From a virus, in IMG/VR virus record IMGVR_UViG_3300037189_018453, positions 30,271 to 94,270 of that record: DNA of 64,000 nucleotides. One strand, written 5' to 3'. Positions 1 through 64,000 of the stretch are shown piece after piece. Position 1 is the first letter of the stretch; each line of letters opens with the position of its first letter. Under the pieces are notes generated by a model that searched no databases, was not told where the DNA came from, and saw only the letters and a program-made list of their open reading frames with translations. The position numbers were made by a program, and so were the translations under genes.

Positions 1-2
1 GA

Positions 3-455
3 TCTATTATAGAATTTATCGGTCAAAAAATTTGTTTTGATCCTTTGCCTACTATAGATTTATATTATGAGAATACTCTTATTTCTAACGATAATATTAA
101 TAATTTTTGTTGTTCTGGTGGAATTCTAGTATTTGTGGTATCTCCTTTAAAAGTTGATCCTCATGAATACTCCTTTGAATTAACAGAATTAACAAATAAT
201 TCGAATCCTTCTGATATTAGTGTTCAAATCCCAACATACGCTGATTATTCTATGACTATACCTCCGAATACTAATGGAGGCAATATCTCTCCTCAGACTA
301 GAACAGTGCGTAAAGCAACCGTTCCTATTAATTTAAGCATAAATAATAATCAAAATGATATCAGTATTTTTAAGTTTGCGGTGTCTTCTAAAACCGATAA
401 TAAAAGATTATTAGAAAAAATTATTATCTTAAAATGCTTGTCTACTAATGTATAA
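3..455 (+). CDS. Partial unknown protein, 5' end outside window
   Basis: The reading frame is open from the left edge of the window, so only the C-terminal about 150 residues are seen. A TTG codon at 45 is in frame, but nothing marks it as the true start. The visible part is rich in Asn, Ser and Thr, with alternating polar and hydrophobic residues suggesting beta structure, and ends in a short Lys/Cys segment (ILKCLSTNV). It is followed after 15 bases by another beta-rich gene and lies upstream of the cysteine-repeat proteins, so a virion surface role is likely by context only. No known family is recognised. Confidence 0.6.
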   Translation, partial: SIIEFIGQKICFDPLPTIDLYYENTLISNDNINNFCCSGGILVFVVSPLKVDPHEYSFELTELTNNSNPSDISVQIPTYADYSMTIPPNTNGGNISPQTRTVRKATVPINLSINNNQNDISIFKFAVSSKTDNKRLLEKIIILKCLSTNV

Positions 456-470
456 TGAAAAGATAAATTT

Positions 471-1379
471 ATGATAAAAACTATTACGTATAGCTTAGAA
501 GAAGGAGAAAAAGGGTTTATTTTGCCCTTTACTCTTCCGTCAGGAAACAGCATAGCTTCCAAAGATCAATATATATTAACTTTTGATGCTCCTGTATCTT
601 TACCCACAGACCCTCCTGCTACTGTTTCATTTGAACCTTCTAATGGTTCCTATGTTGTTTTTGGTAGACAGAATTTAGCCCCAAAAGCTTTTGTTAAAAT
701 AAGATCCCTGCACCGAGCCGAGACTAAAACATTAATTAGATTAACTATAAAAGATGTATTAAATACTATTCTATATCGTGATTATATAATGATTGTTTGT
801 GTGCCTCAGTCGATTACAGAATTATCAGCTACTTTATTGCCTAATAATAGTCCTAATAGTATTGGTCCAAAAGGAGGCTCAATTGTTAGATTAAATACTG
901 TTACTAATGGTAATCTATCAGGAAATACTTCTCAACTAGATGTTGGTATGACAGTTAAAGGTCCTGGTATACCAATAAACGATAATTATTATATTGTCAC
1001 TATTGTTAATGCTACAGACGTTGAGCTAAATAAAGCTATTATAATTTCTACTAATATTAGTAGTACGGGCACATTTCAGTTTATTAGACAAACAGGATGT
1101 GTTGATCCAAATACACTATTGAAACGATCTGTGATATCTTCTTATCTGGTATTAGACCAATCTAATAATTGGACATATATAGCTAACAATAAATTAATTA
1201 CTAGATTTGTACCTTTTGATATTGACCAAAATTCAGATACTGTTATATTATTGCCAATTAAAAATTCTTCATTATTATTGTCTTATAATGACCCTATACC
1301 TGTTCCAGATGTGAGTATTATTAAGTTGGGCGGAAGAGTAATGCGGGACTCTGTGTGTGCTTCTCAAGCAATATCGTAA
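471..1379 (+). CDS. Unknown beta-rich virion-type protein, 302 aa
   Basis: I do not recognise this family. The protein is rich in Ser, Thr, Asn, Ile and Val and reads like one or more beta-sandwich domains (for example FEPSNGSYVVFG near residues 60-70, then a Gly/Asn-rich stretch near 120-160). It has no signal peptide, membrane segment or enzyme motif. It sits in the same orientation and order as the repeat proteins that follow, so it is probably part of the same tail or fibre module. The ATG at 471 follows a purine-rich but weak ribosome site. Function is inferred from context alone. Confidence 0.6.
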   Translation: MIKTITYSLEEGEKGFILPFTLPSGNSIASKDQYILTFDAPVSLPTDPPATVSFEPSNGSYVVFGRQNLAPKAFVKIRSLHRAETKTLIRLTIKDVLNTILYRDYIMIVCVPQSITELSATLLPNNSPNSIGPKGGSIVRLNTVTNGNLSGNTSQLDVGMTVKGPGIPINDNYYIVTIVNATDVELNKAIIISTNISSTGTFQFIRQTGCVDPNTLLKRSVISSYLVLDQSNNWTYIANNKLITRFVPFDIDQNSDTVILLPIKNSSLLLSYNDPIPVPDVSIIKLGGRVMRDSVCASQAIS

Positions 1380-1455
1380 TAAAGACCATTGGTTAGATCT
1401 AATGGTGTAATTAGTAATATAAATTCAATTATAAGGGAGCTGTAATCAGTTTTTT

Positions 1456-2655
1456 ATGATTATAAATAGCCAATTTTTTATCACATACTATACTGGCAAA
1501 GAGCCATTAAAACTAAAAGAAGTTCCCGCTTCTCTACAACCAGGATCTACTCAGAGAGTAGAATATGATCGCTTTATTCAGTCTGTCGATACTATATATG
1601 GTAGTCAAAAATTAGATGGCACGATACCTAAATTTTGGACACAAAGAACACAAATTGTTGATGCTTTAGGAAATGCTCAGTACTACTATACTCCTCATCC
1701 AGATTCTGATTTAACACAACTAGATTCAAAATCAGCATATTACTTTATTGTTAGAGAAGACAGCGCTATTCCATTACGTATTCCTGCTATAGGAGGATTA
1801 TTATTAGGATTTACTGATGCCAGAGTATTACCTGTGGTTATTCCTAGTAGTGTTATAGGCACAGGATTAACTACTCAGTATAAATATACTTTTGCTCCTA
1901 AAATTGAAAATCTTCAGCCCTATGAAGAATATAAATATGAATTTAAAACAGTGTCTTCTAACTGGCCGGTCAGTATCAATAATATATCTGGAATAATTAA
2001 ACCAGCATCATCTACTACCATATTAGATGCGTCGATAGGATTTTGTCCTACCACTGGTAATTGCGATACTAATATTCTTCCATATAAACTTCCTCCAGTA
2101 TGTTCTTTGTCTAGTTCTAATGATAAGTCTATTACTATGCAATTATCTATTTCTCCGTCTTCATATGAAGGCCCAGAAGTGCTAAGTAATCAGTTTACGA
2201 TAGAATGCAAAGATTGTTTACCAAGAGCTTCTGTTTCTATTGCAGGACCAGAAATTACAGAAATAAGAGAATCAGAAGACGATAATGCCGACTTACCCAA
2301 CTATCCATTCTCACTAAGCTTTACTAACTTGGAGATTGAAAAAACATATAACTACAATATTAATGTAGTAAAAGCAGATTGGCCCGTAGTTTTTGCTGCT
2401 CCCACTAGTGGAACTATTAAGCTGAGATCTTCTACTGATATTCCATTTATTGGAGGTAAGATAGTTTTTTGTCCTACTACAGGACTATGTCCACCAAATC
2501 AAAATGGGGTGCCTAACTATTCTGTACCTAATTATCCTAAGTTCTTAACAGGTTCCGCCATTTATAGCGTTATATTGCAGGCATCATTAACTAAAATTGA
2601 TTGTAATTCAGAAACCATTTATAGTAAACCCATAAACATTCGTTATATCAACTAA
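1456..2655 (+). CDS. Cysteine-repeat (NWP/FCPTTG) surface protein, 2 repeats
   Basis: A 399-residue protein with two copies of a module shared with the next two genes. Each copy has a Y.Y.F stretch, then (N/D)WPV, then SG followed by I, then FCPTTG.C. The first copy closes with CKDC (near 2203-2220). WP motifs lie near 1962 and 2377. The second copy lacks a clean CxxC end. The N-terminal about 135 residues are different and may form an attachment domain. The pattern of alternating hydrophobics fits an Ig-like beta sandwich held by metal or disulfide, but this is inference. No in-frame alternative start was seen upstream; the purine-rich AAGGGAG lies about 16 bases before the ATG, further than usual. 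Confidence 0.75.
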   Translation: MIINSQFFITYYTGKEPLKLKEVPASLQPGSTQRVEYDRFIQSVDTIYGSQKLDGTIPKFWTQRTQIVDALGNAQYYYTPHPDSDLTQLDSKSAYYFIVREDSAIPLRIPAIGGLLLGFTDARVLPVVIPSSVIGTGLTTQYKYTFAPKIENLQPYEEYKYEFKTVSSNWPVSINNISGIIKPASSTTILDASIGFCPTTGNCDTNILPYKLPPVCSLSSSNDKSITMQLSISPSSYEGPEVLSNQFTIECKDCLPRASVSIAGPEITEIRESEDDNADLPNYPFSLSFTNLEIEKTYNYNINVVKADWPVVFAAPTSGTIKLRSSTDIPFIGGKIVFCPTTGLCPPNQNGVPNYSVPNYPKFLTGSAIYSVILQASLTKIDCNSETIYSKPINIRYIN

Positions 2656-5600
2656 TTAGGAATAATATGAAACCATCAGGCGTTAAACTAGAATACAAAG
2701 GCCTCATTAGAAAACTAGACTATCAGTATCAAATAGAAAGCCTAGGAGGCAATTGGCCTATTGTAGTTGTGCCGTCATCGGGAGTATTTGTAGCATCTTC
2801 GAAAACGGGAGTAATAGACGCTCAAGTTCTGTTTTGTTCTGATGCTTCGGTTTGTTCTGACTCTAATACCGATGTTATGGACTATAATATTAATTATAGT
2901 TCTATGATCAATAATAATAATTTATTCACTATACTCAGAGCTAAAATTTTTGAAAAAGGCACTAATGGATCTGATGCTGTTTTTTCTAAAGAAAAATTAG
3001 TGGAGTGTCAGGAATGTATAAGTCAGCCTATTGTAAATATTCCAACATTCTTATCTCTGAATAAAATTAATGATGATGATAATGATATTACTACTAGTGA
3101 ATTTGATATTAGAATTTCAAATTTAAAATCCAATGAATGGAGAAATATCAAATACAACTATACGATTACTAACGAGTACAGCAATTGGCCGGTATCGGTT
3201 TTTCCTGTAAGCGGAACTATCATTGCTAATACAGACACTATAAGCATACCAACTAAGATTAAATTTTCTAAAAATGTTATTGGCGATTTGCCATATACAG
3301 AGATTGATGGAGGAAACTCTTCGTCTTTTAGCATATTAACTCCAACCGGAGTAACATCTGAATTTACTTTTATAAATAGTGATGAGTCAAAAGATATGAT
3401 GGCAATACTACGAGTGTCCGTTGAATCGTATGCTTCTTTTGAACCAGTTTATCACAGTAATCCCATGATAGTTAGATGTGACAACTGTATTGTTGACCCA
3501 TACCTTACACTAACAGCTATTGCTTCAAATAATTCTTTTGATCGTGAAGCAGAAGAACTAACACCTTTTATAGTTAAATTAAAAAACTTGCCAACTAATA
3601 TAGAATGTACATATGAATTACGAGCATTGAGATCTGATTGGCCATTTATTGTTATACCAGATACACAAAATATAACATATATACCAGAATTGATAATGAG
3701 TTCTGGTGAAACACTTTCTGTAGCAAACAACAGTATTGAGTACCGTCAACAAGGATCTACACAATCACGTACTGTAACGGCCGTGATGAACGGAATGTTT
3801 TGCAAACATTCTAGTATGTGCCCTCCTAGTGGTCAAAAAGGTGTACTTCCATATGTACTAGATAATAGTTTATATAAATTTGACCAATATAAACCATCTA
3901 TAGTATTGCAAGCGGTGGCCAAAATTGTCGGTTCAGATAATGAGTATTTATCTAATCTGGTAACATTAACATGTACAGATTGTGTTGGGTCCTATAGTCC
4001 TGTTATTATAAAATAATATTTCCTCTCAAACTACAATCAGAGAAACTAATATGTCAAACGTGAAACCTATCGATATTAAAGTTAGTGGACTTAAGCCATA
4101 CGAGCAATATTCTTTTTCTTTTACCAATAAAGGAGGCAATTGGCCCATTAGGGTTTCGCCATTATCAGGAGAGTTTTTTGCAACAAATAAGGACGCTATT
4201 TATAGCATTAAAACATTTGCTTATTTTTGTCCCACAACAGGATATTGTCCTCCAACAGATCCAACAGTATTTTTTAACATGCCTAATACAGATATGTCTA
4301 TTCCTGGTTTAGATATAGGTCCAGAAAGTCTGTATTCTGTAATGGGACTATCTGTTGTAGAAAAATCCACAGGGAAAATAGCTTTTACATACCCTTGTGA
4401 AGTAGAGTGTGAAGATTGTTTACCTAAACTAGGAGTAGAGTCTATAAATGTGGTTATGGATGATGCTTCTGGCAATAATACAAATATATCAACAAAAATA
4501 TCCGGATTAATTCCTAATCAATTGTATAGATACTCCATCACTGGATTGGACGCCAATTGGCCTGTTAAAGTATTACCAATATCTGGATATATTCAAACAC
4601 CACAGGATAATTATAGTATTAATGCTATAGTTTCTTTTTGTCCATCAGTTGACGGATGTTCAGAAAGCACAGCTTTACCTTATAACTCTTTAGAAAACTG
4701 TGCCAATGCCGAAGAATTATATTCTATTTTACAAGTTAGTGTTTCTCCGGTAGGAGATAAAGTATACCAAACAGCTACAAAGAGCAATATTTCTTTAGTA
4801 TGCCGTGGTTGTATAAAGAAGCCTTCTGCTACCATTCCTTCTATGTTGGAGTTAAATGATTCTAATAAAATATCTTTTAACACAGAATTAAAAGATTTGG
4901 TTACAGGAGCATCTTATCAATATGTTTTTAGTAGCATAGATTCTAATTGGCCCGTTAGTATTTATCCTATAAGCGGTATAGTTTCTTCAGCCATGACTAA
5001 TGTTAATATTCCCACTAAACTAATGTTCTGCAGAACTACGGGAGTATGTTCGTCTGATGATACTCTAAGATATACGTTAGACAATCAATGCTTGGACAAG
5101 TTAGCAAGAACCAAATTATTAGTTACTCAATTAGATTGTGATAATCCGGTATCTTTTACAAGTAATGAGCTAATGGCTGTGTGCAATGATTGTATTCCAA
5201 AAGTACAAGTGTCACTACCATCTTCATCTACTTTAGATAGAAATTCTAAAAACACAAGCAACTTCATTGCTAATCTTTCTAATTTAGATCCAGGAAAAAG
5301 CTATAAATATAGTTTTAAAGGCATAGATGCCAATTGGCCAGCAACTATATATCCTGTTAGCGGATCATTTCTGGCCCAAGGATCTACTGCTCAAATTCCT
5401 GTGTCTTTAACATTTTGCTCGTCTACTGGACTATGCCCCAGAACAGATGACAGAGTTTTAGTCAATAGTTTAGACGAATCATGTTATGCTGCTATTGTTG
5501 ACAGCGATAAGCATACTAGATTTAAACTAGAAGTTCGACAAGATGATTGTAACACTGCTGTTTATAGCAGTAATGACATGATGGTTATGTGTATTGATTG

Positions 5601-6020
5601 CTTATCCAAGATTGTTATAGACCATGGTTCTTTAGGAGAAACACTATCTGGTCCTGGAAATAATAATTATCAGGTCAATACCACTGTGAGCAATCTAAAT
5701 CCTGGACAAAGATATACATATACTATTAATGGACTAGACGGCAATTGGCCTATGGTTGTATCTAAACAATCTGGAGAATTTTTAGCAGTATCTTCTAATA
5801 AATTGGTACAGACAGATTTGAGCTTCTGTTTTCCTAGCGGGTCTTGTGCTATAGATAACCGAGATGTTTACTCTAATTATAGAAGCAATAGTGTATATAA
5901 GAATTCAAATAAAAAATTCTTTAATTTTAATATGTCTATTCGTCCTAAGAGTTGTGATGTTGCTCCAGTAATTAGCGAAGATTTTTCCGTGGTTTGCAAC
6001 AATTGTTTGCCTGATACCAA
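1897..6020 (+). repeat. Ten-copy protein repeat, about 130 residues per unit, across three genes
   Basis: The shared signature is: Leu/aromatic strand ending Y.Y.F, a turn with (S/A/G)NWPV or DWP, a P.SG.. turn about 8 residues later, FC..tG.C about 25 residues later, and C..C at the end. The DNA of the units is too diverged to align by eye as nucleotide repeats, so these are ancient duplications. The copies are 2, 3 and 5 in the three successive genes. Confidence 0.8.
2667..4016 (+). CDS. Cysteine-repeat (NWP/FCPTTG) surface protein, 3 repeats
   Basis: A 449-residue protein made almost entirely of three copies of the NWP module. WP motifs occur near 2751, 3184 and 3640, and closing Cys pairs read CQEC, CDNC and CTDC. 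The middle copy has lost the FC...C part and the third has a variant (MFCKHSSMC). It starts 11 bases after the previous gene with a clear AGGA ribosome site. Its lack of a separate N-terminal domain suggests it works together with the proteins encoded on either side, for example as serial modules of one fibre. No family name is assigned. Confidence 0.75.
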   Translation: MKPSGVKLEYKGLIRKLDYQYQIESLGGNWPIVVVPSSGVFVASSKTGVIDAQVLFCSDASVCSDSNTDVMDYNINYSSMINNNNLFTILRAKIFEKGTNGSDAVFSKEKLVECQECISQPIVNIPTFLSLNKINDDDNDITTSEFDIRISNLKSNEWRNIKYNYTITNEYSNWPVSVFPVSGTIIANTDTISIPTKIKFSKNVIGDLPYTEIDGGNSSSFSILTPTGVTSEFTFINSDESKDMMAILRVSVESYASFEPVYHSNPMIVRCDNCIVDPYLTLTAIASNNSFDREAEELTPFIVKLKNLPTNIECTYELRALRSDWPFIVIPDTQNITYIPELIMSSGETLSVANNSIEYRQQGSTQSRTVTAVMNGMFCKHSSMCPPSGQKGVLPYVLDNSLYKFDQYKPSIVLQAVAKIVGSDNEYLSNLVTLTCTDCVGSYSPVIIK

Positions 6021-6351
6021 TTTGTCCGTAGCTATTTCGGGTGCCCCAATACTCACCTTGCCATTGAATTGTTGTTCTGGTACACGATTAATTGCTGCTA
6101 ATATCACAGGCGCTGTTCCTGGTGAATCTCATACCTATAACTGGATTTCTGGATCAGAAAACATTATTTTATCTCCTAGTAGCGGAACCTTGCTTTTAAA
6201 TAAAAACGGAGTGGGTTCTATAATGGCATTAATGTCTACTAATTTGACTAATAGAGAACAAGCTATTTTAGAGTGCAGAGTTAGAAATACTGTTTCTAAT
6301 TCTCAGGCTAATAGTTTTGTGGTGGTTAGATGTGGACCAGAATGTAATTAA
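4051..6351 (+). CDS. Cysteine-repeat (NWP/FCPTTG) surface protein, 5 repeats plus cap
   Basis: The 766-residue protein holds five regular copies of the NWP module, spaced about 384-417 bases apart (WP near 4138, 4555, 4948, 5332, 5749), each ending with a Cys pair (CEDC, CRGC, CNDC, CIDC, CNNC). The last about 110 residues are a diverged copy without the NWP motif (YNWISG, then SPSSG) that ends in CGPEC. The regularity suggests a rod-like or fibre protein with about 130 residues per unit. Sequence similarity between copies is high in the Trp-Pro, Ser-Gly and Cys positions and low elsewhere, as expected of old structural repeats. Likely virion surface protein by context. Confidence 0.78.
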   Translation: MSNVKPIDIKVSGLKPYEQYSFSFTNKGGNWPIRVSPLSGEFFATNKDAIYSIKTFAYFCPTTGYCPPTDPTVFFNMPNTDMSIPGLDIGPESLYSVMGLSVVEKSTGKIAFTYPCEVECEDCLPKLGVESINVVMDDASGNNTNISTKISGLIPNQLYRYSITGLDANWPVKVLPISGYIQTPQDNYSINAIVSFCPSVDGCSESTALPYNSLENCANAEELYSILQVSVSPVGDKVYQTATKSNISLVCRGCIKKPSATIPSMLELNDSNKISFNTELKDLVTGASYQYVFSSIDSNWPVSIYPISGIVSSAMTNVNIPTKLMFCRTTGVCSSDDTLRYTLDNQCLDKLARTKLLVTQLDCDNPVSFTSNELMAVCNDCIPKVQVSLPSSSTLDRNSKNTSNFIANLSNLDPGKSYKYSFKGIDANWPATIYPVSGSFLAQGSTAQIPVSLTFCSSTGLCPRTDDRVLVNSLDESCYAAIVDSDKHTRFKLEVRQDDCNTAVYSSNDMMVMCIDCLSKIVIDHGSLGETLSGPGNNNYQVNTTVSNLNPGQRYTYTINGLDGNWPMVVSKQSGEFLAVSSNKLVQTDLSFCFPSGSCAIDNRDVYSNYRSNSVYKNSNKKFFNFNMSIRPKSCDVAPVISEDFSVVCNNCLPDTNLSVAISGAPILTLPLNCCSGTRLIAANITGAVPGESHTYNWISGSENIILSPSSGTLLLNKNGVGSIMALMSTNLTNREQAILECRVRNTVSNSQANSFVVVRCGPECN

Positions 6352-6382
6352 TTTAAGGAAATAAACTTAGAGGATGTTTATA

Positions 6383-6487
6383 ATGTTATCTAGTTCAGGA
6401 CTCGGTATTATTCGCTTTGACAATATTGTTTATAGCACAACTACAGCTTATAGACATATTGGAATAAGGAGCATTTATGTCTTATAA
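6383..6487 (+). CDS. Possible small ORF (34 aa) before the mosaic protein gene
   Basis: A 34-residue ORF starts with ATG at 6383, preceded by a GAGG ribosome-like site about 9 bases upstream, and its stop overlaps the start of the next gene (6477) by 11 bases. This overlap pattern could couple translation of the two genes. The peptide has no recognisable motif. It may instead be a chance ORF in a 125-base leader; confidence is low. Confidence 0.25.
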   Translation: MLSSSGLGIIRFDNIVYSTTTAYRHIGIRSIYVL

Positions 6488-9400
6488 CTGGTATGCTGTT
6501 GGTAATCCTATTGACGGTATTAATAGTGGAGATTCTACTGGCAGTAGCATAAGCCTAAATGACAATGGGGTAGTACTAGCAATAGGTTCTCCATATTTTG
6601 ATACAGGTGGTTCCGATAGCGGGGCTGTTAGAGTTTATGAAAGAATAGGCTTGTCCTGGACTCAGAGAGGATCTGATATTTATGGAGAAACCCTTGGTGA
6701 CAGACACGGATCTAGTGTTAAACTAAATAGCGATGGGTCCGTATTGGTAATCGGCGCTCCATTTAATGATGGAGGAGCTATTAATGGCGGTAGCGCTAGA
6801 GTATATGATTGGAATAGTACGGATTGGATTCAAAGAGGAAACGATATAAACGGATCTATCTCTGGTGATGAATTTGGTAAAGATGTGGATATTAGTAGCG
6901 ACGGCAACACCATCGCAGTCATAAGTACTACAGGAATAAAAGTATTCACATGGGAATCTAGTAGCAATAGCTGGATGCCATTAGGGACTATTAACCTTTC
7001 TTCTTATGGAGATAGTGGGTTATCATCAGTATCTTTGAGCAGCGATGGTTTTACTGTAGCCTATTCTGCTTTACAGACCACTCCTGGTTATGGCGTGGTT
7101 AGAGCTTTTGCCTGGAATGGTGCTAATTGGGTAGCTAAAGGATCCGTTGGCTTTGCATATATTATTAAGCAAGTAGAGCTTAGTAATGATGGCAATACTA
7201 TGTTTTTTGGATTTGAATATACTGTCGGTGGTAGTATGCCTCAGTTAGCAGATTACTATAAATACCAATGGAATGGTGCTAATTGGGCAGGATTTTCTAT
7301 TATTAGCCTTCAGTCTGTCTCTAAGTTGAATCCTAGTATAAGCTTAAATGGTTCTGGTTCTTTCGTAGCTCTAAGCGCTACTAACGGCACTTTTGTATAT
7401 GATATAACAAGTGCTACAGCTGTGCTACGAGGCTCTGTTATGATAGCCGGCACACATGTTAGCTTGAGTGATAATGGTGAATACATAGCAATAGGAAATG
7501 CTTTTTTTGATGGTGCGGGGATGGTGGACAATGGTAGAGTAATTATTAATTCTTGGCAAATAGATCCTTCACGAACCCCAACACCAACACCAACAAATAC
7601 TATCACGCCAACTATTACAACAACACCAACAACTACGCCTACGATAACGGCCACAGTCACACCGACTATAACAATAACGCCAACTAGTAGTAATACTCCA
7701 ACTCCAACAGTCACACCAACAGCAACAACTACACCAACAGTCACACCAACAGCAACAACTACACCAACAGTCACACCAACAGCAACAACTACACCAACAG
7801 TCACACCAACAGAAACGGTTACGCCAACAGTCACACCAACAGAAACGGTTACGCCAACAGTAACTCCTACACAAACCTTAACTAGAAGCATTACCCCCAC
7901 CAGAACAGCAACTTCTACTGTTACTCCAACAACCACACCAACAGTAACAACTACACCAACAGTCACACCAACAACAACGGTTACGCCAACAGTAACTCCT
8001 ACACAAACCTTAACTAGAAGCATTACTCCCACTAGCACAGCAACTCCTACGGTTACGCCAACTAATACAGTCACGCCAACAGTTACTGTTACAAACAGTA
8101 TTACCCCCACCCAGACACCGACCGCGACACTGTCTCCAACACCAACTCCGAGTTTGAATTTATTATTGCCGGGCTTAGATATTGATAATCTTAATAAAGC
8201 CAACTATAAAAAATGTGTTGAATGGCAAGGGTCAACAAATGTATCATCAGTAGGGTATAACGGCTGTCCTAGCGCATATGGCACATTTGATATGAGCGGA
8301 AACGTTTGGGAATGGACATCTGATCAAATAGGTTTTTATCATGGGTCTTATGAGTCCTATGCACACCTATTATTCGGCGGATCTTTTATGGATTCTGCTA
8401 CTAACATATCTAAAAACTATATTCATAATAATTATGGATTAGTACCAGGAACATATAGTTCGTACAGCTCTTTAGATTATGTAGGCTTTAGGCTTGCCTC
8501 TAAGAATAATCCTTTATCTTTACCTAATTTTGCACAAGTTCAAGACAATAACAACAATCCTTCTATCTTAAACGATATTAATATTTATGGTGTCAGTAGA
8601 AATAATAATATTTGGAGTATAAACCCTAATTTTAAATTAGCCTCTAATACTAAAACTCATAACAATTTTCTAAATTTAGACTTCGTAGATGGTTTGGCAT
8701 ACGATAATGCTAACAATATATTGTATTATCACTATAATGGGGACGGCCTATATGCTTCTGGCTTATATTATAGTTCAATCAATATTAATACTAATACTCA
8801 GTTATCCCCACAGCCTTTAGTATCGGGCTCAGTATTGGTATCTGGGGCCATAACTAATGCCTCTTATTATGATAATAGTTATTGGTATTTTGATAATCAA
8901 ACCGATGATCTATATAAAATAAATATAATTTCTTTATCTGGTACGTCATATGCTACTAGTTCCGAAAAATGGGTTGTACCTATGGGTCTGGGTATAAATA
9001 ATGACGTTAGTGACATATCAATATATGAAGGAATGCTTTATGGAGTAACAAATAAAGGATTGCTATATGGTATTAATTTAAATGAAAACACTGTTCCTCC
9101 ATATAATAACCCAACATTATTAGTCAGCGGTATTATACATGGCGCTGTTAGTAATACTGGTCTTCAAATTGCTTTTGGGAATAATGTATTATATGGTCAT
9201 GATATTTCTAGTGGTTATTGGTATACTATAGATATAGACAATGATATAGGAAATACCACACCTATTCTATTAAATAATACAGAATATAGAACTGTTGGTC
9301 TTAAAGACTTAGCCGGATCAACCCATAAAGCTGTTGGTTGTGTAGAGGATAGTTATCTAATTAATAGATTAGAGGTTACTAATAGTGATTATACTAAATA

Positions 9401-10814
9401 TTTAAATATAGTAGATCCTAGTGGCACATTTTATCAAACCTCATCTGCTACAAATGGTTTTGGTCAGCCAATAGTACATCCACAAAATGTTTATGCAAAT
9501 TCTAATTCTTATAATAATGGCGTTATATTTGATGAATATCAGGACTTTGGATCTAAATATAAAGTTAAGCCCAATATGGATGATAAGCCCGTTGTAGGCA
9601 TTAATTGGTTTATGGCTGCTCGCTATTGCAACTGGCTGCATAATCTGGTTGATAATCCTGATTCTAGACATACGGATTCTGGTGTTTATGATCTATCTAC
9701 TAATGAAAACATAATAACAATTAATCCGTCAGGCTCATACTATATACCATCTTTTAATGAAATGTATAAAGCTGCTTATTATAAGGGATCTGGTATAAAC
9801 AGTGGATACTGGACTTATGCTACTCAAAGTGATATTGAGCCGGAATGTTCTGATGTTGATGAGTTTGGCATAGGACCATGGGAATATACATCTGATTCTA
9901 TTTTTGTAGAAGTAAATGATCTTATTCCTCATACTAATTATACTATAATATTTTCTGTTGATAAAACTAGCCCATATAATATATCTTTAGACAAATACTC
10001 ATATTCATTCAGAGCATCCGCATCTTCATTCTCTATTCCACTATTAATTAAAAAACATAAAATTATTACATCTTGGTCATTAAATGTTAAAGTTTTAGCT
10101 AATAATAATGAAATAGTACATTATTCTTCAAATATTAATTCTGATACTACTTATTCTGTAATTTGTAATAATCATAATATATGTAATATAACAAGAACAC
10201 CAACACCCACAAAAACGCCCTTTCCAACACCTACTAGAACAGTAACTCCTACTCCCACGCCATCTCTAGCACAAAGTATTATTAATTCTCAAGATTATAT
10301 TATGGTATTTATTGATGAGAGTACTCCATATAGTAGTATTAGTAGTGATTGGATTGCCGATGTTAACAAGTTTAATACTCTTATAACCAATCAAAACTAT
10401 GATCCGTCTAAAATTATATTATTTAATGTTAGACTTAATAGCTGTCAGAGTATGGGCATATTCCCTCCTAACGCAAGTCCCGCGCTCCCTATTCCATTAA
10501 CAAATGTCGTAGATACTCCGAGAGAATCCCCTCCTTGTCCTGTAACTGGTCAAACTTTAACCGGAGCCTTTATTAAGAGCAAAAAAGAGTCTATATGGTC
10601 AAATATGCCTACTCCGTCATCCTTACGGCCAATAAGAATAGTTATTTTTATAGATACTAGCGGCAGTATGAACAGAGAAGCTATTGGTACTGCTGTTGAT
10701 CAATTTAAAACTTTAATGATTGGTGAAGGCTATCAGTTACTAGAACAATTATGTAATACTGAGAACTATTTAGATTGGATTTATAAAACAGCTACCGGAC
10801 TTTCTCCTTGCTAA
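6477..10814 (+). CDS. Mosaic adhesin: propeller, Thr/Pro linkers, split FGE-like domain, vWA-like end
   Basis: A 1445-residue mosaic. Residues about 1-360 hold repeats of the type VRVYE...W.QRG.D..GE..GD.FG.S, with VLAIGSP/VLVIGAP, resembling FG-GAP or Kelch-like propeller blades. Residues about 365-558 are a PTPT/TVTPT linker. Residues about 563-680 match the C-terminal half of an FGE-sulfatase (SUMF1) domain (YGTFDMSGNVWEW, then GGSF, ending GFRLA). Residues about 685-940 look like a second propeller. Residues about 955-1125 match the N-terminal FGE half (EVTNSDYTKYLN, then PVVGINWFMAARYCNWL, then MYKAAYYKG). A beta domain, a short Pro/Thr linker and a vWA-like end with DTSGSM (near residue 1392) follow. 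Such proteins are usually surface exposed. The order C-half before N-half is unusual. Ribosome site AAGGAG is good. Confidence 0.75.
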   Translation: MSYNWYAVGNPIDGINSGDSTGSSISLNDNGVVLAIGSPYFDTGGSDSGAVRVYERIGLSWTQRGSDIYGETLGDRHGSSVKLNSDGSVLVIGAPFNDGGAINGGSARVYDWNSTDWIQRGNDINGSISGDEFGKDVDISSDGNTIAVISTTGIKVFTWESSSNSWMPLGTINLSSYGDSGLSSVSLSSDGFTVAYSALQTTPGYGVVRAFAWNGANWVAKGSVGFAYIIKQVELSNDGNTMFFGFEYTVGGSMPQLADYYKYQWNGANWAGFSIISLQSVSKLNPSISLNGSGSFVALSATNGTFVYDITSATAVLRGSVMIAGTHVSLSDNGEYIAIGNAFFDGAGMVDNGRVIINSWQIDPSRTPTPTPTNTITPTITTTPTTTPTITATVTPTITITPTSSNTPTPTVTPTATTTPTVTPTATTTPTVTPTATTTPTVTPTETVTPTVTPTETVTPTVTPTQTLTRSITPTRTATSTVTPTTTPTVTTTPTVTPTTTVTPTVTPTQTLTRSITPTSTATPTVTPTNTVTPTVTVTNSITPTQTPTATLSPTPTPSLNLLLPGLDIDNLNKANYKKCVEWQGSTNVSSVGYNGCPSAYGTFDMSGNVWEWTSDQIGFYHGSYESYAHLLFGGSFMDSATNISKNYIHNNYGLVPGTYSSYSSLDYVGFRLASKNNPLSLPNFAQVQDNNNNPSILNDINIYGVSRNNNIWSINPNFKLASNTKTHNNFLNLDFVDGLAYDNANNILYYHYNGDGLYASGLYYSSININTNTQLSPQPLVSGSVLVSGAITNASYYDNSYWYFDNQTDDLYKINIISLSGTSYATSSEKWVVPMGLGINNDVSDISIYEGMLYGVTNKGLLYGINLNENTVPPYNNPTLLVSGIIHGAVSNTGLQIAFGNNVLYGHDISSGYWYTIDIDNDIGNTTPILLNNTEYRTVGLKDLAGSTHKAVGCVEDSYLINRLEVTNSDYTKYLNIVDPSGTFYQTSSATNGFGQPIVHPQNVYANSNSYNNGVIFDEYQDFGSKYKVKPNMDDKPVVGINWFMAARYCNWLHNLVDNPDSRHTDSGVYDLSTNENIITINPSGSYYIPSFNEMYKAAYYKGSGINSGYWTYATQSDIEPECSDVDEFGIGPWEYTSDSIFVEVNDLIPHTNYTIIFSVDKTSPYNISLDKYSYSFRASASSFSIPLLIKKHKIITSWSLNVKVLANNNEIVHYSSNINSDTTYSVICNNHNICNITRTPTPTKTPFPTPTRTVTPTPTPSLAQSIINSQDYIMVFIDESTPYSSISSDWIADVNKFNTLITNQNYDPSKIILFNVRLNSCQSMGIFPPNASPALPIPLTNVVDTPRESPPCPVTGQTLTGAFIKSKKESIWSNMPTPSSLRPIRIVIFIDTSGSMNREAIGTAVDQFKTLMIGEGYQLLEQLCNTENYLDWIYKTATGLSPC
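7711..7860 (+). repeat. Five 30-bp tandem repeats coding Thr/Pro linker
   Basis: Three identical 30-base units (7711-7740, 7741-7770, 7771-7800) are followed by two identical units of a variant (7801-7830, 7831-7860). The variant differs only in the central bases. The identical copies show recent expansion. They encode a 10-residue TP-rich unit, keeping the frame, so the linker length can vary between relatives. There are no spacers, so this is not a CRISPR array. Confidence 0.9.
7846..8045 (+). repeat. Direct duplication of about 68 bp in the Thr/Pro linker
   Basis: The segment at about 7846-7913 recurs at about 7978-8045 with a constant offset of 132 bases and only a few changes (it codes PTQTLTRSITPT). 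The offset is a multiple of three. This is a second layer of duplication on top of the 30-base tandem units. Confidence 0.8.
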
Positions 10815-10821
10815 TATATCT

Positions 10822-10839
10822 TATTATATTAATATAATA
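10822..10839. other. 18-bp perfect AT palindrome between the two mosaic genes
   Basis: The gap between the stop of the first mosaic gene and the start of the second holds a perfect 18-base palindrome made only of A and T. It includes a TATAAT string but I see no matching -35 box. It may be a weak hairpin, a binding site or chance. Confidence 0.3.
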
Positions 10840-10866
10840 CTGAAGTTTGTCATAAAAGGACCAATA

Positions 10867-12309
10867 ATGTTAACATCCTGTAATAGTGCTAATTATAATA
10901 ATACCGCAGACTGGAATTCTGTGGACGGAAATTTAACAACAGTAGGATCTAGTGGACGATCTAGCTATTATGGCACTTATGATCAAGCAGGAAATATTAA
11001 TGAGCTATTAGATAGTTTTAGTGGAGGCTTTTCTATATATAGAGGAGGATCATATCAGTCTTCGCAATCTATGATAACCAAAACTTATTTTGGCGTAGCA
11101 ACACTAGATTTAAAAAGTGGAGATGTTGGATTTCGTTTAGCTAAAACTGTTGATTTTATTGATAGTGTAAATTATGTAGTTGTTGGTAATACTAATAATA
11201 TAGCTGATTCTAGTAATAATAATTTTGGCAGTGTCAATTATAACTATCAAATTCAAAAATATCCAGTAACTAATGATGAATATGCGGCATTTCTTAATGC
11301 TGTTGGCGCCAGTTCTCGTCCGTTAGGCTTATGGGTGTCTCAAATGGGAGATAGCCGACAAAGAGGAGGTATTAGTAGATCTGGTTCTTCAACAACAGCG
11401 TACTCATATTCTGTTTTACCTAATATGGGAAATAAACCAGTAAATTTTATGAACTGGTTTAATGCTGTTAGATATATTAACTGGTTATATAACAACAAAC
11501 CTATAGGTTTACCTGGTCCAAGCACTACAGAAAACGGAGTATATCTTTTAACTAATTTTGCTACTAGCGGACCAAAACCTTCTCCACAGAATAAAGAGTC
11601 GTATTGGTTACCAAATGAAAATGAGTGGTATAAAGCTGCTTATTTTGATCCTAATAAAAGCGGAAGTCCTGGCTATTGGACATATGCTACTATGTCTGAT
11701 ATTTTACCGGATTCTGTAGTGAGCGATAATTTTGGCACTCCGAATAATACATGGGGTACGCCTAATGTGTGTATTAGTCCGACTCCTACTAGAACGGTTA
11801 CTCCTACCGCCACACCAACCTCTAGCCTAACTCCCACCCCCTCTATTACTGTATCAGTTAGTCCCACACTTACTCCTACTAAAACGCCTACTCCTACTCC
11901 TACTCTTACCATCACACTAACAAGAAGTCCGACCCCGTCTGTGACAGTTACTCGTTCACTAACGCCCACAAGATCTCTTACTCCTAGTGTTACTCCTTCT
12001 TTATCAATGACACTAACCCCTACTCGTACTCCAACAGCCACTAGAACACCAACTCCGTCTATTACTCCAACAAGAACAGTAACGCCAACACCTTCAAAAA
12101 GTTTATGTGCTCCTATTCATATTGGACAACTTATTTACCAAGACCAAGTTTATGCTAATGATGAAATTAAAGTTCTATATAAAGGATTTTTATTTGATGG
12201 TAAAATCATACCTAATTCTTTGACATTGTTTGAGAATAATTTGGCTAGTTCTACACCAACTTCAACACCAACCCCCACTCCCACCCCGACATTAAGCAGA
12301 TCAGTGTAA
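10867..12309 (+). CDS. Permuted FGE-like domain protein with Thr/Pro tail
   Basis: A 480-residue protein. Residues 1-95 match the C-terminal half of an FGE-sulfatase domain of the type found in bacterial exported proteins (NYNNTADWNSVDGN, YYGTYDQAGNINE, then RGGSYQ, ending VGFRLAK). Residues about 96-290 match its N-terminal half (VGNTNNIAD, FGSVNYNYQIQKYPVTNDEY, then KPVNFMNWFNAVRYINWL, NEWYKAAYFDP, GYWTYATMSD). Thus the usual order is reversed and the protein begins right at the middle loop of the fold. A TP-rich linker (about 298-410), a short beta segment and a second TP tail follow. FGE domains share the C-type lectin-like fold, so ligand binding rather than catalysis is more likely; catalytic Cys residues are not evident. 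Ribosome site AAAGGA. Confidence 0.75.
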   Translation: MLTSCNSANYNNTADWNSVDGNLTTVGSSGRSSYYGTYDQAGNINELLDSFSGGFSIYRGGSYQSSQSMITKTYFGVATLDLKSGDVGFRLAKTVDFIDSVNYVVVGNTNNIADSSNNNFGSVNYNYQIQKYPVTNDEYAAFLNAVGASSRPLGLWVSQMGDSRQRGGISRSGSSTTAYSYSVLPNMGNKPVNFMNWFNAVRYINWLYNNKPIGLPGPSTTENGVYLLTNFATSGPKPSPQNKESYWLPNENEWYKAAYFDPNKSGSPGYWTYATMSDILPDSVVSDNFGTPNNTWGTPNVCISPTPTRTVTPTATPTSSLTPTPSITVSVSPTLTPTKTPTPTPTLTITLTRSPTPSVTVTRSLTPTRSLTPSVTPSLSMTLTPTRTPTATRTPTPSITPTRTVTPTPSKSLCAPIHIGQLIYQDQVYANDEIKVLYKGFLFDGKIIPNSLTLFENNLASSTPTSTPTPTPTPTLSRSV

Positions 12310-12334
12310 AAGGATATTTTAATAGGACACAAGC

Positions 12335-14398
12335 ATGGTATATTCATCGGAAATACTTGACACAGTATTAACAGCACAAACAGCTACACAGCCACAACCA
12401 GCAGTAGCAGTACGTTGGAATGGATCTGGTGTTCATGAAATCGCTGGTCCAACTCCATTTGTTGATATTAGTTATACCACAGAAAGAAATGCTGCTGGAG
12501 GAGCAGAAGTATTAACCACCAAGATTACACTAACTGGTAAAATTGTACGCACCGGTAATCCTGGTACTTTAACGTCCTTTGGAAGCGGAGTTACTCCTGT
12601 AGTAACAGGTATTAATCAGCTTAAATCATTATTTACAAAGGATGATTTTGGGGTGTTGTCAATCACATGTGCTGGGGCTCCGTCGTCTAGTCAGCCTCCG
12701 GGTCAGATTTTTGCCGCTACCGGCGTACGTGTAATGAGTATGGATTTTTCTAAAACCACAGACAATTGGGTGACTACAGCAGACTATACAATAGTATTAG
12801 AAGCCAATGAGTCTGCAATATCCGGTTTTTCAGTTAAAGGAACGGTCGATTCATGGAATATCGAACCATTAGAAGAGTATACATATGCTTCATATAGAAC
12901 TAAAGTTCAACAAAAGCAAGAATATCATAATCCTAAGATGAAACCAACATCTCCTGCCGCGAATAATCCTCAGCCAGTAAATACTAGTAGCGCTAGTACT
13001 AGAACTGGATCAGGAGCTACTCCCGGCGTAGATGTTGATTTGGATATTATCTCAATACCACAATTTAGAGTTTCTCGTACCGTTAGCGCTATCGGAGTAC
13101 CGTCTGGAACAGGAAATAATGCACAATATAGTACATATTTAAATGCTAAAAAATGGGTAGACTATAGATTAGGCTACGGTATTAATAGCTGGAGCACCTA
13201 TCCTGGACAAACTAGTCCAGCACCCGTTACCGGATTAATAGCTATTGGTCCAGCCACTTCGATCAATACTACTCCTCCTAATATACCTAATCCATGGCCA
13301 CACCTATCAGGAGGTGGTTATTTATATAATCATTTAAGATCTATTAATTTTAGTATTACGGAAGCTAAATATGAGGTTACAGATACATGGTTGGCTATGC
13401 CCACTGGTATCAGATATATAGAAGATTATAGCGTAGAAATGTCAACAGATGAAAAATATATACATACTGTTAGAGTACAAGGAGAAATTAAAGGCTTAAG
13501 TATGGCGGCTGCGGGAGCGTTAACAGGTAATCCTGGTTTAATAAATGAGCTTGCTCCTACCAGATTAGATCTATCATATAGTAGCGGATTAATTAGCGGA
13601 TTATTGACGACCGGCCCTCAAAAGCTTTTAGACGTTGCAGACCAAAATTCTCCAGATACTAATCAGTTTTATGGTAGTAAATATGCAAATGCTGCTAGTG
13701 GATGGTTAAGTGATATTAAACCATATCTCTATCGTAGAGCTTGTTTGGTGATGAATAGTAAAGATCGTAATACTCCGTACATTAATGCTGCAACCAATCC
13801 TCCACCACCACCAAATAATCCTATGTATTCTACTCTGGGATTATTAAATATTATACCAGTCAGCACATCAGAAGGACACAATCCTCGTAAAGGTACTATC
13901 TCATATAGTTATGAATTTAATAATAAGTTTACTATTATTAGTGGTGTTATTAGTGAAAATATTACTATGTCAGATACCGGACCAACAGACGTTATTGGAG
14001 AAGCATTTGTATTAGGTCGAGCATTAGGACCTATACTGCAAAACTTAGGAACAAAAACATCTAGTAGCAAAGAGATTAGTATAGAAGTATTAGTTGTTCC
14101 GCCGTCATCCTTAAAAGGATTTTTCATGCAAAATATCGATTGTCCTTTGTGGACCGGAGGCACAATCTTTCAGACTATTACTGGTATTATTGAAGGACTA
14201 AAACCTTTCGGAGATAGACCAGGTTATATGTTTGGTACTCCAATTGTTGGTCGAAGTTTAGGCCCAATGGGAGCTAGAGGACAAGTATTTGTTAAGGGAG
14301 ATAATGTAACATGGGAACCAACTAATGGACGATTTGTTAAAACTGTTAGTTGGGTATATCAACAATGCTCTAATGATAAGAACTGGATGGATCATTAA
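12335..14398 (+). CDS. Probable tail/baseplate structural protein, 687 aa
   Basis: Not recognised as a named family. The N-terminal about 200 residues are a compact beta-rich domain (DISYTTERNA, ITLTGKIVRTG, then QLKSLF, DDFGVLSITC, followed by a long strand ending in Trp) typical in style of phage tail tube or baseplate proteins. A flexible Pro/Ser/Thr segment (about 205-230) links to a larger C-terminal part with VQGEIKGLS and a second similar beta unit. It abuts the next giant gene with only two bases between stop and start. A structural role is inferred from composition, length and the block of giant genes. Confidence 0.6.
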   Translation: MVYSSEILDTVLTAQTATQPQPAVAVRWNGSGVHEIAGPTPFVDISYTTERNAAGGAEVLTTKITLTGKIVRTGNPGTLTSFGSGVTPVVTGINQLKSLFTKDDFGVLSITCAGAPSSSQPPGQIFAATGVRVMSMDFSKTTDNWVTTADYTIVLEANESAISGFSVKGTVDSWNIEPLEEYTYASYRTKVQQKQEYHNPKMKPTSPAANNPQPVNTSSASTRTGSGATPGVDVDLDIISIPQFRVSRTVSAIGVPSGTGNNAQYSTYLNAKKWVDYRLGYGINSWSTYPGQTSPAPVTGLIAIGPATSINTTPPNIPNPWPHLSGGGYLYNHLRSINFSITEAKYEVTDTWLAMPTGIRYIEDYSVEMSTDEKYIHTVRVQGEIKGLSMAAAGALTGNPGLINELAPTRLDLSYSSGLISGLLTTGPQKLLDVADQNSPDTNQFYGSKYANAASGWLSDIKPYLYRRACLVMNSKDRNTPYINAATNPPPPPNNPMYSTLGLLNIIPVSTSEGHNPRKGTISYSYEFNNKFTIISGVISENITMSDTGPTDVIGEAFVLGRALGPILQNLGTKTSSSKEISIEVLVVPPSSLKGFFMQNIDCPLWTGGTIFQTITGIIEGLKPFGDRPGYMFGTPIVGRSLGPMGARGQVFVKGDNVTWEPTNGRFVKTVSWVYQQCSNDKNWMDH

Positions 14399-14400
14399 AA

Positions 14401-17400
14401 ATGCCAACTCAACCGTGCTCAAACGAACCAAAATTAATAGCTCAAACATTATTTTTAGGAGCTAGTGTTTCTAGTTTTAATACTAGCTTAGGCTGGGGTA
14501 ATCAGCCGTCTCAGTTAACAGTTAATCTTGTAGAAGATGACTTTGCTTATGGATGTGGTAAAAACCAAAATCCATCTTCTCTTTCTGCAGGATCTGGTAT
14601 GTATGATCAGTATCTAACATCTAGACCTGTCTCTGATCCTCGTTTACTTACTTATACCGATAACCATTATAACACTTGTGTCGGAGACAATTGCTATATT
14701 AATAAACCAGATAGCGTTATGTTTAACAGTAGCATACATGGTCTAGAAAACCGTATTCTGCCAGGCAAAGTATACTATGCACTAGATCCAATGATGGGAT
14801 TGGTATCTAGATATTGGACAGGACCAGACCCTGGATTTTTTGGTAGAAAAACTCGTATGAAAGAAGATGGTACTTATAATAGCTCTAACCAAGATGCTCA
14901 TCCTGATTATGCTTATGATATTATAGATACTCCAGTATACTTTAAAATGGGCAATTTCTCATTTGGAGGCTTTGTACAATCTTGGAATCGTACAGTATCT
15001 ACTGGAGGTAAAAGCTATAGCGTTATAGTTAATAGTGCTCAATCTATTTTAAATTCGTGCTATGTTATAGTAGACAAATACGGCGGTTCTATTTTTAGTA
15101 AATCTACAAGTAGCCAAGCAACGAATTTTTATGGTTCTCCAAAAAATTATCTACTTAAAGCAGGAGCTGAGTATAATCTAAGAGAATTATCTCGCGGTGT
15201 GTTACCTAATGTATTTAATGTTTATGGATTTTTAGAGTCTTTTGGAGTAGACGGATTTGGTGTAGCAAAACCGAGTGATAATGGAGTTAGCGTCAATAAA
15301 ATTGTAGAAGGTTTGATAGCTTTAACATCTACCACACATACCAGCATCAATAAATTAGACACCGATTTTAATGCCGCTGGCATTGAGGCTCTTAAAAAGG
15401 CATTTTCTCCTTTTGGTAGAATAATATCAAAGTGTATGCAGAGAGAAGATTATCATACTACTAGACAAGGAGGATCCGCTAATAATCTATTTGCGCCCAT
15501 TACTCCAGCTTTTAATGAATTTGGAGTTATCAATCCTCAAGTTTTTAATCATTTTGTGACTCCTGGAGCACCAACTACTAGATGTCAATTTGTTTTGGAT
15601 TTGGCAGATTTGATCTATACTGATGATTCTCGTCAAACATATAAAATTCCAAACGATATACGAGTTCAGGGACCTATTATTAGTGTGATGGATCTAATTA
15701 ATTTAGTAGCAGAACAGACCGGTCATGATATAACAATAGATATGGTTCCAACAATCTGGTTAAGACAATTATATCATGTTATAAAAGTACGAGCCGTTAG
15801 TAGGCTACAACAACCAAGAAGTAATACTATAGATAATACTATTAAATTATTACAGTGTAGTGGTTATCCGGTATCCTCTAATACTTCTGGCAAAGAAAAA
15901 AATGATACTCCTGCGCGAGCTATGATTATAGGAGGATCACAACAACGATTATTACAGATTCAAAGTTATAGACTAGCGTACACTCAAAGTAGTTTCGTGT
16001 TTGATCCTAAAAATAAAAAATTCATTAACTATTTTTCTTTAAAGGACGGACCATCTCTATACAATACCATGCCTAGGCTTTCCTTAACTCAAAATTACGG
16101 CCATGGTAAAATACGATTTCCTAATTTTAACAGCACTAGGAATCCAGCTCTAGCAGACGCTATAGGAACATCCAATCAATTAGAAACAGCTTTTGTACAA
16201 ATTATTAAAGATGAATACGAAATACAAAAAGTGGTATCAAAACAATGGGATACTAATGATGCTGTATGGACAACTACACCAGAACTAAATGATGGCATAG
16301 ATATTCATTATGGCAATTACGATCCGGCTACAAAAACTAATCATACAGACAGATTTGGTACTGCAGGAGCAGGCAACGCACGATGGTTTCCTATTCATTT
16401 AGATCTAATATGTCCATTTTTTGGTTATGTTCATGATAATGATGTTGCTTTTAAAACTAGTGCCGGATCAACGGATAGTACAACATCGACCAGAGAGATA
16501 CGTCCAGTATTTTTTGATACGTGGACGGGTCAGTTAGCAGTAGTAATTAGAGTTAGCGAATTACCAGTAATGTCGGTTAGTCTTACACGAGCATTCTTAG
16601 GATCTGAGGATCCTACTACGGGAAATGAAATAGGCAAATTTTTTCCTAAGTTTCCTTTACCATATACTTATCAGCCAACCGCTCCTGTTGCTGATACTGC
16701 CTTTAATTCTTTAGGAGCTATTAATACTGGTCCTGTTCCTCCTATAGAATATTTTGTACTAACAGAATCTGAAATTCGAGCAGCATTAGCCGGATTTGAT
16801 AATTTTCTAGTATATTCTTTGGCCAAAACTTATAAGCCAGACCTTATAGAAATGGTTAGAAGAGCATATTTTGTTGAGACTAAAAACAAATTAATGAGCG
16901 AACTCGGACTCAACAATAATGATGCTACAAAAGAAGCATCTGATCAAACAGACTGGTATTGGAAATTATTAGGATCAAATATTGCGGGAGACAGTCTGTA
17001 TCCTACTGTTGTATCTCCCGATAAAAACGATGGTAGTCAATATATTCAAGAAAAAGCTTTACAAGATTTAAAAATTATTCATAGATTTATTGCCGAGGTA
17101 GGTAAATTTTATGGAAAAAAATACATGGTTCATCCTGGTAATGCATTACAGTGTTTTAGAGACGAAAGTATAGCGAATATAGCATTTCCAACCAATATTG
17201 GTTATGGATATGCCTTTTCTGGTGACGGCAAAATCACATATAACTATGAACCAACAAATGATGGTGCTTGGGAAGAATATGGTAATATTATAGACGACGG
17301 AATTGTGGTGGGTAGTTCAGAATGGTATAATTTATCTGATGATCAAGGCAAGATTAAGCCATTATTAGGCTATAATAACAATTATTATTTCGACTATATT

Positions 17401-20400
17401 AGACAGGCAAAATGTGAAGCTAGTAAAAACACTAATTTTATAGCGGATTTTGCTAAAGATGGAGGTAATCCTTATTTTAGCTATAGCGCTTGGTTAGCTT
17501 TAACAGAAAGTAAACGAACCGATTGTACTAAATCCTTTGTATTTCCATCATTAGATTTTACTGGCTTGAATCCAACAGATTATGTTATAGTAGACCAAAA
17601 ACATTCTGGACCACCGCCATCCTTAAGTACGAATAGTAGTTTTGTTGGAGGACTGCGTTCTAGCAATGGTGTTACTTCTCCTCATACGACATTACGAAAC
17701 TTATCTCTTAGTAACAATGTTAAGTCTTATGACGCTTGGAATGTTGAGATTGTTGATCCTACTGGGACTATTCCTATGCCAATGCCACGATCTAAGTTAT
17801 ACACGTCAACCTCTGTAGAAGAAGGATATGTTTTCTTGGATCCGGGTAAATTATTAGGAGCAAGAATTTTAATAGATGCTCCTGGTCTTACTCTTAATGT
17901 GTCTAGCACAGAGAATGCAAAAGATCCTAATCGCACAGTTCTGTCAAATTTAGCCGCGGAAGATCTGATAGTATATTTAAAAACCACCAGCAGTTTAGAC
18001 TGGGATTGGATTAGATATATGTTAAACTATATTACTCCTGCTTCTTATGATGATCAGAATAATCCTCATTATTTAGGATTATATACGGTATCTTCTAATA
18101 GTTCCGCAAATAATGTTGAGTTAGCGCCTAAAGCAGCACATCCATTTTTCGCTGGTATTCCTATTAAATCTAATAAATTTGTATACGGACCATGGATTAA
18201 TTATCCTGATGTTGAAAAATTCGATATTTATCCAACCGGGATTACAGTAAGTCAAACAGACACAATACCACCAGTTTGCACAAACGTTTCTGTATATCAG
18301 CCCAATGTTGACGAAGCCAGGAAAGCTATAGAAAACTTAATTACCTCTATAGATATTGAAGTTAGAGATGATTTTGTTCCATGGAATTATGGAGGCATGA
18401 ATAGTTTAGATATTGCAGCATACAAGGAGATAGAGTCTAGGATTAACTATCAGTCTGTTATAGAAACTGCTCAATTAGATATGCCTGGTTTGCCGCTATT
18501 TGATTTGGGTGGAATTTTTTCTTTTGGCGGTATTAATTATGACTATGTTGTCAATACTGGTAATCTAATATATGTTGATGCTAAAAGAATTACAGAAACT
18601 TTTCCAGATTTGTCTTATATTCCTGGAGCTGTTGTTGCTGTTGGCCCTCCTCCAACTGCCACCTATATACAAGCTTATACTGTTTTAGATTTAAAGGCGA
18701 ATGTTAAGCCTAGTGGTGGGCCGATGATTAGTAACATCCAGTGTTCTATTGGTCAGCAAGGAATATCAACATCATATAGCTTTAGAACCTATACTCGTAA
18801 AATAGGACTATTTAATAAAGAAGAAAATGATAGAATCAAAAAAATAAATTTAGCCAATCTTAAACGAAACAAGCAAATGGTTGGTATTGGTCAAGAATTA
18901 AAGAATGTTATAAGAAATCAAAAAAAGACACAAGACGATGAAAGATTAGATAAGTCTCAGTTTGGTAGCGAAGATTTGTCTTCCAAATTATTTGGATGGA
19001 GTCCTAGTATGGTGCTGATAGGACAAGCTTCACCATATATTTCTGAGCCATCTAGAACACCAGCATATGTAGAAGATTTTTCTTTAAATTCTACCACAGT
19101 ACCATTTCAAACTAGAATTCAAGCTCCTACTCAATGGTCTATTCCTACCACAAGTACCGATCAGGGTGATAATGAGTTGGTTAGAAATAATAACAATTAT
19201 TTGACTACCAATACTTCTCCTACTACTTTAAAAAATACTGGCAGAGTTACTGCCACAGTACAATTATATGAAAGAAAAGAAGTTGGTTCACAATTAGACA
19301 AAGATTATGGAACTCAATCTGCTATGAGTTTAGATGGTTTATTGTCTCCTATTTCATTTTATCCAACATATAAAAATGCAACATTTTCATATTCTGTTCA
19401 TATGACACAAAATTGTCCGTTTTGTTTTGGAACTAAAGTTAGAAAAATAAAAGTTGTCCAATATGATAAGACTGGCACTAAAACAGTAGCAAATAATGGT
19501 GTGGTTTTAATTGTCTGCGATAAGTGTGGCGCTCCTGGAGAAAAATTAAATTCTAGAATTAAGAATAATAAAGAAATTCCTATTAATCTAATTACTTTAA
19601 ACCCTATTGTGGTGCCAGACGGAGAATTTAAAAATGTAAACACACAAAATTATAGTGGCGCTCATCCAGAAGGAGTACATGAGGATATTTCTTCGGCATC
19701 TACTGGTTATGGCGGCCAAACTAGACACTTTAGAGATCGTATGAGACACTGTATAGAAATTGTTGCTAGAGGATCTGTTCCTCCTAATCAATCTAAATAT
19801 GCATTAGAAACCAGTCGTAATTTAACAGCATATACTACACATCCCGCTGAATTGGAGCCTAGGAATCTAGATTATAGTAGATATGACGCTCAATTATTTT
19901 TCAAAATGAGTAAATTGTCTCCAGCCACTAATAGGGTTTTACATGAAAATAATCAAAGATTTTTTGGTTTAAGAGGGCCGCTAGTACTACATTCTTGGGG
20001 CTATGATACTGATGGATATCCTATTCCTAATGCTGCGGATGAACCATATGCTATAGACGTATTTGGTAGACCTAAAAGATTTAAGCTAAAGATTGTAAGA
20101 AAAGCAGCAGTAAAATATAAGATGTTGTCAGTTGGAGATATGTTTGAAATATCAGGACAAACTACTATTTTTTCTAAGAGCTTAAATAACCAAAACTTAC
20201 CGGGAGCTGCTTGGGCCAATCTTAACAGACAACAAATTAACGATACTATGGTAATTCCGATATTTTTAGAAGACGATTTGGCTGTTGATGGTGGATTTGA
20301 ACCAGAAAATACTACGACCGCCTTACCAACTACACTGGATTATACTTCAGGGTATAAGGGTAGTATTATTAGTAAAACACAAAAATTTCTTAATAATAGA

Positions 20401-21060
20401 TGGACACAAAAATATAGACTAAAAGAATTTTATCTTAATTGGGCAGAACGCCCAGATTTGTGGCGAGTTGGTCCTATAGATTTAACGTGGGATGATGATA
20501 GAAAATTATGGACGGCCGGACAAGGTTGTGGAGAAGAAAATCCTCCGTTTGTAGTAACTAATACTAATGATATAGATACTATTGACGAATTTTTAAACTA
20601 TAAAAGAGAAAGTAAATGTCCTTATAGAGATATTTATGTAACATTAGAAGAAGATTTAGTTAAACAACCAGATTATGATGAAACATATGCCACTAGAGCT
20701 TTTATAGACGATATGGAGTTTAGTAAGCAGCCGTTACAAGCAGGATATCGTAGGTTAGTTTATGTAAAAGATAAGTGCGGATATTGCGCTCCTATGGGAA
20801 CCAAACTATTATGTAGATATAATAAGTCTACAGGATTTTATGAGCCACTCACAAAGCCGGTTATGATTGCTAAAGGAATAACATCATCAGCGAATCAAGC
20901 TCGTTTAACTTTGGAATATATTCAAGGACGCAGATCTATAAATGCTCCAGTATTAACTGTTAATTTTGATAATCCAGTAGGATTTACCGTAGCCTCTGAT
21001 AAGAATGCAATGTTTACTTTTATTAATGGCAAATGGACATTAACGGCTATTAAGGAATAA
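14401..21060 (+). CDS. Giant virion protein, 2219 aa, with zinc-ribbon-like Cys pairs
   Basis: One uninterrupted frame of 2219 residues. The first about 300 residues (FGGFVQSWNRT, GGKSYSVIVNSAQSIL) recall baseplate hub or tail lysozyme-type scaffolds of contractile or long-tailed phages, but I cannot prove it. Cys pairs CPFC (about residue 1672) and CDKC (about 1706) form a zinc-ribbon-like pair, and a later CGYC lies near 2125. The rest is beta-rich without repeats that I can see. It directly follows the 687-residue gene and is followed by the 2695-residue gene, so the three are probably co-expressed and co-assembled. Tail or baseplate role is inference. Confidence 0.6.
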   Translation: MPTQPCSNEPKLIAQTLFLGASVSSFNTSLGWGNQPSQLTVNLVEDDFAYGCGKNQNPSSLSAGSGMYDQYLTSRPVSDPRLLTYTDNHYNTCVGDNCYINKPDSVMFNSSIHGLENRILPGKVYYALDPMMGLVSRYWTGPDPGFFGRKTRMKEDGTYNSSNQDAHPDYAYDIIDTPVYFKMGNFSFGGFVQSWNRTVSTGGKSYSVIVNSAQSILNSCYVIVDKYGGSIFSKSTSSQATNFYGSPKNYLLKAGAEYNLRELSRGVLPNVFNVYGFLESFGVDGFGVAKPSDNGVSVNKIVEGLIALTSTTHTSINKLDTDFNAAGIEALKKAFSPFGRIISKCMQREDYHTTRQGGSANNLFAPITPAFNEFGVINPQVFNHFVTPGAPTTRCQFVLDLADLIYTDDSRQTYKIPNDIRVQGPIISVMDLINLVAEQTGHDITIDMVPTIWLRQLYHVIKVRAVSRLQQPRSNTIDNTIKLLQCSGYPVSSNTSGKEKNDTPARAMIIGGSQQRLLQIQSYRLAYTQSSFVFDPKNKKFINYFSLKDGPSLYNTMPRLSLTQNYGHGKIRFPNFNSTRNPALADAIGTSNQLETAFVQIIKDEYEIQKVVSKQWDTNDAVWTTTPELNDGIDIHYGNYDPATKTNHTDRFGTAGAGNARWFPIHLDLICPFFGYVHDNDVAFKTSAGSTDSTTSTREIRPVFFDTWTGQLAVVIRVSELPVMSVSLTRAFLGSEDPTTGNEIGKFFPKFPLPYTYQPTAPVADTAFNSLGAINTGPVPPIEYFVLTESEIRAALAGFDNFLVYSLAKTYKPDLIEMVRRAYFVETKNKLMSELGLNNNDATKEASDQTDWYWKLLGSNIAGDSLYPTVVSPDKNDGSQYIQEKALQDLKIIHRFIAEVGKFYGKKYMVHPGNALQCFRDESIANIAFPTNIGYGYAFSGDGKITYNYEPTNDGAWEEYGNIIDDGIVVGSSEWYNLSDDQGKIKPLLGYNNNYYFDYIRQAKCEASKNTNFIADFAKDGGNPYFSYSAWLALTESKRTDCTKSFVFPSLDFTGLNPTDYVIVDQKHSGPPPSLSTNSSFVGGLRSSNGVTSPHTTLRNLSLSNNVKSYDAWNVEIVDPTGTIPMPMPRSKLYTSTSVEEGYVFLDPGKLLGARILIDAPGLTLNVSSTENAKDPNRTVLSNLAAEDLIVYLKTTSSLDWDWIRYMLNYITPASYDDQNNPHYLGLYTVSSNSSANNVELAPKAAHPFFAGIPIKSNKFVYGPWINYPDVEKFDIYPTGITVSQTDTIPPVCTNVSVYQPNVDEARKAIENLITSIDIEVRDDFVPWNYGGMNSLDIAAYKEIESRINYQSVIETAQLDMPGLPLFDLGGIFSFGGINYDYVVNTGNLIYVDAKRITETFPDLSYIPGAVVAVGPPPTATYIQAYTVLDLKANVKPSGGPMISNIQCSIGQQGISTSYSFRTYTRKIGLFNKEENDRIKKINLANLKRNKQMVGIGQELKNVIRNQKKTQDDERLDKSQFGSEDLSSKLFGWSPSMVLIGQASPYISEPSRTPAYVEDFSLNSTTVPFQTRIQAPTQWSIPTTSTDQGDNELVRNNNNYLTTNTSPTTLKNTGRVTATVQLYERKEVGSQLDKDYGTQSAMSLDGLLSPISFYPTYKNATFSYSVHMTQNCPFCFGTKVRKIKVVQYDKTGTKTVANNGVVLIVCDKCGAPGEKLNSRIKNNKEIPINLITLNPIVVPDGEFKNVNTQNYSGAHPEGVHEDISSASTGYGGQTRHFRDRMRHCIEIVARGSVPPNQSKYALETSRNLTAYTTHPAELEPRNLDYSRYDAQLFFKMSKLSPATNRVLHENNQRFFGLRGPLVLHSWGYDTDGYPIPNAADEPYAIDVFGRPKRFKLKIVRKAAVKYKMLSVGDMFEISGQTTIFSKSLNNQNLPGAAWANLNRQQINDTMVIPIFLEDDLAVDGGFEPENTTTALPTTLDYTSGYKGSIISKTQKFLNNRWTQKYRLKEFYLNWAERPDLWRVGPIDLTWDDDRKLWTAGQGCGEENPPFVVTNTNDIDTIDEFLNYKRESKCPYRDIYVTLEEDLVKQPDYDETYATRAFIDDMEFSKQPLQAGYRRLVYVKDKCGYCAPMGTKLLCRYNKSTGFYEPLTKPVMIAKGITSSANQARLTLEYIQGRRSINAPVLTVNFDNPVGFTVASDKNAMFTFINGKWTLTAIKE

Positions 21061-21071
21061 TTATAGTAGTT

Positions 21072-24000
21072 ATGATTAATAACAGAATATTAGATACTAG
21101 TAGTAATTGTTCTATTTTAAATGGATCATTACTAGAAAATTTACTTCCATATACCATATCGGATGATGCTTCCAGTATATCTTTTTCTAACACTTCATCA
21201 CCCATTAGTACTAAATTTGATAATTTAAATACCTTATTTACCGCTCAGTATCCTACCCCTCCCAAATATACATGGCTGCCTATATTAGTTACTGATGATA
21301 TTTATGTAGATAATAAAGTGTTATCATCGGACGGTAGTTTTGCTAATAGTAACGCCTCTTTAACCTCTGGTCGTTTGGGTATAGAAAATTTTTATAAGTT
21401 TAAACCTTCTTTTAAAACCTTGTCTGCTACTAATGGAGATATGGTTGTTGATTGGGTATTAAATAGGCCTAATAATAGTAATGCAATATATTATGGTATA
21501 TTAGCTTGGGTTAAAATAGTTGGTGATGCTACAGAAGGGACGCCACCAGCGGTTAATTCTATTCAAGCCAGTTTAGTATTAGGAGGAGCCGCTTATTATC
21601 AAGATATTCCAATCGGATCACGAGTAACATCTTCTAGTAGACCAGGACAATCTTTCATCAAAATAGATTCTAGTTTTTTAATGCCCGTATTAGAGCGTCC
21701 TAGCTCATTTACGGATATGGCAATATTAGACCATAGAGGCACCGCCCCGGCATTAATTCCGGTGACTTCTTTTGGAACAACCAATCCTATGTTTATGTTA
21801 GATACTGCGAACATTAATCTAGGACCACATAAAGTGCATTTATGGATACCTGATGGTGATATGTTCTGTTTTTATACGGACACAGCAGAAAAAGATAAAT
21901 TAAGTGCTATAGGTATTCCATCAAAATCGTATATATCAGCCGCTTTACATAATTATTATACACAATTATATAGAATCTTTACTTTAGACGAAAAACGTAC
22001 TATTAATCCAAAATTAAAACTCAGTCGATCTAGATGTTTTAAAAAATTAGCACACTTATTTAGTACCAGTCCATTTATTTCTGATTTTGCTATTAATGCA
22101 ATGGATTATATAGATATAAAACTTTTGATTAATGATTACATTACTGAACAAGAAGCTAATACTAACACAGATATTAGTACAGAAATAGAATTATTAAAAA
22201 AATATGCAAAAGAAATTAGTTCCACATTACAAACAATTACAAAAACTCCTTCTACAACTAATTTATCTATTAATAAAAGTTTATTTTTAGACACTAAACC
22301 ATCTCCATATTCTTTTAATAATAATCTAGTAACATCAAAAAAGCAATTATTTACAAAATTGTTGCAAAAATATGGAGCCGTATTAGAGATAACATCCAAC
22401 ACTATTTTATCCAAAAAACCAGAAATAAAGATTGATAATACTGGTCTTGTTGTAACACAGGTTATGACAACACTATGTCCCAAAACCACAACAAATATTA
22501 CGGTTTTTAATAATCAAGAAATAATATTTGATACGAATAAAATAGCTACCGACATAGGGGATAATAAATCTGATATAAATCTTTTAACAGCAGGAGTTGT
22601 GGTAGGCACTATTCCATTGTATGATGCTGTTAAAGCAGAATTTCCAGGAATAGATCAGACTAAATTTTTACCCAGAATGACTTCTGGAGGTTATATAAAT
22701 AGCCTTTATACAAATAATGATCAAGAGTTAATATTACCAGCTAATGATAGTACTTATACTTATCAGACATATAATCAATCACCTAGCGCAACTAGTCCAC
22801 TTATTAGTGCCACTATTCCATTGTCTGCGGTAAATTATCAACCTAAAACTAGAATTGATGAAATCTATTTTTTACCAGAAAGGTATCTGGATCCTAAAAT
22901 TACATATTTATGGTCGCAGCTCAGTGGTCCAAAAGCTAAATTTAAAAATCCTAATCCTATAGGCCCGGTAACAGATATCTCGGACTTAGCAGAACCAGAA
23001 ATGATAGTTTACGACACAGGTATATTTATTATTCAATGTGAGATTACTACACCTTTTGGCTCATTTGTTAAACAACGTACAATCTATGTAATTGATGGAG
23101 GAGATAAAAGAGGTAGTAGACAAGACATTCAAAACAATGCAGAGTGTAAGGGTAAATATTTTGACAAAGACACACAAACATGGATAGCTCCGCCTAATAT
23201 AGTAAGCAGTCCAGAATTTACGCCATTATATCTCAATGCTGATAACATAAGAGTACATTGTCCTACATTTGATAGATTTGCTATTAGTAATATAGGAGGT
23301 GTATTCTGGCCTATAAATACTAATATGTTAGTAAAAGAATTCATGGGCACTTCCGCAGTAGGCAGATTTAGCGTGCCACAACAAGAAGTTACCAATTTTA
23401 ATGCTAATTACAAATTTAATATTAAATCAAATAAAATATATGCGGATGATACAAATTTTGCATTAGTATATAAACCGAATAATACTATTATTAAAATACA
23501 TTCTATTATATTAGAAAAAATTCGTTCTGATAGACCAGAATGCGCTAACTGTTTAAGCTTATATGATCCTTCTATAGTAGCAAGAAAAGCATCAATAGTA
23601 ACAGGTGCAGGTACCAATGAAACCGGAGCGAATAGACAAAATGTTTTAAGATATACTAGATATAATAAATCACCAGAGGGTTTTGCTCTATATAAATACT
23701 CATATGATACTGTGCTTCAAAAATTTAAAGAAGAGGACACTTCTCAATTTACATTTCCCTCTATTAGTACAGACTTTGCTCCTCCTATTAAAACATATGG
23801 AGGATATGACAGCAATTTTTTAAACCAGTACTCTATACCTGTACTACCAGGACTAGAGTTGCCAACAGACACTCCTGTAGCATATGGCGGACAGATAGTT
23901 TCTCAGCAATTTAAATTATTACCCGATATTACAGGACATAATTTATCATACCTCAATACCTCTATAGGTTTACCGTCAGACAATAAATCTACTCATAAAA

Positions 24001-27000
24001 TGTGTTATCAAAAAGCCTTACCCGTTACTAACGGTGGCGTTTTAACATTTACTAAAGGAGTATTTCATCCTATTAGTGGATGGCTAGGACACAATGGTAT
24101 AGGATATAGTATCCATGCGAATCGTAGTAGTATATTAAAATTCAATCCTGGAGCTAGAGATTCTTTTAGTTTTATGGGACCCAAATTACAAAGACTATCT
24201 TCTGGAGGAATATCAGTAGGAGATAACTCTGCTAGTACTTTTATTAGACCAAAAGAATTTTCTAGTTCTATTGTCTTAGCAATTAGCAAAGGTGTGCAAT
24301 GGGATGCTGGCTGTAGAACCGCAGGAGAACCTTCTTTCTCACCCGGTGAAATATATAATAACAATCAATTAAACAAAGAATATGCAGACATTGATGCTAA
24401 TACAAGATCTAATCATGGTTACAGATATTTATCTGCTGGTCAACCAAAAGGTATTGAAAGAACAGCTACTTCTAATCAGCCAATAGTCAATGATGAGTTT
24501 CAAGCAGAACAAAGAGAAGGAAGTTACACTTATTCATTTGCTGTAACAGGTCCATATTCTTTACCAGAGAATGTGTTGGGTCCGAATGGAGAAAAAATAA
24601 TTAGAATTCCAAGAGTTAATAACTTTGCTATTAAAAACGTAGAAGTTAAACTAAATTTTTTAAATTATGTTAATACTAAAAATCTAATAGTGAGACTAGA
24701 TATATTACCAGCCCCAAAAATAATAGAAGATAGAGGCACTCCCGCCGAAGAAACAGCCACAACGAATAATGAACAGAGAAATCCTATCAGAGCTGGATCA
24801 TTTAATTTTATAGATAGTTCTGTTCCTCCTCTAACGACCACACACGCTAACATTAATAGTGGTGGCACTAAACAACAGTATAACAATAGTGGTCCTATAA
24901 CACAGGGTATTGCTATTTCTGGACTGTCTGACTATATACAAGCCACGATAGATACTCATGGAGGTTCGGGACTGGGTGATGTATGGAAAAGCCCAGCCGA
25001 CTGCATTATTCTATTAAACCAAGAACATATACAGAATAATAAATATAATTTTAGTATTAAATTTTCAGATAATGCTTCTAAATATAATGTATTATATGAT
25101 CATAATATACAACAATGTCCAGCACCATCCAGCATAATAATTAATGATGTACAAAACCCCATTCTGGTCGCTATGTCTGGTAGTGGTTTATCTAATATAA
25201 GCACAGCCTTTCCTACTTCTTTGTTCTTATCTAAGCAAAAAATAGTATCATCATCTGATGAGGTAAATCCTTCTAATGCTGCTGTTGGCTATTCTGATAG
25301 AGAAGCTTGTTTGTATACCGCTATGATGAAACATAATAAAATTAATATTAATAATAATAGCTTATCAAAATTAGCAGCTGATACTTTATTTCAAGGAGAG
25401 GAACCACCGTCTACACTAAATAAAACACAATTGGGTCGGGGACTAACAGGATCTACAGAATTTAAGCTTACTATTGTGGTACTAGACGAAGAAGACAATA
25501 TGAGTGTACAGGATAATATAGCAAATAGTCAATATCTGACTGGATTAGAGAATGCTGAAAATACTCAAAAAAGTTCAGATATATTTAATTCTTTGTGTAG
25601 TTGGGAGTTAATTTTACATGTTGGGGATACTGAAAAACCAATACCTTATTCTAATCCGTCTTTAGAGTCCTACGGTAATTGTGATGTTTTATCTCTAATA
25701 GAATATGGTAAAGACCCATCCTATCCAGGAAATACTTATATTGCTGATTTAACTAACCATAAAGCTTTACTACCATTAGCAAATATTAATGCTCCTAGAA
25801 CTTTAATTGCGGATTCATCCTTTTGTTATAATGGAAATCCTGACACCTTAGACCAGGGATTAATGTTGCAGTCTCCTCCTTTCCCAACTTATGCTATTGT
25901 TAATATATTGGCTTCTCTTGCTATTGGTGCTGGTATGATGGCCGGGTTTGGTTTAGCAGGATTAGGAGTGGCTTTAGCAACAGCTATTAATTCGCCTGGT
26001 TATCAAATATTATTTAATTATTTACAAGAGCTTTCTTTTGTGCAGAACATGCAGGATGCTGGTAGACAAATTTATTTTCCATCATATACTAAATATCCTT
26101 TTGGTTCTCCAGAAAAGGTACTGATTAATTTTAGAAAACCACAAGACCTATGGCATTCTCTAGAAGCTACTATTTTTAAATACAGTAATCTGCCTGTTTT
26201 AAAACCAAATCGTTATAACTTTATTAGAGTATGTAGAAATTTTTGTGATAATATATCTACTTTTAAATTTTCTGTTATTAGTGATATAAATTATTTTGTG
26301 GATTCTAAATTATATAAACATATTCAAGTAACTTGTAGCAATGCTTCTACACAGCAGACAGCTTTAGCAGGGGCACCAGTTGTTGTTTCTGATGTATTGT
26401 GTCAAGAAGGAGATATTGTTTATGTATCATTTGTACCGCCTTCGACATCAACAACCGCACCAAACAATAATCAGTCTTGTACACAAAATACTGGAACATA
26501 TATTGTACAAAAGGGTCCGTGGATTAGAATTAAAGACAAGCCTATATTACCACCAAACGCAACAGAGCAGGAGATAATTAATAATAATAATCGATGGAGA
26601 ACCGAGAATAATTACGGAGATTTAATACATGCTTTACCTCTAAGCCTGATGCATAGTCATATTAGATATGGAAATAATTTTTTTAGCAATAATTTATATG
26701 GAGATATGCTTGATGGCAAGGTTATCGCTATAGATAGTCGTATTCCTTATGATATTTTTTCTATAGGAGATACTATAGAGTTATATACTGACAGCAACAA
26801 AAGAGAGCCTGATGATAGTAGGGAGATTCTAAAAGTATCTATAGCTAATAAGGCTCTTATTTACAGAAACAATAAGCTGTTTTCAGTATTGATTCTAAGC
26901 GCCAGCGTTGGTACGAATGATAGACTCTCTCCGTCTCTGAGCAATAAAGTCTTTTTTGTATATAAAAACAATCCAACATCCGCAGAAGGCTCAGTTGCTT

Positions 27001-29159
27001 TGTATAATAGTTGGGGATTAGATAAAAATGGAAACTATGGCAATAATCTTAGTTCTTATGATATTATCTCTCCAGCGCATAGTACAGGTTCTTATGGAGA
27101 TATCTCTCCATTTATTAGCAAAAATTTTCTATACAATAATATTGCTTTTAATAAATTAAAAAATATTTATGAAATTTTTAACAATCATTTAAATGATAAA
27201 ATTAAATATAATTCTATTAAATTTTGGACATATAATGATAAACTAGAATTAGTCCCAGCATCTGTATCTACAGGCGGTGTGCATGGTTTTGCTTATTCGG
27301 CCGACGTATTACAGAATAATATGTTTGATTCTGATGCTAATCTTGTTGTTGCTAATTCAGCTAATACTAAATATAGAGGAGGACAACCAACGTCTTTAGA
27401 ATCAGAAACGATGCATCAATTGCGAGAACAGCTGAGATTTTCGGCGTCTAATACTAATGAACATACTCAAGATTTTATGTATATTAAACTACCATCATTT
27501 GATGATAGCTCTTTAGATGGCTTATACGGAGTATTAGAGGTGGAAAATGATTATGTAGAACATATTCCAGTAAAACCCTTATCGACTACAGACTTTAATA
27601 ATTTAAAAAATAGAATCATCGCCATAGATAATGATACGTATGATGCTGCTTTAGACAGTAAAGCCGGCGATGAAACCCTTACTTCGGAAATTATAAATTC
27701 TAATAAAATTAAATATATAGCCTTACATCTAGATAAAATATCTAAAAAAATTAAGGATAAAGGAGATTGCCATACTCGTAATCCTTCTAATGTAAATGAA
27801 TGCTATATTCTTAGAACAACCAGAGCACTAGAGAAACTATATAAAGAAAGACACGATATTCTAACAGCGCTCGGAACCCAAACCATATCTTCTGCTACTG
27901 TAACTTATATCGATCCAGAAACCCAACAAAATCGCACAGCTACTGGGGAGATTATATATGAAAATACATACAATATAACAGTTAAACCGACCAACATAGG
28001 ATCAGATCCTGTTAGGATAGTAAAGGACAGAAATACTGTGATAACACGCGACTATATTGCTACACATACTTTGCCTATAAACCATCCAAAATATGATAAT
28101 CCCGATATTTTACCAAAACTAGAACTTTTAGTTACACAAGATAATAATAATTATTTAATTGATTATAAAAAAATTAACCAAGATCATTATATGATCAATA
28201 TAGATCCATCTCAAGGATGCATTTGTGATTTTGCTAGTAATCCTAAAATATTAGTATCTACTGAATATTCTTGTGTAGAAGCCTTACCTTTATTTAAAGG
28301 ACCTCCTATAGACAATAATATATGTCCAAAATTTGCTGACAATGATACTATAGGCGATAGTGGTGTAGAAAAATTTGAAGGAGATATAAGTAAACACAAA
28401 TATATTATTCCACAATTAGAGATTGATAGACAAAAAACTAAATTTCAGCAAGACTTTGGTTCCAGCATTAAGGACTGGAAAACCATTATAGTTGAAAGAT
28501 GGTTTAATATTAATGGAGATGAAATTATTAGCGGAATTCCTAATGATGAGTTAACAGTACATTCAATAGAAACATATCTAGTTCCCGTTCCTTATTATGA
28601 AATGCCCGAACCAACATTATTGGGTAATGACCAATCTGCGGATGTTAACTATGCTCCGGGCTATGGTAAGTGTTTTACGGATACTGGTAGTTCACCTGGA
28701 AAAGGATTAGTTTCTACTACAGAAGATGTTGGGGATAGACTAGGAAAGCCTACAAGAGTAGGTAACTTACTTAATCTTACAAATACTAATAATATAGAAG
28801 TGATGTTTAAGCGTATACCAAGACAATTAAGAGGATGTGATTTACTTAGTACTGTTTATAGATACGGATCTAGATCAGGATATAGAACAAATTCTTCAGC
28901 CAGCCCATTAATACCACTAGAGATAGATTCTGTAGGACAATTTGGCTCAATGAATAACAACTTATATTATTGGGTTAGTTTACAAAAAACAGCGAACAAT
29001 AATCTAGAATACGCAGAAATACCAGATTTCTTTAAATTGCAAAATGAAATGATTTTTAGAAGCTTCTACGGTAGTGTTGATAAAATTGAAACTAAAGGTA
29101 AATTTATGTCTAGTTACTTCCCATGGGAACTTATCCCTTATGAATATGGAACTAAATAA
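21072..29159 (+). CDS. Giant virion protein, 2695 aa, with PKD-like domain and hydrophobic segment
   Basis: One uninterrupted frame of 2695 residues. Residues about 609-680 look like a PKD/Ig-like domain (TYLWSQLSGPKA, then YDTGIFIIQCEI, then a final strand). Residues about 1608-1641 form a Gly/Ala-rich hydrophobic stretch (NILASLAIGAGMMAG, GLAGLGVALATAI) unlike the rest of the protein; it could be a membrane-active or tightly packed core element. The remainder is Asn/Ser/Thr-rich beta structure. The length is unusual for a phage gene outside jumbo or giant-tailed phages. The C-terminus overlaps the start of a small zinc protein gene. Role in tail or host contact is inferred from position and size. 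Confidence 0.6.
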   Translation: MINNRILDTSSNCSILNGSLLENLLPYTISDDASSISFSNTSSPISTKFDNLNTLFTAQYPTPPKYTWLPILVTDDIYVDNKVLSSDGSFANSNASLTSGRLGIENFYKFKPSFKTLSATNGDMVVDWVLNRPNNSNAIYYGILAWVKIVGDATEGTPPAVNSIQASLVLGGAAYYQDIPIGSRVTSSSRPGQSFIKIDSSFLMPVLERPSSFTDMAILDHRGTAPALIPVTSFGTTNPMFMLDTANINLGPHKVHLWIPDGDMFCFYTDTAEKDKLSAIGIPSKSYISAALHNYYTQLYRIFTLDEKRTINPKLKLSRSRCFKKLAHLFSTSPFISDFAINAMDYIDIKLLINDYITEQEANTNTDISTEIELLKKYAKEISSTLQTITKTPSTTNLSINKSLFLDTKPSPYSFNNNLVTSKKQLFTKLLQKYGAVLEITSNTILSKKPEIKIDNTGLVVTQVMTTLCPKTTTNITVFNNQEIIFDTNKIATDIGDNKSDINLLTAGVVVGTIPLYDAVKAEFPGIDQTKFLPRMTSGGYINSLYTNNDQELILPANDSTYTYQTYNQSPSATSPLISATIPLSAVNYQPKTRIDEIYFLPERYLDPKITYLWSQLSGPKAKFKNPNPIGPVTDISDLAEPEMIVYDTGIFIIQCEITTPFGSFVKQRTIYVIDGGDKRGSRQDIQNNAECKGKYFDKDTQTWIAPPNIVSSPEFTPLYLNADNIRVHCPTFDRFAISNIGGVFWPINTNMLVKEFMGTSAVGRFSVPQQEVTNFNANYKFNIKSNKIYADDTNFALVYKPNNTIIKIHSIILEKIRSDRPECANCLSLYDPSIVARKASIVTGAGTNETGANRQNVLRYTRYNKSPEGFALYKYSYDTVLQKFKEEDTSQFTFPSISTDFAPPIKTYGGYDSNFLNQYSIPVLPGLELPTDTPVAYGGQIVSQQFKLLPDITGHNLSYLNTSIGLPSDNKSTHKMCYQKALPVTNGGVLTFTKGVFHPISGWLGHNGIGYSIHANRSSILKFNPGARDSFSFMGPKLQRLSSGGISVGDNSASTFIRPKEFSSSIVLAISKGVQWDAGCRTAGEPSFSPGEIYNNNQLNKEYADIDANTRSNHGYRYLSAGQPKGIERTATSNQPIVNDEFQAEQREGSYTYSFAVTGPYSLPENVLGPNGEKIIRIPRVNNFAIKNVEVKLNFLNYVNTKNLIVRLDILPAPKIIEDRGTPAEETATTNNEQRNPIRAGSFNFIDSSVPPLTTTHANINSGGTKQQYNNSGPITQGIAISGLSDYIQATIDTHGGSGLGDVWKSPADCIILLNQEHIQNNKYNFSIKFSDNASKYNVLYDHNIQQCPAPSSIIINDVQNPILVAMSGSGLSNISTAFPTSLFLSKQKIVSSSDEVNPSNAAVGYSDREACLYTAMMKHNKININNNSLSKLAADTLFQGEEPPSTLNKTQLGRGLTGSTEFKLTIVVLDEEDNMSVQDNIANSQYLTGLENAENTQKSSDIFNSLCSWELILHVGDTEKPIPYSNPSLESYGNCDVLSLIEYGKDPSYPGNTYIADLTNHKALLPLANINAPRTLIADSSFCYNGNPDTLDQGLMLQSPPFPTYAIVNILASLAIGAGMMAGFGLAGLGVALATAINSPGYQILFNYLQELSFVQNMQDAGRQIYFPSYTKYPFGSPEKVLINFRKPQDLWHSLEATIFKYSNLPVLKPNRYNFIRVCRNFCDNISTFKFSVISDINYFVDSKLYKHIQVTCSNASTQQTALAGAPVVVSDVLCQEGDIVYVSFVPPSTSTTAPNNNQSCTQNTGTYIVQKGPWIRIKDKPILPPNATEQEIINNNNRWRTENNYGDLIHALPLSLMHSHIRYGNNFFSNNLYGDMLDGKVIAIDSRIPYDIFSIGDTIELYTDSNKREPDDSREILKVSIANKALIYRNNKLFSVLILSASVGTNDRLSPSLSNKVFFVYKNNPTSAEGSVALYNSWGLDKNGNYGNNLSSYDIISPAHSTGSYGDISPFISKNFLYNNIAFNKLKNIYEIFNNHLNDKIKYNSIKFWTYNDKLELVPASVSTGGVHGFAYSADVLQNNMFDSDANLVVANSANTKYRGGQPTSLESETMHQLREQLRFSASNTNEHTQDFMYIKLPSFDDSSLDGLYGVLEVENDYVEHIPVKPLSTTDFNNLKNRIIAIDNDTYDAALDSKAGDETLTSEIINSNKIKYIALHLDKISKKIKDKGDCHTRNPSNVNECYILRTTRALEKLYKERHDILTALGTQTISSATVTYIDPETQQNRTATGEIIYENTYNITVKPTNIGSDPVRIVKDRNTVITRDYIATHTLPINHPKYDNPDILPKLELLVTQDNNNYLIDYKKINQDHYMINIDPSQGCICDFASNPKILVSTEYSCVEALPLFKGPPIDNNICPKFADNDTIGDSGVEKFEGDISKHKYIIPQLEIDRQKTKFQQDFGSSIKDWKTIIVERWFNINGDEIISGIPNDELTVHSIETYLVPVPYYEMPEPTLLGNDQSADVNYAPGYGKCFTDTGSSPGKGLVSTTEDVGDRLGKPTRVGNLLNLTNTNNIEVMFKRIPRQLRGCDLLSTVYRYGSRSGYRTNSSASPLIPLEIDSVGQFGSMNNNLYYWVSLQKTANNNLEYAEIPDFFKLQNEMIFRSFYGSVDKIETKGKFMSSYFPWELIPYEYGTK

Positions 29160-29520
29160 TATTATTCTCTGTCAATTTATAGAGATAGAGTATAGTTTAT
29201 ACTGGTGTGAAAAATGTGGGGCTAAAGTAGTTTCTTATGACAATAATTATCCAATATTAATATGTCCTATAGGCATAGCGCCAAGAATACAACAAATACA
29301 GAATGACAAAAATGCTCTTAAGAATTTGCATAAAAACACTCAGGATCTATGCACAGATGAGCAGATCACAGAAAGACTAAATATATGTCACGGCTGTGAA
29401 TTCTTTAATTCTAAGCAAAGTGTATGCGATAAATGCGGATGTTCTCTAAGCAAACAACGCGAGTTTATAAATAAACTAGCATTGCCTGAAGCATCGTGTC
29501 CTATAGGTAAGTGGAAATAG
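29140..29520 (+). CDS. Small Cys-rich zinc-binding protein
   Basis: A 126-residue protein (start ATG at 29140 or 29146, overlapping the end of the giant gene by about 20 bases; the longer frame from 29074 lies inside that gene and is unlikely). It has a WCEKCG pair near the N-terminus and a C-terminal cluster ICHGCEFF, CDKCGCSL, then CPIGKW. The second cluster is a common pattern in small phage proteins of unknown function that probably bind zinc or iron. It is the last gene of the + strand block and converges with the - strand genes. Role unknown. Confidence 0.7.
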   Translation: MNMELNNIILCQFIEIEYSLYWCEKCGAKVVSYDNNYPILICPIGIAPRIQQIQNDKNALKNLHKNTQDLCTDEQITERLNICHGCEFFNSKQSVCDKCGCSLSKQREFINKLALPEASCPIGKWK

Positions 29521-29539
29521 ATAATAAGAATTATTTTTT
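29519..29539 (+). terminator. Possible AT-rich hairpin terminator at the convergent junction
   Basis: A small hairpin (arms at 29521-29525 and 29530-29534, four-base loop, extendable by a G-T and an A-T pair) is followed by a run of T. It lies exactly between the two convergent gene blocks. The stem has no G-C pairs, so it is weak; the location is the main support. Confidence 0.3.
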
Positions 29540-29857
29540 GTCTTTACCGTTCCACTTATGCCATCCCCTATTAGGAAGTAGGTTTCCGTCATCATCTTTT
29601 CTCTTAGGAAATAGGGTACCGCCCTTTTTGTGTTGTCCAAAAGCTAAAATTGCACCACAATCAGAACATCTAATTTCATAGTAGTCATTACCCTCAACAT
29701 TTCTGACCACAAACCTAAGATTGTGCTTACCACATAGGCCGCATACTTCTTCGGCAAAAATCTCTTGAATTATAGCTAACTCTTTAAAAATTTCTTTTTG
29801 TCCAGCACCCTCTAATTCAAATGTTAACTTATCGCTAGCTCTATATAGTACTTTCAT
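29531..29857 (-). CDS. Zinc-ribbon protein next to the annealing-protein gene
   Basis: A 108-residue protein with CGLCG and CSDCG about 30 residues apart, forming a classic zinc ribbon, followed by FGQHKKGGTLFPKR and a Trp-rich tail (GWHKWNG). Proteins of this type often lie beside phage single-strand annealing proteins; the gene here starts two bases after the stop of the Rad52-like candidate. It probably helps DNA recombination or replication, but no activity can be stated. It is the last gene of the - strand block. Confidence 0.7.
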   Translation of the reverse strand: MKVLYRASDKLTFELEGAGQKEIFKELAIIQEIFAEEVCGLCGKHNLRFVVRNVEGNDYYEIRCSDCGAILAFGQHKKGGTLFPKRKDDDGNLLPNRGWHKWNGKDKK

Positions 29858-29859
29858 AA

Positions 29860-30588
29860 TTATTTCCAGTCTCCTGAATAGCCCATGATGCTTTCTAATA
29901 TCTCAGACGTATTCTGTTGATATTTGGACAAAAGTCTAATAATATTAACAGCATCATCATGAGATATATTATATATGTTATCGACAGATAATTTATTTTC
30001 GGTCAATAACTTACTTACATTTATATTAAGTCTTTGAGCCATAATGTCAATAAAATTAATTTGAGCATTACTAATTCGAGATACTGTATTAGCATCAGGA
30101 TTATCATCAATTTCTTTTGACAGTTCTTCAGCGGCCACAACTTTTCTCAATTTCAATGCTCTGCGTAAGGCTCTGCCTTCTGCTCTGGTTTCAGCGACGG
30201 CCACAGGATGGTTTCGATATACTTTGTCACAGTTGCCCCAATAAACGTCTGCTGCGCCGTCTACAGTGATTACATTTAATTCAGCCCTGGAACATGACTC
30301 TTCATTTAAAACGTAGGTTATAGAGTGAACGACAGTGGCTCTTTTTTCATTATTTGGTTCAGGAGATTGGGCTATTGTTGTTGTTGAGGATATAACTTTA
30401 CAATTTAGGGCTACTTCGAAAATGCGACGTAAACCATCTGTAGTGGGATTGTCCGATATTTTTTCATCATCGGATAATAGGGCTAATACGTAATCAGTCC
30501 ATTCTAAGTCTGTAATTTTAGGAATTTTGACCTCTATGACCTTGGTATCATTAGCAACAATATCCTGAGACTTTTCTTTTTTAGTCAT
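29860..30588 (-). CDS. Rad52/Sak-like single-strand annealing protein candidate
   Basis: A 242-residue protein. Residues about 75-150 carry a Rad52-like pattern: beta strands, then GAADVYWGN, then a helix AVAETRAEGRALRRALKLR with the basic residues expected for DNA contact. The C-terminal about 75 residues look like a helical accessory domain (SNAQINFIDIMAQRLNIN). The family anneals single-stranded DNA during recombination-dependent phage replication. The assignment rests on the TRA.GRALRRAL helix and on the zinc-ribbon neighbour; it may instead be another SSAP family. Interaction with the phage SSB is possible but not shown. Confidence 0.55.
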   Translation of the reverse strand: MTKKEKSQDIVANDTKVIEVKIPKITDLEWTDYVLALLSDDEKISDNPTTDGLRRIFEVALNCKVISSTTTIAQSPEPNNEKRATVVHSITYVLNEESCSRAELNVITVDGAADVYWGNCDKVYRNHPVAVAETRAEGRALRRALKLRKVVAAEELSKEIDDNPDANTVSRISNAQINFIDIMAQRLNINVSKLLTENKLSVDNIYNISHDDAVNIIRLLSKYQQNTSEILESIMGYSGDWK

Positions 30589-30594
30589 AATATA

Positions 30595-31392
30595 TTAATC
30601 CTCAATATTTATTTTTTGGGAAACTTTAGACGATTCACACTGACGAATACACTTAATTAATTGATCATAAATTCTTAAGGCTCTGGCCTTAGAGAAATCT
30701 TTAGTTTGTTTTATGCGAATAAGGTGCCATCCTTTGCCGGTGATTAATCCTTCCTTTTTTTGGTCATACGATATATTTCTTTGCAAAGACTTATCTCCCC
30801 AAACCGGCTCAAAATGAGATGGCCCATCAACTTCTATAGCTATGTTAAGTTTTGGCAAGAATAGGTCAATTTGCAATTTTGTATTGACAAGCGATTGTTC
30901 TTTGTGAAAATTCACAGCATACTTATCCGATATTAATTGATTTAGCAAAAATTTTTCTAGTTTGGATCCTGTTTTACTGGTTAGTCTTACTGCTTCTATC
31001 GCTAGTTGATGTATATTTTGTTTTGTTTGAGTATCCATATTATCCCAATTTTGTTTCGCCTTCTCTTTTCTGATTTCCAATTCCTGATCAGATAAGTTCT
31101 CCCAGCTTTGCATAACTTGAGATCCTATTTTGATTTTAGTTTCTTCTGATCTTTGAGTTCCTTTTGTCGGATGCTTATGCTTACCTGTATTTAGTGCATT
31201 TTTTTGGGCTTCAGATTTGTTGCGTATAGATAGTCCTAATGTTTTAGCATCCCTTCTAATTTTATTAGGATAAGTGTCAAACATAACGGCTATATCAGCA
31301 AAACTTTTGTTCTGTTCAATATATAATTCTGTTAAAATTTTTAATTTATCTTGACTAGATAATGTACTATATAAAGGATTTGATTTGTTCAT
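30595..31392 (-). CDS. Free-standing Vsr/EDxHD-like homing endonuclease candidate
   Basis: A 265-residue protein. The N-terminal part reads as helix-turn-helix and NUMOD-like DNA-binding segments (SFADIAVMFDTYPNKIRRDAK, then repeats of basic helices). Residues about 155-250 form a Vsr-like nuclease: KLEKFLLNQL, then LQIDLFLPKLNIAIEVDGPSH, then a basic stretch and WHLIRIKQ. The Asp, Glu and His residues are in the expected spacing. Such genes behave as mobile homing endonucleases in phages. It overlaps the previous gene by 26 bases and sits between the glycosylation cluster and the annealing protein, consistent with insertion at a gene boundary. Function is inferred. Confidence 0.65.
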   Translation of the reverse strand: MNKSNPLYSTLSSQDKLKILTELYIEQNKSFADIAVMFDTYPNKIRRDAKTLGLSIRNKSEAQKNALNTGKHKHPTKGTQRSEETKIKIGSQVMQSWENLSDQELEIRKEKAKQNWDNMDTQTKQNIHQLAIEAVRLTSKTGSKLEKFLLNQLISDKYAVNFHKEQSLVNTKLQIDLFLPKLNIAIEVDGPSHFEPVWGDKSLQRNISYDQKKEGLITGKGWHLIRIKQTKDFSKARALRIYDQLIKCIRQCESSKVSQKINIED

Positions 31393-31825
31393 AATTAAAA
31401 TTTTCTGAAATAGTTAGAGGTTTTTTCCAGCATATACTGTATAGATCATATAGTTCTTGGGTTTGTGTTATAAAATCAAGATTTTGTTGATTATATATAG
31501 AAGACCATTCCTTATAGGCCGTAGCAGGGTTCTGCGTCCATGGAATGTCTCCGACATATAGTATACGCTTAGTAATATTAGGAAATGTAGAAGTTAAAAT
31601 TACGCTAGGCAAATCAAACAAAAATAATGTGCCCTTAAAAAACTTACACTGTGTTAAGTGCAATATTGGTAAATTTAAAGTTTCTGCTTTTTCTGAATAG
31701 CTATTAAAAATAACGGCTTGATCATATGGATGTTCAAGAGATATGCCTTTTAAGCACTGTAGAATATTATCATAAATATTGTTATTTAGCAGCTTCAACA
31801 ACACAAAGCCAACATCTTTAGACAT
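31367..31825 (-). CDS. Unknown small protein in the glycosyltransferase cluster
   Basis: A 152-residue protein when started at the ATG at 31825, which has a strong AAGGAG site and overlaps the previous stop by 8 bases; the longer frame from 31909 would lie inside that gene. No known domain is recognised. It has alternating hydrophobic strands and an aromatic-rich C-terminus (YDLYSICWKK). Position at the end of a set of glycosyltransferase-like genes suggests a related role. Confidence 0.6.
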   Translation of the reverse strand: MSKDVGFVLLKLLNNNIYDNILQCLKGISLEHPYDQAVIFNSYSEKAETLNLPILHLTQCKFFKGTLFLFDLPSVILTSTFPNITKRILYVGDIPWTQNPATAYKEWSSIYNQQNLDFITQTQELYDLYSICWKKPLTISENFNYEQIKSFI

Positions 31826-32567
31826 TAAAAACTCCTTGCAAAAAATCTTGATACTTAATTGTATTAATTTTTTCTTGATTAGATGCTTCTGTAGTATAGT
31901 TGATAACATTATTAATGTTAACTATTTTACATCCACACTCTATAGCCTCTATAAAATATTCATCTAAATCATAAGTTAAATAATATTCGCTATTCCTTAG
32001 TAATTCCCCCTTGTCCAGTTCGGTCAGCACTCCTAGATTTTGTGGATGCGGAATCCTAGGACTGTCAAATATTTTAATCGGTAATGTAGTGTTGGGATAT
32101 AATACTTTAACTAGATCATTAGGTAAAGACGTTATTTGTTTTGGAGCAAAGTATACTATGGATTTGTTCCTGTGGCGATTATCACTATAGTAAATATTTG
32201 TACTAATGAGATTCTTCGGAATATAAATAATCTTGTCTATATTATGGTCATTAGGCATCATTGACGCTAAAGTCTCGGGAACTAAATGTACACAAGAATC
32301 AGGATAATTTGGTATGAGAAATAATGTTTTTTCGTGATTGTGGTATACATAGATATTCACAGAGTCCTGATAGTCCTCAATAAACTGAGCACATTCTTCA
32401 CTAATTTTATTTGCTACAAATATAATATGTGTTGGTTGATATGAAAAATATAGTCTATATAATTTTTTATCAAATACAGCTGGTTCTACTACAATGTCCT
32501 CTAATTGTAGAACACAAAGATTTTGTATAAATTTACTGTCACAGTATTGTACTAATAGTTTAATCAT
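31818..32567 (-). CDS. Glycosyltransferase-like protein (GT-B-like, weak)
   Basis: A 249-residue protein. The C-terminal half has the shape of a GT-B donor-binding domain: a KSIVYFAP strand, a short helix, then EYYLTYDLDEYFIEAIECGCKIVNI, where E.F...A.ECGC is typical of the glycosyltransferase fold. The N-terminal half is a Rossmann-like alpha/beta segment. Catalytic residues cannot be confirmed. Gene starts overlap by four bases on both sides, so the cluster is translationally coupled. Confidence 0.5.
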   Translation of the reverse strand: MIKLLVQYCDSKFIQNLCVLQLEDIVVEPAVFDKKLYRLYFSYQPTHIIFVANKISEECAQFIEDYQDSVNIYVYHNHEKTLFLIPNYPDSCVHLVPETLASMMPNDHNIDKIIYIPKNLISTNIYYSDNRHRNKSIVYFAPKQITSLPNDLVKVLYPNTTLPIKIFDSPRIPHPQNLGVLTELDKGELLRNSEYYLTYDLDEYFIEAIECGCKIVNINNVINYTTEASNQEKINTIKYQDFLQGVFNV

Positions 32568-33238
32568 ATAAAAACCTTCGCTTTTGCTATATCTTTTTGA
32601 TTGGTAATCTTCATAATTTTGCGTCTATCTATAACACACTTATCTATATCTATGTTTTTAAGTATGTTATTAATTGCTTCGAATAAGTACATTTGCTCAG
32701 AAATATTTTTACCAACAAATTCTTTTGTTGCTTCTATTCCTTCTTTGTTTAAATAAATACATTCTGACCACCTAAAAGGCAAATCATAAAATATATACTC
32801 AGTATAATTACTATCTTGTGAACATCCAAGTTCGAAATTTTCTTTGTCCCTATTTAACAAAAAGACCTTGGAGTGATCCATCAACATAGACTTATCTATA
32901 ACAAGATCTTTTAACAAGACACCACTGCTGATAATTAATAAATTAGAAACGTCTTTATGCTGATCGTAAAATAATTTTAGACTATAGGCCTGATTTGTAT
33001 GCTTATACTCATAATTAATGATATAGTCTATATTTTTATGCTGCTTAATGATATTAAGTATTTTTTCGTATTCAAAACCAAGTATAGTTGTTATTCTAGC
33101 ATGCTTGTCTATGCTACGAGCTTGTGCGATTTGATACTCTATTACTGACAAATTTTTTTTTATTGCCAATAAAGCTTTTGATCCGAGAGATTTCATACCT
33201 TTTGTTATCTCGGGCGCTATAATCAGAATGTCTAACAT
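32564..33238 (-). CDS. Sugar nucleotidyltransferase-like protein
   Basis: A 224-residue alpha/beta protein resembling the NTP_transferase family, which activates a sugar phosphate to a nucleotide sugar. The N-terminal strand and loop (LIIAPEITKGMKSLGSKALLAI) sit where the family has GxGxR...PK, here with Gly, Lys and a SKAL variant. A second strand (TTILGFEYEKIL) and YIINYEYKHTNQAYSL match the body of the fold. The key motif is degenerate, so activity is uncertain. It is coupled by short overlaps to its neighbours, as expected for a pathway feeding the glycosyltransferases beside it. Confidence 0.5.
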   Translation of the reverse strand: MLDILIIAPEITKGMKSLGSKALLAIKKNLSVIEYQIAQARSIDKHARITTILGFEYEKILNIIKQHKNIDYIINYEYKHTNQAYSLKLFYDQHKDVSNLLIISSGVLLKDLVIDKSMLMDHSKVFLLNRDKENFELGCSQDSNYTEYIFYDLPFRWSECIYLNKEGIEATKEFVGKNISEQMYLFEAINNILKNIDIDKCVIDRRKIMKITNQKDIAKAKVFI

Positions 33239-33657
33239 TAGTCTAATGATATTCTTTTAATTGTTATAATTATTTGATTATTTACATGGTCTATTTTTTG
33301 TATTTTTAAATATGGCTTATTAACAGCCAATAATATATCGTCTAAAGACCAAATAGATAGCTTATCCACAAAGGTTTGCAACAGCTTATCTGAAGGGGTA
33401 GAGCCATTTATATATCCAGACAATTGTTTCTTTATGTCTGTTAAAATAATAACTAATAGGCCTGATGGTTTAATTTTTTCTAATAGTTGTTGTATTGAAT
33501 CCGTTGACTGCTTTTTAGTATAATACTCTAAACAATCGCATATTATATTGTCACAAGATAAGTTTATTATCGATCCGGTATCAGTAAGAGGTACTGGAAT
33601 ATATCCTAATGGAACAGTAGTACTTTTATCTCGCACTATGGCAAAATTATGTTTCAT
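33238..33657 (-). CDS. Truncated SAM-methyltransferase-like fragment
   Basis: A 139-residue protein that looks like the second half of a class I methyltransferase: DNIICDCLEYYTK, then IQQLLEKIKPSGLLVIIL (the usual L..IKP.G.L.I strand), then a C-terminal beta hairpin. The N-terminal SAM-binding loop of the family is absent, so it is either inactive, works as a subunit, or has drifted to another role. It overlaps the next gene's end by 4 bases. The fold assignment is moderate. Confidence 0.45.
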   Translation of the reverse strand: MKHNFAIVRDKSTTVPLGYIPVPLTDTGSIINLSCDNIICDCLEYYTKKQSTDSIQQLLEKIKPSGLLVIILTDIKKQLSGYINGSTPSDKLLQTFVDKLSIWSLDDILLAVNKPYLKIQKIDHVNNQIIITIKRISLD

Positions 33658-34517
33658 AAAACGAATATCTCCTTCTTAGCTTTTGTAAGAATATTTGTGA
33701 CTTTGTTACTAAAAGTATTATAGCTATACTGATTATTAATTAACTGTTGGTTAAATTTTATATCTCTATCACTTATGGGCTCTAACATAATATTCTCTAT
33801 CATCTTAGTCAAACCGTCATAATTCATGACTTTATAAACTTCTTTGATATCAGCATTAAGAGAAACCATAGGAGAAGTAATTACTTTGCACCCACAAGCA
33901 GAGGCCAACAGGCTATTGATTGTATTATCCATATCGACAACCACACGATAATCTAATAGTGTTTTTGTAATAATATTAATATCTAATGGTAATATTTGTA
34001 GCAGATCTGCGCCGTGGAATTTATTAACTAGACTAGAATATAGATTATGTATTTGAGTATTATTTGATTGATTAATAAATAATATAGATTTAGTTCTCTC
34101 AGATATTAATTCAGGAACAGGCACTCCATATTCTATTATATAAGTATTGTTCCATGTGCTAGCACCCCAAGCAGCACCTATTTCTTGACTCATAAAGATT
34201 TTATTGGTTTTATCCAAGGCATTTTTTAAAATGACACCGTCTTCTTTTTTAAATTTTACTGGTGGTTTTTGATGAAAGAAAACTAAAGTAGTCAGATGCA
34301 TAGCATTGCACCAACTTTGGGCTTCTTGAACATAATCAAAACCGTTATGTGTAATATATAGATCATAATAATGACTATATATAGAATCTAGACAATAATT
34401 AATATTATCTAAGCTATACATAATAGCGTCGAAACTACTATTATGAGTTCCATATAGAACTCTGATGTCCTTATCTATTACTTTATAGGCGATATTACTA
34501 ATGGTATGTGTAGTCAT
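33654..34517 (-). CDS. Glycosyltransferase-like protein (GT-B-like)
   Basis: A 287-residue protein with a two-domain alpha/beta layout. A late segment YRVVVDMDNTINSLLASACGCKVITSPM resembles the donor-binding loop of GT-B enzymes (SLL.A.ACG..VI.S), and SYNTFSNKVTNIL resembles the C-terminal helix. The cluster position with a nucleotidyltransferase and a longer GT supports a role in making or attaching a glycan. Substrate unknown. Confidence 0.5.
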   Translation of the reverse strand: MTTHTISNIAYKVIDKDIRVLYGTHNSSFDAIMYSLDNINYCLDSIYSHYYDLYITHNGFDYVQEAQSWCNAMHLTTLVFFHQKPPVKFKKEDGVILKNALDKTNKIFMSQEIGAAWGASTWNNTYIIEYGVPVPELISERTKSILFINQSNNTQIHNLYSSLVNKFHGADLLQILPLDINIITKTLLDYRVVVDMDNTINSLLASACGCKVITSPMVSLNADIKEVYKVMNYDGLTKMIENIMLEPISDRDIKFNQQLINNQYSYNTFSNKVTNILTKAKKEIFVL

Positions 34518-35506
34518 ATTATCTTATTAAGATGCTGAGTTTTAAATAATGAGGGTGTTGTTTGCAAGTTCTTAGAACTTATATAAGTTCTAATTGCATT
34601 GTCTATATGTTCTTCATTAATGCTTAAATAACCGCTATGGGCCATCTCAGCATGATCATTAGACTTATATGTTAAATCATTGCTTATATGAATAATGGAT
34701 TTATTAAGAGCTTGTGCGATCTTGAGATTTATAGAATTAGATCCTTTATTATGTAAATCTATTAATATATCACAAGTATTGTGAGCTATAATTAAATTTT
34801 TAAGACTGGTTTGTATTGGAACTGTGATTACCTTATTCAGTCTATTATTAGGGTAATAGTTTGTATAGATATCATTAATTCTTTTGTCTATATATTCTTT
34901 ATCTTTAAAGTCTACGTCTAATAAGTACAAGACTAAAGCCATATTATCTTGATGATTATTTTTAATAAAAGATCGTACCAGAATATTAATATATTCTGTA
35001 TTATCTACAGCATTACCAACAAAATATAATTTCTGTAAACTGCTAAGAATATCTAGATCATAAACATTATTATTAACAGACCCAGAAAATATATCATAAT
35101 CAAAATTTTTAATATTTTTTAGTGTATGATAGCTACTTTTTAAGATTTTATTAGCATCTAACTTATTGTCTAGTAATACCATGTCGAAAGATGCTAGTAT
35201 ATTTTCTTCGTTAAGAGATAGTTTATTAGACCCTAAAATAGGTATGATAATATTTTTGTCTATACCATAGACTCTACTAGCAAACGATATTGGTGAGTGT
35301 TGAATAACACAATCTATATTTTGATTATTATTTTCAGCATTAACCACCTCTAAAGGCAGTTCCGATACGTGGTTACTGTTAGCGATATATACCGGCCTAG
35401 CAACAATATTATGAGCAGTATTAGTGAGTAGTGTTTGCAATATACATAAAGAATGTATACCGTCTAATGAGTTTTGCCTATAGGGACCTATGTATAGAAT
35501 ATTCAT
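34514..35506 (-). CDS. Glycosyltransferase-like protein (GT-B-like)
   Basis: A 330-residue protein starting MNILYIGPYRQNSLDGI, a typical GT-B N-terminal strand and loop. The second half has LYFVGNAVDNTEYINILVRSF and CDILIDLHNKGSNSINLKIAQALN, the latter matching the GT donor-binding loop where a Ser/Asn-rich turn precedes A.A. A highly AT-rich codon use is like its neighbours. Start and stop overlaps with neighbours suggest co-translation. Substrate unknown. Confidence 0.55.
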   Translation of the reverse strand: MNILYIGPYRQNSLDGIHSLCILQTLLTNTAHNIVARPVYIANSNHVSELPLEVVNAENNNQNIDCVIQHSPISFASRVYGIDKNIIIPILGSNKLSLNEENILASFDMVLLDNKLDANKILKSSYHTLKNIKNFDYDIFSGSVNNNVYDLDILSSLQKLYFVGNAVDNTEYINILVRSFIKNNHQDNMALVLYLLDVDFKDKEYIDKRINDIYTNYYPNNRLNKVITVPIQTSLKNLIIAHNTCDILIDLHNKGSNSINLKIAQALNKSIIHISNDLTYKSNDHAEMAHSGYLSINEEHIDNAIRTYISSKNLQTTPSLFKTQHLNKII

Positions 35507-35511
35507 TATTA

Positions 35512-37182
35512 TTAGCTATTAAGTTTTAAATGTGCGTATCTGATAAAATCATCATCAAATTGAATGTTTTTTTGCTTAATCTCTTGAGTACTATTATTAT
35601 TATGTACTATAGTTTCTAAATAAGAGTATATATTTTTAAAATCATATGGCATAATCGATGTAGTGTTTTGATGAACAAATCCATAATCTGCATGATTCAA
35701 TAATTCCAACAAACGATAAGAACCAATCATAGATGGATCATGCATATTATAATTGCATAGATATAATAATTTATCAAAATTACTTTTATAATCCTCTTTT
35801 TGTGGTGTTAATACTGATAACTTTAATATTTCGCCTTTAGACCAATCTTTTCTGATATTAGAATTAGCAAGATTATCAAAATAAGTTTCCCATATGCTGA
35901 TAATATTATTCCAATCATAATGCTCTCTAGTTAGTTCTGCCGTTCTCGTTCTTTTTTGTTCTTTTGCTTGTATAGGTTGTTTGATAAAGTCTAGGATATA
36001 ATTCTTAAGATCTTGATTATCCGGAAATGCTCTCATAGCCTTGGTTTCAAGTTCTTTAAATAATGCTCTAACTTTTATAGGATAAGCTTCTAACTTACTG
36101 ACAATATCACACATAGCACTATAATCAACCGTAGCAATAGGCACACCACAAGCACCAGCTTCTACTTGAGGCATACCAAAACCTTCACATATAGAATATT
36201 GTACGTATAGATCGAATAGATTATATATTTGTGCTAAGGTTTCGGATTTTACTCCGTCTGTTACGGAAGGAAAAGTTGCTGCTTTATTTAGACATTTTTT
36301 ACATACCTTTTGAGGACCACTAAATACCGAACATGATGTGTCCCCACAGTTTCTACATAAATAAGTAAACAAAACCTTATTACTCAGTCTTTGTTCTTTA
36401 AGTAGCTCTGGAATATCCCAGCCCATATCAGGAAAACTTGTATGCAGATATAGGAACACACGTTCACCAACATCTGTATCATCCGACCGTTCTAGTTCGT
36501 CTAATACGGCTCTAAAAGAAGCAAATAGTTCTGGTATTAGTTTACGTTTTTGATTTCTCATAACAGACCCTATAATAATAGCATCGCTAGGAATATCAAA
36601 AGTATTTCTTATTTCTGTACGATTTTGTGGTTTAAAAATATTCAGATCAACACCAGGAGATACTGTATTGATATAATTTATTCTGTTTGAAGATTGTGTC
36701 TTTAATACTTGCGCACCCCAATCTGAATATGTAAAAATAGCATCTGCACCTATAAACGTATCAATCCATTCTTCTTGTTGTGGGGCAGAATCGACTGTTG
36801 GCATCAGCACCCAATGAAAATATTTTCTTAAAGGAGACACAGCTTGATAAGCGCTCATCCAGTAGTCTCTTATATCCACAACTACATCGGGTTCAAAATC
36901 TAATAAAACTTTTTCAAATCTCCATCTTCCGAACTGATTATCTGTTCTAGACTGATATTCTTGATGTCTTGGATCGTTCTCTTTGACGGCGTTCGCATAA
37001 TATCTCCATTTAATGTTAGAATCTCTAGGATCATTAACAAACCCATATGAGGCAAACTCTGCCAATTCATATTTGTTAGTAGCATATAAACGAGATAGTA
37101 GTTCTTTGGCATAGATACCAAAACCAGAATTAATAAAGCTGGCTTCTGAACACAATAGAATTTTTAGCTTATTAGATTTCAT
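35512..37182 (-). CDS. GT4-type glycosyltransferase with inserted Cys cluster
   Basis: A 556-residue protein from the ATG at 37182; the upstream ATG at 37218 would translate through the terminator hairpin, so the shorter start is chosen, although no clear ribosome site is visible. N-terminal Rossmann domain: LKILLCSEASFINSGFGIYAKELL; donor domain: IIIGSVMRNQKRKL, then YVQYSICEGFGMPQVEAGACGVP with the E.FG.P..EA.ACG signature of GT4 enzymes. Between them (about residues 270-300) lies a Cys cluster CRNCGDTSC...CKKC that reads as a zinc ribbon, which is not part of a usual GT4 core. Adds a sugar to an unknown acceptor. This is the clearest enzyme of the cluster. Confidence 0.75.
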   Translation of the reverse strand: MKSNKLKILLCSEASFINSGFGIYAKELLSRLYATNKYELAEFASYGFVNDPRDSNIKWRYYANAVKENDPRHQEYQSRTDNQFGRWRFEKVLLDFEPDVVVDIRDYWMSAYQAVSPLRKYFHWVLMPTVDSAPQQEEWIDTFIGADAIFTYSDWGAQVLKTQSSNRINYINTVSPGVDLNIFKPQNRTEIRNTFDIPSDAIIIGSVMRNQKRKLIPELFASFRAVLDELERSDDTDVGERVFLYLHTSFPDMGWDIPELLKEQRLSNKVLFTYLCRNCGDTSCSVFSGPQKVCKKCLNKAATFPSVTDGVKSETLAQIYNLFDLYVQYSICEGFGMPQVEAGACGVPIATVDYSAMCDIVSKLEAYPIKVRALFKELETKAMRAFPDNQDLKNYILDFIKQPIQAKEQKRTRTAELTREHYDWNNIISIWETYFDNLANSNIRKDWSKGEILKLSVLTPQKEDYKSNFDKLLYLCNYNMHDPSMIGSYRLLELLNHADYGFVHQNTTSIMPYDFKNIYSYLETIVHNNNSTQEIKQKNIQFDDDFIRYAHLKLNS

Positions 37183-37189
37183 AGATATA

Positions 37190-37217
37190 AAAATATGGGG
37201 GTATATTTCAACCCCCA
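37190..37217 (-). terminator. Rho-independent terminator after ssb
   Basis: A perfect 7-bp stem with five G-C pairs (arms at 37196-37202 and 37211-37217, 8-base loop) is followed on the - strand by a T-rich stretch. It lies 35 bases after the ssb stop and just before the glycosyltransferase start, so it should end the replication transcript. Confidence 0.75.
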
Positions 37218-37252
37218 CATTTCTCGATTCTTTAAGACTATATTAGATATGA

Positions 37253-37627
37253 TTAAAAAGCCACTGGCTCTTGTGTTTGTCCTTGCTTGTTCCCCTTGGT
37301 CAAACGAGTAATCTTGGAAAAGTTATTAACTCTAACCTTAAGACTACTATGCTTAACACCATCCTTTTCCCAGGTATCATTTCTTAATGATCCTTCAATC
37401 ATTACTAGATCGCCTTTCTTGAACGATTCTGCGATCATATCTGCACCGCTATCCCATGCTTCGCAATTAATAAAAGAGGTAATCTTATCTTTTTCTCCGC
37501 TGTTCTTAGTATACTCTCGACTAACTGCGACAGTAAAATTAACAACAGATGTTTGCTTGCCTCCAGTATTAACTACTCTTAGTTCTGGATCACGAGCTAA
37601 ATTACCTCTAAGCAATGTAATATTCAT
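37253..37627 (-). CDS. ssb: Single-stranded DNA-binding protein
   Basis: A 124-residue OB-fold SSB of bacterial type: MNITLLRGNLARDPELR at the start, then SVVNFTVAVSREYT, then FINCEAWDSGADMIAE, then GDLVMIEGSLRNDTW. It coats single-stranded DNA in replication and recombination. The start at 37627 has a GGAG site; the longer frame to 37711 runs into the polymerase gene and the promoter. The C-terminus is short and ends in PVAF, without the acidic tail and final Phe motif of E. coli SSB (it does end in Phe). The gene has its own promoter and terminator, so it can be expressed apart from the operon. Confidence 0.93.
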   Translation of the reverse strand: MNITLLRGNLARDPELRVVNTGGKQTSVVNFTVAVSREYTKNSGEKDKITSFINCEAWDSGADMIAESFKKGDLVMIEGSLRNDTWEKDGVKHSSLKVRVNNFSKITRLTKGNKQGQTQEPVAF

Positions 37628-37670
37628 ATCAAATCTCCGTTTAAAAATTAAAAAGGTCACACAACGATTT

Positions 37671-37698
37671 ATAATAGGCCGAACGAGATCAGTGTCAA
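37671..37698 (-). promoter_or_regulatory. Sigma70-like promoter for ssb
   Basis: On the - strand a perfect -35 box TTGACA (37693-37698) is followed after 16 bases by TATTAT (37671-37676). The -35 box overlaps the stop codon of the upstream polymerase gene, and the ssb start lies about 44 bases after the -10 box. Confidence 0.65.
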
Positions 37699-39320
37699 GC
37701 TGCTGGTTCAAAGCATTTTTCTACTACCAAGCCGTCTTTAGACTTAGTTTTATTGCCAGAAAAAACCAATACATTTCCAGGATACAAGTAGTTTCTATAT
37801 TTAGCAAATTGCTCTGGGAAAAATATTACCGAATCCAATGAGCCAAATTGATCATCAATAGTTATAAAAGCCATCTCTAGTCCAGGATTTTTACCTGTTT
37901 TAGTTTTAGCAATATTAATATTACTAATCTCTCCAGCTATAATAATATTATTATTTGCGTATGATGTTTTAAAGGTTTTGCAATTAGAATTCGCAGAGGA
38001 TACGTCATATACATCTAACTTAGAGCATGTAATAGCAACGCCTAGCAGAGCATTTTCCGAATCAGATAACCACTCTATCTTGTCTGTTAAAGAATAAGGA
38101 GGACTAATCAACGAATGCACATAATTTTGAAAAGCTAGTTTACGATTTTTAATTAGCTTATTATTTTGTAGGATATATTGTAGAATTTTTTGTACAGAGG
38201 TTTCTGTTTTAGCTAGTTCTATGAAACTTATCATCTCCTTCTTTGTTAAATTACTGCATATATCATACTCAAAAAGCATCTCTGTTCTGTGTTTCTTAAA
38301 ATAATCAAATGCACCAGAACTAATCAAGGCTTTGCTAGCAATAGAATTAATATTTAATAGCACACTAGATAAAATCTGCGTCCAGGACAACTCATTAACG
38401 TTCCTTTGGTCTGCTAATGTTATAATTTTATTATAAACAGAATCCCCAACCCCCTTAATATCAGTTAGTCCAAAATAGATATAATTGTCTTTTAAAATAA
38501 AACAACGATTCAGATTTCTAAAATCTGGTATGTTAACAACAATATCCATTTCAACAGCATTTCTAACAAGCTCTTTGATTTCCTGTTGCGGATCAATTTT
38601 GTCTTTGGCAAATCTTAGATATGATGCAAAAAATACTCTGGGGAAATGCGCTTTTGCATAAGAAGATAGATAAGCATTCATTGCATAACTAATAGAATGA
38701 CTAGCGTTAAATAAATATCTTTGGGATTTTTCTATCCATTCAAAGATTTGTTCCGCATCTGTTTCTGTTATTTTGCCATTAGTCTTGGCTCCATCAATAA
38801 ACTGTTTTTTTACCTTAGCCATTTTATCTGCTTGTTTTTTGCCTATCGCCTTTCTAAGATTGTCTGCTTCTTTCAGATCAAAACCGGCTAGCTCTTTGGC
38901 TATAGACATAGCTTGTTCTTGATATATCATTTCTGAATATGTATCTTTTAAGATAGGCTCTAAAGCAGGATGAAAATAGTCTATAGATTCAAGACCATTT
39001 TTTTTATCGATATAATGATTCGATACGCTTTTACCGTCTCTATGTGCCTCTAGACATCCCGGCCTTAGAATACTTATTAAACCAGATAACTGTTCAATAT
39101 TTTGTGGCTTTAATTTACGAGCCATGGTTTGTCCTAACCGCGACTCTAGTTGAAAACAACCCTTAGTGTTACCTTCTGAAATTAATTCCCATGTTTTTGA
39201 ACACTCCAAACTAATATCTGATATTTTTGGAGAAAACAATATTTTAGGATTGTTACTATTCGTAGCATCATCAAGAACCTTGAATTGACACCCACAATCA
39301 AATACTAAATTTTTTGACAT
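37695..39320 (-). CDS. dnaE: DNA polymerase III alpha, C-terminal half (fingers, HhH, OB)
   Basis: A 541-residue protein equal to the C-terminal half of a DnaE-type replicative polymerase. It starts just after the palm and carries the fingers: GCFQLESRLGQTMARKL, then LISILRPG, then MIYQEQAMSIAKELAGF, LRKAIGKKQADKM, NASHSISYAMNAYLSSYAKAHFP. It then has a helix-hairpin-helix (FGLTDIKGVGDSV) and an OB domain (IIIAGEISNINIAKTKTGKNPG). The three palm aspartates are in the other gene. Together the halves total 1162 residues, close to a whole DnaE. No intein motif is present at its start. The two halves must associate non-covalently. The exonuclease gene lies just upstream. Confidence 0.85.
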   Translation of the reverse strand: MSKNLVFDCGCQFKVLDDATNSNNPKILFSPKISDISLECSKTWELISEGNTKGCFQLESRLGQTMARKLKPQNIEQLSGLISILRPGCLEAHRDGKSVSNHYIDKKNGLESIDYFHPALEPILKDTYSEMIYQEQAMSIAKELAGFDLKEADNLRKAIGKKQADKMAKVKKQFIDGAKTNGKITETDAEQIFEWIEKSQRYLFNASHSISYAMNAYLSSYAKAHFPRVFFASYLRFAKDKIDPQQEIKELVRNAVEMDIVVNIPDFRNLNRCFILKDNYIYFGLTDIKGVGDSVYNKIITLADQRNVNELSWTQILSSVLLNINSIASKALISSGAFDYFKKHRTEMLFEYDICSNLTKKEMISFIELAKTETSVQKILQYILQNNKLIKNRKLAFQNYVHSLISPPYSLTDKIEWLSDSENALLGVAITCSKLDVYDVSSANSNCKTFKTSYANNNIIIAGEISNINIAKTKTGKNPGLEMAFITIDDQFGSLDSVIFFPEQFAKYRNYLYPGNVLVFSGNKTKSKDGLVVEKCFEPAA

Positions 39321-39325
39321 AAATC

Positions 39326-40018
39326 CTATAGATTAAAAGAAGATTTGAACTTAATTTTTTTAGACATATTGCGATGTAGCTTTAAAAAACGAATCAAAAT
39401 ATTAGCACTATCTTGTACGTCTTTTAAAGCATCGTGCGCCCCGTCTTTATTTATTCCTAAATAATCTCTAAGATTATCTAGAGTATAGTTTTTGAGTTCG
39501 TTATTTCCTTCAAACCAATAAAAGACAAGATTCATGATATCTATAACGTCTCTAGGATAAAATAGAGAGGACCTGCCTTCTTTATTGAGATTGTTATATT
39601 TTTTACTCAGTCGTTCTGTAATTCGTAAATCAAATCTATTGATATTATATCCGGCTGCAATAGGTGCAGTAAAGCAACTTTTATTAGAAGATCTAATATG
39701 ATACATATCTAAATATGAAACAAACATATTCCAACTGTGATCTTGCTTCGGATATTCTAGCCAACTAGCCAAGATCTTGTCTTTTGTAGATGACCTAACC
39801 TTGGCATGAAAGTCCAATATATCAGAATCTCCGTAATTATAGCTTGAGTCATTTTCTAAAGCATCTGGTTTAATCATAATGTTAAATTCTGAATCTTTTA
39901 TGATTTCTAATCTAACAGGATCAACCATTACGGCAGCTATCTGCACTGGACTACAAATATCTGGATTAGACCCATCCGTTTCTAAATCAAAAACACAAAT
40001 TTTTTGGAAATTAGCCAT
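39326..40018 (-). CDS. DEDDh 3'-5' exonuclease (DnaQ-like)
   Basis: A 230-residue exonuclease with the DEDDh motifs in order: FDLETDGSNP (Asp and Glu), GYNINRFDLR (second Asp) and HDALKDVQDSA (His and Asp). In bacterial systems this enzyme proofreads for the Pol III alpha subunit. It lies between the two halves of the polymerase gene and overlaps a small ORF upstream by 8 bases. It is therefore probably the proofreading subunit of the split polymerase. A homologous fold in RNase T is less likely given the context. Confidence 0.85.
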   Translation of the reverse strand: MANFQKICVFDLETDGSNPDICSPVQIAAVMVDPVRLEIIKDSEFNIMIKPDALENDSSYNYGDSDILDFHAKVRSSTKDKILASWLEYPKQDHSWNMFVSYLDMYHIRSSNKSCFTAPIAAGYNINRFDLRITERLSKKYNNLNKEGRSSLFYPRDVIDIMNLVFYWFEGNNELKNYTLDNLRDYLGINKDGAHDALKDVQDSANILIRFLKLHRNMSKKIKFKSSFNL

Positions 40019-40190
40019 TGATAGTTACTACAGCCTCATCTGGAAAAAAGGTTTTTTGACCGGGATCGTTAGCTACTTGACAGTTGATAGATCGACAGCA
40101 ACTAACTCTTACCGGTTCTGTTTTAATATATTCCACATTATTTACAGTAAACTTTGTACCAACAATTAATTCTTTAAAAGTTCTCTCCAT
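40011..40190 (-). CDS. Small phage protein (59 aa) in the polymerase operon
   Basis: A 59-residue ORF (MERTFKELIVGTKFTVNN...) starts 3 bases after the stop of the polymerase N-half and overlaps the exonuclease start by 8 bases, with an ATGGCTAA overlap typical of coupled genes. It has an SH3-like beta pattern (GTKFTVNNVEYIK, then Cys pair, then FFPDEAVVTI). Small proteins with this layout are common in phages; no function is known. Without it a 170-base gap would be unexplained in a tightly packed operon. Confidence 0.7.
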   Translation of the reverse strand: MERTFKELIVGTKFTVNNVEYIKTEPVRVSCCRSINCQVANDPGQKTFFPDEAVVTING

Positions 40191-40192
40191 GA

Positions 40193-42058
40193 TTATTCTC
40201 CATTTTTAAGAGTTTCTGATACGGCCATAATTTTATCCAACATAGCTACTCCTAATATATCAAACTTGATTAAACCAAGGCTCTCTAAATCCTGCATTTC
40301 CATACCCGCGATATTTTGCTTATTTTTAGCATCGTAGATCATAGGACACACAGAACCAAGACTTTCTTTACTAATAACTACACCGGCTGCATGTTTAGAT
40401 TGATTAGATTTAGTGCCTTCAAGACGTATGGCTTGTTCAAATCTTTTTGCCAATGGACCCGCCAAAGAACCGTCATCAGATATATAGCACCATTCTTTGA
40501 GTTTGTCAACGTTATTCTCTAACGCCCACCGTATAATAGAAGACTCTCCGGTATCTTCCTTCATTTCTTGCAGCTCGTCTGCTATTTTAGACTCGTCTGG
40601 TATATATTTGGTGATTCTATTCATTTCTTCAAAAGAAATATTACCATATACTCTAAGTACCTCTTTGAGAGCACCTCTACCTTTCATAGTATTAAAAGTA
40701 ATCATTTGCGATACCTTATCTCTACCATATTTTTCTTTAATATAGTCTATAACATATTCTCTTTTATTAATTGGTACGTCTACGTCTATATCTGGCATAG
40801 ATATGTGATCGGCGGTATTTCTGCCCTCATTATAAAATCGTTCAAATAATAAATCATACTTGATCGGATTAATTTGTGTAATGCCTATCAAATAAGAGAC
40901 TAAACAACCGGCAGCACTACCTCGTCCTGGTCCAGGTAACCAGTTATTATTCTTAACATATTCGACAATATCTTGAACAATAAGAAAATAGCTAGACAGA
41001 CCAGCCTTTTGCAAAATGTCTAATTCAAACTTGATTCTATCTATGTAGATGTGATGTTCTGATTCTGGAATAACGTCTTTTATTTTATCTTTCCATCCAT
41101 TACGACATAATTGTCTTAAATATTCATCCGGAGCATTATTATTTGGACATAGAAAAGTGGGCAACATAGGCTTATTAAGTATGTCGTATTCCTCACACAT
41201 ACTACTAATGTAGTTAGTGTTTTCTATTTCTTCTTCCGTATGCCATCCATTCATTTCGATACTGTCTGGAATATGGAAATTTTCTGATTTAAAAAAACAG
41301 CTCATAGGCACATCTTGACCAGCCAAAATCTTCTTATTGATATCTATTAATGTCGTCTTTAGATTATTACATAATAAAATTCTTTGATCAATAGCATCTT
41401 TTTTCTCACAATAATGAGCGTCCGGAGTTGCAATAATTTTAGTTTGTGTTTTATGAGATAGATTTCTCATAAAGTCGGTCATATCTTTTTGTTCTGGACT
41501 AAACTCTTGATCCATTAATTGTGCTTCTAAAAAGAAATTTTCAGGACCAAATATTTCTTTCATTCTGTAGATATAGTCAGAACATTGTTTAATATCTCCA
41601 CCAGAATGGTGTGCTAGATCTGATAATGTGGATCCTAAATGTCCACAGTAGCCTATAATATTGCCATCTAACAAATCAGCCAATATATCCATGCTTAATC
41701 TTGGCTTATGATAAAAATATTCTTCTTTATTGGATTCGGATACTATTTTGATCAAAGTATGCCATCCAGATAAATTTTTAGCTATAATAAGAAAGTGACT
41801 TAGTTTACTATTGTCTTTAGTCTTATTAGTAGCACTATCAGTACTGATATATAGTTCACATCCTAGTATAGGTTTTATTTTTCTTGTTTTCATAGCCTGA
41901 TAAAATTGAACACAACCAGAAATTGATCCATGATCAGTAATAGCACAAGACGATACTCCTATGCTAGTACATCTGTCTCCAATTTGATGTGGCTTACTTA
42001 TACCATCTAACAGACTGTAGTGAGAATGGCAGTGCAATACAGAATAATTTTTAATCAT
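40193..42058 (-). CDS. dnaE: DNA polymerase III alpha, N-terminal half (PHP and palm)
   Basis: A 621-residue protein holding the PHP domain (LHCHSHYSLLDGIS, ITDHGSISG, PILGCELY) and the palm: GPGRGSAAGCLVSYL, then DLLFERFYNEGR, then PDIDVDV with two catalytic aspartates, and FDILG near the C-terminus with the third. It ends about 14 residues after FDILG (AVSETLKNGE). All palm chemistry is here but the fingers are in the separate gene at 37695-39320. PHP His and Asp residues look intact, so a metal-dependent activity of the PHP domain is possible. Gene ends overlap the RecB/Cas4-like nuclease by 4 bases. The split has no intein sequence on either side. Confidence 0.88.
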   Translation of the reverse strand: MIKNYSVLHCHSHYSLLDGISKPHQIGDRCTSIGVSSCAITDHGSISGCVQFYQAMKTRKIKPILGCELYISTDSATNKTKDNSKLSHFLIIAKNLSGWHTLIKIVSESNKEEYFYHKPRLSMDILADLLDGNIIGYCGHLGSTLSDLAHHSGGDIKQCSDYIYRMKEIFGPENFFLEAQLMDQEFSPEQKDMTDFMRNLSHKTQTKIIATPDAHYCEKKDAIDQRILLCNNLKTTLIDINKKILAGQDVPMSCFFKSENFHIPDSIEMNGWHTEEEIENTNYISSMCEEYDILNKPMLPTFLCPNNNAPDEYLRQLCRNGWKDKIKDVIPESEHHIYIDRIKFELDILQKAGLSSYFLIVQDIVEYVKNNNWLPGPGRGSAAGCLVSYLIGITQINPIKYDLLFERFYNEGRNTADHISMPDIDVDVPINKREYVIDYIKEKYGRDKVSQMITFNTMKGRGALKEVLRVYGNISFEEMNRITKYIPDESKIADELQEMKEDTGESSIIRWALENNVDKLKEWCYISDDGSLAGPLAKRFEQAIRLEGTKSNQSKHAAGVVISKESLGSVCPMIYDAKNKQNIAGMEMQDLESLGLIKFDILGVAMLDKIMAVSETLKNGE

Positions 42059-44040
42059 ACCGATCCGGGAGCCTTATATGAACCTATGACGTGATTGGGA
42101 TGTTTGTACAGACCCATTGTAGTGTCGATACCATATAAGTCAAGATCGTGTTTAATTTGCTCACATTTGGTCATAGACTGCCCAATTCCGCATGCTTGTC
42201 CATCTCTGTATTCTACGATAGGCTCAATATGAGTATTTTGGAATGTTGTTTTGCCAAAATGACACAATTTACTACACATCCAACTTTTACTTAGTTTAGG
42301 TTTTTTAGTAGACTTAATAGCTTCAAATTTTTGCCTAATCATATTTTCGGTATCATTCAAATCTTTATCGTGAAAACATATAGAGAATGGACCGCCATCA
42401 TTAATAAAATAAATAGAGAACATAATATTCTCGATATGAGGATATAAGTGTTTGATAGCATAATGATAGATTCTTAGCTGAGGATCTTTTTCCAGTTTTT
42501 CAATAGTTTTTTCCTGTCCAGTGGCCCAATCTAATCTTCTGCCTGTATTATGTGTTGGAATAAAATTTTCTGTACATAAATAAGTATTGTCTGGACTATC
42601 TACAGATATGCATTGAGTTTTTTGTGTTATAGATTTTTCTATACTTACTATTCGTCTAACACTAGATCTGCCAGACCCCCAATTAACATCAACTTTGTCC
42701 GCTTTTCTGGATAGTAAAAATGGATTTAGATTTATTGGCCTAAATGCTATTGGAAAAATATTAACATCATTTTTGAAATTAGTATTTCTATTTATAAAGC
42801 TTTGATTAGGTCTTTGTCCTAGTGTTAAGAGTAGGTGTTTAACATCATTAGATAATCTTCTATTGCAAGACGTAAAGACCGCTTGCTTTCGTTTTGTATT
42901 AATGTTTCCGTCAGTATCCATAAGTCCTCTCAATAAATCTAATCTTTGATTAAAAGAGGCTCTAAAAAATATTTCTGGAATATGTTTGTTATTCAATAAG
43001 TTAAGTGAGCGTAATTTATCTTTCGTTTTCAAAACTGTTACAGTTTTATTATTGGATCTTTTGTCAGAACATATTTTACCAAGTTTATATCCACGCTTTT
43101 CTATTTCTTCAAAAATCTCTATATCATTTCCACTCAGTTCACACTGTCTATTTCTCCCATCTCCTAGCCATACTCCTAATAAATATGGTTCTATTGGTAA
43201 TTCAATATCATCACAAATTAATGGCTTACAAACATTTATAGTATCACCATTATTTAGTTCTGTAACACAAACTGTTTCTCCACTACTCAATTTCCATAAG
43301 TGTTCATCGTCACAAACTACTGATGTTTTATCATCAAATGTTATTCTATAACAATCTTTGGTTTTTACTTTAGATTTTCCAATAACAGAACATTGATGAC
43401 CATATTGGTCAAAAACCTTATCTCCCACCAAAACTTCTCCCATAGTTGTCCATCCATTAGGTGTTGGTAAAGAAGTGTTTATTGGTAATCCTTTCCAGTC
43501 TATAATTTCTATGGTATTATCATTTACTAATGTAATCAAATCTATTGTGCCTTTGAGAGCTAAATTGCCTTCTATTGTTTGTTCGTCAATATTATACGAG
43601 TATTTGGACCAAGGTTTTTTAATTTCAAAATCAAAATGCTGCTCTGGACACAGAATATTTCTGTTTCTAGGATCAAACATCCCATTATTAAATTCTATCG
43701 CCTTATAAACCCACGCATGACAATCTTTATAATCTTTGATTGACCACTTATGGTGTGTTGTTTTTTCTGTATAGTATTTATATACTTTTTCTATGATTGT
43801 ATTTAAATTATAGTTATGTATTGATACTGTGCCTACAACATCATCTTCAAAAGTATCGATCTTGTCTTGTTCGGACTTTCTAATAATCGCTAGTATTTCT
43901 AGTACCTTATGTACAATAGTTCCTTTGTCTGCTTTTTGTCCGGATGGACCACGCCAACCTAAAACATATTCTGCAAAGAATTGTTGTTCACACATACTGT
44001 GTGTATTATAGCTAGAACTACGAAAATATGTAATTATCAT
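42055..44040 (-). CDS. RecB/Cas4-like PD-(D/E)xK nuclease interrupted by an intein
   Basis: A 661-residue frame; removing the intein (residues 184-498) leaves about 346 residues. Extein motifs: early Cys CEQQFF, then GTIVHKVLE, then GTIDLI and EIIDWK (the D..DxK catalytic set), and after the intein TGRRLDW, DPQLRIYHYA. Late Cys residues (SWMCSKLC, CGIGQ, MTKC) suggest an Fe-S cluster as in Cas4/AddB. Such nucleases process DNA ends. The intein lies directly after the catalytic Lys, so the precursor should be inactive. Position between dNMP kinase and polymerase points to a role in replication or recombination. Confidence 0.85.
   Translation of the reverse strand: MIITYFRSSSYNTHSMCEQQFFAEYVLGWRGPSGQKADKGTIVHKVLEILAIIRKSEQDKIDTFEDDVVGTVSIHNYNLNTIIEKVYKYYTEKTTHHKWSIKDYKDCHAWVYKAIEFNNGMFDPRNRNILCPEQHFDFEIKKPWSKYSYNIDEQTIEGNLALKGTIDLITLVNDNTIEIIDWKGLPINTSLPTPNGWTTMGEVLVGDKVFDQYGHQCSVIGKSKVKTKDCYRITFDDKTSVVCDDEHLWKLSSGETVCVTELNNGDTINVCKPLICDDIELPIEPYLLGVWLGDGRNRQCELSGNDIEIFEEIEKRGYKLGKICSDKRSNNKTVTVLKTKDKLRSLNLLNNKHIPEIFFRASFNQRLDLLRGLMDTDGNINTKRKQAVFTSCNRRLSNDVKHLLLTLGQRPNQSFINRNTNFKNDVNIFPIAFRPINLNPFLLSRKADKVDVNWGSGRSSVRRIVSIEKSITQKTQCISVDSPDNTYLCTENFIPTHNTGRRLDWATGQEKTIEKLEKDPQLRIYHYAIKHLYPHIENIMFSIYFINDGGPFSICFHDKDLNDTENMIRQKFEAIKSTKKPKLSKSWMCSKLCHFGKTTFQNTHIEPIVEYRDGQACGIGQSMTKCEQIKHDLDLYGIDTTMGLYKHPNHVIGSYKAPGSV
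42547..43491 (-). other. Intein (315 aa, class 3 signature) in the nuclease
   Basis: The intein starts with Gly (GLPINTSLPTPNGWTTMG) after the extein DWK and ends FIPTHN before the extein Thr. It has no Cys or Ser at position 1. Instead it shows the class 3 signature: Trp in EHLW, Cys in QCISVD and Thr in PTHN. A LAGLIDADG endonuclease lies inside (LLGVWLGDG and LLRGLMDTDG). Class 3 inteins use the internal Cys as first nucleophile. Confidence 0.85.
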
Positions 44041-44759
44041 ATATCTAATATTTGCTCCAAAAGTTGTTTGGTTTCTACTAATTGGTCATACAAAGACATT
44101 TTGTCATTATCTATTACAAAATCAAAATTAGACCAATCATACTTGTCTTTATCTAAGATAGTTTCACTAATATGATCAGAATTAAAAGGATTTCTTGTTA
44201 ATCTAAGAACTTTTCCGCCAACATTTTTTATAGCTTCTATTTCATTTGGGAATCTGCAATCTGTAACTAATGCTAATTCGGGCGATTCTTTCATAATTTT
44301 TGATATGGTGGATCTTACCCAAACATTAGGATCTAATTTACGAAATATATCAGTACCAACAGTTTGCATTACATCCCTACAAGACAATTGTTTTTCTTCC
44401 CAAAACATATCTGTTAATTCATTTTTTTTGTCATCTGATCCATAACATTGTTCCTTAGTTAGTCCTAGTATATTTATACATATATCGGTCTTTAAGATAT
44501 CTGCAAAATTATAAATCTTGATCTGGCTATTTAGTTTAGAAACAAGATACCTTGTATCATCGTCTTGTGGCAGATTATTAGGGTCAAATACTCCGCTGTA
44601 GGCGGCATTGCCAAGTATATCAGATACTACTGGTTGACCATAATCGTCTATATATATTTTGTCACTAAATTGTAGTTTAGACAGATATAATGATAAAATA
44701 AAATTACCTGTAGTAGTTTTCCCTGATTGTTTGCGTCCAGAAATTCCCAATATTAGCAT
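44037..44759 (-). CDS. Deoxynucleoside monophosphate kinase (T4 gp1-like)
   Basis: A 240-residue kinase with P-loop GRKQSGKTTTGNF at the start and LVTDCRFPNEIEAI in the middle, the layout of phage dNMP kinases that phosphorylate dNMPs to dNDPs. It sits in the replication operon, starting 7 bases before the primase stop, and works with the dCMP deaminase and ribonucleotide reductase upstream. The lid region is rich in charged residues. Alternative: another P-loop nucleotide kinase; the RFPNE motif favours the gp1-type. Confidence 0.78.
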   Translation of the reverse strand: MLILGISGRKQSGKTTTGNFILSLYLSKLQFSDKIYIDDYGQPVVSDILGNAAYSGVFDPNNLPQDDDTRYLVSKLNSQIKIYNFADILKTDICINILGLTKEQCYGSDDKKNELTDMFWEEKQLSCRDVMQTVGTDIFRKLDPNVWVRSTISKIMKESPELALVTDCRFPNEIEAIKNVGGKVLRLTRNPFNSDHISETILDKDKYDWSNFDFVIDNDKMSLYDQLVETKQLLEQILDI

Positions 44760-45946
44760 ATAATACTTTCATGAATATTTAGTTGTGGAATAATAATATT
44801 TTTTACCTCATCTACAGTCATTTCGGCAACATCTGAATGCTCTAAAGATAAATGGTATACATTATATGTTCTACTGCATTTGGACTCTATATTTGCCGCA
44901 GCCGCCCTGCCAGCATCATCATTATCCATTATAGTAATAATAGACATTGCTCCAGATATGTCGAGCAGCATCTTTTGTTTTTGATGCATAGATGATCCAA
45001 ATATTGCTACCGAATTATGTATTCCTGCTTCTTCGAGACGCCAAACATTGCCCGGACTTTCTACAATAATAACCGTTTTAGATTTTTCTATATATTTTTG
45101 AGCATACCAAAAGTTATATAAATGATCTTGTGTCTTAAAGTTTTTATTATGTTTCCATTTAGAGTGCTTCCACTGATCTGTGTCTCGTGGACAATCTTTA
45201 TTCACATTATGATAACAACCACACGCTTCATGTTTATTGAAAACGCTTCGTCCTGTACATCCTACCATAAACTGTCCGGAAGTATCATACACAGGCACTA
45301 CTGCTCTATCGAACATTTCTTTGGTTGTATCTATGCAATCTCCCACATCGTATTTGATTAATATTTCGGACGAAAAACCTCTGTCTATAAAATATGATGA
45401 AGGAATTTTTAATGCTCTTATTACAGACTGTCTAGGTATTTTTGGAATATTGCCGTTTGAAGTGTTGAGTTCTTTATGCAAAGAGTCCCCAACGTGCTTA
45501 ATAGTATTAACAAAAGCAGACTTTTCTTTATGTTTTCTGGATATTTTAACTGATGCCGGATCATATTTAGAAAAATCTATAGCGTATTGTAGCGCCTGAT
45601 TAAAAGATACTATTGGGTCTCCTAGCTTAGACCATCCTTCATTTCTAGATAAACAGCCTCTAATAAAACCTAAGATAGAAGATTTAAAAATTTGTTCACA
45701 ATTATGTGTTCTACATTTCCAGTTGCCTCTATAAGAGTCTCCTTGATGGTATAGATTAAATGCTGAACCATTGTCTCCCCCATGAATAGGACAAGACATA
45801 GAAACCATTTTATCCATTAGTTTAAAGTCTTGTATCTCTAAACTATTCAATAGGTTTTCAATATCATCACACAATAAATCTGATAGATTTTTTAATTGTG
45901 CTTGATCATACGAACGGGATTTCTTCTTGTTCATTGATATTATCAT
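44753..45946 (-). CDS. DnaG-type primase with zinc and TOPRIM domains
   Basis: A 397-residue primase. A zinc motif lies at the N-terminus (CPIHGG, then KCRTHNC) and a TOPRIM domain follows (VIIVESPGNVWRLEEAG, then IMDNDDAGR). It synthesises RNA primers and should pair with the DnaB helicase encoded just upstream. The helicase domain of bifunctional phage primases is absent. A start at 45934 (MNKKKSRS) is equally possible; neither has a clear ribosome site, so translation is probably coupled to the overlapping dnaB gene. Confidence 0.88.
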   Translation of the reverse strand: MIISMNKKKSRSYDQAQLKNLSDLLCDDIENLLNSLEIQDFKLMDKMVSMSCPIHGGDNGSAFNLYHQGDSYRGNWKCRTHNCEQIFKSSILGFIRGCLSRNEGWSKLGDPIVSFNQALQYAIDFSKYDPASVKISRKHKEKSAFVNTIKHVGDSLHKELNTSNGNIPKIPRQSVIRALKIPSSYFIDRGFSSEILIKYDVGDCIDTTKEMFDRAVVPVYDTSGQFMVGCTGRSVFNKHEACGCYHNVNKDCPRDTDQWKHSKWKHNKNFKTQDHLYNFWYAQKYIEKSKTVIIVESPGNVWRLEEAGIHNSVAIFGSSMHQKQKMLLDISGAMSIITIMDNDDAGRAAAANIESKCSRTYNVYHLSLEHSDVAEMTVDEVKNIIIPQLNIHESIIC

Positions 45947-47372
45947 CGTTAATTATAAATCCGCCTTTATTGGACTTGGTATTATTCATAAGTTCTAATC
46001 TGGTCTTACCCTCTGTAATCTTAGCGCACCAGCCCTTCATATGACAATTAATATAATCGTTATCATCTAAGCCTCCTCCGTGACGACTAATTAATGGTAC
46101 TAGTTTACGGTTACCAGACTCTGATCCGTCTTCGGCTATTTCTTCATCGGATTTGCGCTTAAAAATAGTAAAATTACTACATAGCCAAATAATTCTATCA
46201 GAGCCAGAGGCAGTATCAGTGCTCTCTTTTGTTATGCCGTCTCTATTTAATTGAATAAAAGCTAATATTGGTATTTTGTACTTAATAGCAAAATTATGTA
46301 ACGAAGTCATCATAAATCCTAGTATTTGATACTCTTTCATGTCTTGAGACAATCCAGCAGAATCCATAAGCTTCAAATAATCATATATAATTACACAGTC
46401 TTTTGCTGTGCCGTCTGTGTTTAGTCCAACCTCTTTAATAATCCATCTTCTCATTAAAGATAGTTGTTCTTCGAAAGATTTTCCGGCAATACTTTTATGA
46501 AATAATTTACTGCTCTTCAAATCTCCAACTGCTTTTTGGATCTTACTAAGATTACTGGGTGTGTCCGTAAATTTACCTGTTTCAATCTTAGAAATTTCTA
46601 TTTCGGAAGACATTGCTAGTATTCTATGAACATGGTCTTCTTTAGTCATTTCTGTATCCATGTTTAATACAGGAATTTGTAATTTACTAGCTATATGATA
46701 ACCCATATTGTCTGATAACAAAGTTTTACCAACTTTTGGTCTGGCAGCAATAACATTTACTGTTCCTTTTCGTAGTCCTCCTCCTATAGCCTGATCATAC
46801 GCAGGAAAACCTGTAGATATACCTATTTGATCTACTTTATTACTTTGTAAATACTCCATATAAGAATCAATATCTTTTGACATTGCCGCAGGAGCGGTAT
46901 CGTCATTGGAGAGAGATCCAGTAAAATCAAAAATAGCATTTTCTGCTATACTAATAATATTAGATAAAGATTCACTACCATTTACGTCCAATAGTTGCTC
47001 CTGAATAGACTCCATTTCTTTATGAAGCATTCTAGCAATTTCTAATTTCTTAATTTTACCAGCAAATTTTCTAACATTCTCTAAATGTACTGGAAAATCA
47101 AAAATTGCTTTTAAGTGTTGGGCTTCCTCTTTCTTAGATAGAACATGAGATAGCTCCAACTCTTGGGCAGAAGAATAGACTGATGCTATATCTATAGTAG
47201 GTTTTGGTGTTTTATCACAGATATTCTTAAGACATCGGAATAAGATTTGGTTACTATCAATACTGAAAGTAGATTCTTTTACTATGTCTGATATGTCGAA
47301 AAAGGCATCCTCTCCATATTTGAGTATGCCGCTAAGTACAGCTCTTTCTGCTGACGGATCACATAAAATCAT
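45906..47372 (-). CDS. dnaB: Replicative DNA helicase (DnaB family)
   Basis: A 488-residue helicase from the ATG at 47372 (a longer frame to 47444 overlaps the zinc protein gene and is less likely). N-terminal DnaB domain: SAERAVLSGILKYG; RecA-like motor: TVNVIAARPKVGKTLLS (Walker A), then VIIYDYLKLMDSAG (Walker B region), and HGGGLDDND near the end. It unwinds DNA ahead of the polymerase. There is no intein, although DnaB genes are common intein hosts. Its end overlaps the primase start. A hexameric ring with a phage loader is expected, but no loader was recognised. Confidence 0.93.
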   Translation of the reverse strand: MILCDPSAERAVLSGILKYGEDAFFDISDIVKESTFSIDSNQILFRCLKNICDKTPKPTIDIASVYSSAQELELSHVLSKKEEAQHLKAIFDFPVHLENVRKFAGKIKKLEIARMLHKEMESIQEQLLDVNGSESLSNIISIAENAIFDFTGSLSNDDTAPAAMSKDIDSYMEYLQSNKVDQIGISTGFPAYDQAIGGGLRKGTVNVIAARPKVGKTLLSDNMGYHIASKLQIPVLNMDTEMTKEDHVHRILAMSSEIEISKIETGKFTDTPSNLSKIQKAVGDLKSSKLFHKSIAGKSFEEQLSLMRRWIIKEVGLNTDGTAKDCVIIYDYLKLMDSAGLSQDMKEYQILGFMMTSLHNFAIKYKIPILAFIQLNRDGITKESTDTASGSDRIIWLCSNFTIFKRKSDEEIAEDGSESGNRKLVPLISRHGGGLDDNDYINCHMKGWCAKITEGKTRLELMNNTKSNKGGFIINDDNINEQEEIPFV

Positions 47373-47385
47373 AAAATGAATTCTT

Positions 47386-47826
47386 TCATCCTGCTTGCGT
47401 GGAACAGTTATTACACTTATAGCGTGAAGCGCCCTCGAACACAAGGGTGGGACTTACAGTTTCTTTTTTTCCACACACCCTACAGACAACATCCATAGGC
47501 TCAAAATCTCTCATTCTAGCTACTGGAGGATGCTTACTAAGAAGTTTATCTATTTGTCCGTCATCTTTGTGCATGCGAGCCTCGGTCATCTGGTCAAATT
47601 TATTGATATTGTTTGTAGTATCATTGCTACCACTACCAACTCTGCGTCTAGTTTTAGTTTTGATATTATGTGTACGAGACTTGGTTTCTACGGGATCTGG
47701 TGTTGGTGTGTGGACTTGATCATTATCATGATCGTCATCATCATTATTCGTTGGCAGTAGAGCCTGTAATACCGCTATTAAATTTCTGATCTGTTCGGGA
47801 TTGTTTAATATTTCTTTAGGATCCAT
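47386..47826 (-). CDS. Small acidic protein with C-terminal zinc ribbon
   Basis: A 146-residue protein. The N-terminal part is helical, then very acidic (NNDDDDHDNDQ) and basic (KTKTRRRVGSG), and the C-terminus is a zinc ribbon: VVCRVCGKKETV, then YKCNNCS. It sits just before dnaB with a 13-base gap to its start. The layout suggests a DNA-binding accessory protein, perhaps helicase loading or transcription; no family is recognised. Confidence 0.68.
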   Translation of the reverse strand: MDPKEILNNPEQIRNLIAVLQALLPTNNDDDDHDNDQVHTPTPDPVETKSRTHNIKTKTRRRVGSGSNDTTNNINKFDQMTEARMHKDDGQIDKLLSKHPPVARMRDFEPMDVVCRVCGKKETVSPTLVFEGASRYKCNNCSTQAG

Positions 47827-48310
47827 GTTTCACCTTTGTTTTTTGTATATTAAGCATAATATCGGATAAATTTTTTAGAGAATTAGCTATATAAGATAGT
47901 CTATCTATTCTTTGTTTGGCATATTTTTTTATAGCATTTAATGAGTTAGCTTTATCATTATGTTTTATAGCTTGCAAAGACTTCTCGATATAACCATATC
48001 CCTTGTAATTATTGATCTCATCGGCTATAGTATCTTTAATGGTTTCTTCTGACCAGTTATGTCTGGCTATTTCTCTATTAAGGGTTCTTTGAATATGGAA
48101 AGAAAACTGAGATAATCTATACGCTATTTGAGCACAATCTTCTGGTGATAATTTTTCTAACTCATCCCTACTCATACTCAAATAATTATTTATCTCTGTT
48201 TCTGGAACTCCTCCTATATTATTATAGGACGGCATTGATATGCTCTGTTCATATTCGTCTAAGATTTTATCCCAGTGATGCAATTCTTCTTTAGATGTTT
48301 TGTTGTTCAT
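47816..48310 (-). CDS. Unknown helical protein, 164 aa
   Basis: An all-helical, charged protein (EELHHWDKILDEYEQSI, LEKLSPEDCAQIAYRLSQF, later KSLQAIKHNDKANS). No motif identifies it. It lies between the Vsr-like nuclease and the zinc protein in the replication operon and overlaps both by 11-20 bases, so it is surely translated with them. It might be an accessory factor for DnaB or RecA, but that is a guess. Confidence 0.65.
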   Translation of the reverse strand: MNNKTSKEELHHWDKILDEYEQSISMPSYNNIGGVPETEINNYLSMSRDELEKLSPEDCAQIAYRLSQFSFHIQRTLNREIARHNWSEETIKDTIADEINNYKGYGYIEKSLQAIKHNDKANSLNAIKKYAKQRIDRLSYIANSLKNLSDIMLNIQKTKVKHGS

Positions 48311-48707
48311 AGATTTTATTTTTCCATTGATCTACTGTTTCATTATACGGCAATGCAACAAATTTTAATCCATTGAGTAGGCACCACTCCTCTTTTTCTC
48401 TATCTTTTTTTTGAGCTTTTAAAAATGACATTCTATTGCCATGGTAAAATGGAATAAATTCATAGTGTTGTTGTCCATGAACTTCTATTGCTGTCTTTAT
48501 TAGTGGCAAGAAAAAATCTAGATATAATGTTTCTGATTTTCTAAGTTGTATTGGTACTTCTTCTAAAATTTGTAAAGTTGGATATGTTTCTATTAATAAT
48601 TGTCTGGCGACTAAGTGGAAAGATGATTTATCGTGTATTCTAGCTTTAGCAATATTCCCCGTAAGATTCCAGTTATGTCTATTGCCATCCAAATCAATAA
48701 TATTCAT
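48291..48707 (-). CDS. Vsr-like (PD-(D/E)xK) nuclease next to recA
   Basis: A 138-residue protein with LYLDFFLPLIKTAIEVHGQQHYEF, matching the Vsr/DUF559 nuclease core (Asp, then E.(D/H)G..H), and a C-terminal strand (LKFVALPYNE). It resembles the nuclease domain of the gene at 30595-31392 but lacks the DNA-binding N-terminal part. Its fixed place in the replication operon suggests a repair or Holliday-junction-type role rather than homing. The start overlaps the recA stop by four bases. Confidence 0.65.
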   Translation of the reverse strand: MNIIDLDGNRHNWNLTGNIAKARIHDKSSFHLVARQLLIETYPTLQILEEVPIQLRKSETLYLDFFLPLIKTAIEVHGQQHYEFIPFYHGNRMSFLKAQKKDREKEEWCLLNGLKFVALPYNETVDQWKNKIYEQQNI

Positions 48708-50740
48708 TTAATTCCCAACACCTCTTTAACTGCTTTTTGTACTTGATTATATGATTTAATATTGTCCAATAGATACTGTCTAACTTTTTCTGTTCCTTGA
48801 AATTTAGGCTTATCGTCCACAACAGTAATAGTGTACCATGCACCACCCTTATGAATAACGCCAACATCAGAAGCTAAATTAATAAGTTCTGTGCATTTGT
48901 CTATTCCCTGACCATATCTTATATAACTAGTGGTTACAGCCCCTGGTGGTCCTAGAGCAGAGCATACCACTTGCCACTCTATTTCCTGTCCTATTTGCGT
49001 ATTATCTGCCCCTAGAAGCCATGGTTTAAAAGTTTTGGCTCTTAGCTTGATGTCAGTTTGATATGCTATAGCTTGGCCGGATTTCTCTTTAAATTCTGCT
49101 CCATATCCGGTGGGATTTCCCATCAAGTGAGTAATACCTATGACTATATTTTTATTGACCGGAATAACATTTGCTACTTTACGACAGAACTTAGCTAATA
49201 GTTTGGCACCGTCAGCTCTTTGCATTTTATCCATATCAGATGTGATCTCTGCTTCTGTGCATAAAGCTGAATAAGAATCAATAATTAGTACACAACCGGG
49301 AACCTCATTAATAATACGTTCAGCAATTTGCAAATATTCTTCACCATGAAGAATCTTACCTTGTTGAGAACCTATAATTTCAAAGCGACTCAGATCTAAA
49401 CCATCTATTCCTTCAAGATCTCTTTTCTTAAGTCTACCTTCGATATTTAGATAGTACACATGCCTACCTTCTTTGAAAGATCCACTAGCATATTCCTTTT
49501 TTTGTGCTGTTGCCGCAAAATCTAGACTTGTTGTGGTATTATGTGTAACTATAAAATTATTAGTTAAATAGAGACCTTCTGGATGATCTACTTCTATACA
49601 AACAGATTCTTCTTTACCAATCTTATTAACCTCTATTATGGTTCTAAATAGCTCTGGTTTTTTTCTTTTGTTTCCGCTCTTTTTTCTTGGTAAATTAAAT
49701 AATTTATCAATATTATTACCATGAATATGTAGTCTATATGATAAGAATGTTTTGCCGTTACACGACGTAGATCTATTTGTAATATTACAAGTATATCCAA
49801 GACTTTCTAATACTTCTCTAACATCATTCGCTAGTTTTTCAGATACCGAGCTATATTCAGCTCTTAAGCCATTATCATTGTAACCATCGGTGTCCATCAA
49901 TCCTCTTATAAGTTTCCATCTATTATTAATAGAGGAATATTTATATATATTAGGTATAAATTTTGTATGAGAAGAACAGCCCATCAATTTAAGTTTTTTT
50001 AGATCTTTAGTTACTGTATTTCTAACCAATATATTCCTTGTATTCTTGCTACTTATTCTATAGTCATAATTAGCAATATGCTTAAGAGATAAGCCTCTGG
50101 ATTGACAAAACTGTTTAAATTTATTTATGACAAAAGTATCCGAGGATGTAATTTTTGGAGTCTTATTCGTTATTCCACCATCTCCTAATATACATCCTAG
50201 AATATATGGATCAATACAGAGTTTTTTCTTTTGTGTAAAATAAACAGGTTTAGTCAATTGAATTTTCCATTTCCATCTGTCGCTATATCTTAGTCCATCT
50301 TTTAGAATTTCTTCTAATGTCATGGTCACATAATTAGTTGTCCTGTCATTTTTTGCTACAGTCCAGTTGTGTTCTAAACCGCAGTAAGTTTTTGATCCAT
50401 CATTAAATTTTACTTCATAAATATCTTTTTTACCTTGAGGATACACTCCCATAACACTAGATACCGAACCATAAGGATTGCATATTAGGTCTCCAATTTG
50501 GATAGATCCAATCATTTTTGGACCATTGGGAGTATAAATCAAATCTGTTAATCTCTGAAGTTTTCCGCATTTAGGCTGACCAGTTAGAATCACAAAACTA
50601 CCTTCTGGTATGCCTCCATTTAAAGCTATGTCTAGAGATGGGCTTACTGGTATAACTACAACATTTTTATCGACTAAAGCGCTACCAGATAGTATGATCT
50701 CATCTCCAAAGTTTTTAATTACGTCTTCTTTAAGGCTCAT
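48704..50740 (-). CDS. RecA/UvsX-like recombinase interrupted by an intein
   Basis: A 678-residue frame; without the intein (residues 61-401) the protein has 337 residues, the size of a RecA. Motifs: IPEGSFVILTGQPKCGK then, after the intein, TTTSLDF (Walker A), then CVLIIDSYSAL (Walker B), then FCRKVANVIPVNKNIVIGITH. It catalyses strand exchange in recombination-dependent replication. The intein sits between Lys and Thr of the P-loop, so the precursor cannot bind ATP until splicing. It overlaps its neighbours by 4-11 bases and begins the replication operon core. Confidence 0.88.
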   Translation of the reverse strand: MSLKEDVIKNFGDEIILSGSALVDKNVVVIPVSPSLDIALNGGIPEGSFVILTGQPKCGKLQRLTDLIYTPNGPKMIGSIQIGDLICNPYGSVSSVMGVYPQGKKDIYEVKFNDGSKTYCGLEHNWTVAKNDRTTNYVTMTLEEILKDGLRYSDRWKWKIQLTKPVYFTQKKKLCIDPYILGCILGDGGITNKTPKITSSDTFVINKFKQFCQSRGLSLKHIANYDYRISSKNTRNILVRNTVTKDLKKLKLMGCSSHTKFIPNIYKYSSINNRWKLIRGLMDTDGYNDNGLRAEYSSVSEKLANDVREVLESLGYTCNITNRSTSCNGKTFLSYRLHIHGNNIDKLFNLPRKKSGNKRKKPELFRTIIEVNKIGKEESVCIEVDHPEGLYLTNNFIVTHNTTTSLDFAATAQKKEYASGSFKEGRHVYYLNIEGRLKKRDLEGIDGLDLSRFEIIGSQQGKILHGEEYLQIAERIINEVPGCVLIIDSYSALCTEAEITSDMDKMQRADGAKLLAKFCRKVANVIPVNKNIVIGITHLMGNPTGYGAEFKEKSGQAIAYQTDIKLRAKTFKPWLLGADNTQIGQEIEWQVVCSALGPPGAVTTSYIRYGQGIDKCTELINLASDVGVIHKGGAWYTITVVDDKPKFQGTEKVRQYLLDNIKSYNQVQKAVKEVLGIK
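49538..50560 (-). other. Intein (341 aa, class 3 signature) in the RecA P-loop
   Basis: The intein begins with Leu (LQRLTDLIYTPNGPKMIGS) directly after GQPKCGK and ends FIVTHN before TTTSL. The class 3 set is present: Trp in LEHNW, Cys in SVCIEVDHPEG, Thr in VTHN. LAGLIDADG motifs: YILGCILGDGG and LIRGLMDTDG. The first residue cannot start a classical acyl shift, so the internal Cys is the likely nucleophile. Confidence 0.85.
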
Positions 50741-51152
50741 TATCTAATTCCTCAAGTTTTGAAAAAATATTAGTTTTATTATGCGATTGTCTGTGAGAAG
50801 GTTTTTCTTTACGCTCTATAAGGGATTCGTGTTTTGGTGAAGATTTCTCATTTTCAATCTGGTTCTGGTACTCTTGTATAATAGGTAGTAGGTGTGGTGC
50901 CCGTAAGGAATATATTTTTTCTGCTCTCTTATCGTTGAGTGCTCTTACAATAGCTTTTGGATGATATTGTACTACTAACTTATTTGCTGATGCTATTTGA
51001 TTTCTATAATATTTCGACCATTCTGGACTTACCCAGAATCTATAATGTAAATCTAATTGATTTCTTTTAGCTTGGTGTTCACAAATAAGTTCAGTAATAT
51101 ACTGAGCTGCTGATACTTCCTTACCATTAGAGTATCTAGATGGAAATTTCAT
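50730..51152 (-). CDS. Unknown protein, 140 aa, basic tail
   Basis: An N-terminal compact alpha/beta part (SRYSNGKEVSAAQYITELICE, then YRFWVSPEWSKYYRNQI) is followed by a charged tail (ESLIERKEKPSHRQSHNK). It precedes recA with a 11-base overlap and may be a recombinase or replication helper. No family is recognised. Confidence 0.6.
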   Translation of the reverse strand: MKFPSRYSNGKEVSAAQYITELICEHQAKRNQLDLHYRFWVSPEWSKYYRNQIASANKLVVQYHPKAIVRALNDKRAEKIYSLRAPHLLPIIQEYQNQIENEKSSPKHESLIERKEKPSHRQSHNKTNIFSKLEELDNEP

Positions 51153-51487
51153 TTGTTCTTTTTGGGTCTAAAAATAGCACTATCGTTTCTATTATTTATA
51201 GACACGCTTTCTGACTTAATTTTATCTCCAAGAGAAGAAGCATCTTTAGTCATAATTGCCACTGTATTAGCTTTTTGACCAGAAGTATGGGTTATCATTA
51301 GATTCTTAGCATTATTATTAATAACAGCACTGCTGTCATTAACTGAAGTATCTATATTCTTACTTAGAATATTTGATACTTGTTTATTTGTAATATTAAG
51401 ATCATTAGAAATAAAATCTATATCTTTATTCTGACTGTTTAACCAATATATAGCATATATTTGTGTTTTATTTAGCTTAGCCATCAT
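51149..51487 (-). CDS. Small HTH-like protein, 112 aa
   Basis: The first about 45 residues read as a helix-turn-helix of the sigma/terminase type (KTQIYAIYWLNSQNKDIDFISNDLN, then ITNKQVSNIL). The rest is Ser/Asn-rich and basic with no motif. Starts and stops overlap neighbours by four bases. A DNA-binding role is plausible; the target is unknown. Confidence 0.6.
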   Translation of the reverse strand: MMAKLNKTQIYAIYWLNSQNKDIDFISNDLNITNKQVSNILSKNIDTSVNDSSAVINNNAKNLMITHTSGQKANTVAIMTKDASSLGDKIKSESVSINNRNDSAIFRPKKNK

Positions 51488-51873
51488 ATCATCTCTCTTT
51501 CTGCTTTATACAACCATGCTGTATTTTTTGTTGATAAAAAGTTTAAATACAAATCGAATACCTTACTATTAACAGACTTAAATCTGTCCGATGGTCTGCA
51601 AACATTATCTAGAAAACTATAGGCCTTCTCCTCCTGTATTACATTCACAGGATTATATAATTTATTAATGTTAGAAACTTTGATATAGTATTGTGGCTGA
51701 CCTCCGTCTTTTATAATTTTTTTAGCCAGTACATCATCGCTGTCTTGATTTTTTCTAGGCAGTCCACCATTATCTAGAAAGTCTTCTTTATCTTTAACAC
51801 AATAGTATTCGTTGGTAGTAGATACTAGGGTTTTTGTAGAATTAGGATTAAAAATATATTCATTCATTATCAT
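51484..51873 (-). CDS. Paralogue B of a small unknown protein pair
   Basis: A 129-residue protein with clear similarity to the protein at 52579-52986: both have YYC or FYC, then KEDF(L/V)D, then G.PR, then (A)(A/K)KII, then YYIK, then LYNP, then a F(L/I)D..C segment, then YL.FL.TKN..WL and a final AERE(M/L). The two genes are separated by two others (an FmdB-like zinc protein and an unknown protein). The family is not known to me. Conserved aromatic and Cys residues suggest a small folded domain. Duplication within the operon is the main information. Confidence 0.65.
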   Translation of the reverse strand: MIMNEYIFNPNSTKTLVSTTNEYYCVKDKEDFLDNGGLPRKNQDSDDVLAKKIIKDGGQPQYYIKVSNINKLYNPVNVIQEEKAYSFLDNVCRPSDRFKSVNSKVFDLYLNFLSTKNTAWLYKAEREMI

Positions 51874-52226
51874 AACCCTTTATTGTCTGAGGATGTTGCG
51901 GATTCGGATATACAGTTTTCTAAGAAACCAAAAAAACTCTTCATATAATCATGATAGTCGTGGTTGGCTGGTACCGGAATATGAAAATTTTTTCTACAAA
52001 TTTCTGCGGCGGCTATATCTTTGCCCTCATCGTCTTGTTGATAAACAAAAGCTGTTAATGACATAACAATTTCGTGCCTACAATCGATAAGTTTTTGATT
52101 GTTAATCTGTATTTGTCTATGAAGATCGGAACTTCCGTATTGTTGGGCTACTCCAGCCAACATTTTTTCTAAGAATTCACGATCTGGCGGGTCTTGATTA
52201 TTTTGTTCTGTTTTATCTTCTAACAT
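51870..52226 (-). CDS. Unknown helical protein, 118 aa
   Basis: A charged helical protein (REFLEKMLAGVAQQY, HEIVMSLTAFVYQQDDEG). It overlaps the next gene by four bases and starts just after the FmdB-like gene. The family is not recognised and no catalytic motif is visible. Confidence 0.6.
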   Translation of the reverse strand: MLEDKTEQNNQDPPDREFLEKMLAGVAQQYGSSDLHRQIQINNQKLIDCRHEIVMSLTAFVYQQDDEGKDIAAAEICRKNFHIPVPANHDYHDYMKSFFGFLENCISESATSSDNKGL

Positions 52227-52229
52227 ATA

Positions 52230-52577
52230 TTAGATCCATTTATTTTTAGTTTTCGATTTTTTAATTCTTTTCATACCTTTCGGCAGTGGTTTGCTGTCGG
52301 AATTGTCCTTATAAGAATTATGCTTAGAATATAATTCAATTTTTTGATCATCACTCATATTATCTCTATTGCGATTGGCTAAGTCTCCTACTGTTTTTAA
52401 TTCGCTAGAGTGTTTTCTTACGCTACATATAGCATTGGATAAATCATCACTATATGACCGATATGTATCCGACGATTTACATTGAACGCACAATGGAGAA
52501 CTCTGGTATTCCGTATATGAATAGAACAGTTCAAATTTTCGTGTGCATTTATCACAACAATATGTATAGGTTGGCAT
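52230..52577 (-). CDS. FmdB-type zinc ribbon protein
   Basis: A 115-residue protein starting MPTYTYCCDKCTRKFELFYS with a second pair CVQCKSSDT: the FmdB/CxxC zinc-ribbon pattern, which is common as small regulatory or unknown proteins in bacteria and phages. The C-terminus is highly basic (GMKRIKKSKTKNKW), consistent with nucleic-acid binding. It lies between two paralogous genes. Its regulatory role is inference. Confidence 0.75.
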   Translation of the reverse strand: MPTYTYCCDKCTRKFELFYSYTEYQSSPLCVQCKSSDTYRSYSDDLSNAICSVRKHSSELKTVGDLANRNRDNMSDDQKIELYSKHNSYKDNSDSKPLPKGMKRIKKSKTKNKWI

Positions 52578-52578
52578 A

Positions 52579-52986
52579 TTATTTTAATTCACGCTCAGCA
52601 TCGTTTAGCCAAGAAATATTTTTAGTTTGTAAAAAAGTTAAATATTTATAGAATACATGATGATCAACTTGCTTAAAAGACCATTCATTTTTACATGTTT
52701 TATCTATAAATCCGTACTGTGTTTTAGTGTCTTTAATAGAATGAAGTTCTATCGGATTATAAAGAGTATTATTTGGACTGCATTTAATATAATAACTATT
52801 GTATGAAGCGGTATCATTAAAATGTTTACCTTTTTTATTTTGTATAATTTTAGCTGCTATATTAGTGTTGTCTGCGTCCGACAATCTAGGATATCCAGAT
52901 TCATCTACAAAATCTTCTTTACCTGCTAAACAATAAAAAGATTCATGGTTATTAGATTTAATGGTGGTGAAAATATGATTAGACAT
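52579..52986 (-). CDS. Paralogue A of a small unknown protein pair
   Basis: A 135-residue protein related to the 129-residue protein at 51484-51873 along its whole length (shared blocks KEDF.D, G.PR, AAKII, YYIK, LYNP, FIDKTC, YLTFLQTKN, AEREL). The two copies have diverged a lot, so the duplication is old. It overlaps the HNH gene start region and is followed one base later by the FmdB-like gene. No function is known. Confidence 0.65.
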   Translation of the reverse strand: MSNHIFTTIKSNNHESFYCLAGKEDFVDESGYPRLSDADNTNIAAKIIQNKKGKHFNDTASYNSYYIKCSPNNTLYNPIELHSIKDTKTQYGFIDKTCKNEWSFKQVDHHVFYKYLTFLQTKNISWLNDAERELK

Positions 52987-53563
52987 TTTGCATATTCTTT
53001 ATAAAAGGTTCCCAGGTGCTATTGTTAGTTATAGTAGAAGCCTCTTGATACCAAGGCAAGTACTTTAATCCATATTGTGGTTCTATTGGTTGTTTTATTA
53101 ACTGCATACCGGCCTCTACCGGTGTTCTATTAGCTTTTCTATGGTTACATGGTCTACATGCAGTTACAATATTGGTCCAGTTCGTCGATAAGGTTTTGTT
53201 TTTTAGGAATCTGGATTTTGGTATAATGTGATCATATGTTAGTTGAGACTGAGCAAGCTTAATACCGCAATACTGACAAGTAAAATCGTCTCTAATAAAT
53301 AGATTATTTCTAGAAAAATTAATTTTACGATTATATATATTGAAATATTTTATGGTTTTAGCTACAGAAGGCACTTTATAAAGTCTATCTCCGGTACCAC
53401 GAATATATTCATTATTATAATAATCAAGTATTTCTATTCCATATTCTGGAGAGTCTTTATATTTGATAGACCATACCATAGCTCTTTTCCATGATATGGT
53501 CTTCAAAGGAAAATAATCCGCATTAAGCAATAAACACTTACTATGCTGGTCCTGTATTCTCAT
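52979..53563 (-). CDS. HNH endonuclease
   Basis: A 194-residue protein with a zinc HNH core: FTCQYCG, then LTYDHIIPKSR, then NIVTACRPCNHRKANR. The four Cys hold zinc and the His-Asn-His residues bind the catalytic metal. The N-terminal half is a strand-rich domain (LLLNADYFPLKTISWKRAM) seen in phage and bacterial HNH proteins. It could act as a restriction-like or homing nuclease, or in DNA packaging; there is no terminase nearby. It overlaps phoH by 23 bases. Confidence 0.78.
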   Translation of the reverse strand: MRIQDQHSKCLLLNADYFPLKTISWKRAMVWSIKYKDSPEYGIEILDYYNNEYIRGTGDRLYKVPSVAKTIKYFNIYNRKINFSRNNLFIRDDFTCQYCGIKLAQSQLTYDHIIPKSRFLKNKTLSTNWTNIVTACRPCNHRKANRTPVEAGMQLIKQPIEPQYGLKYLPWYQEASTITNNSTWEPFIKNMQNV

Positions 53564-54275
53564 GAGAATCTAGTATCTTTAATATGTTTGCTATAATAGG
53601 ATTTCTAACGATATCAGAAGCATGTAGTTCTGAATATCCAATGCCTTCTACGGTTTTTAGTGCATTGATAATATGCGAAAAACCACCCTGTAGATGTCTA
53701 TTAAGATCTGATTGCTTTACATCTCCAGTTAAAATCATTTTGCTATTTTGTCCTATTCTGGTTATTAACATTTTTAATTGTTCATATGATGCATTCTGGC
53801 ATTCATCAGCAACTATAAATGAATTATGAAAATTTCTGCCTCTCATAAGACCCAATGGTATAACTTCTATTTTATTATTGAGTCTTAAAGTGGCATATTG
53901 TGCTGGCGATATAAAATGATTGATTTCATCTAGAATTGGCAATAAATAAGGATGTAATTTTTCTTCTGCTGATCCTGGTAAATAACCTATTTTTTCACCA
54001 GCTTCCAAGATTGGTCTAGTAATAATAATTTTTTTTACTTTTTCGTCCAGCAAATATTCTAACGCCATGCCGATAGCTATGTGGGTTTTGCCACTACCGG
54101 CTAATCCTTGACAAAATGTAATCGTATTTTCTATCGCAGTTCTTATATATTCTTTTTGATTGTCTGTTCTAGGCTTTAATCTGTTTCTATAGATGGGAGT
54201 ACTTGATTCTAGTGGAATATTTGTGGCATCGATTACTTTGGATCTTTTCTTACTAGACTTGTTGTTTTTTCTCAA
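53541..54275 (-). CDS. phoH: PhoH-like ATPase
   Basis: A 244-residue P-loop ATPase of the PhoH family: Walker A FCQGLAGSGKTHIAIG, then ITRPILEAGEKIGYLPG, then Walker B FIVADECQNASYEQLKML and MILTGDVKQSD. PhoH proteins are common in phages; the role is unclear (RNA-related helicase or nuclease partner). The start codon is TTG at 54275, preceded by AAGGA, which is the best start since no ATG gives the conserved N-terminus. A TATAAATA box lies about 25 bases upstream. Confidence 0.85.
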   Translation of the reverse strand: MRKNNKSSKKRSKVIDATNIPLESSTPIYRNRLKPRTDNQKEYIRTAIENTITFCQGLAGSGKTHIAIGMALEYLLDEKVKKIIITRPILEAGEKIGYLPGSAEEKLHPYLLPILDEINHFISPAQYATLRLNNKIEVIPLGLMRGRNFHNSFIVADECQNASYEQLKMLITRIGQNSKMILTGDVKQSDLNRHLQGGFSHIINALKTVEGIGYSELHASDIVRNPIIANILKILDSHENTGPA

Positions 54276-54297
54276 TTGAGTTCCTTTGCTATAGAGT

Positions 54298-54305
54298 TAT
54301 TTATA
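54298..54305 (-). promoter_or_regulatory. TATAAATA box upstream of phoH
   Basis: An exact match to the T4-type late promoter box TATAAATA stands on the - strand about 23 bases before the phoH TTG start. The AT-rich genome raises the chance of a random match. The TGGTGTATATA motif lies about 16 bases further upstream. Confidence 0.3.
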
Positions 54306-54334
54306 CCAATTTAGTATTAGTATATACACCATGG

Positions 54335-54700
54335 TCATATAACATAAGGTTTTAAATTAGGCCCTATCCAATTATCTGGCTTCAATACTTTTCCATCTTC
54401 TCTTTTTTTAACTTTTCCTGTTTCTGGATCTATTTTAGCAAAGTTCGTTTGCATAACTTCATCCCAGGCGGCTTGGCCATTAGCACCCATGCTATTAATT
54501 GCACCAACCGTTACTACTATGATATCTATAAGAGCATCCAGTATCTCTACTTTATCTTCAGAAGCAAAAGCTTCTTGTAGTTCTTTACATTCTTCTTTAA
54601 TTAATGTATGATACATATCTAGCTGATTTTTATTCCATTCACAAACAGTTTGATCACAAGCCACCATAAAGTTTGTCTGATCTAAAAATACACTGCCCAT
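54335..54700 (-). CDS. MazG-like nucleotide pyrophosphohydrolase
   Basis: A 121-residue protein of the MazG/all-alpha NTP pyrophosphohydrolase group: LIKEECKELQEAF (EExxE) and VEILDALIDIIVV (ExxD), the two motifs binding Mg2+. It hydrolyses nucleoside triphosphates, possibly dUTP or modified nucleotides. It follows nrdA and lies before phoH, so it belongs to the nucleotide module. The C-terminal tail is Lys-rich (GKVKKREDGKVLKPDNW). The substrate is not fixed by sequence. Confidence 0.8.
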   Translation of the reverse strand: MGSVFLDQTNFMVACDQTVCEWNKNQLDMYHTLIKEECKELQEAFASEDKVEILDALIDIIVVTVGAINSMGANGQAAWDEVMQTNFAKIDPETGKVKKREDGKVLKPDNWIGPNLKPYVI

Positions 54701-54713
54701 TTTTTAATTTCCT

Positions 54714-54735
54714 TACTATATTGGTGTAATATAAA
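54714..54735. other. Partial inverted repeat between nrdA and mazG
   Basis: Arms TATATT (54717-54722) and AATATA (54728-54733) flank a 5-base loop. It shares the core TACTATATTG with the inverted repeats at 57446 and 58974. It lies just upstream of the MazG-like gene on the - strand. Confidence 0.35.
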
Positions 54736-54739
54736 AATT

Positions 54740-56392
54740 TTAAGATTCACAACTACTACAGGTTAAAATACTTCTCGCTAATTCTTGAGCCGGGTTGGAT
54801 GATCTCTGGTAATAAAATGTTTTTATCCCATTTTCCCATCCAAAAATAAGTAGTTCACTGACTTCTTTAGCTGGGCAATTTGGCGGAATCATTAAATTTA
54901 AAGATACCGCCTGATCTATATATTTTTGCCTTTGTATATTTTGAATAACAATTTCTTTTTGACTAATTTCTCCAAATGTTTTAAATACATCTTTCTCTTC
55001 TTTAGTTAGAAAATCTAAATGTTGAACACTACCGCCTCTAACTAAAATATCTTTCCATACTTCTTCTCTGTCTTGATTCTTCTCTTTTAATATTTTTTTT
55101 AGATATGGATTTTTGTATGTAAAACTACCTTTAGCTAATTTCTTTACAAAATAATTAGAATTTAAAGGCTCTATCGATGGACTTACCTGTCCTAATATAA
55201 AACTACTGCTAGTTGTCGGAGCAACTGCTAGTGTTGTTACATTTCTCTTGTTGTATCCTTTAAGCAGTTCTGGTTCGCCAAATTTTTCTGCCATTTCGAT
55301 AGAAGCTTTGTCTGACCTAGCTCTAATAGTTTTCCATATATCTACATTTAAGTTTTTAGCTGCCATTGATTCAAAAGAAATCATTTTAGACTGTAATAAA
55401 GAATGCCAACCTAAAACACCCATACCCAACGCTCTTTGGTTTTTAGCAAAATTATGAGCAGACTCCATGAATTTACTATCTATTGTTTTACGAATAAATT
55501 CTTCATTTACTGCATCCAAAAAATACACAAGGGTTTCCACCGCATCAGTATTCTTTATCTCATCCCAATGTAATAGATTAAGAGAAGATAAAACACACAC
55601 GAAAGAATTATCTTCATCACAATGCAAGGTGATTTCGGAACATAAATTTGAGCTTTTTATTTTAAGTCTTTTATCTTTATATGGCTGAGGAGCGTTGTTA
55701 TTAACATTGTCGGAAAAAAGTAAATATGGATACCCTGTTTGAAATCTTTTTTGAATTATTTTAGCCCATATTTTTCTTTTATCTTTATCACCGGCCACCA
55801 TATCTTTCATCCATTCATCAGTTATTGTAATGCCAATACTCATATTTTGAATGTTATGGCCTTCTGAACGTATTTGTAAAAATTCTTCTATATCTGGATG
55901 TTCAACGGGTAAATAAGCAGCAAATGACCCTCTTCTAGCAGATCCTTGGGACACAACTTCTGCTACTTTGTCAAATAGCTCCATAAAATGAACAGGCCCG
56001 CTACTTTCACCACCAACACTAATTTTCGCTCCTCTATGTCTAAGGTCTCCAAAATAACCGCTTGTTCCACCACCAAGCTTGCTCATCATTCCAACTTCTG
56101 CCACTTTATTTAGAATGCCATCCATAGTATCTGGAATATACGAGTTAAAGCATGATACTGGAAGACCTCTATCGTTACCAAAATTTGTCCAAACAGGAGT
56201 AGCCAAAGAATAAAATCCTCTACTCATATAGTCTTCAAATTTATCGGCAAATGAATCTATATTTAGAATAGATTGTGCAGTTTCGGCTATTTGCCTAACT
56301 CTAGTTTCCGGAGTAATTCCTTCTTTGACATATCCTCGTTCCAGAAAAATACGACTATGAGAATTTAACCAGTAATATTTTTTATTAGTCAT
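54740..56392 (-). CDS. nrdA: Class I ribonucleotide reductase, large subunit
   Basis: A 550-residue NrdA without an N-terminal ATP cone. Motifs in order: LATPVWTNFG, LPVSCFNS (redox Cys), GGTSGYFGDLR, IKSSNLCSEI (active-site Cys), FVCVLSSLNL (second redox Cys), MGVLGWHSLLQ, VAPTTSSSFILGQVSPSIEP, IKTFYYQRS (radical-transfer Tyr pair) and the C-terminal CSSC, which passes electrons from thioredoxin or glutaredoxin. It reduces ribonucleotides to deoxyribonucleotides. The absence of the ATP cone is common in phage enzymes and means no dATP inhibition by that site. It is encoded 26 bases after nrdB. Confidence 0.94.
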   Translation of the reverse strand: MTNKKYYWLNSHSRIFLERGYVKEGITPETRVRQIAETAQSILNIDSFADKFEDYMSRGFYSLATPVWTNFGNDRGLPVSCFNSYIPDTMDGILNKVAEVGMMSKLGGGTSGYFGDLRHRGAKISVGGESSGPVHFMELFDKVAEVVSQGSARRGSFAAYLPVEHPDIEEFLQIRSEGHNIQNMSIGITITDEWMKDMVAGDKDKRKIWAKIIQKRFQTGYPYLLFSDNVNNNAPQPYKDKRLKIKSSNLCSEITLHCDEDNSFVCVLSSLNLLHWDEIKNTDAVETLVYFLDAVNEEFIRKTIDSKFMESAHNFAKNQRALGMGVLGWHSLLQSKMISFESMAAKNLNVDIWKTIRARSDKASIEMAEKFGEPELLKGYNKRNVTTLAVAPTTSSSFILGQVSPSIEPLNSNYFVKKLAKGSFTYKNPYLKKILKEKNQDREEVWKDILVRGGSVQHLDFLTKEEKDVFKTFGEISQKEIVIQNIQRQKYIDQAVSLNLMIPPNCPAKEVSELLIFGWENGIKTFYYQRSSNPAQELARSILTCSSCES

Positions 56393-56418
56393 CTTATCCT
56401 AAAGCTTATAATGGGTTC

Positions 56419-57390
56419 TTAAAATAAATCTTCCGCACTGAAACTTTGAGAGTGCTTGGCATACTCTACTGGGCGGCTATGAAAAAAATCTGTCATATTA
56501 TTTCCTAATACCTGTTCATCAAACCAAGATGTTTTAGATATGGTTGCCTCGTCTACTTCAAAAATTGAATCATATCCTATTTTCCGGAGAGAATCATTCA
56601 TTCTGTTCTTAATAAATTCTTTAAGAAGTTCCGAATTAAGTTTCTCATGTGTATATCCGTTAACTATCCATTCTATAATTTGACACTCATATTTAATGGC
56701 GTCGTTAGCCTCATGCTCTATCTTCGCCTTAAGCTCATCATCAAACAAATCAGGATATTCTTGCTTAATGGTATTTATGATCTTGATTCCTATCATAGAA
56801 TGAAGATTTTCTTCTCTACTAGTATATTCAACTTGTTTATTAGTGTCTTTCAGTAAATTCTTGTATCTACCAAAAAAACTAATAGTATAAAATTGAGAAA
56901 ACAAGGCTATGTTTTCTACAAACAAAGTAAAAAGAATGAGCGAGTAAATAAATTGTTTTTTATTATTGTCATGAAATTTATGGAGATGTTTTCTAAGATA
57001 ATTAACTCGCCCCTTAATAATATCTAATTGTAAAATATCTTCAAAAGCATCATCTATACCCAATACTTCCAGCAGTCTCTCATAGGCATCCCCATGGATA
57101 ACTTCAACATTAGCCATAACATAACCCATATCATTCATACTAGGATGGGGTAAATTATCTCCAAGTTTAGCCCAGAATTTTTTCACACTAATCTCTAGTT
57201 GACCTATTGTGGATAGTGCTCGGGTAATAATTTGTTTTTCTTGTTCTGTAAGATTCACTTTAAAGTCTTGAGTGTCACTACTAAAATTAAACTCTCTATG
57301 AGTCCAGAATCCATTATGCATAGCCTCTATGAATTCTTGGGTCCAAGGGTAGTGGTCGGGTTTGCGACTAATTTGTTCATCAAATAACAT
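56419..57390 (-). CDS. nrdB: Class I ribonucleotide reductase, small subunit
   Basis: A 323-residue NrdB from the ATG at 57390 (MLFDEQISRKPDHYPW); the longer frame to 57480 runs into the dCMP deaminase gene and is rejected. Metal ligands: E in QLEISVKKFW, EVIHGDAYERLL (Glu, His and a Tyr in the radical position), LFVENIALF and SREENLHSMIG. The Tyr suggests a Tyr-radical enzyme, while the first ligand appears to be Glu rather than Asp, so the exact subclass is open. It pairs with NrdA downstream. The C-terminal AEDLF carries the usual acidic, aromatic tail that docks to NrdA. Confidence 0.92.
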   Translation of the reverse strand: MLFDEQISRKPDHYPWTQEFIEAMHNGFWTHREFNFSSDTQDFKVNLTEQEKQIITRALSTIGQLEISVKKFWAKLGDNLPHPSMNDMGYVMANVEVIHGDAYERLLEVLGIDDAFEDILQLDIIKGRVNYLRKHLHKFHDNNKKQFIYSLILFTLFVENIALFSQFYTISFFGRYKNLLKDTNKQVEYTSREENLHSMIGIKIINTIKQEYPDLFDDELKAKIEHEANDAIKYECQIIEWIVNGYTHEKLNSELLKEFIKNRMNDSLRKIGYDSIFEVDEATISKTSWFDEQVLGNNMTDFFHSRPVEYAKHSQSFSAEDLF

Positions 57391-57445
57391 TATTAAAATC
57401 TTTCTATATTTTGGAATTAACCGATAGTTCTTCGATAGAACCATG

Positions 57446-57466
57446 GTACTATATTGATCATAGTAC
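57446..57466. other. Inverted repeat before nrdB
   Basis: Perfect 7-bp arms GTACTAT (57446-57452) and ATAGTAC (57460-57466) with a 7-base loop. The 14-base string ATGGTACTATATTG occurs here and again at 58973. It lies between the dCMP deaminase end and the nrdB start, about 60 bases before the nrdB ATG, and may be an operator. Confidence 0.5.
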
Positions 57467-57928
57467 ACCGCAAACACCACTTAACCAAGAAAGATCCGGA
57501 TCTATTTTGTGAATTTTTATATTGCTCATTTCAACAAAAGTATCGAATCTTTTTTTTGCATTTTCATCAAACAAATAAGTACCATGATCATCTATCATAT
57601 AGACAGTTTTAATACCTTCCTGCCACAAAGATATAATGCAATTATTACAACATTGACCTGTTACATAAGCTATACCATTATCTGGCCTAACTACACAATT
57701 AGCCAGAGCATTGATTTCTGAATGAACCATCCAAAAATATTTTTCTGGTCTTTCTGTTGGAAGTTCTTGGTCTCTTAATCCTCTAGGAAAACCGTTATAG
57801 CCAACACCTAATATTCTATTGTTTTGATCAGTAATAACACAACCATGTTTAGTATGTATATCATGACTGCGCTGAGAAACCACCTTGGCCAAACCCAAAA
57901 AATAATCTGTCCATGATGGTCTAAGCAT
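57458..57928 (-). CDS. dCMP deaminase
   Basis: A 156-residue zinc deaminase: VVSQRSHDIHTKHGCVI, GVGYNGFPRGL, then MVHSEINALAN (His zinc ligand and catalytic Glu) and QCCNNCIISL (two Cys ligands; Cys stands where Pro is usual). It converts dCMP to dUMP, the precursor for dTTP. It starts the nucleotide block ahead of nrdB. A thymidylate synthase is not in this window. A promoter with -35 TTGACC overlapping the preceding stop fits regulation of this gene onward. Confidence 0.88.
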   Translation of the reverse strand: MLRPSWTDYFLGLAKVVSQRSHDIHTKHGCVITDQNNRILGVGYNGFPRGLRDQELPTERPEKYFWMVHSEINALANCVVRPDNGIAYVTGQCCNNCIISLWQEGIKTVYMIDDHGTYLFDENAKKRFDTFVEMSNIKIHKIDPDLSWLSGVCGVL

Positions 57929-57981
57929 TTTTGTATAAATTAGTGATGGTATTGAGAAAGCTTGGTGACAACCGATAAGAT

Positions 57982-58009
57982 ATATTACAGCTTCTGGTTC
58001 CTAGGTCAA
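57982..58009 (-). promoter_or_regulatory. Sigma70-like promoter for the dCMP deaminase/nrd block
   Basis: On the - strand TTGACC (58004-58009) and TAATAT (57982-57987) are 16 bases apart. As with ssb, the -35 overlaps the stop codon of the upstream gene. The dCMP deaminase ATG is about 54 bases downstream of the -10. Confidence 0.55.
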
Positions 58010-58260
58010 GGACTAGTTTTTGACAGCTTGTTATAAAGCACTAGAGCTAGAACTCCACCAACCACACCCATCACTATACCAGCAGGAGAAACGGCATCAT
58101 AACTGCCAAGCATATATAGCACAGCTCCACCCATATATGATCCGGCAACACCTAGAACTATAGTTTTCCAGAAACCGAAATTTTCTTCGCCCGGAACAAC
58201 GCTTTTGGCTATGCTGCCAACAAATAGTCCATATACACACCATACTAAGATATTAAACAT
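58006..58260 (-). CDS. GlsB/YeaQ/YmgE-type membrane protein
   Basis: An 84-residue, three-helix membrane protein: MFNILVWCVYGLFVGSIAK, GFWKTIVLGVAGSYMGGAVLY, IVMGVVGGVLALVLY. The Gly-rich G.IA..V.PG...G....I.LG..G...GG pattern is the transglycosylase-associated family (Transgly_assoc), common in bacteria and of unclear function. Its presence in a phage lysis-like module suggests a role in the cell membrane during infection. The promoter of the next gene overlaps its stop codon. Confidence 0.85.
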   Translation of the reverse strand: MFNILVWCVYGLFVGSIAKSVVPGEENFGFWKTIVLGVAGSYMGGAVLYMLGSYDAVSPAGIVMGVVGGVLALVLYNKLSKTSP

Positions 58261-58648
58261 TTGCTGCCTCCACTAGTGTTTTAATTTCATTTTCTGTTAA
58301 ATTTTCGCCAGTATCTAAAATAGCATTCATTAAATAGCCACCATATTTTTTATAATCTTCTTTAGATAATTCTCTTCTGATGGTTTTTTTAATAGTCATT
58401 CTTGTAAACCATGATCTTTTCATAGTTAGCGTTCTAATTTGTTCGCTAAAATATTCGTATTTTTGCTGACGATTAAATAATTTGATTTTGGTTTTCTCAC
58501 ACTCTTGTATAACTCGAACCACCGTTAAAATGATACTAATAACCATCAATATTGCTATAACGCTACCAAATTTTTCTGTATTTTCATCTTTATTAGGCAT
58601 TTTGTTAATAATTTTTTGGGCAATTTTTTTAAGATCTTCGTTATTCAT
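58253..58648 (-). CDS. Unknown single-pass membrane protein
   Basis: A 131-residue protein from the ATG at 58648, which overlaps the previous stop as ATGA (the longer frame to 58672 overlaps further and is less likely). One hydrophobic helix (VIAILMVISIILTVVRVIQEC) near residues 30-50 is followed by a basic cytoplasmic or periplasmic tail (MKRSWFTRMTIKKTIRREL). No family is recognised. Part of the membrane module. Confidence 0.6.
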   Translation of the reverse strand: MNNEDLKKIAQKIINKMPNKDENTEKFGSVIAILMVISIILTVVRVIQECEKTKIKLFNRQQKYEYFSEQIRTLTMKRSWFTRMTIKKTIRRELSKEDYKKYGGYLMNAILDTGENLTENEIKTLVEAANV

Positions 58649-58953
58649 TTGTGTATAACCTTGGTTTTGCATGAGTCTTTACCACACTTAACATTAGGAT
58701 CAGATGATTTAGATTCATCTTCAGGTTCACAATAACCACATTCTATTTTTTTAATATTATCACCACTCATATACCATCCTTTGCCTTTGCAAACCGGACA
58801 GTCTTTTCTTTTATATTTTTTTTGAGACTCATCCATATGTTTACTTTTAATAATACCCCCTACAAGCACAACAGGAGCAGTTGTGGATCCATAATAACTC
58901 GTAGCAGAAAAGAATATGCCAGCCAATAAAATTGAACAAACTAATTTATTCAT
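58645..58953 (-). CDS. Exported or anchored protein with DnaJ-type zinc motif
   Basis: A 102-residue protein. The N-terminus is a signal-like hydrophobic stretch (MNKLVCSILLAGIFFSATSYYG) and the body has CPVCKGKGWYMSG...CGYC, the DnaJ CxxCxGxG zinc pattern, plus two later Cys. Because the zinc motif follows the signal, a periplasmic or membrane-side role is possible. The inverted repeat at 58974-58996 lies just upstream of its start. No function is known. Confidence 0.6.
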   Translation of the reverse strand: MNKLVCSILLAGIFFSATSYYGSTTAPVVLVGGIIKSKHMDESQKKYKRKDCPVCKGKGWYMSGDNIKKIECGYCEPEDESKSSDPNVKCGKDSCKTKVIHK

Positions 58954-59158
58954 CTTTTTTTCTCCAAGGCAATGGTACTATATTGTCTATAGTATCAACT
59001 ACTTTTTTAATAGGTCTAGGACGACTAGGTTTATTTACAGGAACATTATCGGCTTTAGGTTTCGGAGATAGTTTGATTATTAAATTAACCAAACGCTCAA
59101 TAACACTAATGATTAGATTAACTAAACCGCGTATTTGTAAGCGCTCTCTAAGATTCAT
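58946..59158 (-). CDS. Small amphipathic membrane-associated protein, 70 aa
   Basis: A short protein with hydrophobic/basic N-terminal helices (LVNLIISVIERLVNLIIKL) and a Pro/Lys-rich tail (PVNKPSRPRPIKK). It has a strong AGGAG site 7 bases before the ATG. It follows a TGGTGTATTAT motif and precedes the zinc protein with an 8-base overlap. It could be a small spanin-like or antiholin-like element, but this is not supported by a family. Confidence 0.6.
   Translation of the reverse strand: MNLRERLQIRGLVNLIISVIERLVNLIIKLSPKPKADNVPVNKPSRPRPIKKVVDTIDNIVPLPWRKKDE
58974..58996. other. Second copy of the GGTACTATATTG inverted repeat
   Basis: Arms TACTATA (58976-58982) and TATAGTA (58988-58994) flank a 5-base loop. 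The left part is identical over 14 bases to the copy at 57443. Here it lies inside the coding end of the 70-residue gene, just upstream of the start of the next gene. Confidence 0.5.
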
Positions 59159-59184
59159 AAAAATACTCCTAATAGGTATTATTA

Positions 59185-59195
59185 TAATACACCAT
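59185..59195 (-). promoter_or_regulatory. TGGTGTATTAT promoter-like motif
   Basis: The - strand string TGGTGTATTATAAT stands about 30 bases before the 70-residue gene. A similar TGGTGTATAAT occurs at 62974-62984 and TGGTGTATATA at 54321-54331, each before a gene start. It may be a phage promoter with a TATAAT-like -10. Confidence 0.35.
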
Positions 59196-59211
59196 TAAAA
59201 TAATTTAAGAA

Positions 59212-61275
59212 TTATAGATAAGAATCAAATCCGTAATCTGGTAGTTTTTGTACTGGGAAACCATCAAAATTACTGAATGCGTAGGCCCCGTTTTGAGAAA
59301 GCATTCCCTTTGCCACATCGGCTTTTATTAAAAAAGATCCATCTGGAATAGGACCCCAATCTGGATGTCCTCCATCGTTCCATTTGCCCCAACTATTTTG
59401 GATCAGGAACGCTAGTTCTCCATTAGTGTCATCACATGCTATCCATGCCATAGCATGAGCCCATGAGCCAGACTGCTTAGCAAAGCCCTTTTTATCTCGT
59501 ATGCTACTAAATCCATAACTAGAACAAACACTTAATGCATAACCATTAGCTAAAGCGTCTCGTGCTTCTTCTACTGTTCTTACAAGACTAACTGTTTTTA
59601 TTTGATGGTCATTTGCTAAATCTATAATAGGATCTGGTAGTCCACGACCTCCCCAGCCCGCACCTAACATTCCTTGGTATTTAGATAAATCAACAACGCC
59701 TTTATAGTTTTTTCTAACTAAAACACCCCCATATTTACTCACAAACTCAGCCGCTCTAGCACAACTCATGCCTTGTCCACCATGCCCACGAGCACCATAA
59801 ATTCCCTCTGTTGCGCCCCTAGCTATCCAACTCTCTCTATCTGCATGAACATCAATTTCTACTGCTCGACTAACATCACAAGCGTTTCGCGTTGCGTGAC
59901 TTACACAGTTATTGATACCAATACCATTACAAATAAAATTATGATCTTTTTCAACTTCTATACAGTAAACAAAATTTTCTTCTGGTTCTACTATATTAAT
60001 ATCTACGATTCTAATCATAGAACCTATAGTATTTTTCATAGATATTTTTGTAATGTATTTAGTTTTTTCACAAGCTATATGTCTGCTCGACGAAGCACTT
60101 AAATTTAAAACGTACGCATCTTGTCTATTCTGATCATGAGACATATCTCTTTTCAAAATAGAAAAATTAAGATTAACATCATTAGCTATTTTGGCAAAAT
60201 TCAATACTAGATTTTTAGAAACACTACAAGCAGAAGTCTGTATTTTACCTTGATGGCCATCACCATCAATCCAGCCTTTTAGTAAGGCTAGTTTATTTTT
60301 TTTAGTAGTTACAAACAATTGTTTCCCTAAGCTTTTGGTATAGGTGTTGCCATTAACAAGATACTTAAATAAATTCGCAACAAATACACTATTTATTCTA
60401 GCATAGATAACTGTTGATTTTGATGGCACTTGATAAATATGAGTATCAATATCAAAGATTTCTTTGATGTAAGAACGAATTTGTTCTGCGATAATAGCCT
60501 CATGTCCGCCTAAGTTGAAAGTGATTCTTTCGATCTTATTATCCACACCATCAACACCCCCCTCTGCGGCATATAGGCCTAGAAGCCAACATAATTTTGT
60601 GTCTAATTTAATATATCGTTTAATTGGGCATCTACCCCCTTTGGCTCTAATATATCCTTTCTCTACGGGTTCTAGTCTCAGTTGTTTGTAGTCGGTATTT
60701 TCATCTATAATTTTCCCATCATAGAAATTAGTCATATCAAAAATATGATCTTCTTCAAAATCAACCTGGGGCATAAATACGCTGTCTCCAATCTCTAGTA
60801 ATCCAATAGCCTTTGTTTTCATTGATATATTATCTATAATATATTGGTGGTCTGGAGTAGAAGCTATTTTAGTATGATTAGACAGGGTTAACTCCACCAT
60901 TTTTTTGTGATAAGGTTTTTTAAAAATGTTTGTGACTTTTCTCTTCTTGCCGAGAGCGCTGATTACATACTCTCCAATTTTGATATCTTTAATTGCTTTT
61001 GACGAGCCATCGCTCATCAATACTAAATCGCTACCATTTTGGCAGTCACCAGTTACTTGTCTTTCATTATATGGGTTTTTATCAAATTTTAATACGCTTT
61101 TATAAGGAGTAGACAGCTTTCCTTTGCCTGTTCCAGAAACTTTCTTACTAGCATCTCCGAATAATGGATATTTAGAAATTTCCATTAAATGATCGAATAT
61201 ATGGGGCTCCCAAAGACAACCATTGTAGCCCTGTCGATAATTATCGTATAGTTCTTTAGGAGTAAAGCGTGGCAT
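59212..61275 (-). CDS. Papain-like cysteine protease interrupted by an intein
   Basis: A 687-residue frame; removing the intein (residues 78-456) leaves 308 residues. Extein motifs of the papain (C1) family: TGD then CVSHATRNA (catalytic Cys), GSWAHAMAWIACD (catalytic His) and LIQNSWGKWNDGG (Asn). The catalytic Cys is the first residue after the intein, so the precursor has no active protease. Role in the phage may be virion protein maturation, lysis or host protein cleavage; there is no signal peptide. It lies among membrane and holin-like genes and overlaps the previous gene by one base (ATGA-like junction). Confidence 0.9.
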   Translation of the reverse strand: MPRFTPKELYDNYRQGYNGCLWEPHIFDHLMEISKYPLFGDASKKVSGTGKGKLSTPYKSVLKFDKNPYNERQVTGDCQNGSDLVLMSDGSSKAIKDIKIGEYVISALGKKRKVTNIFKKPYHKKMVELTLSNHTKIASTPDHQYIIDNISMKTKAIGLLEIGDSVFMPQVDFEEDHIFDMTNFYDGKIIDENTDYKQLRLEPVEKGYIRAKGGRCPIKRYIKLDTKLCWLLGLYAAEGGVDGVDNKIERITFNLGGHEAIIAEQIRSYIKEIFDIDTHIYQVPSKSTVIYARINSVFVANLFKYLVNGNTYTKSLGKQLFVTTKKNKLALLKGWIDGDGHQGKIQTSACSVSKNLVLNFAKIANDVNLNFSILKRDMSHDQNRQDAYVLNLSASSSRHIACEKTKYITKISMKNTIGSMIRIVDINIVEPEENFVYCIEVEKDHNFICNGIGINNCVSHATRNACDVSRAVEIDVHADRESWIARGATEGIYGARGHGGQGMSCARAAEFVSKYGGVLVRKNYKGVVDLSKYQGMLGAGWGGRGLPDPIIDLANDHQIKTVSLVRTVEEARDALANGYALSVCSSYGFSSIRDKKGFAKQSGSWAHAMAWIACDDTNGELAFLIQNSWGKWNDGGHPDWGPIPDGSFLIKADVAKGMLSQNGAYAFSNFDGFPVQKLPDYGFDSYL
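59908..61044 (-). other. Intein (379 aa) at the protease catalytic Cys
   Basis: The intein starts with Cys (CQNGSDLVLMSDGSSKAI) and ends IGINN before the extein Cys. Block B reads STPDHQ (T..H). The penultimate residue is Asn where His is usual. LAGLIDADG motifs: LLGLYAAEGG and LKGWIDGDGH. This is a class 1 type by its first residue, unlike the other two inteins in the window. Splicing restores the active-site sequence. Confidence 0.88.
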
Positions 61276-61769
61276 TATTTACTACCCTCATTAAAGCTCC
61301 AGGCTAAACCATTAAAACCTTCAACACCTTTTGGTCTTAATTCTTTAGATAGTTTAATTGCATCATCACCCACAGCAGCAACAATTACGTCTTTGCATTC
61401 TTTAGCTAGATCTGGATACTTACCTTTAATATCTAACCTTAACATTACTCCTGTCAGCTTATTAGCCTGACGAAGTTCTTCTGTGCTAGTAATAACCTCA
61501 TCTTCTCCGTCCAATTCTACTAAACGACCAAGATCTAAATATAAATCTCTTAATTTTTTAAAATCTCTTTTATCACCAGACTTATATCCTTTTAATAAAA
61601 CCACTACTTCGTCTGCTTCTTTTTTGATATTAGCATCTGTTGGAGCAGCTAGTTCCATAACGTCTACATTGGTGTTTTTATTAGGAAATACTGATGAGAC
61701 ATCAGGTTTAAACCAACCAAGAAGAACTAATATTAGTCCAATTATTAATAATACTTTTGCATTATTCAT
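61275..61769 (-). CDS. Membrane-anchored unknown protein, 164 aa
   Basis: An N-terminal helix (VLLIIGLILVLLGWF) anchors an otherwise soluble, Lys/Asp/Glu-rich helical domain (KKLRDLYLDLGRLVELDGEDEV). No family is recognised. It ends one base into the protease start and follows another anchored protein, so the group is probably translated together. Possible membrane partner of the protease; this is inference. Confidence 0.6.
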   Translation of the reverse strand: MNNAKVLLIIGLILVLLGWFKPDVSSVFPNKNTNVDVMELAAPTDANIKKEADEVVVLLKGYKSGDKRDFKKLRDLYLDLGRLVELDGEDEVITSTEELRQANKLTGVMLRLDIKGKYPDLAKECKDVIVAAVGDDAIKLSKELRPKGVEGFNGLAWSFNEGSK

Positions 61770-62152
61770 TATACTTTCTCCTCAGTCTTACCGCACACAT
61801 TAGGACTTAAAAACGGAAACATTTGGTCAGCCACTTTTACAGCCTCAACACAACCACTCTTTACCGCCAAATCTCGTGTTTGTTTCCAGCTTACAACTAG
61901 TTTAAAAAATACATCTTCTTTATTGCTTTCTGACACAATAACAGGAGATACTTCTGGAATAACAACAGCATCAATTTTAGGTTTATTTATAGAGCTTTTA
62001 GCCCTATTTAATAAATCAGATATCATTTTTTGAACTGGATTAAGTTTTTCTTTGAATAAGACCCATAGTACAAGTCCAGCCCCAGCATATAAAGCTAAAT
62101 CTGTTGTGGTTAATTTGCTGCTAAATTGTTCAAAACTTTCTGTAAAATTCAT
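61769..62152 (-). CDS. Membrane-anchored unknown protein, 127 aa
   Basis: One membrane helix near residues 18-35 (DLALYAGAGLVLWVLFKE) with a soluble domain behind it carrying two Cys (SGCVEAVKVAD, SPNVCGKTEE). Overlaps the next start by one base. Together with its neighbours it forms a set of small anchored proteins. No function is recognised. Confidence 0.58.
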   Translation of the reverse strand: MNFTESFEQFSSKLTTTDLALYAGAGLVLWVLFKEKLNPVQKMISDLLNRAKSSINKPKIDAVVIPEVSPVIVSESNKEDVFFKLVVSWKQTRDLAVKSGCVEAVKVADQMFPFLSPNVCGKTEEKV

Positions 62153-62164
62153 TGTAAACCTCTT

Positions 62165-62599
62165 TTATTTTTCTGAAATCTTTGGCCTAACTTCCATAAA
62201 AGCATTTGTATCAATACTACGATCAACAAAAACACCAGTATTTCTAAATGTGGTTACCATAGCATCGATAGTACTGCTTACTAAAATCATAAGAAATACT
62301 TTAGTATACTTATGTATAATACGCTCAACAAGATTAGGAACAAATGGAATATCTATAATTATAAAAACTTTATCATAAAATTCGCTTAATAATTCCATAG
62401 CTATAGTTTTTTTATCTTTACCAGTTAAGTCTAAAGCTGTATTTTCTATTACTTGAATGGTACTAGCTACGGCTAATTGTAATATTCTCCAGGCTTGAGC
62501 TAATGCTACTGTTTTTACCTCATTGAGAGATAACTTAGCTTGTATAATTAATTTATCAATTTCTAATTTAACTAATTGTTTAACTGTTATTATTGACAT
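62165..62599 (-). CDS. Unknown helical membrane-associated protein, 144 aa
   Basis: Mostly amphipathic helices, with one hydrophobic stretch (KVFLMILVSSTIDAMV) that may enter the membrane. The motif DLTGKDKKTIAMELLSEFYDKVF is distinctive but I do not recognise the family. It overlaps the holin-like gene end by 20 bases, so a lysis role is possible. Confidence 0.55.
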   Translation of the reverse strand: MSIITVKQLVKLEIDKLIIQAKLSLNEVKTVALAQAWRILQLAVASTIQVIENTALDLTGKDKKTIAMELLSEFYDKVFIIIDIPFVPNLVERIIHKYTKVFLMILVSSTIDAMVTTFRNTGVFVDRSIDTNAFMEVRPKISEK

Positions 62600-62927
62600 T
62601 GTTTTTTCCCTTTAGGGTTGAGGATTTGGTTTTTTTGGGTTTGGTTTTTTTTGTTCTAGCATTTCTGGTATTAGCTTCTTTTCTTTCTTCTGGACTTGCT
62701 GTATCCCACCATACCTTTTTAAGTTCATTACGACCCTTGACATATCTATATAATACTAATAGTTGTCCTATGACCAATATGACAGCTTCTACTCCCCGAC
62801 TAGTTTCTGCTATCAGGTCTTCTTTTTGACTATTATCCTCTAATAGACCAATCAAATATAAGCCACTAAATATGAAACTAACTACGGTTAGCCAAAATTC
62901 TGAACTTCTATATCCAGGCTTAATCAT
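62580..62927 (-). CDS. Holin-like small membrane protein
   Basis: A 115-residue protein with two hydrophobic helices (SEFWLTVVSFIFSGLYLIGLL and VEAVILVIGQLLVLYRYV) and a strongly basic C-terminus (KKTKPKKTKSSTLKGKN). The start GYRSSEFWLTV is the pattern of a common phage holin-type protein. Holins open the cell membrane at the end of infection. It is the first gene after the TGGTGTATAAT motif. Confidence 0.68.
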   Translation of the reverse strand: MIKPGYRSSEFWLTVVSFIFSGLYLIGLLEDNSQKEDLIAETSRGVEAVILVIGQLLVLYRYVKGRNELKKVWWDTASPEERKEANTRNARTKKTKPKKTKSSTLKGKNNVNNNS

Positions 62928-62973
62928 ACATAAACCCTTTGCAAATAATACAATTTTTATGGCAATATTTTAT

Positions 62974-62984
62974 ATTATACACCA
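62974..62984 (-). promoter_or_regulatory. TGGTGTATAAT promoter-like motif before the holin-like gene
   Basis: The string TGGTGTATAAT on the - strand contains a TATAAT box and overlaps the last codons and stop of the oxygenase gene. The holin-like start is about 45 bases downstream. The -35 region shows no TTGACA. Confidence 0.4.
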
Positions 62985-63562
62985 TTTTGATTATTCCAGC
63001 TATCTTTATCAACAACAAATCCGAACATAAATAGTGTTCGTGGGTTATCTCCGTTACAAACCTCAACACTATGATAAAGTTCAGTTACTAAATAGCACAT
63101 CATATCGCCCTCATTCAAATTATAAGTCTTATCCTCAACGTGGATTGTTCCACCGTTTTGTGCTTTACTGGCTAAAATGTTGCATCTTAAACCCGCAACC
63201 CCTTCGCCAACACTAGGATCTTTGTGCTTGTAAACATCACCATCATTATATGTTACGCTCACAACAACTCCGTCTTTACCATGCCCCTCAATAACTGGAG
63301 CTTCTGCTGTTAGTGGAACAACTTGGCGAATTCTTTCCTGTAAAGTCTTTACTAATTCTGGATAATTAATATTTTGACTCATTCTGTTAGTAAGTCTTTT
63401 CTTTGTTCGATCAAATTCTTTCTTGTTCCAGTCTCCTGTGATTCCATCAACAAACTGACCATCAATTACAGCTTGATTGGTCCAGTCCTTAAGAACTTGA
63501 ATTTCTTCTGGTGATAGGAAATTAGGAACTAGTAAAACCTGACCATCAAAATTGTTTGGCAT
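62975..63562 (-). CDS. 2OG-Fe(II) oxygenase (prolyl-hydroxylase-like)
   Basis: A 195-residue double-stranded beta-helix oxygenase. VYKHKDPS gives the H.D metal pair, YHSVEVCNGDNPRTLFMFGF gives the distal His and the 2-oxoglutarate-binding Arg. It hydroxylates an unknown substrate, perhaps protein Pro/Lys residues or a nucleotide. Similar genes are common in aquatic phages. The N-terminal part (LLVPNFLSPEEIQVLKDW) is typical of the P4Hc group. It overlaps the sulfotransferase-like gene by 17 bases. Confidence 0.8.
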   Translation of the reverse strand: MPNNFDGQVLLVPNFLSPEEIQVLKDWTNQAVIDGQFVDGITGDWNKKEFDRTKKRLTNRMSQNINYPELVKTLQERIRQVVPLTAEAPVIEGHGKDGVVVSVTYNDGDVYKHKDPSVGEGVAGLRCNILASKAQNGGTIHVEDKTYNLNEGDMMCYLVTELYHSVEVCNGDNPRTLFMFGFVVDKDSWNNQNGV

Positions 63563-64000
63563 AATAATTCTCCTTTAATTTTTTATATAGTTCATTATCT
63601 CTATAGTATTGTTTAACCACTAATTTAAGTTGGCTCTCGCTTAAAACTGGTTTCTTATCATCTTTTTCTTCGTTTAATCTTGGTGCTAGTGTTGGTAATC
63701 CTAACCAAAATGCACATTCATCAATTTGTTCTGGAAATAAAAAGTATTTAATTTTGTCATTTAAAAGCCCCATACTTTCTATGCTCCAAAAATGAACTTC
63801 GTCTTCTAACAAACCTTCTTCAACAGTCTTATTCCGTCTAGCACAAGAGCTTCTGAATCTATCTACAGGATTTCGTACCATACAACAAACTTCACATTCT
63901 GGTAAACCATTTCTAATATCCCAACCCTGTAGATTCATTATAGGATGCCAACGATCTTCTTTTAGGTTAGAAGGTATTTTCTTTTCATAAACCTCTGGCA
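63546..64000 (-). CDS. Sulfotransferase-like protein, cut by the window edge
   Basis: The frame is open to the end of the window, so the N-terminus, including any PAPS-binding P-loop, lies outside. The visible part has CCMVRNPVDRFRSSCARRNK, the 3'-phosphate-binding loop of sulfotransferases (VRNP.DR..S), followed by an acidic middle (NEEKDDKKPV) and a helical tail. It may add sulfate to a glycan or protein. Only about 150 residues are seen, so activity cannot be judged. The ATG at 63938 is internal. Confidence 0.65.
   Translation of the reverse strand, partial: PEVYEKKIPSNLKEDRWHPIMNLQGWDIRNGLPECEVCCMVRNPVDRFRSSCARRNKTVEEGLLEDEVHFWSIESMGLLNDKIKYFLFPEQIDECAFWLGLPTLAPRLNEEKDDKKPVLSESQLKLVVKQYYRDNELYKKLKENYYAKQF

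Follow-up and report, generated by a model that had tools for sequence, protein, structure and literature searches.

Inteins that follow the catalytic lysine of a RecB/Cas4-like nuclease are already known from phages that infect mycobacteria. Among C1 mycobacteriophages, Kelley et al. (2016) reported 40 RecB/Cas4-like exonucleases that carry an intein, all at one site within the PD-(D/E)XK motif, and placed these inteins in the class 3 tree (PMC5050341). Class 3 is marked by the WCT motif, made up of Trp at block B position 12, Cys at F4 and Thr at G5 (PMC3196547; PMC7664689). Within the C1 group, the Catera gp206 intein undergoes efficient class 3 splicing (PMC3196547), ET08 gp202 is 99% identical to Catera gp206 (PMC3029335), and ParkTD gp213, which reads ELK/SLACSTP...VPTHN/T (slashes in sequences mark intein boundaries), occupies the same locus as ET08 gp202 with 99% identical DNA. 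Copies at the same site are also found in Mycobacterium phage Zeeculate (DYK/G), Streptomyces phage Frankenweenie (DWK/G), Pseudomonas phage Rollin (DLK/G) and Nonomuraea fuscirosea (DTK/G), in genes whose submitters annotated them as Cas4 or RecB-like exonuclease, or as hypothetical. The Nonomuraea copy (L179, NZ_PVNG01000006.1, a 413-kb contig) is a class 3 intein reading DTK/G...HN/TG in a nuclease-like ORF that is probably a prophage gene.

The locus described here lies in a 64,000-nucleotide stretch of DNA (the window) taken from a 94-kb IMG/VR virus record, and a 100% identical copy is present in the 223-kb contig IMGVR_UViG_3300032328_000860. Its intein shares with those of the C1 mycobacteriophages (Catera Gp206, ET08 gp202, ParkTD gp213) the WCT residues, a LAGLIDADG domain, insertion after the lysine of a (D/E)-x-K motif, and the existence of sister phages in which the site is either filled or empty; the ParkTD intein differs in starting with Ser1 and in belonging to another class 3 lineage, where it groups with the LittleE TerL intein. 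The Zeeculate, Frankenweenie, Rollin and Nonomuraea inteins share Gly1, WCT and the site with the window's, are 40-45% identical to it over the full length and fall in the same clade, whereas their exteins have no detectable BLAST similarity to that of the window and they come from other hosts. The class 3 DnaB inteins of M. smegmatis and M. chimaera (6bs8, 6rix) resemble it in splicing-domain sequence and fold and in the Cys-His-Thr triad plus Trp, but are mini-inteins without an endonuclease and sit in a replicative helicase. PI-SceI, the yeast VMA1 intein, has the same bipartite build of splicing domain and LAGLIDADG endonuclease, but uses a class 1 mechanism, has no WCT and interrupts another host gene. 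The first-pass annotation had regarded a class 3 copy in a Cas4-like nuclease as unusual; this is contradicted by the published C1 site (PMC5050341; PMC3196547) and by the Zeeculate, Frankenweenie, Rollin and Nonomuraea copies.

The ORF at 42055-44040 on the minus strand, of 661 amino acids, reads ...EIIDWK/GLPINTSLPTPNGWTTMGEV...EHLW...QCISVD...FIPTHN/TGRRLDWATG..., and its parts are as follows.

42055..44040, minus strand: precursor gene, PD-(D/E)XK RecB/Cas4-like nuclease with in-frame intein, 661 aa (one open frame; Pfam)
43492..44040, minus strand: N-extein, 183 aa, ending in the catalytic motif D181-W-K183 (alignment against empty-site homologues)
42547..43491, minus strand: class 3 intein, 315 aa, Gly1 to Asn315 (phmmer, AlphaFold2 model, Foldseek)
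43294..43302, minus strand: block B, His64 (B10) and Trp66 (B12, W of WCT) (invariant in the 14-intein alignment)
43156..43182, minus strand: LAGLIDADG motif 1, LLGVWLGDG, intein residues 104-112 (14-intein alignment)
42907..42936, minus strand: LAGLIDADG motif 2, LLRGLMDTDG, intein residues 186-195 (Pfam LAGLIDADG_3, alignment)
42610..42612, minus strand: Cys294, block F position 4, C of WCT, predicted initiating nucleophile (invariant in the 14-intein alignment)
42547..42555, minus strand: Thr313-His314-Asn315, Thr being the T of WCT and Asn predicted to cyclise last (invariant in the 14-intein alignment)
42544..42546, minus strand: extein +1 Thr, predicted acceptor nucleophile for the second branched intermediate (sequence)
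42055..42546, minus strand: C-extein, 163 aa plus stop (alignment against empty-site homologues)

The window reads DWK/GLPI...PTHN/TG exactly where empty genes read DWK/TG, so that the insert proposed at 42547-43491 proves correct to the codon, at exactly 315 codons. Its proposed position directly after the catalytic lysine (Lys183, codon 43492-43494) also holds, because D167 and D181-W-K183 are invariant in the nuclease alignment and empty homologues join DWK to TG. The insert is in frame, has exact intein-less alleles, a predicted HINT fold, a C-terminal Asn and a +1 Thr. The exact empty sites rule out chance or a mis-called frame, and an intron is ruled out by the frame, which is open throughout, by the predicted HINT fold and by an Rfam scan of the window, which returned no RNA family. 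The insert is genuine and looks functional.

The host protein was confirmed as the RecB/Cas4-like PD-(D/E)XK nuclease that had been proposed. Pfam matches PDDEXK_1 on the precursor only as far as residue 184 (E = 2.4e-12), alongside LAGLIDADG_3 (E = 3.8e-07), and in the intein-less sister protein the PDDEXK_1 match runs continuously through the insertion site (E = 4.7e-17). D167, D181 and K183, the PD-(D/E)XK core, are all conserved without exception. An AlphaFold2 model of the intein-less sister protein, of moderate confidence (mean pLDDT 72, with the core partly above 90), gave fold matches to Cas4-family ACE1 as the best hit, followed by AddAB, AdnAB and SSO0001. Five cysteines (17, 274, 278, 302 and 311) are invariant in the nuclease alignment and could be ligands of an Fe-S cluster. 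Cas4 proper, a protein of CRISPR adaptation, is recognised by such cysteines together with a link to CRISPR-Cas; among the neighbouring genes scanned with Pfam we found replication genes, not cas genes. Cas4-like is the safe label for this nuclease. No isolate relative of the extein was present in the phage collection at E 1e-3.

The same region carries a DNA polymerase III alpha divided between two minus-strand genes, 40193-42058 and 37695-39320, with PHP and palm domains in one and finger, HHH and OB-fold in the other, and an exonuclease-like gene, epsilon-type by eye, between the halves at 39326-40018; no intein was seen at this split. The same nuclease, with an intein 73% identical to the window's, also occurs in a Lake Lanier MAG labelled Alphaproteobacteria (L176, RFNS01000104.1), where the contig is probably of phage origin and was placed in a bacterial bin; its label is possibly a hint to the host.

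Assignment of the insert to class 3 is borne out by sequence and predicted structure, which agree: W66, C294 and T313 are present, and residue 1 is neither Cys nor Ser, as is usual for class 3. Gly1 is confirmed, and Gly cannot form the classical class 1 thioester, as the first-pass annotation had pointed out; its Trp, Cys and Thr signature likewise stands, while the extein +1 Thr that it had counted in is present but lies outside the motif (PMC3196547; PMC7664689). H64, W66, C294, T313, H314 and N315 are invariant in all 14 aligned inteins from the window's lineage, and Cys294 is kept in every nuclease-site relative aligned across that part. His64 and Trp66 correspond to His65 and Trp67 of MchDnaB1 (PMC7664689). 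Residue 1 is Gly in the window and nearly all relatives, His in L034 and L040, and Ser in ParkTD; the +1 extein residue is Thr in nearly all relatives and Ser in L034 and L040. In the comparison with class 3 inteins that had been suggested as a check, similarity was detected, with the solved class 3 DnaB inteins ranking first in phmmer (6bs8, E = 2.8e-17; 6rix, E = 9.6e-17). An AlphaFold2 model of the intein (pLDDT 91.4) was matched by Foldseek to 6bs8 over the splicing domain (TMt 0.91), to PI-SceI over its full length (E = 2.8e-16) and to I-DmoI. In an intein tree built without a class 1 outgroup, it groups with motif-bearing phage TerL and DnaB inteins.

By homology, Cys294, activated by His64 with Thr313, would attack the Lys183-Gly1 bond, and the N-extein would become linked to this cysteine through a branched thioester. 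Transfer of the acyl group from Cys294 to the +1 Thr would follow, after which Asn315 would cyclise and an O-to-N shift would link Lys183 to Thr, freeing the intein and restoring the DWKTG active site. Before splicing, the nuclease should be inactive.

The LAGLIDADG pair was correctly described as intact: both motifs are present as two helices with acidic residues, in a predicted endonuclease fold that Foldseek relates to PI-SceI and I-DmoI. In L031 and L038 motif 1 is lost or degenerate and the endonuclease domain has decayed, with the splicing residues kept. The window's domain would cut intein-less alleles at the conserved D-x-K codons, the presumed cut site, and repair of the cut allele would copy the intein in.

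An IMG/VR search with the full protein returned genes with the intein (L006-L041) and without it (L042-L085); more than 40 viral contigs encode the same nuclease with no insert and an exact DWK/TG join (DWK/SG in two). The nearest empty copy, in contig G002 (IMGVR_UViG_3300042197_002516), encodes a nuclease 95% identical to the window extein, and to either side of the site its DNA aligns colinearly with the window, the match stopping at 42549 and restarting at 43492. Intein presence and absence require at least five changes on the extein tree, three of them forced by well-supported branches. L008, with the intein, and L081, without it, have near-identical exteins and are tree neighbours, and distant exteins hold closer inteins, as in the window and L030 (extein 47%, intein 64%). 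L016 and L023 show no differences in 1 kb upstream, one in the N-extein and two in the 945-nt intein, then diverge sharply from about 26-27 bp past the intein, where 489 nt hold 74 differences. Because contigs assembled from several metagenomes share the L023 haplotype (L014, L015, L017, L018, L025), an assembly chimera is unlikely. The boundary has the pattern left by endonuclease-driven gene conversion, although ordinary phage recombination could produce the same. Between the window and L007, pN is about 0.16-0.18 and pS about 0.57-0.59 in intein and extein alike, a pattern of substitutions indicating that both are under similar purifying selection.

When 32 class 3-type inteins were placed in one tree, a small sample without a class 1 outgroup, the window intein fell with Zeeculate, Frankenweenie, Nonomuraea and Rollin, and the ParkTD/Catera type fell with a TerL intein, a grouping that Kelley et al. 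also obtained (PMC5050341). The AU test rejects one shared origin for all the class 3 inteins at the nuclease site (p-AU 4.8e-06), and thus class 3 inteins of at least two lineages have probably settled at this codon, which may be a new point. An Atopobiaceae MAG (L178, JAFWKQ010000001.1) contains a class 3-type intein in a protein that appears RecT-like by eye; in the tree this intein forms a long branch nested within the nuclease-site clade, and a single origin is still rejected when it is let into the clade (p = 3.9e-04).

Two further inteins were found in this phage.

48704..50740, minus strand: RecA gene with a class 3-type intein in Walker A (GK/T) (Pfam RecA, E = 4.7e-14; alignment to empty-site RecA)
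49538..50560, minus strand: RecA intein, 341 aa, with Leu1, Trp66, Cys321, THN and +1 Thr (alignment)
about 59908-61044, within 59212-61275, minus strand: third intein, class 1-like, with Cys1, an Asn-Asn end and +1 Cys (sequence, Pfam)

Across relatives, residue 1 of the RecA intein can be Leu, Asp, Glu, Met or Ser, with W, C, THN and +1 Thr/Ser kept. Among the titles that our literature searches returned, none reported a class 3 RecA intein. The RecA and nuclease inteins share 36% identity and lie on different tree branches, which rules out that either arose by recent duplication of the other within this phage. The extein of the third intein, the 59212-61275 protein, looks papain-like (GDCVSHATRNAC). 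The sister contig G002 is without the nuclease, RecA and third inteins, and G003 has the RecA intein with an empty nuclease site; the RecA and nuclease inteins therefore move independently.

Two other accounts of the splicing apparatus deserve weighing. The first is a classical mechanism, class 1 or class 2, started by some other residue or by direct attack of the +1 Thr. The ParkTD intein does have Ser1, some class 3 inteins are said (Tori and Perler, 2011) to keep Ser1 or Cys1, and class 2 requires a +1 nucleophile, which Thr provides; nevertheless, a class 1 thioester is impossible with Gly1, and the residues that define class 3 (W in block B, C in block F, T in block G) all occur here and do not vary, which leaves such a mechanism extremely improbable. 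We also regard as very unlikely that the insert is a decayed intein of class 3 ancestry that has lost splicing and left the nuclease dead in this phage. Decay has a precedent in Arth_1007, a class 3 pseudogene intein without Cys F4 and His B10 (PMC3196547), and the endonuclease domains of L031 and L038 have decayed. However, even these two keep H, W, C, THN and the +1 Thr, the catalytic residues of the window intein are all intact and invariant, and both intein and extein are under purifying selection. The window insert is very probably a mobile class 3 intein, with predicted class 3 splicing and homing by its LAGLIDADG domain.

A different question is whether, beyond selfish homing, the phage retains the intein because it acts as a switch, holding back nuclease (and RecA) activity during infection. 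The insert disrupts the nuclease's catalytic centre, a second intein of this phage lies in the RecA Walker A motif, and mycobacterial DnaB inteins are reported to splice conditionally (PMC6195587, PMC7360933). Against this, most related phages do without the nuclease intein, the RecA and nuclease inteins occur independently, as in G003, and the sister phage G002 lacks both; we consider a switch quite unlikely. That the RecA and RecB/Cas4-like nuclease inteins together impose a post-translational delay on recombination in infection, and are not purely selfish passengers, is an idea to which we give slight credence. Splicing by the class 3 route and spread by homing remain the most likely reading of the residues and alleles described above.

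These results extend a known class, the class 3 inteins of phage RecB/Cas4-like nucleases, to an uncultured phage lineage. They add a set of natural alleles within one phage group in which a single codon is followed by an intein, by no intein or by an intein with a decayed endonuclease; evidence that class 3 inteins of two distinct lineages inserted independently after the one catalytic lysine; and a pair of colinear phages, one carrying three inteins and the other lacking all of them. While the understanding of inteins is unchanged, the allele series, the two lineages and the sister pair make homing, co-conversion and site choice directly testable.
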